From assembly GCA_944331955.1 (NCBI GenBank), contig CALVIY010000010.1, positions 1 through 38,034 of the forward strand: a stretch of DNA of 38,034 bases, given 5' to 3'. The DNA is from an uncultured Bacilli bacterium. Lineage in GTDB: Bacteria; Bacillota_I; Bacilli_A; RF39; UBA660. Each line of letters starts with the position of its first letter. The first letter of the stretch is position 1. Shown here piece by piece: positions 1 through 38,034 of the stretch. Below the pieces are notes generated by a model, which saw only the letters and a program-made list of their open reading frames with translations, ran no database searches and was not told the DNA's origin. A program made the translations under genes and the position numbers.

Positions 1-318
1 ATATATTTTGGCTCTGACAAAATATTTAACCCCCTAGGTATTTTGACGCAAGCATCAAAATAACCTGTGGGCTAGGGCTTCCCTAGAACCCTTTTCGACT
101 TACTTCATAATGTTTTAAAACTTCGTAATAAAACAAAATGAAGATAAGTCTTTTTAACAAACTATCGCCACTTTCATTGAACCAAGTTCAACAAAACGTG
201 CCACGTTTGTTATAACTTTTTTTAGAAAAAAGTTAGCAAAAAATCTTTATTGTAGATAAGTTCAAAACAAGAAAAGTAAATTTTTTGTTTTAAACTTTTT
301 CCCTTTTTATATTATTAT

Positions 319-3048
<2,730 letters not shown>

Positions 3049-3064
3049 AACACCCATCCTTTCT

Positions 3065-3110
3065 AAAAAAAGAGATAAAAGTCCTAGAAATATCTACTAC
3101 CTTTATCTCT
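3065..3110 (-). terminator. Intrinsic terminator/attenuator in the leader of the recombinase operon
   Basis: Read on the minus strand, AGAGATAAA pairs with TTTATCTCT (9 bp), with a smaller TAGA/TCTA stem in the loop, and seven T's follow. It lies between the promoter at 3202-3230 and the start codon at 3048. It would therefore end transcripts before the genes unless it is disrupted, as in an attenuator. Confidence 0.75.
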
Positions 3111-3159
3111 TTAACTTTGCTATTAATAAATTGTGTACTTCCAAATCAATAACCCCCAT
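3103..3159 (-). CDS. Candidate 18-aa leader peptide of the attenuator
   Basis: A minus-strand ATG at 3159 opens an 18-codon frame (MGVIDLEVHNLLIAKLKR). Its stop lies in the 5' arm of the terminator at 3065-3110, the geometry expected of a leader peptide whose translation decides hairpin formation. No good Shine-Dalgarno sequence precedes it. The surrounding RNA also folds: CCAAATC and GATTTGG (3141-3147 and 3166-3172 on the plus strand) are complementary across the leader's start region. Whether it is translated is inference. Confidence 0.35.
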   Translation of the reverse strand: MGVIDLEVHNLLIAKLKR

Positions 3160-3201
3160 TAAAAAGATTTGGCAGGTAAATAACCCCTTGTTTTGCCTAA
3201 T

Positions 3202-3230
3202 ATAATAAAGTTTTTAAGAGAAAAAGTCAA
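3202..3230 (-). promoter_or_regulatory. Sigma-A-type promoter of the recombinase operon
   Basis: On the minus strand TTGACT (3225-3230), a 17-nt spacer and TATTAT (3202-3207). It points toward the attenuator and the two genes ending at 350 and 2284. Confidence 0.7.
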
Positions 3231-3254
3231 TATCTGTCGTTTAAATAATAATGA

Positions 3255-3530
3255 TTAAGCCATATTTTTAATGTAATCTTCTAATTCTACAAGTTTAATC
3301 TTTTTATTTAGGTTACTTATATAAATATCAGTAGAATAATTAAAGGCTAGAAAAGTAGTATTATTTACAACGATTTTATGAGGTTCAATGTAGTTTAAGT
3401 TTGTATTGTTAATTCTTTTGATACTTCCATTAGTAATGGTAGGAGTAACATGGCAGAACTCACAAATAAACTCAATACGTTGTTTCAAACTTTTTTCCAT
3501 TTCTAACTCTTGTGTAGTAAACTTTATCAT
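3255..3530 (-). CDS. Small unknown protein of the mobile element
   Basis: I do not recognise this 91-aa protein. It has no signal peptide or membrane helix. A CEFC pair near residues 23-26 could bind metal, but there is no second pair. The rest alternates Asn-rich and Ile/Val-rich segments ending in ELEDYIKNMA. The ATG at 3542 abuts the AGAAAGG box, so the ATG at 3530 (start MIKFTTQ) is preferred. The nearly identical start region of the gene at 3048 supports this. Its ribosome binding site can be masked by a small hairpin at 3540-3558. It lies between the recombinase operon promoter and the tRNA, on the same strand, and is probably part of the same element. Confidence 0.6.
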   Translation of the reverse strand: MIKFTTQELEMEKSLKQRIEFICEFCHVTPTITNGSIKRINNTNLNYIEPHKIVVNNTTFLAFNYSTDIYISNLNKKIKLVELEDYIKNMA

Positions 3531-3539
3531 AATTAACAC

Positions 3540-3558
3540 CATCCTTTCTTTTAGGATG
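3540..3558 (-). promoter_or_regulatory. Hairpin that can mask the ribosome binding site of the 91-aa gene
   Basis: On the minus strand CATCCT pairs with AGGATG across a 7-nt loop. The right arm contains the AAGGA of the ribosome binding site. Translation could thus be lowered unless the upstream arm is engaged, for example by a ribosome. Seen in sequence; function inferred. Confidence 0.4.
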
Positions 3559-3569
3559 ATTTCTATGTA

Positions 3570-3592
3570 CTTCCAAGCCCTACGGGAGTTCG
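3570..3592 (+). repeat. Inverted partial copy of the neighbouring tRNA-Gly
   Basis: On the plus strand CTTCCAAGC followed by CTACGGGAGTTCG matches the anticodon-to-T-arm part of the tRNA-Gly gene, which runs on the opposite strand about 100 bp away. The copy has C where the tRNA has TGA. Such fragments often mark attachment sites of elements that use a tRNA gene, but this one is inverted and internal to the tRNA. Its origin is therefore uncertain. Confidence 0.45.
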
Positions 3593-3598
3593 GAACAC

Positions 3599-3625
3599 AA
3601 AAAAATCAATCCGAACGGATTGATT
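3599..3625 (-). terminator. Intrinsic terminator downstream of tRNA-Gly
   Basis: On the minus strand AATCAATCCG pairs with CGGATTGATT and seven T's follow. It lies about 45 nt beyond the encoded CCA end of the tRNA. A TATAAT-like hexamer just before it (minus strand) could be chance. Confidence 0.85.
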
Positions 3626-3667
3626 ATATGTTAAGTTCAAACATAAAAGTTCGAACAGAAACGTCAC

Positions 3668-3741
3668 TGGAGCGGATGAGGAGAATCGAACTCCCGTAGT
3701 CAGCTTGGAAGGCTGAGGTTCTACCATTAAACTACATCCGC
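3668..3741 (-). tRNA. trnG: tRNA-Gly(TCC), reads GGA codons
   Basis: The minus strand shows a full cloverleaf. Acceptor GCGGATG (3741-3735) pairs with CATCCGC. The D arm contains TTTAATGGTAGAAC. The anticodon loop is CTTCCAA with anticodon TCC, and the T arm has GGGAGTTCGATTCTCC. The discriminator T is followed by an encoded CCA (3670-3668). A consensus promoter lies upstream and a terminator downstream, so the gene is transcribed alone. It sits at the border between the mobile element and the chromosome, a typical insertion neighbourhood. Confidence 0.97.
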
Positions 3742-3774
3742 ATAAGTAAATATCAATTTGTATTGACATTTACA

Positions 3775-3803
3775 ATTATATGAAAAGAAAACGATATTGT
3801 CAA
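3775..3803 (-). promoter_or_regulatory. Consensus promoter of tRNA-Gly
   Basis: On the minus strand TTGACA (3798-3803), a 17-nt spacer and TATAAT (3775-3780). This perfect consensus lies about 33 nt before the tRNA, as expected for a highly expressed stable RNA. Confidence 0.9.
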
Positions 3804-3820
3804 CACTTTTTTGAAAAAAA

Positions 3821-4279
3821 TTATAGTGTGACAGAAATTTTTTCTTTTCTTTTGCCGCCACATATATAATTTATAGGAATGTGATATGTCATTGCTAATA
3901 AAACTAGTTTGTTAGTAGGAATTCTAGTTTTACCATCTTCATAATATGAATAACTTGACTGTCTGATGTTTAAAACTTTTGCAAATTCTCTTTGTGTTTT
4001 CTTTAATTTTAGACGATATCTTTTTAATTGATTTCCAATAAATTCTACTGTTATATCTTTTTCATAAAAAACTTCACGGTTATCTGAAGTTAAATTAAGC
4101 ATGTATTCAACATTAGTATGGAAATACCTCGCGAGTTCAACTAGTTTTTCTATTGGAAAATTAACATCGCCTAATTCCCACATAGCGTAGGTAGTTCTTT
4201 TAACGCCAAGAATTTTAGCAACTTCAAATTGTTTTAAATCATGATCTTCTCTTAAGTCTCTAATTTTCCCAAACTGCAT
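3821..4279 (-). CDS. XRE-family regulator with two helix-turn-helix domains
   Basis: A 152-aa protein made of two HTH_3 domains in tandem. The first (about 1-60) contains LKQFEVAKILGVKRTTYAMW. The second (about 85-145) contains TQREFAKVLNIRQSSYSYYE and ends in a Lys-rich tail. It is probably a DNA-binding transcription regulator in the cytoplasm. The start at 4279 (MQFGKIRDL) is chosen over the upstream start at 4297 because AAGGTGG lies 5 nt before it. It is divergent from the bacteriocin exporter operon, sharing a region of about 120 bp, so control of that operon is the obvious inference. Two HTH units in one chain could bind a two-part operator without dimerising. No effector domain is seen. 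Confidence 0.85.
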   Translation of the reverse strand: MQFGKIRDLREDHDLKQFEVAKILGVKRTTYAMWELGDVNFPIEKLVELARYFHTNVEYMLNLTSDNREVFYEKDITVEFIGNQLKRYRLKLKKTQREFAKVLNIRQSSYSYYEDGKTRIPTNKLVLLAMTYHIPINYICGGKRKEKISVTL

Positions 4280-4399
4280 CTTTACCACCTTAACCATATT
4301 TTATTACAGTCATTTAAATATTAAGAGATTTGTCAAGATAACTGATAAACAAAATATTTAGAGCAAAAAAATAGATATGGTTAATTATTATAATAGGAG

Positions 4400-6493
4400 G
4401 TGGTAATAATAAAAAGATTAAAAATAGTTTCGCAGGAATCAAGTTACGACTGTGGCCTTTCCTGTCTAATCATGATAGCTAAATATTATAATTGTAATGT
4501 TTCAAAGGACTACTTAGAAAGAGTTAGTAATACCTTTACTGATGGTACAACGATGTATGGTTTGTTGGAGGCAGCTTTATCTTTGGGCTTTGATGCTTAT
4601 GGAAAGAAAGGTAATGTCAGTGATATACCTAAAATATCTCTTCCTGTAATTGCCCATATTAAAATTGATGTAAAGAAGAACTTATATCATTATGTAGTAA
4701 TTACTAATATCACTAATAAGAAAGTTATTATTAAAGATCCTAGTAAACTTATTAAAACTCTTTCAATAGAAGAGTTTAGTAAGATAGCGACAGGTAATTA
4801 TCTTTTTATTAAGAAAACTGCTAGTATTAAGAGATTTGTAAAGGTAAAGATTATTAGAGATGAGATTATAAAATTACTTATTAATAATAAAAATACTCTT
4901 ACTTTTATGTTAATTTCAATAATACTTAGTATTAGTCTTGAGCTTTTGAATTTGTTTTCTTTAAAGATAATTTTAAATAATGCTTTAGCGGTTAAATCTA
5001 CTTACAATTTAGTAGTTTTGTTACTTATCTTTCTTTATCTTTTAGTATTAAAGACCTTTTATTCATACTTTATACAACTTACTGTTTTGAAACTTACAAA
5101 GAAACTTAGTTATCAGTTAAAACTTAATTTAATGAAACAGTTATTATCACTTCCTAATTTATACTATCAAACTAAGGAAAGGGGGATTATTATATCATTA
5201 TTTAACGATATAGATACTTTTACAGATTCATTATTGTCTTCAGTATTGATATTTATTAATAGTACTTTTATATTAATATTTATCTATATATTCTTTATGA
5301 GTTTATCAAATCTATTAGCTCTCATTCTTATAATTAGTAGTATTATTTTATTTCTTTTTATTTATTTTCAGAAGAGATTAAGTACTAATCTAATTAGTAA
5401 ATATTATCAAGTTAGAGATAATTATAATAGTAAGTTACAACAAGTAATTATTAATAATGATAAAATTAAGGGTCTACATTTAGAAGAAGTAATGTTTAAG
5501 AAAATTAGAAAAGTTACTGATAATGTAGAAGAAGAGAATTATAGAGTTAGTAGGTATAGTGAAGTTATAAGAAATATCTTAAGCTTATTAGAAGGTATTA
5601 TTTACTTATTAGTTTTAGGTGTAGGGGGCTTTATCTTAATAACTACAACTGATATTAGTTTGGCAACATTCTTACTACTAGAAGGTTTTATCTTTATGGG
5701 GTTAAGAAATGTAGAGAACTTAGTATTAATTGTCTTAAAATATCAAAATGCTAAAAAAATAAAGGAAAGATTAGATGATATCTTTAATTATGAGAAGGAA
5801 CTGTTATTACCTTTTCCTAATTATAATTACAATACTAAAAATATGGGGATAACTATATCTAATTTATACTTTAAATATAAAGATAATCTTGTTTTAAATA
5901 ATATTAATATGAAGATTAAGCCAAGAGATAAGGTATTTATTTATGGAGATTCTGGTAGTGGTAAAAGTACTCTTGTTAAATTGTTAGGAAGATTCTTACC
6001 ACTTGATTTTGGACATATTAAGCTTGGTAATATCGACTTAACTCATTATAATCTTTATGATCTTAGAAATATTATTACTTATGTTTCTAATAAAGAGATG
6101 ATTAGTAATACTAATATTAAAGAGAATATTTATTTATCTAGAAAGCCTAATATTAATCAAAATACACTTTTATCTATTACAGGAGTAAAGAAATTATTTA
6201 AAGATAAAAAATATAATCTTGATACTATTCTTTTAGAAGATGGGGGAAATATTAGTATGGGAGAAAGGTCGAGAATTAATCTTGCTCAAGCTTTCTTTAA
6301 AACTAGTTATATTTATATACTTGATGAATGTCTTAGTAATGTAGATATAGAGTTAGAAAGAGAGATACTTAAAAACATCTTAAATTATTATCAAGATAAG
6401 ATAATTATTTATATTTCTCATCGTCTTAATAATAAAGATTTGTTTAATAGAGTATTTTATTTAGAGAAAGGGAAATGCCATGAAGAGTTATAA
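4400..6493 (+). CDS. Peptidase-containing ABC transporter (PCAT) for double-glycine peptides
   Basis: Exports bacteriocin precursors and removes their leader after Gly-Gly. The N-terminal C39 peptidase (about 1-130) has Gln12, catalytic Cys18 in YDCGLSCL, His97 in YHYVV and Asp113 in IKDPSK. A transmembrane domain follows (about 155-435). The nucleotide-binding domain has Walker A GDSGSGKST (516-524), a degenerate signature SMGER (619-623; LSGGQ in most ABC proteins), Walker B YILDE (639-643) and ISHR. Full length for the family at 697 aa. The start is unusual. The GTG at 4400 overlaps the ribosome binding site AGGAGG (4395-4400); at normal spacing only ATA codons (4406 or 4409) are in frame. 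Initiation is thus either this GTG or a rare ATA. It overlaps the next gene by 14 nt. Confidence 0.95.
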   Translation: MVIIKRLKIVSQESSYDCGLSCLIMIAKYYNCNVSKDYLERVSNTFTDGTTMYGLLEAALSLGFDAYGKKGNVSDIPKISLPVIAHIKIDVKKNLYHYVVITNITNKKVIIKDPSKLIKTLSIEEFSKIATGNYLFIKKTASIKRFVKVKIIRDEIIKLLINNKNTLTFMLISIILSISLELLNLFSLKIILNNALAVKSTYNLVVLLLIFLYLLVLKTFYSYFIQLTVLKLTKKLSYQLKLNLMKQLLSLPNLYYQTKERGIIISLFNDIDTFTDSLLSSVLIFINSTFILIFIYIFFMSLSNLLALILIISSIILFLFIYFQKRLSTNLISKYYQVRDNYNSKLQQVIINNDKIKGLHLEEVMFKKIRKVTDNVEEENYRVSRYSEVIRNILSLLEGIIYLLVLGVGGFILITTTDISLATFLLLEGFIFMGLRNVENLVLIVLKYQNAKKIKERLDDIFNYEKELLLPFPNYNYNTKNMGITISNLYFKYKDNLVLNNINMKIKPRDKVFIYGDSGSGKSTLVKLLGRFLPLDFGHIKLGNIDLTHYNLYDLRNIITYVSNKEMISNTNIKENIYLSRKPNINQNTLLSITGVKKLFKDKKYNLDTILLEDGGNISMGERSRINLAQAFFKTSYIYILDECLSNVDIELEREILKNILNYYQDKIIIYISHRLNNKDLFNRVFYLEKGKCHEEL

Positions 6494-6860
6494 GAAGAAG
6501 AGATTACTTTTATTATCTTTTGTCATTACCTTTATTTTAACTATAGTATTCTTTTATCTTATAAATACTGTTAAACTATGGACTTATAATACCGTTAGTA
6601 TCTTAAATATAGATGATAATGTTATTACAGTTTTTACTACATTAGATTTAGACTTATTTGAAGATAATAATTTCTTCTATTATAATACCTTAAAATATAC
6701 CTATAAAATAAATAGTAAAGAAGATTCTGAAGATGGAGTTATCTTGATGTTAGAGTTAGAGAAATCTTTTAAATTAGTTAATGATGATATGGTAATATTT
6801 TTACCTAATAAACGGGAAACCATACTTAGTTTGATAATAGATAGTTGGAGGGTAAAATGA
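6480..6860 (+). CDS. Small membrane-anchored accessory protein of the bacteriocin exporter
   Basis: A 126-aa protein. It has a basic N-terminus and one membrane helix (about 9-29), then about 95 residues that are probably outside the membrane and beta-rich. It lies between the exporter (14-nt overlap) and the first precursor peptide (ATGA overlap), so it is tightly coupled to both. Exporters of this type usually work with an HlyD-like adaptor of 300 or more residues. This protein is far too short for that and lacks a coiled coil. It may be a minimal adaptor or an immunity protein. No family is recognised with certainty. Confidence 0.75.
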   Translation: MKSYKKKRLLLLSFVITFILTIVFFYLINTVKLWTYNTVSILNIDDNVITVFTTLDLDLFEDNNFFYYNTLKYTYKINSKEDSEDGVILMLELEKSFKLVNDDMVIFLPNKRETILSLIIDSWRVK

Positions 6861-7012
6861 AAGAATTAACAAAAAATGAAATGAAGAATATTAAAGGGGG
6901 AGCAGGTTTATCTGCTGCTGTTATAGGAATTGGTGTATCTATAATTATTTCTTTTGTAGTAGGAGTAATTAGTGGTTTTACTAATCCTGAACCATGTGGA
7001 GGAGGTGATTAG
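6857..7012 (+). CDS. Double-glycine bacteriocin precursor, peptide 1 (51 aa)
   Basis: The leader MKELTKNEMKNIKGG fits the double-glycine pattern, with hydrophobics at -12, -7 and -4, Glu at -8 and Gly-Gly at -2/-1. It should be cut by the upstream C39 transporter, releasing about 36 residues. The mature part begins AGLSAAVIGIGV, continues as a hydrophobic helix with a GVISG (GxxxG) motif, and ends in NPEPCGGGD with one Cys. GxxxG helices are the hallmark of two-peptide (class IIb) bacteriocins, and a second precursor follows one base later. GGAGGG lies 4 nt before the start, inside the preceding gene. The activity is inferred from leader, context and motif. Confidence 0.88.
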   Translation: MKELTKNEMKNIKGGAGLSAAVIGIGVSIIISFVVGVISGFTNPEPCGGGD

Positions 7013-7013
7013 A

Positions 7014-7184
7014 ATGAAAGATTTATCAGTTAAAGAGTTAAAAAATATTAAAGGGGGCTTTAGTTTAACTTCAACAGCGATTAAATATGTTGGTGATTTA
7101 ATAGAAATTTTAGTAATGGCTGGAAGAAAACTAGGGAGTTCTATTAGAAGAATAGGAAGTGGTGATATATGTCCTTTAGAATAA
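7014..7184 (+). CDS. Double-glycine bacteriocin precursor, peptide 2 (56 aa)
   Basis: The leader MKDLSVKELKNIKGG matches the canonical pattern exactly (L-12, S-11, E-8, L-7, I-4, G-2, G-1). The predicted mature peptide has about 41 residues. It starts FSLTSTAIKYVGDL, has an amphipathic middle with GRKLG (GxxxG), a cationic part SSIRRIG, and ends GDICPLE with a single Cys. A longer reading from 6972 exists, but the ATG at 7014 has GGAGGTGA just upstream and puts the leader at the N-terminus. Together with peptide 1 it looks like a class IIb pair. The lone C-terminal Cys in each peptide could allow a disulfide between them, which is inference. Confidence 0.88.
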   Translation: MKDLSVKELKNIKGGFSLTSTAIKYVGDLIEILVMAGRKLGSSIRRIGSGDICPLE

Positions 7185-7288
7185 AGAAGGCAGTAAGGTT
7201 AGTAAGTTTTAGTTTACTTAATGTTTTATTAGTACTTACTTGTTATAATTTAGGACTATTTTTAGGAGAATTGTTACAAAAAATGTAA
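7169..7288 (+). CDS. Overlapping 39-aa hydrophobic peptide, candidate immunity protein
   Basis: The frame opens at ATG 7169 inside the last codons of peptide 2 (16-nt overlap) and runs to TAA at 7286-7288. It reads MSFRIKKAVRLVSFSLLNVL and continues as one hydrophobic helix ending GELLQKM, a basic N-terminus followed by a single membrane span. GGTGAT lies just before the ATG and the stop of peptide 2 is close by, favouring coupled translation. Immunity proteins for small bacteriocins are often short membrane proteins encoded next to the precursor, which fits. Chance is not excluded for a frame this short. Confidence 0.5.
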   Translation: MSFRIKKAVRLVSFSLLNVLLVLTCYNLGLFLGELLQKM

Positions 7289-7304
7289 AAAATGTCAAAA
7301 AGTG

Positions 7305-7334
7305 TTGGACATTGAAGATACTTAGTGTTATAAT
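7305..7334 (+). promoter_or_regulatory. Promoter of rpsU
   Basis: TTGGAC (7305-7310), an 18-nt spacer and TATAAT (7329-7334), with a TGT just upstream giving an extended -10. It separates rpsU transcription from the bacteriocin operon. Confidence 0.8.
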
Positions 7335-7370
7335 CAGTTGTAGTAAAACGTGAAGGGAGGGATAGTTAGT

Positions 7371-7574
7371 ATGGCACAAGTTCAAGTTAAAAACGGTAAT
7401 CTTGATGGAGCGATTAAAAGATATAAACAAAAACTTGCACGTAGCGGTGTCCCTTCTGAGGCTAAGAAGCATGATGCTTATGATAAACCAGGAGTAAGAA
7501 GAAGAAAGGCTAAGAAAGAAGCTATTAAGAATGCTCGTAAGAATGAACGTAAGAGAAGAAGAGAAAGAGATTAA
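7371..7574 (+). CDS. rpsU: Small ribosomal subunit protein bS21
   Basis: A 67-aa basic protein of the 30S subunit. It begins MAQVQVKNGNLDGAIKRYK and ends in an Arg/Lys-rich tail (RKNERKRRRERD), as usual for S21, with the typical RRRKAKKEA segment. The first ATG after GAAGGGAGG is used; an upstream in-frame start at 7350 lies in the ribosome binding site region. In Bacilli rpsU commonly starts the cluster that leads to yqfC-yqfD and ybeY, as here. Confidence 0.96.
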   Translation: MAQVQVKNGNLDGAIKRYKQKLARSGVPSEAKKHDAYDKPGVRRRKAKKEAIKNARKNERKRRRERD

Positions 7575-7628
7575 TCTTTCTTTTCTTTTTTTCTTTTTAA
7601 TATCATAAAATTTTATAGGTGAAGGTTT

Positions 7629-7871
7629 ATGGCTTATAATTATTTAAGGAATTTTTTAGATCCAATAGATTTTCATATTGATATTTATAGTAAGATGATA
7701 CATATTACTAATTATGAGAAGATATTAACACTTGGTAGTAATAAAGTAATTATAAAGGCAAAGAATAAAAAAATAACATTAGAAGGAAGAGATTTCTCTT
7801 TAAAGAAGTTAGCAGATAGGGAATTATTAATATTAGGTATATTAGATAATATGGAGATTAAGTATGAGTAG
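7629..7871 (+). CDS. yqfC: YqfC/YabP-family protein
   Basis: An 80-aa protein resembling the YqfC/YabP family, known from spore-forming Firmicutes. YabP is needed for spore coat assembly. The pattern of short beta strands with NYEKILTLGSNKVIIKAKNK and a late LILGILDNMEI fits. It overlaps yqfD by 8 nt and lies in the same order as in Bacillus, which adds weight. Ribosome binding site AGGTGAAGG. Whether the organism sporulates cannot be told from this. Confidence 0.75.
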   Translation: MAYNYLRNFLDPIDFHIDIYSKMIHITNYEKILTLGSNKVIIKAKNKKITLEGRDFSLKKLADRELLILGILDNMEIKYE

Positions 7872-9042
7872 TTATATTTTAAAAATAACGGGTAAGAGAA
7901 TAGATACCTTTTTAATGTTATTAGTCAGGTTTAATATTAATTTTAAGATGATTAAAAGAAGTAGAGATTATATAATAATACAAGTCTTAGAAGAAGATTA
8001 TGTTAATCTTTTAAAGATTAATACTACTTATAAAATAGAGATTGTTAAAAGAAAAGGGCTTCTTAATGTTATTCATTTTATTAAGACAAGGAAAGCTTTT
8101 GTGTTTATTGTTTTACTTGGCTTTGCTTTTTTTAATCTTCTTACTAATTTAGTGTTTTCTATTAAAGTAATTGATACTGATAGTGAGTTAAGGGAGATAA
8201 TAATTTCTGATTTAGAAGAGTTTGGGCTTAAAAAATATAGTTTTAAGATAAGTTATGAAGAGAAAGAGAAAATAGAAGAGAAAATATTAAATAAAGAGAA
8301 AGATATATTAGAATGGATTGAAATAGAGGAAAAAGGGGTTAGTTATGAAGTTAAGCTTATTAGAAGAGTAAAAGATAATATAAAAAAAGAAGCTGAACCT
8401 TGTGATATTGTGGCTAAGAAAACAGGACTTGTTACTAGAATAGAAGCGGAAAGTGGGGAAGTTGTTACTAAGAAAAATGCTTATGTTAAGAAAGGTGATA
8501 CTTTAATTAGTGGACTTATTAGAAATAATGGTAATATTGTTAGTAAAACGAGAGCGATAGGTCATGTATATGCAGAGATTTGGTATAAAGTATCACTATC
8601 TTTACCTCGTAATTATCATGAAGAGATTAAAACTGGGAAGAATAAAACTGTACTTGAAATTAGCTTTTTAAGTGATGATATTGCACTTACAGACTTCGAT
8701 AAATATAAACATTCAAAAGATACTAAAACTGTACTTTATAAACATCCTTTACTACCTATTAGTATTAATTTAACAAAGAAAGAAGAGGTTAAGACTACTG
8801 ATATAGACTTTAGTGAAAATTATGAGGAGCATATAAAACCGTTAGCGATAGAGAAATTAAAAAATAAATTAGGTAGTGATATTAAGATCTTTTCCGAAAA
8901 GGTTTTGAAAAAAGAAGAGAATACTGATAGAATAGATATAGAAATCTTTTTTAAAGTCGAAGAAGATATTACTAGTTATAAATCATTAAAAGACTTTAAT
9001 ATAGAAGAAGAGAATAAAAAATTAGAAGAAGAAAGTAGTTAG
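7864..9042 (+). CDS. yqfD: YqfD-family membrane protein
   Basis: A 392-aa protein with a cytoplasmic N-terminal part (about 1-75), one membrane helix (about 79-100, AFVFIVLLGFAFFNLL) and a large extracytoplasmic domain. The segment CDIVAKKTGLVTRIEAESGE, followed by VKKGDTLISG, is the conserved YqfD core. A later HVYAEIWYKV fits too. In Bacillus YqfD is linked to sporulation, with its mechanism poorly defined. It forms an overlapping pair with yqfC. phoH, often next in this cluster, is absent and a VanZ-like gene follows. Confidence 0.85.
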   Translation: MSSYILKITGKRIDTFLMLLVRFNINFKMIKRSRDYIIIQVLEEDYVNLLKINTTYKIEIVKRKGLLNVIHFIKTRKAFVFIVLLGFAFFNLLTNLVFSIKVIDTDSELREIIISDLEEFGLKKYSFKISYEEKEKIEEKILNKEKDILEWIEIEEKGVSYEVKLIRRVKDNIKKEAEPCDIVAKKTGLVTRIEAESGEVVTKKNAYVKKGDTLISGLIRNNGNIVSKTRAIGHVYAEIWYKVSLSLPRNYHEEIKTGKNKTVLEISFLSDDIALTDFDKYKHSKDTKTVLYKHPLLPISINLTKKEEVKTTDIDFSENYEEHIKPLAIEKLKNKLGSDIKIFSEKVLKKEENTDRIDIEIFFKVEEDITSYKSLKDFNIEEENKKLEEESS

Positions 9043-9057
9043 GGAGGTAATAGTAAT

Positions 9058-9657
9058 ATGTTTACAAGTTTAAGTCGTACTATTGGTAATGTTTTTGAAT
9101 TTAGTTTACCTATGATAATAATATCTGTTGTAGTTGCTATTACATTAAGAGTTGCCGATATAGTTAAAAATAAAAAAGAGTTTTGTTTTTATAAAGAATT
9201 AATCGCTTTATCATTTATCATATATATACTTTGTTTATTCCAAGTAGTTACTTTTCAAGATAATAATAATATTTCTAGTAATAATTTAATTCCTTTTAGA
9301 GAAATGTTTAGATATGATTTAGGTAGTAGATTATTTTTAAAGAATGTTTTGGGTAATATAATTATGTTCTTACCATATGGATTCTTTACTAGTTATTTTT
9401 TAAAAGAAAAGAAATTACTTCCTATCTTTATACTAACAGTACTAACTTCTTTAACTATTGAATGTACACAGTTAATGATAGGTAGAGTTTTTGATATTGA
9501 TGATATTTTATTAAATATACTGGGGGGAGTTTTAGGTCATTACTTATATATTCTTATTTTAAAGATAGGAGATATGTGTCCTAGTGTATTACAAAGAGAA
9601 TGGTTTTTAAATTTAGTGTCTATTATTCTTTTAGTGGGATTAATAACATTACTTTAA
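9058..9657 (+). CDS. VanZ-like membrane protein
   Basis: A 199-aa protein with about five hydrophobic helices. The VanZ-like core is clear: NLIPFREM, then LGNIIMFLPYGF, then TIECTQLMIGRVFDIDDILL and NILGGVLGH. VanZ relatives are involved in low-level teicoplanin resistance in some hosts, but most chromosomal copies have no known role. The start is set by GGGAGG 8 nt upstream. It sits where phoH is found in many Bacilli clusters, so it has probably been inserted there or replaced it. Confidence 0.85.
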   Translation: MFTSLSRTIGNVFEFSLPMIIISVVVAITLRVADIVKNKKEFCFYKELIALSFIIYILCLFQVVTFQDNNNISSNNLIPFREMFRYDLGSRLFLKNVLGNIIMFLPYGFFTSYFLKEKKLLPIFILTVLTSLTIECTQLMIGRVFDIDDILLNILGGVLGHYLYILILKIGDMCPSVLQREWFLNLVSIILLVGLITLL

Positions 9658-9672
9658 AACCCTCTTTTTTTG

Positions 9673-9681
9673 TGTTATAAT
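9673..9681 (+). promoter_or_regulatory. Extended -10 promoter of ybeY
   Basis: TGT followed by TATAAT (9676-9681), about 32 nt before the ybeY start. No convincing -35 box is seen. Confidence 0.5.
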
Positions 9682-9712
9682 CTAACCATTAGAAAGGAAC
9701 GTGATTTAAACA

Positions 9713-10162
9713 GTGAACGAGGTTGCTATATATAATAAGACAGATGAAGAGTTTACTTATAGCGATATAATAGAAAAAGTTGTAAATAAAGCTTTTGAAG
9801 TTGAAGGTGTAAAAAAGGCAAGTTGTAGTATAATAATTGTTGATAATACTTTTATTCATAAACTTAATAAAGAGTATCGTGGTATTGATAGAGTAACTGA
9901 TGTTATTAGTTTTGCTTTAGAAGATGATAAAAGTATGATTATTCCTGATGATATTAGATTATTAGGAGATATTTATATTTGTTTAGATAAAGCAAAGGAA
10001 CAAGCTAAAGAATATGGTCATTCTTTAGAAAGAGAATTATGTTTTTTAGCAGTGCATGGTGTTTATCATTTGTTAGGATATGATCATGAGAATGAAGAAG
10101 ATGCAAAAATTATGTTTAAAAAACAAGAGGAGGTTTTGATGGAATATGGCATCACTAGATAG
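9713..10162 (+). CDS. ybeY: Endoribonuclease YbeY (16S rRNA 3'-end maturation, ribosome quality control)
   Basis: A 149-aa metalloprotein. The zinc-binding signature is complete: HGVYHLLGYDH (three His), followed by ENEEDAKIMFKKQEEVL. Upstream lie the usual LNKEYRGIDRVTDVISF and LGDIYICLDKA segments. The start is GTG 9713; the ribosome binding site AAAGGA is about 14 nt upstream, longer than normal. The gene overlaps dgkA by 17 nt, as these two are adjacent in many Bacilli. Confidence 0.95.
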   Translation: MNEVAIYNKTDEEFTYSDIIEKVVNKAFEVEGVKKASCSIIIVDNTFIHKLNKEYRGIDRVTDVISFALEDDKSMIIPDDIRLLGDIYICLDKAKEQAKEYGHSLERELCFLAVHGVYHLLGYDHENEEDAKIMFKKQEEVLMEYGITR

Positions 10163-10538
10163 AAAGAAAAAACAATTTGGGTTTAAGAGAATAATTTCAA
10201 GTATTAAGAATTCTTGGAATGGATTAAAGGCAGCATATAAAAATGAACAGAGTGTTTATATACATTTGATTTGTACTATTATTTTGTTATTGTTTGGTTT
10301 TTTACTTAAAATATCGACTACAGAATGGTTAATTATAATTGCTATTATTGGTTTGACTTTGGTAATTGAACTTCTTAATACAGCGATTGAAAGTACCGTT
10401 GATCTTGTTACTAAAGAGTTTCATCCTCTTGCTAAAGTTGCTAAAGATACAGCAAGTGCGGCAGAGTTTGTACTTACTTTGACTAGTGCGATTATTGCTT
10501 TAGTGATTTTTATACCTAAGATTATGGAATTACTTTAA
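10146..10538 (+). CDS. dgkA: Diacylglycerol/undecaprenol kinase (DgkA family)
   Basis: A 130-aa membrane enzyme. It phosphorylates a lipid alcohol with ATP; in Gram-positives the main substrate is undecaprenol. A short cytoplasmic N-terminus carries GFKRIISSIKNSWNGLKAAY. Three membrane helices follow, with the signature ELLNTAIESTVD (the E, N and D bind Mg-ATP) and KVAKDTASAAEF. Its start lies inside ybeY. A second DgkA domain occurs fused to a PAP2 domain at 13614-14564. Confidence 0.93.
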   Translation: MASLDRKKKQFGFKRIISSIKNSWNGLKAAYKNEQSVYIHLICTIILLLFGFLLKISTTEWLIIIAIIGLTLVIELLNTAIESTVDLVTKEFHPLAKVAKDTASAAEFVLTLTSAIIALVIFIPKIMELL

Positions 10539-10790
10539 TATTTTGTTTAAGCCTAAGGGTATTTATTAAAAAAATAATAATTTGAAAAAAACTTTTTAAG
10601 AAATGGTATATGATAATAATGAAGAGTAAAAAATATATAAAAAGTTAGGAGGAGATACTCTTGGGAAAAAATATTAGTTGTAAGAAATAGCAGTGTTCTA
10701 GTTTTTGCTTTTTGAAAGGCAAAGATATAGTGAAGGGTATTTAAGCTAGATTCTGTGAAGAAAATTTGTGGTTAAAACAGAAGGCAATGG
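10539..10790 (+). other. Gene-free stretch with a possible structured RNA
   Basis: No convincing gene is present. TTGAAA at 10582-10587 and a TATATG/GATAAT region at 10607-10617 suggest a promoter. A good ribosome binding site, AGGAGGAG, is followed by a TTG-initiated frame of only 9 codons (MGKNISCKK). About 10690-10765 can fold: TTCTAG pairs with CTAGA around an inner hairpin TTTGC...GCAAA. It could be a leader RNA or a decayed gene. In many Bacilli cdd lies here, but no deaminase motif is visible. Confidence 0.3.
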
Positions 10791-11084
10791 TTGAACTTTA
10801 TAATTGTTCTTCTGATAATATTGGGTTACATAAAAAATATTTATACTGATATGGAGCTAGATAAAGACTCAACTACCGAAGATTTCTTACTAGTTCGAAA
10901 AGAAGGTAATAGAGAGGTTAACAGAAAATTAAAATATTACAATTTAGATGCTGTTATTTCAGTTGACTATAGGGTAAATTCTGATAGGGCAATTCAGTTT
11001 AGAAGATGTGCTACTAATGTTTTTAAAGATGTTGGTAATGTTTCCCAGACAATCGCTTGCGATAAGGCATTATGTGAAGCATGA
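10791..11084 (+). CDS. Hypothetical protein with an N-terminal membrane anchor
   Basis: I do not recognise this 97-aa frame. A hydrophobic N-terminus (NFIIVLLIILGYI, about 2-14) is followed by a charged soluble part with two C-terminal Cys (TIACDKALC). It begins at TTG 10791, with AGAAGG 6 nt before it. No ATG start is available without losing the anchor. Codon use is like the neighbours. It sits between dgkA and the HAD gene. It could be a real short secreted protein or a remnant. Confidence 0.45.
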   Translation: MNFIIVLLIILGYIKNIYTDMELDKDSTTEDFLLVRKEGNREVNRKLKYYNLDAVISVDYRVNSDRAIQFRRCATNVFKDVGNVSQTIACDKALCEA

Positions 11085-11181
11085 AAAGTATAAAATAAGA
11101 CAAGATAAGTTATATAAATCTGGTTGTTGTTAGAAGAAATGGTTAGAGAAGAAAAATTAAAAATTTGAAAAGAGTGATAGC

Positions 11182-11823
11182 ATGGAAGATAAAGCTGGTA
11201 ATAAAAAAATAGATGCAATAATATTTGATTTGGATGGTACTTTGTGGAATACTGTTGATAGTTGTCTTAAAGCGACAAGATTTGTAAAAGATAAACATAG
11301 TGATATTACTAAAGGTGTTACAAAAGAACAGATTGAATTAGCAATGGGTAAAACATCAGATGAGATTGTTGATATATATTATGGATATCTTCCAAGAGAA
11401 AAAGGGGAAGAGTATGCTAATGAGGCTTTTAATAAAAATGTGGAAAACTTGTTAAAAGAAGGAGGAACCTTATATCCTAATACTAGAGAAACTATCTTAA
11501 GTTTGAGTAAAAAATATAAACTATATATAGTTAGCAATTGTGTAGATGGATATATTGAATCTTTTTTAAATACAAGCGGACTTAAAGATTATTTTGATGA
11601 TTATGAGAGCTATGGGAGAACTCTTTTAAATAAAGGAGAAAATATTAAACTTGTTATTTCTCGTAATAACTTGAAAAATCCTATATATGTTGGTGATACA
11701 AGAGGTGATATGGAAGCAAGTTATTATGCAGGTATTCCTTTTGTTTATGCAGCTTATGGTTTTGGTGATGTAGATAGTTTTGATTATAAAATTGACAATA
11801 TTAGTGAGTTATTAGATTTATAA
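11182..11823 (+). CDS. HAD-superfamily hydrolase, phosphoglycolate phosphatase-like
   Basis: A 213-aa phosphatase-type protein. Motif I is IIFDLDGTLWNT with nucleophile Asp16 and acid Asp18. Motif II is the Ser in YIVSNC. The motif III Lys is probably in LNKGENIK, and motif IV is YVGDTRGDMEAS. A helical cap between motif I and II (about 25-95) places it in the HAD-IA group with phosphoglycolate phosphatases and beta-phosphoglucomutases. The substrate is not predictable. The preceding ribosome binding site is weak (GAGTGAT). It is 17 nt from era and probably cotranscribed with it. Confidence 0.88.
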   Translation: MEDKAGNKKIDAIIFDLDGTLWNTVDSCLKATRFVKDKHSDITKGVTKEQIELAMGKTSDEIVDIYYGYLPREKGEEYANEAFNKNVENLLKEGGTLYPNTRETILSLSKKYKLYIVSNCVDGYIESFLNTSGLKDYFDDYESYGRTLLNKGENIKLVISRNNLKNPIYVGDTRGDMEASYYAGIPFVYAAYGFGDVDSFDYKIDNISELLDL

Positions 11824-11840
11824 ATAAAGGAGGTAATTTT

Positions 11841-12731
11841 ATGAAGTGTGGAGTTGTATCAATAATGGGAAGACCTAATGTAGGTAAGAGTACACTGTTA
11901 AATGCAATACTTAATATGAAACTTGCTATTACTACAGATAAAGCAGGTACTACGAGAAATATTATAGAAGGAATTTACCAAGATGATGAGGCTCAGATTG
12001 TCTTTATAGATACTCCAGGTATTCATAAACCTATGAATAAACTTGGTAGTGTTTTAAATAAAAAAGCTTATCAGAATATAGATAATGCTGATATTATACT
12101 TTTATTAATAGATGTAGGCAGTGGTATTGGTAAGGGAGATAAGTTTGTTTTAAATAAAATTAAAGAGAATAAAAATGCTAAAGTTTTCTTAATTCTAAAT
12201 AAAATAGATAAAGTAGGAAGTGAAAAACTACTTCAAGTAATAGATGAAGCGAAGGAGCTTTATGATTTTGATGAGATTATTCCTATATCTGCTTTAAAGA
12301 AAAAAGCGATAGATGATTTGATAAAAACATTAAAAAAATACTTACCACTTGATGAGGTTATTTTTACTAATGATGAACTTACTAATGTGTCAGTTAAGTT
12401 TATTATGGGAGAGTTTGTTAGAGAAAAGATTATGCTTTTAACAAAACAAGAGATTCCTCATAGTGTTACTTGTTATGTAGAGAATTTCGAAGAATATGAT
12501 GATCTTGTTCATATACAAGTCTTAATTGTTGTCGATAAAGAAAGTTTAAAGAGAATTATTATTGGTAAGAATGGTAATATGTTAAAACGTATTGGTATAC
12601 TTGCTCGTAATGATATGGAAGAGTTTTTAGGTAAAAGAGTATTTTTGGAAACACATGTTAAAGTTATTGAAAATTGGCGTGATAAAGAGAAATATTTAAT
12701 AGAACTTGGACTTGATAATAATGATGAATAA
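11841..12731 (+). CDS. era: GTPase Era, 30S ribosome assembly
   Basis: A 296-aa protein that binds GTP and the 3' end of 16S rRNA during 30S maturation. G1 is GRPNVGKSTLLN (11-22), G2 lies in KAGTTRNII, G3 is DTPGIH and G4 is NKID. The C-terminal KH domain (about 200-290) includes IIIGKNGNMLKRIG and the end motif VFLETHVKVIENWR. Standard length. It is followed by a yqzL-like gene and recO, as in Bacillus. Confidence 0.97.
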   Translation: MKCGVVSIMGRPNVGKSTLLNAILNMKLAITTDKAGTTRNIIEGIYQDDEAQIVFIDTPGIHKPMNKLGSVLNKKAYQNIDNADIILLLIDVGSGIGKGDKFVLNKIKENKNAKVFLILNKIDKVGSEKLLQVIDEAKELYDFDEIIPISALKKKAIDDLIKTLKKYLPLDEVIFTNDELTNVSVKFIMGEFVREKIMLLTKQEIPHSVTCYVENFEEYDDLVHIQVLIVVDKESLKRIIIGKNGNMLKRIGILARNDMEEFLGKRVFLETHVKVIENWRDKEKYLIELGLDNNDE

Positions 12732-12770
12732 AAAAATTACTTATTAATCATTATATTAATAGGTGATAAT

Positions 12771-12902
12771 ATGAATAATTATGAAACATTATGGAATTTA
12801 TTTAAAAAAACTGGAGATATTAGATATTTCCTTTTGGCAAAGTCTATAGAAAGAAGTGAAGAAGTTGAAGATAGTGGATGTGAAGGGACTAGTTCTAAAT
12901 GA
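12771..12902 (+). CDS. YqzL-like small protein (43 aa)
   Basis: A short frame from ATG 12771 with AGGTGAT 4 nt upstream. It reads MNNYETLWNLFKKTGDIRYF followed by LLAKSIERSEEVEDSG. In Bacillus the gene between era and recO is yqzL, a protein of about this size with a W..F..TG.I..YLL.K pattern, which this matches. Its 3' part overlaps recO by 47 nt in another frame. The function of the family is unknown. Confidence 0.65.
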   Translation: MNNYETLWNLFKKTGDIRYFLLAKSIERSEEVEDSGCEGTSSK

Positions 12903-13602
12903 GACTAATTATAGTGACTCTAGTAAAATATTAAATGTCTTGACTTGCGAATATGGACTTATTGGAATTATGTCTAAAGGGTGTCGTAACTTAAAGAGTA
13001 AACTTAGAGGAGCTTCTAGAAAATTAGTATATGGTACATTTCATTTTTATTATAAAGAGAATGGGTTATCTACTTTAATTAGTATTGATGTTATTAATGA
13101 TTATCCTAAAACTATAATGAATTTAAAAAATGTTGTTTATGCATCATACTTATTAGATCTTACAAAACAAGTAGTTAAACAATCTAAAGATAAATCTATA
13201 CTTCCTTTGTTAGTTAGTTCTTTAGAAAAAATAGAAAATGGATTAAATCCAGCGGTTGTTACTAATATTTTAGAACTTAAATATTTAGACTTTCTAGGTG
13301 TTAGTCCTATAGTAACAGGTTGTGCAGTTTGTGGGAAAACTACTAATATAGTTAGTTTAAGTCCTACGGCTGGTGGTTTTATTTGTAAAGATTGCTATCA
13401 AAATGAAGGGTATTATAGTGATAAAGCGATTAAGCTTTTACAAATGTATTATTATGTTGATTTAGAGAAAATTACGAAAATAGATGTTAATGATAAAGTA
13501 AATGCAGAAATAAATAAATTTTTAGAAGATTATTATGATCGATATACAGGAATTTATTTAAATAGTAAAAAAATGTTAAAGAATGTGATAGAATTAAAAT
13601 AA
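12856..13602 (+). CDS. recO: DNA repair protein RecO
   Basis: A protein of about 248 aa that helps RecR load RecA onto SSB-coated single-stranded DNA. The N-terminal OB fold contains KGLVLNETNYSDSSKILNVL. The C-terminal part holds a zinc site with CAVCG and CKDC (about residues 156-178). No ATG is present at the start: GTG codons at 12856, 12874 and 12880 and a TTG at 12865 are possible. No clear ribosome binding site decides among them, and translation may be coupled to the overlapping yqzL-like gene. The first GTG is listed; the true start may be 18-24 nt later. Confidence 0.92.
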   Translation: MKKLKIVDVKGLVLNETNYSDSSKILNVLTCEYGLIGIMSKGCRNLKSKLRGASRKLVYGTFHFYYKENGLSTLISIDVINDYPKTIMNLKNVVYASYLLDLTKQVVKQSKDKSILPLLVSSLEKIENGLNPAVVTNILELKYLDFLGVSPIVTGCAVCGKTTNIVSLSPTAGGFICKDCYQNEGYYSDKAIKLLQMYYYVDLEKITKIDVNDKVNAEINKFLEDYYDRYTGIYLNSKKMLKNVIELK

Positions 13603-13613
13603 GGTGAGAAAGT

Positions 13614-14564
13614 ATGAAGAAGAGATTAATAATTCTTTTAAGTTTATTTGTTATTTTAACTATATGTGTCTTGTTAGATTTAACAGGAGCGATAGATTAT
13701 AGTGTTTATAATTTATTATCTACTAATGAGATAGAGTTTTTGAGTGTATGTGCTAATGTAGTTACGACATTTGCTTCTAGTGAAGCGATAATTATTATTA
13801 CACTTGTACTTATATTTTTACTTAATACTAATCATGAGAGAATATTTGTTATAATTAATACCATAATTAGTGCTGGTATTATTATAGTAACTAAAAATAT
13901 ATTTTTAAGAGAAAGACCATTAATAGGAAGTGAGATTCTTTCTAGTTATAGTTTTCCTAGTGGTCATAGTTTAATCACTACTACTTATTATGGTTTTTTA
14001 ATATATTTACTTAGGAGAAGTAAATGTAAGGAAGAATATAAAGTAATAGGCACAACATTCTTAACTACATTAATAGTATTAATTTGTTTAAGTAGGTTAA
14101 TACTTAATGTTCATTATGTTACTGATGTAGTTGGGGGAGTTATTTTAGGATTTGTAATTCTTTTAGTACTAATTTACTTTTATGAGAAAACATTTAAACC
14201 TAAAGAAAAAGAGAAACCTTTGATAAAAACTTTATCTTATGGCTTTAATGGTATACTTTATACATTAAAACATGAAAGAAATATGGTAATTCACTTTCTT
14301 GTTATGATACTTGTTATAATAGCAGGGATTGTGTTTAAAATTACATTTGTTGAGTGGGGTGTATGTTTTGTACTATTTGCTTTAGTTCTTTCTTTAGAAC
14401 TTATGAATACTGCAATAGAAAATGTAGTTGATCTTGTAACAGAAGAAAAGAAAGCGAAAGCGAAGATTGCTAAAGATGCAGCGGCTGGTTCTGTATTAAT
14501 TGCGGCGATTTTTTCAGTAATTATTGGTATTTCAATATTTTTACCTAGACTTTTAAACTTATAG
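13614..14564 (+). CDS. PAP2 phosphatase fused to a DgkA-type lipid kinase
   Basis: A 316-aa membrane protein with two enzyme domains. The N-terminal PAP2 domain (about 1-190) has KNIFLRERP, SFPSGHS and SRLILNVHYVTD, all three motifs of the phosphatidic acid phosphatase family, including UppP/PgpB-type undecaprenyl-diphosphate phosphatases. The C-terminal DgkA domain (about 205-316) has LKHERNMVIHF, ELMNTAIENVVD and KIAKDAAAGS. All catalytic residues seem present in both. The kinase would make undecaprenyl phosphate from the alcohol and the phosphatase would make it from the diphosphate, so both could feed the same carrier pool. The substrate is inference. A stand-alone DgkA lies about 3 kb upstream. 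Confidence 0.92.
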   Translation: MKKRLIILLSLFVILTICVLLDLTGAIDYSVYNLLSTNEIEFLSVCANVVTTFASSEAIIIITLVLIFLLNTNHERIFVIINTIISAGIIIVTKNIFLRERPLIGSEILSSYSFPSGHSLITTTYYGFLIYLLRRSKCKEEYKVIGTTFLTTLIVLICLSRLILNVHYVTDVVGGVILGFVILLVLIYFYEKTFKPKEKEKPLIKTLSYGFNGILYTLKHERNMVIHFLVMILVIIAGIVFKITFVEWGVCFVLFALVLSLELMNTAIENVVDLVTEEKKAKAKIAKDAAAGSVLIAAIFSVIIGISIFLPRLLNL

Positions 14565-14620
14565 CCTATATAATAAGAGTTATATATCAGAAGTTTAAAA
14601 ACTATCGGAGGTGATAAAGT

Positions 14621-15190
14621 CTGAATTTAGGAATTATGTGTGGGAGTAGAGATACTGCTAGCCTTGGGTCTCGTTTACATAATTCAGAAGTAGCAAGAGA
14701 AGTAGTTAAAAGAGGATATACCATTGTTATGGGTGCAGGTGAGACTGGATCTATGAGAGATGTTAAAGAAATAGCAAAAGAAAATGGTAATATGCTTTTA
14801 GTTGTTGGAAGAGAAGAAGAACTTAATAGAAGTTCTTGTGCAGATATTAAAATATCTGTATTATCTACATTTGAGCGAGCTTTAGAATTATATAATAATA
14901 GTGATACAATATTATTTTTAGATGGTGGGACTGGGACTTTATCTGAATTTATTTCTTTTTTAAATAATAAAATAGAATTAAATGATCTAAATAAAGAATT
15001 GATTCTTTATAATAAAGATGGTGTTTATAATAGAATAATTAAAGATTTAGAAAGAAGATATAGAGAAGGTCTTACTGGTGATGTTCATACTTATTTTAGA
15101 GAAGTTAGTAGTATTAATGAGTTAAGATCTTGTTTAGATGAAATTGAACATAAATTTACCATTGAATTCGAAAGGAGAAAAGTTAAATGA
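14621..15190 (+). CDS. LOG-family (Rossmann fold) nucleotide-binding protein with a CTG start
   Basis: About 189 aa. The first strand reads NLGIMCGSR, as in LOG/'lysine decarboxylase-like' proteins. Later come [10 protein letters not shown] and [11 protein letters not shown], the conserved PGGxGTxxE loop with Asp for Pro. Members include cytokinin-type nucleoside 5'-monophosphate phosphoribohydrolases; the substrate here is unknown. The ATG at 14636 would cut off half of strand one and has no ribosome binding site. GGAGGTGA (14607-14614) is 6 nt before CTG 14621, and in-frame stops at 14612 and 14615 exclude anything further upstream. CTG is therefore the best start. The gene ends in an ATGA overlap with glyS. 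Confidence 0.85.
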
Positions 15191-16563
15191 TGGAAACAAT
15201 TAAAATGGAAGATTTAGTAAATTATTGTAAGCAGTATGGAATTATATTTCAAGGAAGTGAGATATATGGAGGACTTGCTAATACTTGGGATTATGGTCCT
15301 TTAGGGGCATTAATGAAGAATAATGTTAAGAATGCTTGGTTAAAGAAATTTATTCAAGAGGATATTAATAATGTTGGGCTTGATAGTGCAATATTAATGA
15401 ATCCTAAGACTTGGGAGGCAAGTGGACATTTAGCAACATTTTCTGATCCTTTAATAGATTGTAAGAAATGTAAGACAAGACATAGGGCAGATAAATTAGT
15501 AGAAGCAGATGGGATAGAAGATGCTGGTGGTATGAATCATGAACAGTTAATGGACTATATTAAAGAACATAATATTACTTGTCCAAACTGTGGAGCAATG
15601 GATTATACTGATATTAGAGAATTTAATTTAATGTTTAAGACATTTCAAGGAGTAACTGAAGATAGTAAAAATACTATTTATTTAAGACCCGAGACTGCTC
15701 AAGGTATATTTGTTGATTTCTTAAATGTACAAAGAAGTATGAGGCTTAAAGTTCCTTTTGGAATAGGACAAATTGGTAAGAGTTTTAGAAATGAAATTAC
15801 ACCAGGTAACTTTATTTTTAGAACAAGAGAATTTGAACAAATGGAGTTAGAATTCTTCTGTAAACCAGGAACAGAGTTAGAGTGGCATAAGTATTATAAA
15901 GAATTCTGTCTTAATTTCTTATTAAGTTTAGGACTTAGTAAAGATAATTTAAGATTTAGAGATCATAAAAAAGAAGAGTTAAGTCATTATAGTAATGCTA
16001 CTACTGATATTGAATATAAATTTCCTTTTGGATTTGGAGAACTTTGGGGTATAGCAAGTCGTACTGATTATGATTTATCTTCTCATCAAAAAGTATCTGG
16101 TGTAAGTCAAGAATATTTAGATCCTAATACTAATGAAAAATATATTCCTTATGTTATTGAACCAAGTGTTGGTGTTGATAGATTATTCTTAAGTGTAATT
16201 TGTGATGCTTATAAGAAAGAAGCTTTAGAAGATGGTAGTGAAAGAGAAGTATTAAAAATTCATCCATATTTAGCAGCTTATAAAGTAAATATCTTACCTT
16301 TAGTTAAGAAAACTCATGGTGAGAAAGCAATGGAAGTTTATAAGATGTTATCTAAAGAATTTTCTGTTAGTTATGATGAATCTGGTTCTATTGGTAAGAG
16401 ATATAGAAGAGCAGATGCAATTGGAACACCATTCTCTTTAACTGTAGATGATAATACATTAGAGAATAATACAGTTACTTTAAGAGATAGAGATACTATG
16501 GAACAAGTAACATTAAAACTTGATGAAGTTATACCTTATATTGAAGAGAGAATTAAATTCTAA
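15187..16563 (+). CDS. glyS: Glycine-tRNA ligase, single-chain class II type
   Basis: A 458-aa enzyme charging tRNA-Gly. It is the alpha2-type glycyl-tRNA synthetase, not the GlyQ/GlyS alpha-beta type of Bacillus subtilis. The N-terminus has [21 protein letters not shown] zinc knuckle follows (CKKCKTRH, then CPNCGAMD). Motif 2 is [20 protein letters not shown], and the motif 3 region contains [12 protein letters not shown]. The C-terminal anticodon-binding domain covers about 355-458. Ribosome binding site AAAGGAG; translation is probably coupled to the LOG gene. tRNA-Gly(TCC) lies in the same window. No terminator is obvious before the toxI promoter. Confidence 0.97.
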
Positions 16564-16573
16564 TAATAAAATA

Positions 16574-16602
16574 TTGACAATAACATTATGAAATGTTATA
16601 TT
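16574..16602 (+). promoter_or_regulatory. Promoter of the toxIN locus
   Basis: TTGACA (16574-16579), a 17-nt spacer and TATATT (16597-16602). The spacer holds an inverted repeat AACATT...AATGTT that could be an operator. Strong and near consensus, as expected for an abundant antitoxin RNA. Confidence 0.85.
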
Positions 16603-16630
16603 ATAGCTACATAAGTGATTATGTGTTGTA

Positions 16631-16733
16631 TTAAAAAAGCTGGTGATTCCGACCATAACAGGAACTTAAAAAAGCGGTGATTCCGACCATAACAGGAACT
16701 TAAAAAAGCGGTGATTCCGACCATAACAGGAAC
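16631..16733 (+). ncRNA. toxI: ToxI-type antitoxin RNA: three tandem repeats
   Basis: Three contiguous repeat units lie at 16631-16665 (35 nt), 16666-16699 and 16700-16733 (34 nt each). They share the core GGTGATTCCGACCATAACAG and differ only by one extra T in the first unit. In type III toxin-antitoxin systems each unit of 34-36 nt is cut out of the precursor by the toxin RNase and folds into a pseudoknot that inhibits it. A strong promoter lies just upstream, a terminator follows directly and a ToxN-like gene comes next, which is the full canonical layout. A small hairpin (ACATAA/TTATGT, 16611-16626) precedes the first unit. The pseudoknot itself was not computed. Confidence 0.92.
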
Positions 16734-16742
16734 TTAAAAAAG

Positions 16743-16768
16743 AAACTAGAGAGCAAACTCTAGTTTTT
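16743..16768 (+). terminator. Intrinsic terminator between toxI and toxN
   Basis: AAACTAGAG (16743-16751) pairs with CTCTAGTTT (16758-16766) across a 6-nt loop, followed by TT and a T-rich stretch. In type III systems this leaky terminator keeps antitoxin RNA in excess over toxin mRNA. Confidence 0.9.
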
Positions 16769-16835
16769 ATTATTTTACTATTGCAAACATTTGTTTTCTA
16801 ATATATAATAACTAATTAATTAGGAGGTGCAAAGT

Positions 16836-17351
16836 ATGAAACAAAAATTAATGTTAGTAAAATTAGATTCAAAGTATTGTGATTATTTAAGAAAATATGA
16901 TTCTAAAGTGCCATATAACTTTGATCGAAAGAAGAATCGTCCTTTTGTGGGAGTATTGTTTGAAGTTAATGATTTTAAATATTTTGCACCTCTTTCTAGT
17001 CCAAAAGAAAAATATTTAAAAATGCATGATAATATTGACTTTCTAAAGTTAAAAAATGGAGAGTTAGGAGCAGTTAATTTTAATAATATGTTACCTGTAA
17101 CACTTAATAATGTAATTATGATTGATTTGGATAGTAAAAGTAATGTGAAAGAAGAAAAGATATATAGAAAGATGTTAAAAGAACAACTATATTTTCTTAA
17201 TAGACGAAGAGCAACACTTTATAAAAAAGCTAGTAATCTATATTTTAATTATATAAATAAAAATTTACCTACTAATATATATAATAGATGCTGTAACTTT
17301 CCTTTACTAGAAGAAAAATGCAGAGAGTATAATGATGTTTTAATAAAATGA
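16836..17351 (+). CDS. toxN: ToxN/AbiQ-family endoribonuclease toxin
   Basis: A 171-aa toxin of a type III system. It cleaves RNA, including its own antitoxin precursor, and is held inactive by ToxI pseudoknots; family members cause abortive infection or growth arrest. Conserved features are YLRKYDSKVP (17-26), FVGVLFEVN (37-45), the YFAPLSSPK core (49-57) with the essential Ser-Pro-Lys type segment, and FLKLKNGELGAVNFNNMLPV (69-88). Length is typical. The GTG at 16827 lies within the ribosome binding site; the ATG at 16836, 6 nt after AGGAGGTG, is taken. The gene follows the repeats and terminator directly. Codon use is like the neighbours, with no strong sign of recent transfer. Confidence 0.93.
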   Translation: MKQKLMLVKLDSKYCDYLRKYDSKVPYNFDRKKNRPFVGVLFEVNDFKYFAPLSSPKEKYLKMHDNIDFLKLKNGELGAVNFNNMLPVTLNNVIMIDLDSKSNVKEEKIYRKMLKEQLYFLNRRRATLYKKASNLYFNYINKNLPTNIYNRCCNFPLLEEKCREYNDVLIK

Positions 17352-17370
17352 TAATTTAGATGAAAAATAC

Positions 17371-17399
17371 TTTACAAAAAAAATAATGGATATTATTAT
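17371..17399 (+). promoter_or_regulatory. Promoter of the Fic-domain gene
   Basis: TTTACA (17371-17376), a 17-nt spacer and TATTAT (17394-17399), ending about 40 nt before the fic start. It suggests that fic can be expressed apart from toxIN. Confidence 0.6.
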
Positions 17400-17438
17400 T
17401 TTATTAAGTGATGCTAGGTTATTAGAAGGAGGATGTGT

Positions 17439-18089
17439 ATGAAAGATAGATATAATATGTCTTTAGAAGATAATATATTTTTTGCTAAGAGAAAACTTGT
17501 TGATAATATTTATAAAAGTGCTAATCTTGAAGGAATTGCTGTTACTTTTGCTGATACTTATGCTTTTATGAATAATGTTAATACAGGTAATATTTCAGTT
17601 GATGATATGTTGAAACTTAAAGGTTTAAAAGATGCTTGGGAATATGTAATAAACCATGTTACTGAAGAACTTACTATAGATTTTATTAAAAAAATACATT
17701 TTGAAGTATGTAAAGGACAAAACATTTATCCTTTGGGTGAATTTAGAGATAAAGGTGTAGGTATTACCGGTACTTCTTGGCGTCCCAAACTTCCTAGTGA
17801 ATGTAATTATGATGAAGAACTAAAAGAAATCCTAAATAATAAAAACAAATTAGAAAGATGTATTGATTTATTTTGTTGGATTCAAAGATGTCAGATGTTT
17901 TTAGATGGTAATAAAAGAGTTGCTAATTTAATTGCTAATAAAGAAATGATTAAAAATGGGCAAGGTATAATAGCAGTTCCTGTTGAAGAGATTGGTAACT
18001 ATTTAACTAAATTAACCCTCTATTACGAGAGTGGAGATAATACTAAGTTAAAAGAGTGGATTTATGATAATTGTATAGATGGTGTTTAA
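17439..18089 (+). CDS. Fic-domain protein with Gln in place of the catalytic His
   Basis: A 216-aa Fic-family protein. Fic enzymes transfer AMP or other groups to target proteins. The core motif reads QMFLDGNKR (152-160), where the family has HxFx(D/E)GN(G/K)R; the catalytic His is replaced by Gln152. The flap region GEFRDKGVGITGTSWRPKLP is intact. An N-terminal SANLEG (27-32) matches the inhibitory (S/T)xxxE(G/N) helix of class II Fic proteins. So the inhibitor is kept while the catalytic His is lost, which suggests altered chemistry or a regulatory role. The ATG at 17433 abuts GAAGGAGG, so the ATG at 17439 (6-nt spacing) is chosen. It follows toxN by 87 nt and precedes the infC promoter. 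Confidence 0.88.
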   Translation: MKDRYNMSLEDNIFFAKRKLVDNIYKSANLEGIAVTFADTYAFMNNVNTGNISVDDMLKLKGLKDAWEYVINHVTEELTIDFIKKIHFEVCKGQNIYPLGEFRDKGVGITGTSWRPKLPSECNYDEELKEILNNKNKLERCIDLFCWIQRCQMFLDGNKRVANLIANKEMIKNGQGIIAVPVEEIGNYLTKLTLYYESGDNTKLKEWIYDNCIDGV

Positions 18090-18092
18090 TTT

Positions 18093-18136
18093 GTTGTAAC
18101 AAAGTAGTAATAAAGTTGTAACAAAGTAGTAATAAA
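18093..18136 (+). repeat. Two perfect 22-bp tandem repeats upstream of the infC promoter
   Basis: GTTGTAACAAAGTAGTAATA plus AA occurs twice with no gap (18093-18114, 18115-18136), immediately before the -35 box of infC. It could be a regulator site or a slippage product. Confidence 0.85.
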
Positions 18137-18139
18137 GTG

Positions 18140-18168
18140 TTGACAAAAATAGATTTTTAGCATAAAAT
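18140..18168 (+). promoter_or_regulatory. Promoter of infC-rpmI-rplT
   Basis: TTGACA (18140-18145), a 17-nt spacer and TAAAAT (18163-18168). Transcription should begin near 18175, leaving a leader of about 145 nt before infC. Confidence 0.85.
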
Positions 18169-18174
18169 AGTTGA

Positions 18175-18321
18175 AGAAAAGGAAAGAGATGGGATACCCC
18201 ACCACCTGATTGATAAGTAAGTCAATAGGTAAAAAGCCAAGATAGATATAATAATATAACATTATTTTGGTTTTTTAGTGGGTATTAATATATCCACTTT
18301 TCTTAATTTATGGAGGTGTTA
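18175..18321 (+). promoter_or_regulatory. L20-leader-like structured 5' UTR of the infC operon
   Basis: Several stems can be drawn. ACCT/AGGT with ATTGA/TCAAT lies at 18204-18230. AAAAAGCCAA (18231-18240) pairs with TTGGTTTTTT (18267-18276) around an inner AATAAT/ATTATT stem. The segment TACCCCAC near 18195 can pair with GTGGGTA (18278-18284), which would break the terminator at 18278-18304. In Bacillus ribosomal protein L20 binds such a leader and promotes termination (L20 leader family). The match is by layout and alternative folding, not by model search. Confidence 0.7.
18278..18304 (+). terminator. Attenuator hairpin in the infC leader
   Basis: GTGGGTAT pairs with ATATCCAC (18278-18297; one G-T pair) around TAAT and is followed by TTTTCTT. 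It ends about 18 nt before the infC start, so it would stop transcription when formed. Confidence 0.7.
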
Positions 18322-18855
18322 ATTATAGCAAAAGATAATAAGAGTCAATTAATTAATGAGCAAATTAGAGCTAAAGAAGTATTAGTTATTGGTCCTAATG
18401 GAGAACAAGTTGGAATTAAATCTATAGAAGATGCAAGAACACTTGCAAAATATGCTAATTTAGATTTAGTTTTAATGAATCCTAATGGTAATCCGCCTGT
18501 TTGTAAAGTAATGGATTATAATAAATACCGTTATGAAAGACAGAAGAAAGAAAAAGAAGCTTTGAAAAAGCAAAGAGCTTCTCAAGCAGAGTTAAAAGAG
18601 TTTAGATTATCTCCTGTTATTGATGTAGGAGACTTTGAGACTAAGCTTAGAAATGTTATTAAATACTTACAAAAAGGTGATAAGATTAAACTTACGATTA
18701 GATTCAAAGGAAGACAAATGGCTCATACTGAACTAGGTAAAGAAGTATTAGAGAAATTTGCTAATAGGACTCTAGATTATGCAACAATTGATCAACATCC
18801 AAAGTTAGATGGTCGTACTATGACAATGTTTTTAGTACCAAAGAAAGATAAGTAG
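18322..18855 (+). CDS. infC: Translation initiation factor IF-3, probable AUU (or AUA) start
   Basis: About 178 aa. IF-3 keeps 30S subunits free and checks the start codon. The N-terminal domain contains INEQIRAKEVLVIGPNGEQV, then a Lys-rich linker and the C-terminal domain with IRFKGRQMAHTELG and the end LDGRTMTMFLVPKK. The ATG at 18310 lies inside the GGAGGTG ribosome binding site (18312-18318) and cannot be used with it. In frame after it are ATT 18322 (5-nt spacing) and ATA 18325 (8-nt). An AUU start is the classic infC autoregulation device known from E. coli, since IF-3 rejects non-standard starts. ATT 18322 is listed, giving fMet-Ile-Ala-Lys-Asp. Confidence 0.93.
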   Translation: MIAKDNKSQLINEQIRAKEVLVIGPNGEQVGIKSIEDARTLAKYANLDLVLMNPNGNPPVCKVMDYNKYRYERQKKEKEALKKQRASQAELKEFRLSPVIDVGDFETKLRNVIKYLQKGDKIKLTIRFKGRQMAHTELGKEVLEKFANRTLDYATIDQHPKLDGRTMTMFLVPKKDK

Positions 18856-18869
18856 AAGGAGGAATTATA

Positions 18870-19055
18870 ATGCCTAAATTAAAAACACATAAAGGTAGTA
18901 AGAAAGTATTTAAGAAAAGAAAAAATGATTATAAGATGGGACACCCAGGAAGTAGACATAATGTTGGTTATAAATCAAGAAAAGTAAATAGAAAGAAAAG
19001 AAGTGCATCTAGCTTATCTAAAGCAGATCAAAATCGTTTAAAAAACATTATTTAA
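18870..19055 (+). CDS. rpmI: Large ribosomal subunit protein bL35
   Basis: A 61-aa very basic protein of the 50S subunit. It begins MPKLKTHKGSKKVFKKRKND and contains GHPGSRHNVGYKSRKVNRKK, the expected L35 pattern. It lies between infC and rplT with good ribosome binding sites, forming the conserved infC-rpmI-rplT operon. Confidence 0.96.
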   Translation: MPKLKTHKGSKKVFKKRKNDYKMGHPGSRHNVGYKSRKVNRKKRSASSLSKADQNRLKNII

Positions 19056-19072
19056 TTTAAGGAGGATGAAGT

Positions 19073-19663
19073 ATGGCAAGAGTTAAGAATGGAGCAGTTA
19101 CAAAAGCTCGTCATAAGAAAGTATTAAAACAAGCTAAAGGATACTTTGGTAGTAAACATAGACTTTATAAGAGTGCTAAAGAACAATTAATGCATTCTGG
19201 TCAATATGCATTTCGTGATAGAAAGCAAAAGAAAAGAGAATTTAGAAAATTATGGATAACTAGAATTAATGCAGCATGTAGAGAAAATGGTATTAGTTAT
19301 TCTAGATTTATAGAAGGATTAAATAAAGCAGGTGTAGAAGTTAACCGTAAAATGTTAAGTGAAATTGCTATTAATGATCCTAAAGCATTTACTGAATTAG
19401 TTGAAGTTGCTAAAAAAGGTAAAGAAGGTAAAATAAAAGCAAATGAAGTTAAATCTACTAAAGAAGTAACTGTTAAGAGTAGTAGTACTAAAGAAGAAGT
19501 AAAGACAACTGAAAAGAAAGCTACAACTAAAAAAGAAGAGAAAACAGAAGTTAAAGACTATAGTAAAATGACAGTTGCAGAACTTAAAGAAGTTGCAAAA
19601 GAAAAAGGAATTGCAACTACAGGTATGAAAAAAGCTGATATAATTGCAGCTTTAGAAAAATAA
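19073..19663 (+). CDS. rplT: Large ribosomal subunit protein bL20 with a SAP/Rho_N-like C-terminal tail
   Basis: The first about 118 residues are ordinary L20, with [20 protein letters not shown], ending around [17 protein letters not shown]20 binds 23S rRNA early in 50S assembly and in Bacillus represses its own operon through the leader. The protein then continues to 196 aa. A Lys/Glu/Thr-rich linker (about 121-160) leads to a 35-residue module (162-196) starting [20 protein letters not shown] and ending [11 protein letters not shown]. This resembles SAP or Rho N-terminal helix-extended-helix domains that bind nucleic acid. Nearly the same module ends S2, the next gene. No frameshift or fusion break is visible, so the tail is genuine. 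Its role is unknown. Confidence 0.95.
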
Positions 19664-19679
19664 ACATATTTTGGGATTG

Positions 19680-19735
19680 AATTATCTAGTGCTGTTAGTC
19701 GTATAAATAAATGATAGCTAGCAGTGATAATTTTT
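19680..19735 (+). terminator. Long hairpin with T-run between rplT and rpsB
   Basis: AATTATC (19680-19686) pairs with GATAATT (19726-19732), with further pairing of TGCT/AGCA type inside, and T's follow to 19735. It is either the terminator of the infC operon or an attenuator in an rpsB leader, as no clear promoter lies between it and rpsB. Confidence 0.6.
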
Positions 19736-19775
19736 AGAACAAAATAGAAGATTAAAACGAAAAGGAGATTAGAAT

Positions 19776-20717
19776 ATGAGCGTAGTATCAATGAATTATT
19801 TATTAGAAGCTGGTGTTCAATTTGGACATCAAAAAAGAAGATGGAATCCTAAGATGGGAGAATACATCTATACAACTAGAGATGATATTTATATTATCGA
19901 TTTACAAAAAACATCTAAATGTTTAGATAGAGCATATGATGCTTTAAAAGCTATTGCAGAAGATGGAGGAAAAGTTCTATTTGTTGGAACTAAGAAACAA
20001 GCTGGGGAAGCTGCAGAAGAGAGTGCTGTTAGAACTAATATGTACTTTGTTAATGAAAGATGGTTAGGTGGTACTTTAACTAACTTTAGAACTATTAGAT
20101 CAAGAGTTAGAAGAATGGAAGAAATCGAAAAGATGGAAAGTGATGGAACGTTCGATTTATTACCTAAGAAAGAAGTTATTGGTCTTAAGAAAGAATATGA
20201 AAAACTTAATAAGAACTTAAGAGGAATTAGAGATATGAAGAAACTTCCTCAAGCTTTAGTTATAGTTGATCCTAAGAAAGAAGAGATTGCTATTAAAGAA
20301 GCTAGAATCTTAAATATTCCTGTATTTGGTGTAGTTGATACAAACTGCGATCCAGATATGGTTGATTATGTTATTCCTGGTAATGATGATGCTGTAAGAA
20401 GTGTTAAATTACTTATTGGAGCTTTAACTAATGCTATTGCAGAAGTTAATGGTAATGAAGTAATTGATTATATTACTGAAGAAGAGAAAGCTAAAAAAGA
20501 TAAGAAAGATACTAAAAAGGAAGTAAAGAAAGAAACTAAAGAAGTTAAGGCTGAAGCTAAGAAAGAAGAAGTAGTTAAAGAAAAAGAAACTACTAAAGAA
20601 GAAACTGTAGATTATAGTAAAATGACAGTTGCTGAATTAAAAGAAATAGCTAAAGAGAAGAATATTGCGACAACTGGTTTAAAGAAAGCTGATATTATAG
20701 AAGCTTTATCAAAGTAA
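19776..20717 (+). CDS. rpsB: Small ribosomal subunit protein uS2 with a SAP/Rho_N-like C-terminal tail
   Basis: S2 sits on the 30S back near S1 and S3. Residues 1 to about 232 are normal S2: [47 protein letters not shown], and the late [20 protein letters not shown]. The tail extends the protein to 313 aa. A Lys/Glu-rich linker (about 235-277) is followed by a 35-residue module (279-313) starting [20 protein letters not shown]. It is identical at 30 of 35 positions to the end of L20. The linkers differ in sequence, but both are charged and flexible. rpsB-tsf adjacency is standard; being next to rplT is less so. Confidence 0.95.
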
Positions 20718-20720
20718 GAT

Positions 20721-20750
20721 AGGAAGGAGGGAGGGAATCTCCTTCCTTTT
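20721..20750 (+). terminator. Intrinsic terminator/attenuator between rpsB and tsf
   Basis: AGGAAGGAG (20721-20729) pairs with CTCCTTCCT (20739-20747), then TTT. The 9-bp stem is strong but the T-run short, so it probably lowers rather than blocks tsf transcription. Confidence 0.75.
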
Positions 20751-20780
20751 GTATAAATTAAAGAAAGGATTGGATAAATT

Positions 20781-21659
20781 ATGTTTAAAGCAAGTGATGT
20801 AAAAGAATTAAGAGATAAGACTGGAGCAGGAATGCTTGATTGTAAGAAAGCCTTAGAAGCTTGTAATGGTAATATGGATGAGGCAGTTGATTGGTTAAGA
20901 GAAAAAGGTATTAGTAAGGCTGCTAAAAAAGAATCAAGAGTTGCTGCAGAAGGTTTATGTAAAATAGAAGTTAAAGATAATAAAGCAGTTATATTAGAAG
21001 TTAATTCTGAGACTGACTTTGTTGCTAAGAATGAAGAATTTGTTAACTTTGTTAATTATTTAGCAGATACTATTATTAATAATGATTTAAAGACTAGGGA
21101 AGACGTACTAGCTTTTGATGATAATGGTGAGACTGTAGAAGCAAAGCTTGTTAGTTTAACTGCTAAAATAGGAGAAAAAATATCTTTTAGAAGATGTGAA
21201 TTAGTAGAGAAAACTGATAGCGAGGTATTTGGTAGTTACCTACATATGGGAGGTAAAATCGGTGCTTTAGTAGTTCTTGATAATACTACAGAAGAAGTTG
21301 CAAAAGATGTTGCAATGCATGTTGCAGCTATGGCTCCTGTTTGTGTAGATAGAGATAGTGTTCCAAGTGAGATGGTAGAACATGAATCTAAAGTAATTAA
21401 AGAACAAGTTATGAATGAAGGTAAACCTGCAGAAATAGCTGAAAAAATGGTTACTGGTAGATTAAATAAATTCTATAAAGAGATTTGTTTAGAAGAACAA
21501 GCATTTATTAAAGATTCTAATGTTACAGTAGGAGATTATGTTAAGAATAATGGAGGAACTATTGTATCTATGATTCGTTATGCTGTTGGTGAAGGTATTG
21601 AGAAAAAAGAAGAGAACTTTGCTGATGAAGTAATGAGTCAAATTAATGCTGCTAAATAG
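20781..21659 (+). CDS. tsf: Elongation factor Ts
   Basis: A 292-aa guanine-nucleotide exchange factor for EF-Tu. The UBA-like N-terminus reads VKELRDKTGAGMLDCKKALE, followed by the TDFVAKNEEF motif that contacts EF-Tu. The two-part core ends in VGDYVKNNGGTIVSMIRYAV. Normal length, without the tail seen on L20 and S2. Ribosome binding site AAAGGA. Confidence 0.97.
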   Translation: MFKASDVKELRDKTGAGMLDCKKALEACNGNMDEAVDWLREKGISKAAKKESRVAAEGLCKIEVKDNKAVILEVNSETDFVAKNEEFVNFVNYLADTIINNDLKTREDVLAFDDNGETVEAKLVSLTAKIGEKISFRRCELVEKTDSEVFGSYLHMGGKIGALVVLDNTTEEVAKDVAMHVAAMAPVCVDRDSVPSEMVEHESKVIKEQVMNEGKPAEIAEKMVTGRLNKFYKEICLEEQAFIKDSNVTVGDYVKNNGGTIVSMIRYAVGEGIEKKEENFADEVMSQINAAK

Positions 21660-21682
21660 TTATTATTAGATAAATCCACCAA

Positions 21683-21709
21683 AAAAATACTAGAAACTCT
21701 AGTATTTTT
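21683..21709 (+). terminator. Intrinsic terminator after tsf
   Basis: AAAAATACTAGA (21683-21694) pairs with TCTAGTATTTTT (21698-21709) across a 3-nt loop: a 12-bp stem ending in T's. Confidence 0.9.
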
Positions 21710-21719
21710 ATTTAAGTTA

Positions 21720-21728
21720 TGATATAAT
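21720..21728 (+). promoter_or_regulatory. Extended -10 promoter of typA
   Basis: TGA followed by TATAAT (21723-21728). No good -35 box; the region upstream is the tsf terminator. Confidence 0.6.
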
Positions 21729-21756
21729 TTAGAACGTATTTTGGAGTGTGATAAGT

Positions 21757-23571
21757 ATGAAAAAAAGAAATGTAGCGATTATTGCCCATGTCGATCATGG
21801 TAAAACAACACTTGTAGATGGTATATTAAAAACATCTGGTATGTTTCGTGATAATGAAGATGTAAGTAATGTATCAATGGATTCTAATGCTTTAGAGAAA
21901 GAACGTGGTATTACAATTCTTGCTAAAACAACGGCTTTAGATTACAACGGTTATCGTATTAATATTCTTGATACTCCTGGTCATGCTGACTTTGGAGGAG
22001 AAGTTGAACGTATTATGAATATGGTTGATGGTGTTATTCTTGTTGTTGATGCTTATGAAGGTGCTATGCCTCAGACTAGATTCGTTTTAAAGAAAGCTTT
22101 TGAAGCAGGGGTTAAACCTATTGTAGTTATCAATAAAGTAGATAAACCTAGTGCAAGATGTAGTGCGGTTGTTGATGAAGTTCTTGATTTATTCATTGAA
22201 CTTGGTGCTGATGAAGATCAACTTGATTTCCCTGTTGTTTATGCTAGTGCTTTAAATGAGACTTGTAGTTTAAGTGATGATATAAGTACGCAAAAAAAAG
22301 GTTTTGAACCATTACTTGACTTAATAATTGATAAGATTCCTGCACCTTTAGGTGATAATACTAAACCATTACAATTTCAACCAGCATTGTTAGATTATAA
22401 TGAATTTGTAGGACGTATTGGTATTGGTCGTGTACATAATGGAATCATTAAGACTGGTGAGATGGTTAGTTGTATTAGATTAGATGGTTCTGTTAAGAAC
22501 TTTAGAATTCAAAAACTATTTGGTTATTATGGATATAATCGTATAGAGATTGAGAGTGCTGAAGCAGGAGATATTGTTGCTATTGCAGGGCTTGCTGATA
22601 TATCAGTAGGAGAGACTATCTGTAATATGGGAGATAATTTACCTTTACCTATTTTACATATAGATGAACCTACATTACAAATGACATTTGGAACTAACTC
22701 TAGCCCATTTGTAGGTCGTGATGGTAAGATTTTAACTGCTCGTAAGATTGAAGAAAGATTAATCCGTGAGACTCAAAAAGATGTATCTTTAAGAGTTGAA
22801 AGTGCCGGAAGTGATAGCTTCCTTGTTTCAGGTCGTGGTGAGTTACATCTTGGTATATTAATTGAAAATATGCGTCGTGAAGGTTTTGAACTTGAAGTAT
22901 CTAAACCTAAAGTAATTATTAAAGAAATAGATGGTGTTAAGTGTGAACCTTGGGAAGAGTTACAAATAGAAGTACCAGAAGATGTTGTTGGTAGTGTTAT
23001 TGAACATTTAGGTACTCGTGGTGGAGTAATGGAGAATATGACTAACTTTGAAAATCAAGTTAGACTTAACTATAGTATTCCATCTCGTGGACTTATTGGT
23101 TTTTCTACAGACTTTATGACTATGACTAAAGGATATGGAATAATGAATCATACCTTTAGTTCTTATAAACCATATGAAAACGTTGATATTGGAGAACGTA
23201 AACTAGGAGTTCTTGTTTCTGTTGAAAATGGTAATTCTACTGCTTATGCAATTGGTAACCTTGAAGATAGAGGTACTATGTTTATTGAACCTGGTACTGA
23301 AGTATATGAGGGTATGATAATAGGTGAATGTAATAGAGATAATGACCTTGCAGTTAATGTTGTTAAAGGTAAACAACTTACTAATATGCGTGCTGCTGGA
23401 AGTGATCATACAGTTGTCTTAAAAAGACCTCGTCCTATTACCTTAGAATATGCACTTGACTATATTAACTCAGATGAGTTAGTTGAAGTAACACCTAACT
23501 TTATTAGACTTAGAAAACGTATTTTAAATACAGAAGAGAGAAAAAAGGCAGATGCCAAAAAAAATAAATAG
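21757..23571 (+). CDS. typA: Ribosome-associated GTPase TypA/BipA
   Basis: A 604-aa translational GTPase related to EF-G, linked to 50S assembly and stress or cold growth. G1 is AHVDHGKTT, switch I includes LEKERGITILAK, G3 is DTPGHADFGGEVER and G4 is NKVDKPSAR. The BipA-specific C-terminus includes PSRGLIGFSTDFMTMTKGYG and LTNMRAAGSDHTVVLKRPRP. The upstream in-frame start at 21748 is rejected because TTGGAG is well spaced only for the ATG at 21757. It ends inside a terminator hairpin shared with the convergent gene. Confidence 0.97.
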   Translation: MKKRNVAIIAHVDHGKTTLVDGILKTSGMFRDNEDVSNVSMDSNALEKERGITILAKTTALDYNGYRINILDTPGHADFGGEVERIMNMVDGVILVVDAYEGAMPQTRFVLKKAFEAGVKPIVVINKVDKPSARCSAVVDEVLDLFIELGADEDQLDFPVVYASALNETCSLSDDISTQKKGFEPLLDLIIDKIPAPLGDNTKPLQFQPALLDYNEFVGRIGIGRVHNGIIKTGEMVSCIRLDGSVKNFRIQKLFGYYGYNRIEIESAEAGDIVAIAGLADISVGETICNMGDNLPLPILHIDEPTLQMTFGTNSSPFVGRDGKILTARKIEERLIRETQKDVSLRVESAGSDSFLVSGRGELHLGILIENMRREGFELEVSKPKVIIKEIDGVKCEPWEELQIEVPEDVVGSVIEHLGTRGGVMENMTNFENQVRLNYSIPSRGLIGFSTDFMTMTKGYGIMNHTFSSYKPYENVDIGERKLGVLVSVENGNSTAYAIGNLEDRGTMFIEPGTEVYEGMIIGECNRDNDLAVNVVKGKQLTNMRAAGSDHTVVLKRPRPITLEYALDYINSDELVEVTPNFIRLRKRILNTEERKKADAKKNK

Positions 23572-23596
23572 GCTTTATCATAGTCTATTTATTTTT
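23561..23596. terminator. Bidirectional terminator between typA and the lipoprotein gene
   Basis: AAATAAATAG (23562-23571) pairs with CTATTTATTT (23585-23594), with A/T runs on both sides. Both stop codons (23569-23571 plus, 23589-23591 minus) lie within the arms, a very compact convergent end. Confidence 0.85.
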
Positions 23597-23993
23597 CTAT
23601 CTTTTCTAAAAATTCTTCAATTTTTTCGTTAGATACCGCTCCATTTATTTTATGACTGGTTTCTTTTCCATCTTCAAAATACAAAACAGTTGGAGTACCA
23701 CTTACACTTGTAGTTAATTTATTAAATTTTTCAGCGTCTTCTTCAGTTAAATTGTAAAGATTAATAGAATAAGCTTCCATATTTTCTTCTTTTAGTATTG
23801 CTCTAAATCTAGGTGTAAACTCTTCACAATGAGAACATCCTGTTTGCATTACCTCTAGAATAAAACTTTCTTTATTATCGATTAATTCTTCTAATTTACT
23901 ATATTCAATATCAGTAATAACATTATTATTAGAACATCCTGTTAAGAATATAGCTAGTATAGTTATTAATAAATATTTAATTTTTCTTTTCAT
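23589..23993 (-). CDS. Thioredoxin-fold lipoprotein
   Basis: A 134-aa protein anchored on the outer face of the membrane. The N-terminus MKRKIKYLLITILAIFLTGC is a lipoprotein signal with lipobox LTGC; the Cys at about 20 becomes lipid-modified. The thioredoxin-like domain has the redox pair CSHC in EVMQTGCSHCEEF and the cis-Pro loop GTPTVLYFEDG. It probably acts as an extracellular thiol reductase or oxidase. The cysteine-rich 950-aa protein of the next locus is a plausible client (inference). The ATG at 23993 is preferred over the GTG at 24002, with AAGGAAAG upstream. It is divergent from the pilus locus. Confidence 0.9.
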   Translation of the reverse strand: MKRKIKYLLITILAIFLTGCSNNNVITDIEYSKLEELIDNKESFILEVMQTGCSHCEEFTPRFRAILKEENMEAYSINLYNLTEEDAEKFNKLTTSVSGTPTVLYFEDGKETSHKINGAVSNEKIEEFLEKIEK

Positions 23994-24016
23994 TTTTATC
24001 ACTACTTTCCTTAAGT

Positions 24017-24045
24017 ATTATAACAAGAACATCAAAATAAAACAA
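24017..24045 (-). promoter_or_regulatory. Promoter of the thioredoxin-like lipoprotein gene
   Basis: On the minus strand TTGTTT (24040-24045), a 17-nt spacer and TATAAT (24017-24022). On the other strand a TATAAT at 24083-24088 may serve the pilus locus, but its -35 is not clear. Confidence 0.75.
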
Positions 24046-24106
24046 GTTTCTACTTGTAGGAAATCTAAAACTAAGTTATACTTATAATAGCAAAGGGGTG
24101 TAATTT

Positions 24107-25633
24107 ATGATATTAAGAAAACCGTATGCTCTTTTAATACAATACTTTCAAAGAATACATTTGCTATTGATATTGTTTAGTGCATATATCTTTTATAAAG
24201 TAATGTCATTACGGACATTTATAGGAGAGTTTTTAAATACTGAGAGTTATAATGCTTATTATGAACCGATAAGTGACCATATTAACTTTTTAGTCATTAT
24301 TTTTATCCTATTAATAGTTGGTATAAGTATTACTTTAATTATATTATTACTATATAAGAAAAAACCGTGGAAAATATATTTGTATCCTGTAATACTATAT
24401 ACTTTTATGTTGGGTATTCTTATCTTTATCAGAAGTTATTTTAATGGCTATAATGATTTATCAGAATTACAACCTATTATGGCAGGTAGGGATTTATTAA
24501 ATATTGTTTATATATTTCAGTATCCTATATTCATTATTTTTGGTATCAGATTTTTAGGTATTGACTTAAAAAAGTTTGGTTTTAAAGAAGATGAAGAATA
24601 TTTAGATATAAAAGAAGAAGATAGAGAAGAATTTGAAGTTAATATTGAATTTGACAAAGATAAGATAACTAGAAATCTTAAAAAATTCTTTAGAAATGTT
24701 AAATATGTTTATTTTGAACATCAACTTATATGTAATATCATTATAATAATTCTTGCTGTTTCTCTTACTGGTTATACTTATTACTACTTTGGAGTATTAC
24801 ATAAGACATATAGAGAAGGAAAAACTTTCTCTGCTAATTATTATGATATTACAGTTAATAATAGTTATTTAACTAATAGAGATAGTAGGGGAAATGTAAT
24901 TGAAAAAAATAATAACTTTTTAGTTATTAATGTTACTGTTAAGAATAATGCTTCTAAACGCGATATTAATCTTGATCAGTTTAGAATTATGAATAGAAAT
25001 AATGAATTTCATTATGTAACAGGGCGATATGATTATTTTAAAGACTTAGGTAGACCTTATAGTGGTAGAGAACTTGAAAATAAAGATGAAGTTACTTTTA
25101 TTTTAGTTTATAGAATTCCTAAAGATATAGAGAGTACTAAATATACATTATACTATCAAGACTTTGCTCATGGTGTGATTAGAAAAACAAAATTAAGTGT
25201 TCAAGATGTTACAAAAGTAGATACTGTAGATGAAGCGAAGATTACTGAAAAGATGAAATTTCCAAGTAATGATACGTTAATTATTAATGACTTTAAATTA
25301 TCTAAAGAAACAACTTATAGTGCTTATTCGTGTTCAGATAACCTTTGCGCTATAAAAGAATTACCTTTAACTTCTGTTAATAATATCTTAGAAATAGCAT
25401 TTTCTAGTAATAGTTTTACGGGTAAAAGTTTTGTTGACTTTTCTAATATATATGCTAAAATTAGATATGAGGATAATAATGGTAAGATGAAGAGAATAGA
25501 ACCTAATTCTTTAGTTAATAGTTACAATGGTAATTATGCATACTTTAGTATTCCTAATGACATTAAAGAAGATGGTAAGATTGATTTAGTATTTATTTTT
25601 AGAAATCAAAGATATATCTATCATTTGAATTAA
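24107..25633 (+). CDS. Multi-pass membrane protein with an extracellular Ig-like domain
   Basis: A 508-aa protein. Four hydrophobic helices lie in the first about 150 residues (about 15-35, 60-84, 90-108, 130-150). An acidic cytoplasmic loop (about 155-200) follows, then a fifth helix (about 206-230). The remaining about 275 residues lie outside. Part of this (about 245-350) resembles DUF4352-type Ig-like domains, with NNNFLVINVTVKNNASKRDI and a later VTFILVYRIPKD. It is the first gene of the pilus/secretion locus, 13 nt before the next. It may be an assembly or stabilising component. No specific function is recognised. Confidence 0.7.
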   Translation: MILRKPYALLIQYFQRIHLLLILFSAYIFYKVMSLRTFIGEFLNTESYNAYYEPISDHINFLVIIFILLIVGISITLIILLLYKKKPWKIYLYPVILYTFMLGILIFIRSYFNGYNDLSELQPIMAGRDLLNIVYIFQYPIFIIFGIRFLGIDLKKFGFKEDEEYLDIKEEDREEFEVNIEFDKDKITRNLKKFFRNVKYVYFEHQLICNIIIIILAVSLTGYTYYYFGVLHKTYREGKTFSANYYDITVNNSYLTNRDSRGNVIEKNNNFLVINVTVKNNASKRDINLDQFRIMNRNNEFHYVTGRYDYFKDLGRPYSGRELENKDEVTFILVYRIPKDIESTKYTLYYQDFAHGVIRKTKLSVQDVTKVDTVDEAKITEKMKFPSNDTLIINDFKLSKETTYSAYSCSDNLCAIKELPLTSVNNILEIAFSSNSFTGKSFVDFSNIYAKIRYEDNNGKMKRIEPNSLVNSYNGNYAYFSIPNDIKEDGKIDLVFIFRNQRYIYHLN

Positions 25634-25646
25634 AGGAGAGAATAAA

Positions 25647-27479
25647 ATGGAGAATAAAAAGAGTTTTGATAAGAAAAAAATAATTAGGATTGCTGTTATA
25701 GTTGTTGTAGTTGTTATTATTGCTTTGCTTGTTTGGTTTTTGTATTTTTATCCACGTAATGTATTTAGAAATAATGAACGTCTTTTACAAGAGGCTGGTG
25801 AGAGATATTATGAAATAAATAGAACACTACTTCCAAAAGAGGAAGGGCGTGTTATTTCTGTTTCTTTAGATACTTTGGTTAAGCAAGAGTATTTAGAAGG
25901 ATTATATGAGGCATATGGTAATAAACTTTGTGATTTAAATAATTCTAATGTGAAAGCAGTTAATAAAAATGGAGATTTAGAGTATTATACATATTTAAAA
26001 TGTGGAAGTTTTGAATCTGATGTTGATCATGATGGTCCTGTTATTACTCTTAAAGGTTCTAAGAATATGACTGTTAGTAGAGGTAGTGAGTTTACTGATC
26101 CTGGTATTAAGAGTGTTGTTGATAATGTTGATGGTACTATTGATATAAAAGATGTTAGAGTAAAAGGTGATGTTGATACTTCTAAAGTTGGTAGTTATAA
26201 AATAACTTATGAAATTAGTGATAGCCTTGATAATACTACTACAGTAACTAGAACAGTTAAAGTTGAAGAGAGTCTTGCTATTACTGTAAAAGAAAATACT
26301 ACTGATGGTTATTATGTAGGAGATGCTTCTAACAATTATATATACTTTAATAATATGTTATTTAGAATTGTTAGAGTTAATGATGATAATAGTATTACAA
26401 TAGTTAGTGATGATGCACTTGCTAATGTTAATTTTGGAAGTGATAAGAGATACAATGATAGCGAGCTTAGTAAGTGGTTAAATGATTACTTCTATAATTT
26501 ATTGGAAAATGAAAATAAAAAATTACTTGTAAAGACTAATTGGTGTGATGATGTGTTAACAGCTGATAATGTTGCTACTAAGACTACTTGTGATAGAACT
26601 AGTGATAAGTATTATGTTGGTATTCTATCAATGCAGGATTATAATAAAACTTTGGTTGATGGAATAAGTTATTTGGATATGAGTAACTTATTATGGTATT
26701 CTAATTTTGGGGAAGATGGTAATCCTTGGGCTATGAGTACACTTTTTGCATATCCTGATAGAGTTATTACTAGTAATTCTAAAAATTTATTAAATGTAAG
26801 ACCTGCTGTTACTTTGAGTTCTAATACTAAAGTATATAGTGGAGATGGTACTAATACTAATCCATATCAAATTATAAATAAAGAAAGTGCTAGAAAACAG
26901 TCTCCTGTTAATAAAGCGGAAATTGGAGAATATGTTAGTTATTCAGGTTATTTATGGCGAATAGCTGGTATTAAAGATGATATGGCTGAAATAATTATGG
27001 AAGGCGTTATAACAAGTAATGGAGAAGAAATAAGTTACAGATATAATAATGGTAATAAAGCTAAAGTATATAATCCTAATCAAAATGGTAATTTAGGCTA
27101 TCAAGTTGTAAATGAAGCTATTAGATATATTGATACTGATTTACTTGCTAATGTAGAAATTGAAGTTCCTATTTATAATAAAAGAATTACTTATTTAGGA
27201 AAGAAGAGTATTAAGAAATATAAGTCAAGACTTAGTATTCCATCTACTTTTGAGATATTTTCTGCTAAAGCTAAAGATTCTTCAACAATTGGAAGTTGGT
27301 GTATTGATTCTTCAAAAGCGGATAATACTAAAGCAGTTATTAATCCTATCGGAACAATGTCATATGATTTTGCTGATGATTATAGCCGTTCTGGTATTAA
27401 GGGTAGAGCTTATCTAAATAGTGATGTATTGATTACAGAAGGTGATGGCACAAAATATAGTCCATATATTATTAAATAA
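25647..27479 (+). CDS. Membrane-anchored surface protein with pilin-like stalk and Ig-like domain
   Basis: A 610-aa protein. A basic N-terminus and one helix (about 13-33) are followed by a pilin-like segment with RYYEINRTLLPKEEGRV and LCDLNNSNVKAVNKNG. An Ig-like DUF5011-type domain (about 130-208) has GPVITLKGSKNMTVSRGSEF and ends in TVTRTVKVEE. The C-terminal half has two related modules, starting near 222 (GYYVGDASNNYIYFNNMLFR) and 427 (GEYVSYSGYLWRIAGI). Each ends in a GDGT...PY.I motif (GDGTNTNPYQI and GDGTKYSPYII, the latter at the very end). It is probably exposed on the surface, as an adhesin or pilus tip. No LPXTG sorting signal is present. Confidence 0.75.
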   Translation: MENKKSFDKKKIIRIAVIVVVVVIIALLVWFLYFYPRNVFRNNERLLQEAGERYYEINRTLLPKEEGRVISVSLDTLVKQEYLEGLYEAYGNKLCDLNNSNVKAVNKNGDLEYYTYLKCGSFESDVDHDGPVITLKGSKNMTVSRGSEFTDPGIKSVVDNVDGTIDIKDVRVKGDVDTSKVGSYKITYEISDSLDNTTTVTRTVKVEESLAITVKENTTDGYYVGDASNNYIYFNNMLFRIVRVNDDNSITIVSDDALANVNFGSDKRYNDSELSKWLNDYFYNLLENENKKLLVKTNWCDDVLTADNVATKTTCDRTSDKYYVGILSMQDYNKTLVDGISYLDMSNLLWYSNFGEDGNPWAMSTLFAYPDRVITSNSKNLLNVRPAVTLSSNTKVYSGDGTNTNPYQIINKESARKQSPVNKAEIGEYVSYSGYLWRIAGIKDDMAEIIMEGVITSNGEEISYRYNNGNKAKVYNPNQNGNLGYQVVNEAIRYIDTDLLANVEIEVPIYNKRITYLGKKSIKKYKSRLSIPSTFEIFSAKAKDSSTIGSWCIDSSKADNTKAVINPIGTMSYDFADDYSRSGIKGRAYLNSDVLITEGDGTKYSPYIIK

Positions 27480-27498
27480 TTAGAAAAGGAGTAATAAT

Positions 27499-28275
27499 AT
27501 GAAAAAACAAAAAATAATAATAATATTTTCCTTCCTTATACTTATAATTGCTATAGCTTTATTGTTTGTTGTTGATAAAGAAAAGTTAAGTGATTATAGT
27601 ATTAAAGATGAAAGTGCTAAAATTGCGGATGCAAAACAATATGGGGATAAGATTGTAGGATGGCTTAGAGTTGAAGGTACTAATATTGATTTACCATTAG
27701 TTGAGACTAGTAATTCTACTAATGTACTTAGAGATGAGTATGATTTTGCTTGGACAAACTCTTTTCCAGATGAGAAAAGCAATCATCCTTCTTTCGTTTC
27801 GCATAATATAAGAAATGTTTCACCTAATCCTATAGTTGGGGATAATGAAATGACTCATTTTGAACAACTTATGTCATTTATATACTTAGATTTTATTAAA
27901 GATAATCAGTTTATTGAATATACAAATGAAAGAGGAGAGACTTCATTGTATCGTATATATGCTGTAGCTTTGATAAAGGATGATCAAAGTGCTTCATATA
28001 GTGATACCTTTACCAAAGATGAATTAGATAGTTATATAAAAGACTCTAAAGATGTAAGTATGTATGATATTAATACAGAAGTAGATAGTGATGATTTATT
28101 GTTAAGTTTGTATACTTGTACTAGATTTTATGGCACTGAGGACTATTCTTTTAGAGTTGATGCAAGAAAATTAAGAAAAAATGAAAAAACTACACTTTCT
28201 AGGGTGAAAAGTAATGAAAACTATGATAAAATAGAAAGTAGATTGAAGGAAGGTGAAGGAAATGAAAAAGTCTAA
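27499..28275 (+). CDS. Sortase, class B-like
   Basis: A 258-aa transpeptidase anchored by an N-terminal helix (about 5-24). The sortase core has DKIVGWLRVEGTNIDLPLVE, catalytic His102 in SFVSHNIRN, catalytic Cys207 in LSLYTCTR and Arg209. The spacing and the GWL.V.GT.ID motif resemble class B enzymes. Its C-terminus overlaps the next gene by 14 nt, so the large secreted protein there is the likely partner. No classical LPXTG or NPQTN substrate with a hydrophobic tail is seen in the window, so the substrate is unknown or elsewhere. Confidence 0.88.
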   Translation: MKKQKIIIIFSFLILIIAIALLFVVDKEKLSDYSIKDESAKIADAKQYGDKIVGWLRVEGTNIDLPLVETSNSTNVLRDEYDFAWTNSFPDEKSNHPSFVSHNIRNVSPNPIVGDNEMTHFEQLMSFIYLDFIKDNQFIEYTNERGETSLYRIYAVALIKDDQSASYSDTFTKDELDSYIKDSKDVSMYDINTEVDSDDLLLSLYTCTRFYGTEDYSFRVDARKLRKNEKTTLSRVKSNENYDKIESRLKEGEGNEKV

Positions 28276-31114
28276 GTTGTTAATGATACCAGCTGTTGTA
28301 GTTTCTGCAGCATTTGGAGTAATGGTATCTAATTTAGACAGTGTAAGTGCTGCTAACAATGAGTGTTCTGCTGCATATAATGATGAGACTTATATGGATA
28401 AGATAAAAATAACTCAAAATGGTGGAACTGCAACACTTACAAATGTTTCGTCTAATCTTTACTATATTGTTGCTTATAGCGATTCAAATGGTGATAGAAC
28501 AGACGAAACAAAACATCAAGTTGATGCTACTGGGACTTTTACAGTAGAAGTTCCTGTTGATGGTAAAGTATATTTATCATTTGGTCTTGTTAATGATGAT
28601 GGAGTATGTGCTGCTGATACTTCAATTGGTATGAAAACAATTGAGTATCCTACTAGTGGTAGAAACTCTATGTATGATAGTGCTGCTTGTACAGCATATA
28701 GAAATGATTTTTCTAATAATAAGACAATGAGGGAAGCTGTTTCGTACTGTTTTGAAGAGTATGTTAGTATTCAGTATCCTGAATCTGATGTTCTTGCTTG
28801 GATTAATGCAGCAAGAGATAGTTACAATTATATAAATGATGATGCAACAATTGAAGGAGATCCAAGTTATAAAAATGTTGATAATGTAAATGAGGAGATT
28901 AAGTTGACTTGTGATTTATTTAGAACTGGTAATTATGAGACAATGCATAAATATTCTCATACTGAAACAGATAATTCTAATAATTGTAAAGTTACTTGTC
29001 GTGAAGATATTGAAGTTAACTTTAGTGATCCAGTTGCAACTCAAGCAGGTTTATGTTTTCAATATTTAATTGAAATAAAATCTAAAGTGGATTGTACTGC
29101 TAAGTATACTGCACCTCTACCAACTCCAAAGACAGCTTGTGTTGAGACACCAATTTGTACACAAGCAAATGGACATCAAAGTGATTTAGGTGGTCCTAAT
29201 GAAGATTTTGATGCATGTGTTAAAGAATGTGATGGTGGTAAATATTCACAAAAATGTATTGATTCATGCTATGAAGAAGTATATGAAAATAATGATGGTA
29301 AAAAGAAAGTAAGTAATCAAAATAATAGTACTTTACCAACATTTATGTTTGATGATTTTATTTTACCAGTTGAAAATTCTTATTTAACTCAAGTGAAAGA
29401 TAGTAAGGGATGTATTACTGTAGCTGAAATGATTCGTGGTGTTGGTACTGCTCAAGAAATTTATGAACAACAACAAAATAATCCTGGTGGATATTATAAA
29501 AATGGTACTTGGGTACAAGATAAAGATGGATGTAATCCAGAACTTGGTCAATATTATTTCTCTACTGTTTCTAGAACAGCTCAAACATTAAGAGAATTAA
29601 GAGGACAAACAAGTGTGTATTGGTATGGATTAGGATATATGCAACATTGGTATGGTGCTGGTGGAAATGGTTTCTTGAAACGTACTAATGCTATATTAGG
29701 TCATACTTGTCTTGATAAATGTGTTTGGACAAATAAATGTGGTTCTAATAAAGTTGCATCACAAACTCAAGCTAATAAAGAGTATCAAGAGGCTTTAAAA
29801 GAATATAATGAAGCAAAACGTGCATGTGAACAAAAAGCTGTTACTTGTACAAATGAGAGAACTGATTACAAAATAGTTGTTGATAATCCTGATACAAACC
29901 CTAATAATGGTAATGATAAAGAGACATTTGAATCTTATCAAAACTTGAATAGTAATAAAGTACAAGGTGATTTCCCTGATATGGTTACTTTAACTAGTGG
30001 TGAATGTGAAGGTAATAATGATGGATGGGATTATCATAATATTATTACATTCCCTGGTACTTGGATTAATAATAAGACAGGACAAACTGTTCATTCAATG
30101 GATCCAGGATATGAAGATTTCTACACTTATGTTGGAAATGAGTATTGTACTAAATTAAATTCTGTTCCTATCAATACTGCATGGTATGATTGGAAAGTTA
30201 ATCAAAATGGAAATCCTGATGCGTTAACTGATTCTGAAAAAGAAGAAATGGAAGAAAATATTGAAATGAATATTCATGGTAAGATTGAAAATTATGGTTA
30301 CTTTGGATGGAACTTTGATGTTGGTTGCTTCTATGCAATAGGTGAACCTGAGACAAGTTGTCCACCAAGTGATCCTGATTATCCAAATTGTGATGATCCA
30401 GATCCATCTTGCCCACCAGATGATCCTGACTATCCTAACTGTGATGGTGGAGGGGGAGACGACGATGACGGCGGCGGAGGTGGCGGTGATAACGAATCAC
30501 CAATCAACGCTTACGACTTTAGGTCAGTTGCATTAGATAATATGTTCCCTAACTCTATTGCACAGACTAGCCAGACTGAGAAAGATATTCAAGCTTCTAA
30601 TTTAATAAATACTGTAGAAACTATGAAAAATAATAAAGCTGCTACTACTGTTGCAGATACAGAAAGAGAAATTGGATTTAACTGGACTTGTGCTGCTACT
30701 AACTTAGAAAATCCTGATTATATCGTTCAACCAGTTACAGTTTTAAATCAAATTCAAGCTTTAGGTGATAGTATATATAATGATGAAAGATATCTTGATT
30801 ATCATGTTAAACTTACTCCTGAGACCATGAGAAAAATCAGAAATTATAATGATAAATATGATAGTTATGCTGAACCTACTAGTGATAATAGTAGTGAAGT
30901 ATTAAATGCTGGTAGCAATAAGACAGCTGGTATTACAGTATATAAGAGTTATTTACTTCATAAAGTATTAAATAAAGGTACTGAACTTGTTAAATCTGGT
31001 GTTATTGGATGTAATAATGAAGATGATGGAAGTTGTCCTAATACTATTGATACTACTACTAGTTGTTATCATGAGTATATGGCTCAGAGTGCTGTATTGA
31101 AAGGAGCTAAATAG
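28262..31114 (+). CDS. Large secreted Cys-rich protein of the pilus/sortase locus
   Basis: A 950-aa protein with a signal peptide (MKKSKLLMIPAVVVSAAFGV) probably cut after VSA near 31. The mature part has many Cys, suggesting disulfides. A Pro/Asp/Cys linker carries two copies of SCPP.DPDYPNCD and then an Asp/Gly-only run (728-743). A C-terminal domain follows (about 755-950). No LPXTG, hydrophobic tail or known domain is recognised. The ATG at 28262 fits GAAGG better than the start at 28253. It is translationally linked to the sortase gene and lies 2 nt before the next gene, so it is a core member of the locus. It may be the main surface structure or the cargo. Confidence 0.75.
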   Translation: MKKSKLLMIPAVVVSAAFGVMVSNLDSVSAANNECSAAYNDETYMDKIKITQNGGTATLTNVSSNLYYIVAYSDSNGDRTDETKHQVDATGTFTVEVPVDGKVYLSFGLVNDDGVCAADTSIGMKTIEYPTSGRNSMYDSAACTAYRNDFSNNKTMREAVSYCFEEYVSIQYPESDVLAWINAARDSYNYINDDATIEGDPSYKNVDNVNEEIKLTCDLFRTGNYETMHKYSHTETDNSNNCKVTCREDIEVNFSDPVATQAGLCFQYLIEIKSKVDCTAKYTAPLPTPKTACVETPICTQANGHQSDLGGPNEDFDACVKECDGGKYSQKCIDSCYEEVYENNDGKKKVSNQNNSTLPTFMFDDFILPVENSYLTQVKDSKGCITVAEMIRGVGTAQEIYEQQQNNPGGYYKNGTWVQDKDGCNPELGQYYFSTVSRTAQTLRELRGQTSVYWYGLGYMQHWYGAGGNGFLKRTNAILGHTCLDKCVWTNKCGSNKVASQTQANKEYQEALKEYNEAKRACEQKAVTCTNERTDYKIVVDNPDTNPNNGNDKETFESYQNLNSNKVQGDFPDMVTLTSGECEGNNDGWDYHNIITFPGTWINNKTGQTVHSMDPGYEDFYTYVGNEYCTKLNSVPINTAWYDWKVNQNGNPDALTDSEKEEMEENIEMNIHGKIENYGYFGWNFDVGCFYAIGEPETSCPPSDPDYPNCDDPDPSCPPDDPDYPNCDGGGGDDDDGGGGGGDNESPINAYDFRSVALDNMFPNSIAQTSQTEKDIQASNLINTVETMKNNKAATTVADTEREIGFNWTCAATNLENPDYIVQPVTVLNQIQALGDSIYNDERYLDYHVKLTPETMRKIRNYNDKYDSYAEPTSDNSSEVLNAGSNKTAGITVYKSYLLHKVLNKGTELVKSGVIGCNNEDDGSCPNTIDTTTSCYHEYMAQSAVLKGAK

Positions 31115-31116
31115 TT

Positions 31117-31578
31117 ATGAGTAAAGCGATGTTAGTTATTGGCATTATTATATTAGCAATTATTACTTTTGGTGTTGTAAATATTGTTCAAAATTATCAA
31201 ACTGGTAATGAACTTGATTATTATTTACTTAGAGAGACAGCTGAAGCGGCAATGACTGATGCAGTTGACGTTGGTTATTACCGCTTAAGCGGTTTGCTTA
31301 GAATAGATAAAGAGAAATTTGTTGAAAATTTTCTTAGACGTTTTGCTGAAAACGTATCTAATAGTCGTTCTTATGATATTGGATTTTATGATATCAATGA
31401 GACTCCACCAAAGGTAAGTATTTTAGTTACTTCTGAGACTGCTTCTAGTATAAATGGTGAAGCTTTAGGTTTATCTAATAAAATAGACGTAATATTAGAG
31501 TCTAAATATCATGAAAATAAATACATAACTAATATGACTAGATCTGGTGAATTAAATTATAGTGAAGTTGATAAATAA
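31117..31578 (+). CDS. Pilin-like single-span membrane protein
   Basis: A 153-aa protein beginning with a hydrophobic helix (about 3-25, AMLVIGIIILAIITFGVVNI). An amphipathic stretch with YYLLRETAEAAMTDAVDVGY and an extracellular domain follow. The layout is that of pseudopilins or TadE-like proteins, whose helices are packed in the pilus base. No clear prepilin peptidase site is seen. It starts 2 nt after the 950-aa gene and precedes cpaB. Confidence 0.7.
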   Translation: MSKAMLVIGIIILAIITFGVVNIVQNYQTGNELDYYLLRETAEAAMTDAVDVGYYRLSGLLRIDKEKFVENFLRRFAENVSNSRSYDIGFYDINETPPKVSILVTSETASSINGEALGLSNKIDVILESKYHENKYITNMTRSGELNYSEVDK

Positions 31579-31598
31579 AAAGAGTAAGGAGGATATAG

Positions 31599-32423
31599 AT
31601 GAATAATTTAGTTGTTGGGTTAAAGAAATTTTTGACTAATAAGAATACAGTTACGGTTGTTGGAGTTGTTCTTGCTATTGTAATTCTTTATGTTGGTTAT
31701 AATATGCGTATTAATCAAGCGATTACTCCTGTTACTGTTCCTTATGCTACTGAGGAAATTAATTCTAGAACCCAAATTACAGAGGATATGGTTGCAACAA
31801 TGGAAATACCTCAATCTATGGTAAATGACGATATTATTACTAATAGTGCTGATGTTATTGATATGTATTCTAACTTTGATAGTATTATTCCTGAAGGTAG
31901 TTTGTTCTATAAAAGAAGTGTTGTATCACGTAGTCAATTACCTGGTAATGTAATACTTGATTATCCTAAAGGATATGTTTTATACAACTTAGATGTTGAT
32001 ATGGCTAGTACTTATAGTAACCAAATTGTTCCTGGTAACTATATAGATATATATTTAAAAGTTCAAAATGCAGAAGGTGCTGAAGGTACTGCTATTGCTG
32101 CAGATAGAATTATGGTTGGTAAATTAATCTCTAACGTTAAAGTTTTAGCAGTTTTCGATAGTGAAGGTAATAACGTTTTTGCTAATGTTGATGAGAAGTC
32201 TGCACCATCACAAATTGTATTTGCAATACCAGAAGAGTATCATATCTTGCTTCGTAAAGCTGGTTTCTTAAGAGCTTATGAATCTGAGATTATACCTGTT
32301 CCTACTAATGAAGGTATTGATGGTGAAGCTGGGGATGTAGAATTATCTAGTGAGGATTTAAGAAACTTTATTAATAATGTTACAGCGATGACTGAAGAAG
32401 ATTTATCTTATACACAACAATAG
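31599..32423 (+). CDS. cpaB: CpaB/RcpC-like pilus assembly protein with SAF domain
   Basis: A 274-aa protein with an N-terminal helix (about 17-36). An SAF-type domain follows (VPYATEEINSRTQITEDMVA, then PEGSLFYKRSVVS), and then the RcpC part with VDMASTYSNQIVPGNYIDIY. CpaB/RcpC proteins act in the periplasm or cell wall space of Tad (Flp) pilus machines. Position directly before the TadA gene is typical. AAGGAGG lies 7 nt before the start. Confidence 0.85.
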   Translation: MNNLVVGLKKFLTNKNTVTVVGVVLAIVILYVGYNMRINQAITPVTVPYATEEINSRTQITEDMVATMEIPQSMVNDDIITNSADVIDMYSNFDSIIPEGSLFYKRSVVSRSQLPGNVILDYPKGYVLYNLDVDMASTYSNQIVPGNYIDIYLKVQNAEGAEGTAIAADRIMVGKLISNVKVLAVFDSEGNNVFANVDEKSAPSQIVFAIPEEYHILLRKAGFLRAYESEIIPVPTNEGIDGEAGDVELSSEDLRNFINNVTAMTEEDLSYTQQ

Positions 32424-32437
32424 GAAGGGGATAAATT

Positions 32438-33640
32438 ATGAACGATTCCATATTTGATAAGTTAGACTTTGGGCTATTTGAACCTTTAATTAAAGATGAT
32501 GATATTACAGATATTTCTTACTGTAATCATGGACAAATTTGGGTTCGTTCATTGTCTCAAGGATCTAAAAGGGTAGAGATTGAAGGGCTAAATGATACTT
32601 TTGTTGAAAAGTTAGCCTTTCAATGTTCTAATGTTATGGGTACTACTTTTAATAATGCAAAGCCATTTTTGGATGCAGAGTCTACTGAACTTCGTCTTAA
32701 CTTTGTTCATGAGTCTATTGCTACTAATGGTATTGCGGTAGTTATTCGTAAAACACCTGCTAAGATTAGACTTAATAAAGAAAAATTAATTAGTGAAGAT
32801 TATTTTACTGCTAATATCCATGATATCTTAATGAAATGTGTTGAAGGACACTGTAATATTATGGTTAGTGGTGAGACTGGTTCTGGTAAAACAGAGTTTG
32901 TTAAGTATCTTGCTAGTCATACTAAAGAAAATGAAAAAATCATTACTATAGAAGATACTTTGGAATTACACTTAGATAAAATATTTCCTCATAGAGATAT
33001 AGTTGCTATGAAGACTAATAATATTGCTAGTTATACAGATGTTTTAGTTACCTGTATGCGACAAAATCCTAAATGGATTCTATTATCAGAGGTACGTAGT
33101 GCTGAAGCGGTTACTGCTGTTCGTAACTCAATATCTTCTGGACATAACATTTTATCAACAATACATGCTGATAAAGCTAGTGCAATTCCATATCGTATGT
33201 ATTCACTTCTTGAAAGTGATATTGATGTTGATCAATTTCTTAATACAATATATCGTTATATTCAACTTGGTGTTCATATTAAAGCATATTACAGTAAAGA
33301 GTATGGTAAGTTCCATCGTGAAGTAGATGAAGTAGTAGAGTTTTATGTTGATGATGATAATAAACCACAATCTCATATTCTTTATCAAAAAACATTTGGA
33401 AAGGCTCCTGTACAAAATATGCCTTCTAAACACTTAAAAGAATATCTTGAAAATCAAAATATATTTATTGATAATTTATTTACACAAGGGGATTCTATGA
33501 ATACTATTAATGAAGAAGTAGATAGAGTTAATAATATTTCTTCTTTGGAACAACAACCCACTATTGGTGTAGTTGAGACTCCTAATTTTAATAGTGGTGC
33601 CCAGAGTAATACAGTTAACTTTCCTACAGAGATAGTTTAA
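32438..33640 (+). CDS. tadA: TadA/CpaF-family secretion ATPase
   Basis: A 400-aa hexameric ATPase powering Tad pilus assembly. An N-terminal domain (about 1-120) has DDDITDISYCNHGQIWVRS. Walker A is SGETGSGKT (144-152), the Asp box ITIEDTLEL, Walker B LLSEVRSAEAV, and the His box HNILSTIHADKAS. After about 330 the sequence is hydrophilic and variable. It is intact by motif. Platform genes follow at once, as in other tad loci. Confidence 0.95.
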   Translation: MNDSIFDKLDFGLFEPLIKDDDITDISYCNHGQIWVRSLSQGSKRVEIEGLNDTFVEKLAFQCSNVMGTTFNNAKPFLDAESTELRLNFVHESIATNGIAVVIRKTPAKIRLNKEKLISEDYFTANIHDILMKCVEGHCNIMVSGETGSGKTEFVKYLASHTKENEKIITIEDTLELHLDKIFPHRDIVAMKTNNIASYTDVLVTCMRQNPKWILLSEVRSAEAVTAVRNSISSGHNILSTIHADKASAIPYRMYSLLESDIDVDQFLNTIYRYIQLGVHIKAYYSKEYGKFHREVDEVVEFYVDDDNKPQSHILYQKTFGKAPVQNMPSKHLKEYLENQNIFIDNLFTQGDSMNTINEEVDRVNNISSLEQQPTIGVVETPNFNSGAQSNTVNFPTEIV

Positions 33641-33658
33641 AAGAGGAGGGGTTAATTA

Positions 33659-34552
33659 ATGGTACTATTTTTACTAATAGTAATTGCTGTAGTTGTTTTA
33701 CTATATAGAAATTATAAAGGTCAAAATGTTTCTAAATTTATTACAGAACAAGTACAGGCAGTTTATGATAGGTTTGCTCCTTATTCCTTTAAAGTAGTAA
33801 GAGAGAAAACAAAACAATTGGGACAAGAGTATACAGCTAGGCAATATTTAATACAAGTTTTAATTATGGGTGGATTTGCAGGTGTTGTTACATATTTATA
33901 TTTTTATAATTTAATTGTTTCAATTATCTATATCATTATTGCTATTTCTTTTATACCTTACTTATCATTTTTAAGATGTAAGAGAGTATATAGTGAATTT
34001 ATATTTGAGCAGATTCAAGTATATACTACTAATACTATTATGGAGTTTGCTACTACTCAGAGTTTTGTTAAATCCTTAGAAGGCGTTAGAGATTCTGGTA
34101 TTTTGGAAGATCCTGTACTTAGTGATGTTAATCATATGATAGATATGGCTTATGATGAAGGTTCTATTGATGGAGCGATAAATTTTATGAGTGATAAATA
34201 TCCATATTATATAGTTAAAAATATGCATCAATTGTTTTTACAAATTACTAAAGAAGGTGCTAAAGATACAGGTGAGAGTTTAGAAAATATGCAACTTGAT
34301 ATCGATACTCTTGTTGAGAGTGTATATAGAGATAGAATGGATAGAGCTAATTTCCATAAGAAATTCTTGCAATATGGTATTATGTTATTCCTTTTAGTTA
34401 TGTTAATTCAGTATATGTTGGGAAGTGAAAGTTATATTGAATTAATTAAAGCTCTTTATGTACAACTTATTCTCCATGGTATTATTATATTTAATAGTTA
34501 TTTCTTGTTAAAGGGAGAAAGATATTATAATGAGAATGTGGGGGTTGAGTAA
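33659..34552 (+). CDS. tadB: TadB-like membrane platform protein
   Basis: A 297-aa membrane protein of the type II secretion F fold. Hydrophobic helices are near 2-17, 66-108, 238-256 and 265-285. The cytoplasmic central part contains FATTQSFVKSLEGVRDSG and NMHQLFLQITKEGAKDTGES. TadB and TadC form the inner-membrane platform turned by TadA. GAGGAGGGG precedes the start, and the stop lies 2 nt before tadC. Confidence 0.82.
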   Translation: MVLFLLIVIAVVVLLYRNYKGQNVSKFITEQVQAVYDRFAPYSFKVVREKTKQLGQEYTARQYLIQVLIMGGFAGVVTYLYFYNLIVSIIYIIIAISFIPYLSFLRCKRVYSEFIFEQIQVYTTNTIMEFATTQSFVKSLEGVRDSGILEDPVLSDVNHMIDMAYDEGSIDGAINFMSDKYPYYIVKNMHQLFLQITKEGAKDTGESLENMQLDIDTLVESVYRDRMDRANFHKKFLQYGIMLFLLVMLIQYMLGSESYIELIKALYVQLILHGIIIFNSYFLLKGERYYNENVGVE

Positions 34553-34554
34553 GT

Positions 34555-35343
34555 ATGGAAATTATATTTTTTGCAATAATTGTTATATTTGTTTTAGTTT
34601 ATAATAGAACTATTGATAAAGATAAATTTATTAATGATAATAAAAAATACTTTGAAATACTTAGAGAAGAAGACTATGATTTCTTAGTATATGCTAAATA
34701 TGGTGATAGTGCTAATCCTAATGTTTTATTTCAAAAAAGGATTACTAATGCATTACTTGTTTTCTTTATATTCATGTTCTTATTTATTGATGATTTTAGT
34801 TTAATTAACGTAATACTTGCTTCTCTTGTGGCTGTGTTTATATTTAAAATGCCTTATACGCAGTTAAAATCATATTATAAAAAACATTTGCATCAAATTG
34901 ATGTAATGTTGCCATACTATTTAAAGAGTCTAGAAATATTAATTCAACATTATACTGTTCCTGTAGCGATAGGTAAAAGTATTAATGATGCTCCTGATAT
35001 TTTTAAACCTGGTCTTAGAGAGATGATAGAAAAGATAAATTCAGGTGACTCTAGTATTACTCCATATATGGATTTTGCTAATACTTATCCTGTACGTGAC
35101 TCTATGAGAATGATGAGACTTTTATATCGTCTTGGTCTTGGTGGACAAGAGAAGAAACAAGAAAGGCTTTTAATGTTTTCAAGAACTGTTTCTAACTTAC
35201 AAGCTAAGGCAAGAGAGACTAAATATAAAGAAAGACTTGATCATATGGGTAATCAGACTATGATAATGCTTGTTGTTACTGGTGTTAGTGTTATGATCGT
35301 TATACTTGCATCATTAATGCAAAGTCTTGGTTCTGCTATATAG
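34555..35343 (+). CDS. tadC: TadC-like membrane platform protein
   Basis: A 262-aa partner of the preceding gene. Helices lie near 2-15, 65-100 and at the C-terminus (MIMLVVTGVSVMIVILASLM). The T2SF-type middle has MLPYYLKSLEILIQHYTVPV and MRMMRLLYRLGLGGQEKK. Probably the second half of the platform. After it there is a promoter and a new block of small genes. Confidence 0.82.
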   Translation: MEIIFFAIIVIFVLVYNRTIDKDKFINDNKKYFEILREEDYDFLVYAKYGDSANPNVLFQKRITNALLVFFIFMFLFIDDFSLINVILASLVAVFIFKMPYTQLKSYYKKHLHQIDVMLPYYLKSLEILIQHYTVPVAIGKSINDAPDIFKPGLREMIEKINSGDSSITPYMDFANTYPVRDSMRMMRLLYRLGLGGQEKKQERLLMFSRTVSNLQAKARETKYKERLDHMGNQTMIMLVVTGVSVMIVILASLMQSLGSAI

Positions 35344-35370
35344 TTTTATGTGTAAAGTTATAAAAATTAG

Positions 35371-35399
35371 GTTACAAAATAGTAATTATTTGATATAAT
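35371..35399 (+). promoter_or_regulatory. Internal promoter before the small pilin gene
   Basis: GTTACA (35371-35376), a 17-nt spacer and TATAAT (35394-35399), with TGA before it giving an extended -10. A separate promoter would let the pilin be made in excess over the machine. Confidence 0.75.
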
Positions 35400-35435
35400 T
35401 AATTTTGTAAGATATGTGAAAGGAGAGAGAGTTAA

Positions 35436-35594
35436 ATGAAAGAAGCGACTGGAGAATTAAATATGACTGTAGTAACAATTGTTTTAATTGGTATTATTGC
35501 AGCATTTTTTGCTTTCTTTTGGCCAACTATTCAAGAAAGTATTCAAGATACTTGGAATTCAAATGTTGACGAAAAAGCTGATGTTGATTTTTAA
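35436..35594 (+). CDS. Candidate major pilin (Flp-like), 52 aa
   Basis: A short peptide with a charged N-terminus MKEATGELNMT, one long hydrophobic helix (about 10-30, VVTIVLIGIIAAFFAFF) and an acidic, Asn-containing end. Flp pilins are small, have a Gly before the cut and a hydrophobic helix right after. Gly6-Glu7 here is a plausible prepilin cleavage point, although in most type IV pilins the Glu is five residues after the cut, not one. Ribosome binding site AAAGGAGAG. Its own promoter and its place after tadC support a pilin role. No prepilin peptidase gene is seen in the window. Confidence 0.7.
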   Translation: MKEATGELNMTVVTIVLIGIIAAFFAFFWPTIQESIQDTWNSNVDEKADVDF

Positions 35595-35615
35595 TAATAA
35601 GGGATGTGATTAGTA

Positions 35616-36065
35616 ATGAGAGATGCGATAGGTCAGGTTTTTGCCTTACAAGTTATTTTGGCTTTTGTAATATTAGTTAATGGTTATATGGCTTATTCTG
35701 TTAATTATACTAGAGCATTTCGAGTTAAAAATCAGATTATTGATATTATTGAACAGTATGAGGGGCCTTATAATGATGAAGCATTAGAAAAGATTAATGC
35801 TTATATAAGACAAACTACTTATAATGTTCAAAATGAACAGATGCTTGAGTATCAAAATGATAATCGTAATGCTAGTTGTCCTGGTTATAATGGCTGGTGC
35901 TATGTGGAACATGAGGTTAGTATAGATGATGCAGATGGTGAAAGACGAGGTAAGTATTATACAGTAGTTACCTTCGTTAATATAGATATTCCAGTAATTA
36001 ATAACATTATAGGTTTAGGAAACTTTTTGCAAGTTGTAGGTGAAACTAGAACTATTTATGAATAG
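35616..36065 (+). CDS. TadE/pseudopilin-like protein
   Basis: A 149-aa protein starting MRDAIGQVFALQVILAFVIL, with a Gly before a long hydrophobic helix (about 7-28). The extracellular part is Tyr/Asn-rich with two Cys (NASCPGYNGWCYVEHEV) that could pair. It resembles minor pilins or TadE/TadF pseudopilins of Tad loci. It lies between the small pilin and the TadZ-like gene. Confidence 0.72.
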   Translation: MRDAIGQVFALQVILAFVILVNGYMAYSVNYTRAFRVKNQIIDIIEQYEGPYNDEALEKINAYIRQTTYNVQNEQMLEYQNDNRNASCPGYNGWCYVEHEVSIDDADGERRGKYYTVVTFVNIDIPVINNIIGLGNFLQVVGETRTIYE

Positions 36066-36082
36066 AAGAAGGACGTGAGACA

Positions 36083-37066
36083 ATGAATGTTATTATTGCA
36101 AATGAAGCGAAAGGACTACTTTCTACTTTAGATATTGATGTTATTAAAAGTGTAGATGGTGTTCATACTGCAGAAGAAATTGTTGACATGTTTAAAAACT
36201 TCTTTTATGCAAGAATGATTTTAGATGTAACAGCTATTAAAGATTATGAGAATATTACTAATATTCAAAAGATATCTATTGGGCTTGATGCAGATAAAAT
36301 CATTCTTGTTCTTCCTAATAATGAAGTTTCTAATTCTAGTAGTTATTTATCTAAATTAATATCTATGGGTATTTATAATTTTACTACTACTGCTGAAGGT
36401 GTTAAATATTGTTTAGAGCATCCTAATACTTATAAAGATGTAGCACATATACAGCAACTTAGTGATTTATCTAGTACAATTAATGATAAAGTAATAGATG
36501 GTTCTAGGATTATTGGCATTAAAAATGTTACTGATCATGCTGGTAGTACTACTCTTATATATATGTTGAAAAAAGAGTTAGAGCAAACTTTTGGTATGAG
36601 TGTTCTTGCTATTGAAGTTAATCGTCATGATTTTCTTTATTTTAATAGTAATAATATGATATCAGTTGATGATGAACATTTAATGACTGAAGTTGTTAGA
36701 CATAAGGATGTATCAGTAATATTAATTGATTTGAATGATTCTAGTAATGAAGGTGCTTGTAATGATGTTTTATATCTAATAGAGCCTTCTAGTATTAGAT
36801 TGAATAAATTGATGAGAAGAGATAGAAGAATCTTTGAAACGTTAAAAGGTAAGAAGATTGTTCTTAATATGAGTTTGCTTACAAACAGTGATATTATGGA
36901 TTTTGAATATGAAGGAAAGACTAAGGTCTTTTATAATATACCGCCTCTAAATGATAGAGTTAAGAATCCTGTACTTAGTGATTTTTTATCTAAGATAGGA
37001 GTTATTAACAAAACTAAGGAAAAAGAAAGTGGTGGGGGTAAGATATTTGGCTTATTTAAACGATAA
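36083..37066 (+). CDS. TadZ/CpaE-like protein with a deviant P-loop
   Basis: A 327-aa cytoplasmic protein. The N-terminal part (about 1-110) looks like a degenerate receiver domain. The second part is a MinD/ParA-like fold in which the Walker A is replaced by KNVTDHAGSTTLIYML (about 150-165). AGSTT stands where KGGxGKT is usual, so the signature Lys is missing. TadZ/CpaE proteins place the Tad machine in the cell, and many have atypical P-loops. It ends in a basic, Gly-rich tail with KIFGLFKR. Assignment rests on fold pattern and context. Confidence 0.72.
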   Translation: MNVIIANEAKGLLSTLDIDVIKSVDGVHTAEEIVDMFKNFFYARMILDVTAIKDYENITNIQKISIGLDADKIILVLPNNEVSNSSSYLSKLISMGIYNFTTTAEGVKYCLEHPNTYKDVAHIQQLSDLSSTINDKVIDGSRIIGIKNVTDHAGSTTLIYMLKKELEQTFGMSVLAIEVNRHDFLYFNSNNMISVDDEHLMTEVVRHKDVSVILIDLNDSSNEGACNDVLYLIEPSSIRLNKLMRRDRRIFETLKGKKIVLNMSLLTNSDIMDFEYEGKTKVFYNIPPLNDRVKNPVLSDFLSKIGVINKTKEKESGGGKIFGLFKR

Positions 37067-37069
37067 TAT

Positions 37070-37098
37070 TTGACAAATTTGAATAATTTGTATATTAT
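37070..37098 (+). promoter_or_regulatory. Promoter of the two-helix twin genes, with internal inverted repeat
   Basis: TTGACA (37070-37075), a 17-nt spacer and TATTAT (37093-37098). ACAAATT...AATTTGT (37073-37091) spans the spacer as a 7-bp inverted repeat and may bind a repressor. Confidence 0.8.
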
Positions 37099-37120
37099 TA
37101 TTGTAGTTGGAGGAGATTTT

Positions 37121-37492
37121 ATGAATAATATGTTATTAATGAACATGGTACAAGTATTAGATGCAGTTCAAGCTAATCCTGATTCAGCTTGTAAAGGTTT
37201 TGATTTTGTAATTAGAATTATTAAAAATGGTTTATTTCCAATTTTACAAATTGGTATACCAATTATTTTAATAGTTCTTGGTACTTTAGATTTAGGTAAG
37301 GCAGTTATATCTAGTGATGATAAAGCAGTTAAAGAAGCACAATCTAAATTAATAAAAAGATGTATTTATGCAATACTTGTATTCTTTATTGTTACTCTAA
37401 TTAACTTATTATTTACAATGGTAGGTAATATTGTAGGTGATTCTGCACCAGGTTTAGAGTCTTGGAGTAATTGTTGGAATAGTATTGAATAA
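37121..37492 (+). CDS. Two-helix VirB2/TrbC-like small membrane protein, copy 1
   Basis: A 123-aa protein. A short N-terminal part with ANPDSACKGFDFVIRIIKNG is followed by two hydrophobic helices (about 43-65 and 86-108), separated by a charged turn LGKAVISSDDKAVKEAQSKL, and the end ESWSNCWNSIE. This resembles VirB2/TrbC conjugation pilins, which also have two helices with a basic/charged cytoplasmic loop. The Cys near the start and the one in NCWN are conserved in the second copy and may pair. GGAGGAG lies 5 nt before ATG 37121, the start used rather than the upstream frame at 37070. Confidence 0.75.
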   Translation: MNNMLLMNMVQVLDAVQANPDSACKGFDFVIRIIKNGLFPILQIGIPIILIVLGTLDLGKAVISSDDKAVKEAQSKLIKRCIYAILVFFIVTLINLLFTMVGNIVGDSAPGLESWSNCWNSIE

Positions 37493-37559
37493 TTACTTAT
37501 TATTTATAAATGGCAATTTTTATTGCTGTTTTTTTCTATATGAAAAGGTGCGTGGTATT

Positions 37560-37904
37560 ATGCAAATTTTAGATGCTATAGTAGTTAATGTTGATAGTAA
37601 CTGCTATGGTTTTGACTTTATAGTTAGAGTTATTAAAGATGGAGTATTTCCTATTTTACAGATAGCGATACCTATAATATTAATAGTACTTTGTACTTTT
37701 GATTTAGGGAAAGCAGTTATTGGTAGTGATGATAAAGAAAATAAGAAATTACAAAAAAGAATAATAAGAAGACTTGTTTATGCTATATTAATATTCTTTA
37801 TGGTAACAGTTATTAATTTAGTATTTTCTATGGTAGGAAGTATTACTGAGAATGAAAGTTTAATTAGATGGAGTAATTGTTGGAATTATCCAATGGATAT
37901 GTAA
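37560..37904 (+). CDS. Two-helix VirB2/TrbC-like small membrane protein, copy 2
   Basis: A 114-aa paralogue of the preceding gene. Shared segments include GFDFIVRVIKDGVFPILQIA, then IPIILIVL, DLGKAVIGSDDK, a second helix YAILIFFMVTVINLVFSMVG, and the NCWN end. Divergence between copies is moderate, so the duplication is not recent. The ATG at 37560 is used; GAAAAGG is about 11 nt upstream, rather far. The pair lies at the end of the locus, before a terminator. Confidence 0.75.
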   Translation: MQILDAIVVNVDSNCYGFDFIVRVIKDGVFPILQIAIPIILIVLCTFDLGKAVIGSDDKENKKLQKRIIRRLVYAILIFFMVTVINLVFSMVGSITENESLIRWSNCWNYPMDM

Positions 37905-37975
37905 AGAATGGTAGTTTGTAATTGCTATTCTTTTATTGTGATGTTATACTTATATTATATCTTGACTTTGACAGT

Positions 37976-38019
37976 AAAAATGAGGAATCCCTTATTCTAT
38001 ATAGGTTTCCTCATTTTTT
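37976..38019 (+). terminator. Intrinsic terminator after the twin genes
   Basis: AAAAATGAGGAA (37976-37987) pairs with TTCCTCATTTTT (38007-38018), a 12-bp stem with a 19-nt loop ending in T's. It closes the locus in this window. A TTGAC motif just before (about 37962-37973) might belong to a promoter read into the next region. Confidence 0.8.
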
Positions 38020-38034
38020 AATTGTTGTATATCC

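What the first reader, a model, noticed from the sequence alone, without database searches (positions are those of the whole stretch)
6857..7184. Two-peptide bacteriocin with double-glycine leaders
Two adjacent precursors (51 and 56 aa) have leaders ending in IKGG, fitting the C39 exporter encoded upstream. Both mature parts contain GxxxG, typical of class IIb pairs. Each also ends with a single Cys, which could link the pair covalently. I recognise neither mature sequence.
Basis: partly seen in the sequence, partly recalled or inferred. Interest (0 to 1): 0.75.

Follow-up and report, generated by a model that had tools for sequence, protein, structure and literature searches.

The report
Family-wide cysteine-paired two-peptide secretion system
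A little-studied family of gut bacteria almost universally carries the same pair of tiny exported peptides, each ending in a cysteine that the two partners keep or lose together, so they probably act as one disulfide-linked membrane-active pair, most likely an antibacterial.

Summary
In detail: peptide A (51 aa) and peptide B (56 aa) carry IKGG leaders, GxxxG motifs and one C-terminal Cys each, downstream of an intact C39 exporter. Comparison adds four things. (1) The pair is a near-core trait of its family: B in 268/291 genomes (144/150 genera), inherited with the exporter, under purifying selection close to that of ribosomal protein S21, unlike typical patchy bacteriocins. (2) The Cys lies at a fixed distance from GxxxG (A 145/145; B 138/138 with the canonical motif), and the partners keep or lose it together: about 180 pairs with both, 11 with neither, none mixed, co-loss in at least three lineages. 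This is the best sequence evidence available for a covalent A-B heterodimer. (3) The overlapping downstream gene D (39 aa) is a leaderless, membrane-anchored B-like protein (profile E 2e-7), a candidate immunity protein acting by mimicry. (4) Exporter and neighbour C sit at the locus where Mollicutes keep a C39 exporter without known substrate. Best reading: a new variant of class IIb. Export and pairing are well supported, the disulfide is likely, killing and D as immunity are inferred. A signalling or autolytic role remains a serious rival.

The parts
4400..6493 (+). C39 peptidase-containing ABC exporter (697 aa), processes and exports GG peptides
   Evidence: Pfam C39 E 1.5e-33, ABC_membrane, ABC_tran; TIGR01193 E 3.8e-85 but under its cut-off; DCG motif in 92 of 93 family exporters
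6480..6860 (+). C: 126-aa one-TM protein with a predicted beta-rich outer part; probable export accessory
   Evidence: NF045999 MAG1140 family E 3.5e-4, full length but under cut-off (20.7 vs 35 bits), 10 of 32 homologues match it; poor AlphaFold model, helix then strands, pLDDT 56
6857..7012 (+). Peptide A precursor, 51 aa; leader 6857-6901, mature part 6902-7009, Cys47 codon 6995-6997
6998..7009 (+). Shine-Dalgarno-like GGAGGAGGTGAT for B, inside A's GGGD codons
   Evidence: sequence
7014..7184 (+). Peptide B precursor, 56 aa; leader 7014-7058, mature part 7059-7181, Cys53 codon 7170-7172
7169..7288 (+). D: 39-aa leaderless one-TM B-like protein, start codon overlapping B's Cys codon; candidate immunity protein
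   Evidence: position-selected D in 100 of 155 loci; B-D hhalign E 2.3e-7
7371..7574 (+). rpsU (ribosomal protein S21), conserved downstream neighbour in many loci, with a promoter-like site before it; not part of the system
3821..4297 (-). Xre-type regulator with two HTH domains, divergent from the operon; possible regulator, not tested
   Evidence: Pfam HTH_3 E 2.6e-23

Best explanation
The locus makes a class IIb-like two-component secreted peptide. The C39 exporter, probably helped by C, cleaves both precursors after GG and exports them. Outside, hydrophobic A (TM helix) and amphipathic cationic B (GxxxGSxxRR) pack through their GxxxG faces and are locked by a disulfide between A-Cys47 and B-Cys53. 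The heterodimer inserts in and permeabilises target membranes. D, a leaderless membrane-anchored B look-alike, protects the producer by occupying A in its own membrane. Shown by sequence: genes, leaders, exporter, motifs, Cys invariance and joint loss, B-likeness of D, vertical conservation. Inferred: cleavage, disulfide, membrane activity, killing, immunity by D.
For: Adjacent GG precursors next to an intact C39 exporter. A passes TIGR03949; 36 of 44 A homologues match that model at E<=0.01. Cys found in every unique A (145) and every full-length unique B (about 155) with profiles cut before the Cys; spacing fixed at 11 and 16 residues after the first G of GxxxG. Joint loss of Cys: about 180 both, 11 neither, 0 mixed after reading the cases, in three genera, two of which hold congeners with both. 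B's Cys is kept in 46 of 46 canonical-motif loci without detected D, so it is not just D's start codon. D resembles B, not A, and lies where AbpIM lies in the Abp118 operon. The genome encodes a CcdA-TlpA-like protein and a CSHC lipoprotein that could serve extracytoplasmic disulfide chemistry.
Against: Near-universal vertical inheritance and purifying selection near that of rpsU are unusual for a bacteriocin. D is undetected in 55 of 155 loci. B fails the class IIb model. No activity, cleavage or disulfide has been measured. A and B are net -2 and +1, so weakly cationic for a toxin.
Confidence: 0.5

Rival explanations
1. Same secreted, probably disulfide-linked pair, but its job is not to kill competitors: a conserved physiological function of the family such as autolysis, cell-cell signalling or host interaction, with D a membrane partner or receptor.
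For: Present in 268 of 291 family genomes, inherited vertically, dN/dS of A 0.06-0.16 and B 0.06-0.19 against 0.05-0.08 for rpsU. Gonococcal Naps are bacteriocin-like peptides without detectable antimicrobial activity that promote autolysis (PMC11798529).
Against: Two co-exported GxxxG peptides and a separate small TM protein after them is the standard class IIb layout; A fits a curated class IIb model. No receptor or two-component regulator was seen in the neighbourhood.
Confidence: 0.3
2. The conserved Cys do not bond to each other: they form A-A and B-B homodimers, or each is modified (for example acylated) or binds a ligand.
For: One Cys per peptide allows homodimers; no dedicated oxidoreductase lies in the operon.
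Against: Joint loss in at least three lineages with no single loss in about 190 pairs is best explained by mutual bonding, although a shared modifying activity lost with both would also give it.
Confidence: 0.25
3. D is not an immunity protein but only a small TM protein whose GxxxG resembles B by convergence, or a further subunit.
For: D undetected in 55 of 155 loci; fastest-evolving gene of the operon, dN/dS 0.36-0.53. Short TM segments with GxxxG can look alike.
Against: 83 of 100 position-selected D start 15 or 12 bases before B's last base; B-D score 32 against at most 17 in 100 column shuffles, 12 reversed and 5.6 for A-D; 27 of 98 D also carry a Cys 13-17 residues after the motif's first G, near B's spacing of 16.
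Confidence: 0.4

Closest known systems
Class IIb two-peptide bacteriocins of the lactobin A/cerein 7B family (TIGR03949), e.g. Abp118 of Ligilactobacillus salivarius
   Same: Two adjacent GG precursors with GxxxG, C39 exporter, a small TM protein gene directly after the second peptide; A passes the family cut-off.
   Different: Both Abp118 mature peptides have two Cys, here one each; AbpIM resembles neither peptide while D resembles B; Abp118 is plasmid-borne with HlyD, histidine kinase and LytTR genes, here chromosomal, near-core and without them; B fails the model.
Small class IIb immunity proteins CbnZ (42 aa), BrcI, EnkIaz, AbpIM
   Same: Small hydrophobic protein encoded in the bacteriocin operon; CbnZ has one TM (PMC6957408).
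   Different: D is a look-alike of the B peptide; only AbpIM was compared here and it is not. D is untested.
Mollicute C39 exporter module (NF045998 exporter plus MAG1140 family)
   Same: Exporter followed by a C-like gene and ybeY-era synteny.
   Different: No A/B/D genes at that place in Mollicutes; C scores under the MAG1140 cut-off.
Neisseria autolysis peptides (Naps)
   Same: Bacteriocin-like peptides with a non-competitive role (PMC11798529).
   Different: Horizontally acquired, three peptides; sequences not compared here.

Membership tests
Class IIb (two-peptide) bacteriocins | Two adjacent small precursors with double-glycine leaders | tested here: met
Class IIb (two-peptide) bacteriocins | GxxxG or GxxxG-like motif in both mature peptides | tested here: met
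   invariant G36/G40 in A and G37/G41 in B in the alignments; selection of seed A and B used these motifs, later profile searches did not require them
Class IIb (two-peptide) bacteriocins | Dedicated C39 ABC exporter in the operon | tested here: met
Class IIb (two-peptide) bacteriocins | Cognate immunity gene next to the peptides | tested here: inconclusive
   D is a candidate, in 100 of 155 loci
Class IIb (two-peptide) bacteriocins | Antibacterial activity that needs both peptides | not testable with these tools
   needs synthetic peptides
Lactobin A/cerein 7B family (TIGR03949) | A reaches the curated cut-off | tested here: met
   28.9 vs 21.5 bits
Lactobin A/cerein 7B family (TIGR03949) | B reaches the curated cut-off | tested here: not met
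   16.3 vs 21.5 bits
Covalent (disulfide) heterodimer | One conserved Cys in each partner | tested here: met
   exactly one in 136 of 145 mature A and 149 of about 155 B; at least one in all of these
Covalent (disulfide) heterodimer | Cys kept or lost jointly by partners | tested here: met
   about 180 both, 11 neither, 0 mixed after reading the cases
Covalent (disulfide) heterodimer | Physical A-B disulfide | not testable with these tools
   needs non-reducing mass spectrometry
MAG1140 family (for C) | Curated cut-off of NF045999 | tested here: not met
   20.7 vs 35 bits

The most novel reading that the evidence does not exclude
A whole bacterial family uses a disulfide-linked heterodimeric secreted peptide as a core, vertically inherited weapon or signal. 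Self-protection is by a leaderless look-alike of one peptide. The system descends from an exporter module shared with Mollicutes, and so would show the kind of substrate served by C39 exporters in mycoplasmas whose substrate is unknown.
Probability: 0.3. Interest if true: 0.88.

Novelty: new variant of a known kind. Interest (0 to 1): 0.72.

Why it matters
If true, a whole bacterial family devotes a core locus to one exported peptide pair, so a two-peptide toxin can be a vertically inherited trait and not only an accessory weapon. It would add two features not found in the papers searched: a covalent A-B bond with paired conservation, and immunity by a leaderless mimic of one peptide. It also gives a concrete kind of substrate to look for behind the C39 exporters of Mollicutes, including minimal-cell gene 0401.

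Tried and rejected
Cys of B conserved only because it overlaps D's ATG: rejected, all 46 canonical-motif loci without detected D keep it. D selected by motif bias: redone by position only, result unchanged. Plasmid-borne homologues: none for A or B by tblastn. Outside the family the B profile finds only leader-region or weak partial matches. Similarity of mollicute GG proteins to B beyond the leader: suggestive only, 18 columns, E 0.003, probability 10%. Structure of C: model too poor to search. Solved-structure searches gave nothing useful. The Cys table first showed 7 mixed pairs; on reading, L156 is both (SxxxG motif), L296, L324 and L333 are neither (the counted Cys is internal), and L298, L313 and L325 are mispairings with a third peptide. 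A final script stopped at a missing file after its useful part. An alignment of C homologues from genome-search loci was not sent to structure prediction because that tool does not list such loci as allowed.

Full report
Observation. The two ORFs are at the stated place with IKGG leaders, GxxxG and a single C-terminal Cys each. The exporter upstream has C39 and ABC domains. A passes the curated class IIb model TIGR03949, B does not. The window lies in a 1.5 Mb genome. Its exporter is 97% identical to that of Candidatus Onthousia faecipullorum, placed in Bacilli incertae sedis by NCBI. I recall, but did not test, that this genus lies in GTDB order RF39, a group of uncultured, genome-reduced gut bacteria.

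Operon. The order is exporter (4400-6493), C (6480-6860, one TM helix plus a predicted beta-rich part, distantly MAG1140-like), A, B, D (7169-7288), then rpsU. Exporter to D overlap or nearly touch. B's Shine-Dalgarno-like sequence lies in the codons of A's GGGD tail, and D's ATG overlaps B's Cys codon. A divergent Xre regulator lies at 3821-4297.

Distribution. In 291 genomes of the family (unnamed in the tool, 150 genera), the exporter is found in 239 at E<=1e-50, A-like matches in 247 at E<=0.1 and B in 268 at E<=0.01, in 144 of 150 genera. Of 13 family genomes without B that I checked for the C39 domain, 8 have none and one has only a weak match, in line with joint loss of exporter and peptides. 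In a class-wide sample, matches outside the family are leader-region or weak partial ones. Where a congener is in the set, it has the most similar exporter in 44 of 46 cases (0.7 expected), so inheritance is mainly vertical. dN/dS among close relatives is 0.06-0.16 for A and 0.06-0.19 for B, against 0.05-0.08 for rpsU, 0.16 for the exporter, 0.28-0.35 for C and 0.36-0.53 for D. These are counts over short genes and so rough.

Cysteines. The first alignment of A was collected with a pattern that required the Cys, so I repeated the search with profiles cut before it. Every one of 145 unique mature A and every full-length B among about 155 has the C-terminal Cys, nearly always as the only one. 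The distance from the first G of GxxxG is fixed, 11 in A (145 of 145) and 16 in B (138 of 138 with the canonical motif). To look for exceptions I fetched the weakest-scoring loci. There the Cys is missing from both partners together in 11 pairs, in three genera (g46, g44, g8). In g44 and g8 congeners keep both; in g46 several genomes carry a second tandem pair without Cys beside one with it. No pair keeps it in one partner only. The script's own table (176 both, 8 neither, 7 mixed) was corrected by reading the 7 mixed cases, as listed under tried and rejected. Shared descent means the 11 are not independent; at least three events are. This joint fate is what an intermolecular disulfide predicts.

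D. Selected by position alone, D occurs at 100 of 155 unique loci, almost always overlapping B's end. Its profile aligns to mature B over the GxxxG-x-x-R core (E 2.3e-7, score 32; shuffled maximum 17; reversed 12; A-D 5.6). D has no leader, a cationic start and one TM segment, and sits where AbpIM sits in the Abp118 operon, although AbpIM itself resembles neither peptide. One-TM immunity proteins as small as 42 aa exist. I infer immunity by mimicry; it is untested, and loci without detected D need another explanation.

Mechanism and rivals. Hydrophobic A and amphipathic B with its RR motif fit a membrane-spanning pair. The genome encodes a CcdA-TlpA-like protein and a CSHC lipoprotein distantly like PedC (under its cut-off), so extracytoplasmic thiol chemistry is plausible. 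Against a plain bacteriocin stands the core-gene behaviour. The gonococcal Naps show that bacteriocin-like peptides can serve autolysis without antimicrobial activity.

Ancient locus. In the window ybeY, dgkA and era follow after rpsU and three further genes. JCVI-syn3A keeps a C39 exporter gene (0401) for which no GG peptide was identified. In the sampled genomes I found GG-leader proteins elsewhere, several beside the ribosomal protein L21 gene, with weak likeness to B. This is a lead only; orthology with 0401 was not tested.

Known or new. Genome-wide mining of class II precursors in gut genomes has been done, so single members may already be listed. I found no description of this family-wide pair, of the Cys covariation or of D in the papers searched. 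That library lacks most subscription papers and preprints.

Noticed in passing
window 6995-7288: Against its ~97% relatives the window shows dS 0.03 in A but 0.67 in B and 0.38 in D, suggesting a recombination breakpoint between A and B.
   Followed up: no
L230, L232-L239: In TGA=Trp class-mates (mollicutes) a C39 exporter, in most loci with a C-like gene, sits directly upstream of ybeY and era, the same neighbourhood as in the window; syn3A gene 0401 may be the counterpart.
   Followed up: partly
L250-L262: GG-leader proteins (often ISGALLNG after the GG), several beside the ribosomal protein L21 gene, in genomes with a C39 exporter; possible substrates that earlier work did not find.
   Followed up: partly
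L296, L317, L322, L333: Genus g46: two tandem A-B pairs, one with the C-terminal Cys in both peptides and one with it in neither.
   Followed up: partly
L298, L313, L325: A third Cys-less GG peptide accompanies the A-B pair.
   Followed up: no
window 23589-24002 (-): Thioredoxin-like lipoprotein with CSHC motif, distantly like PedC/BrcD (TIGR01295 E 2.3e-8, under cut-off).
   Followed up: partly
window 350-3741: Large serine recombinase and unknown ORFs next to a tRNA-Gly gene, possibly an integrated element beside the operon.
   Followed up: no
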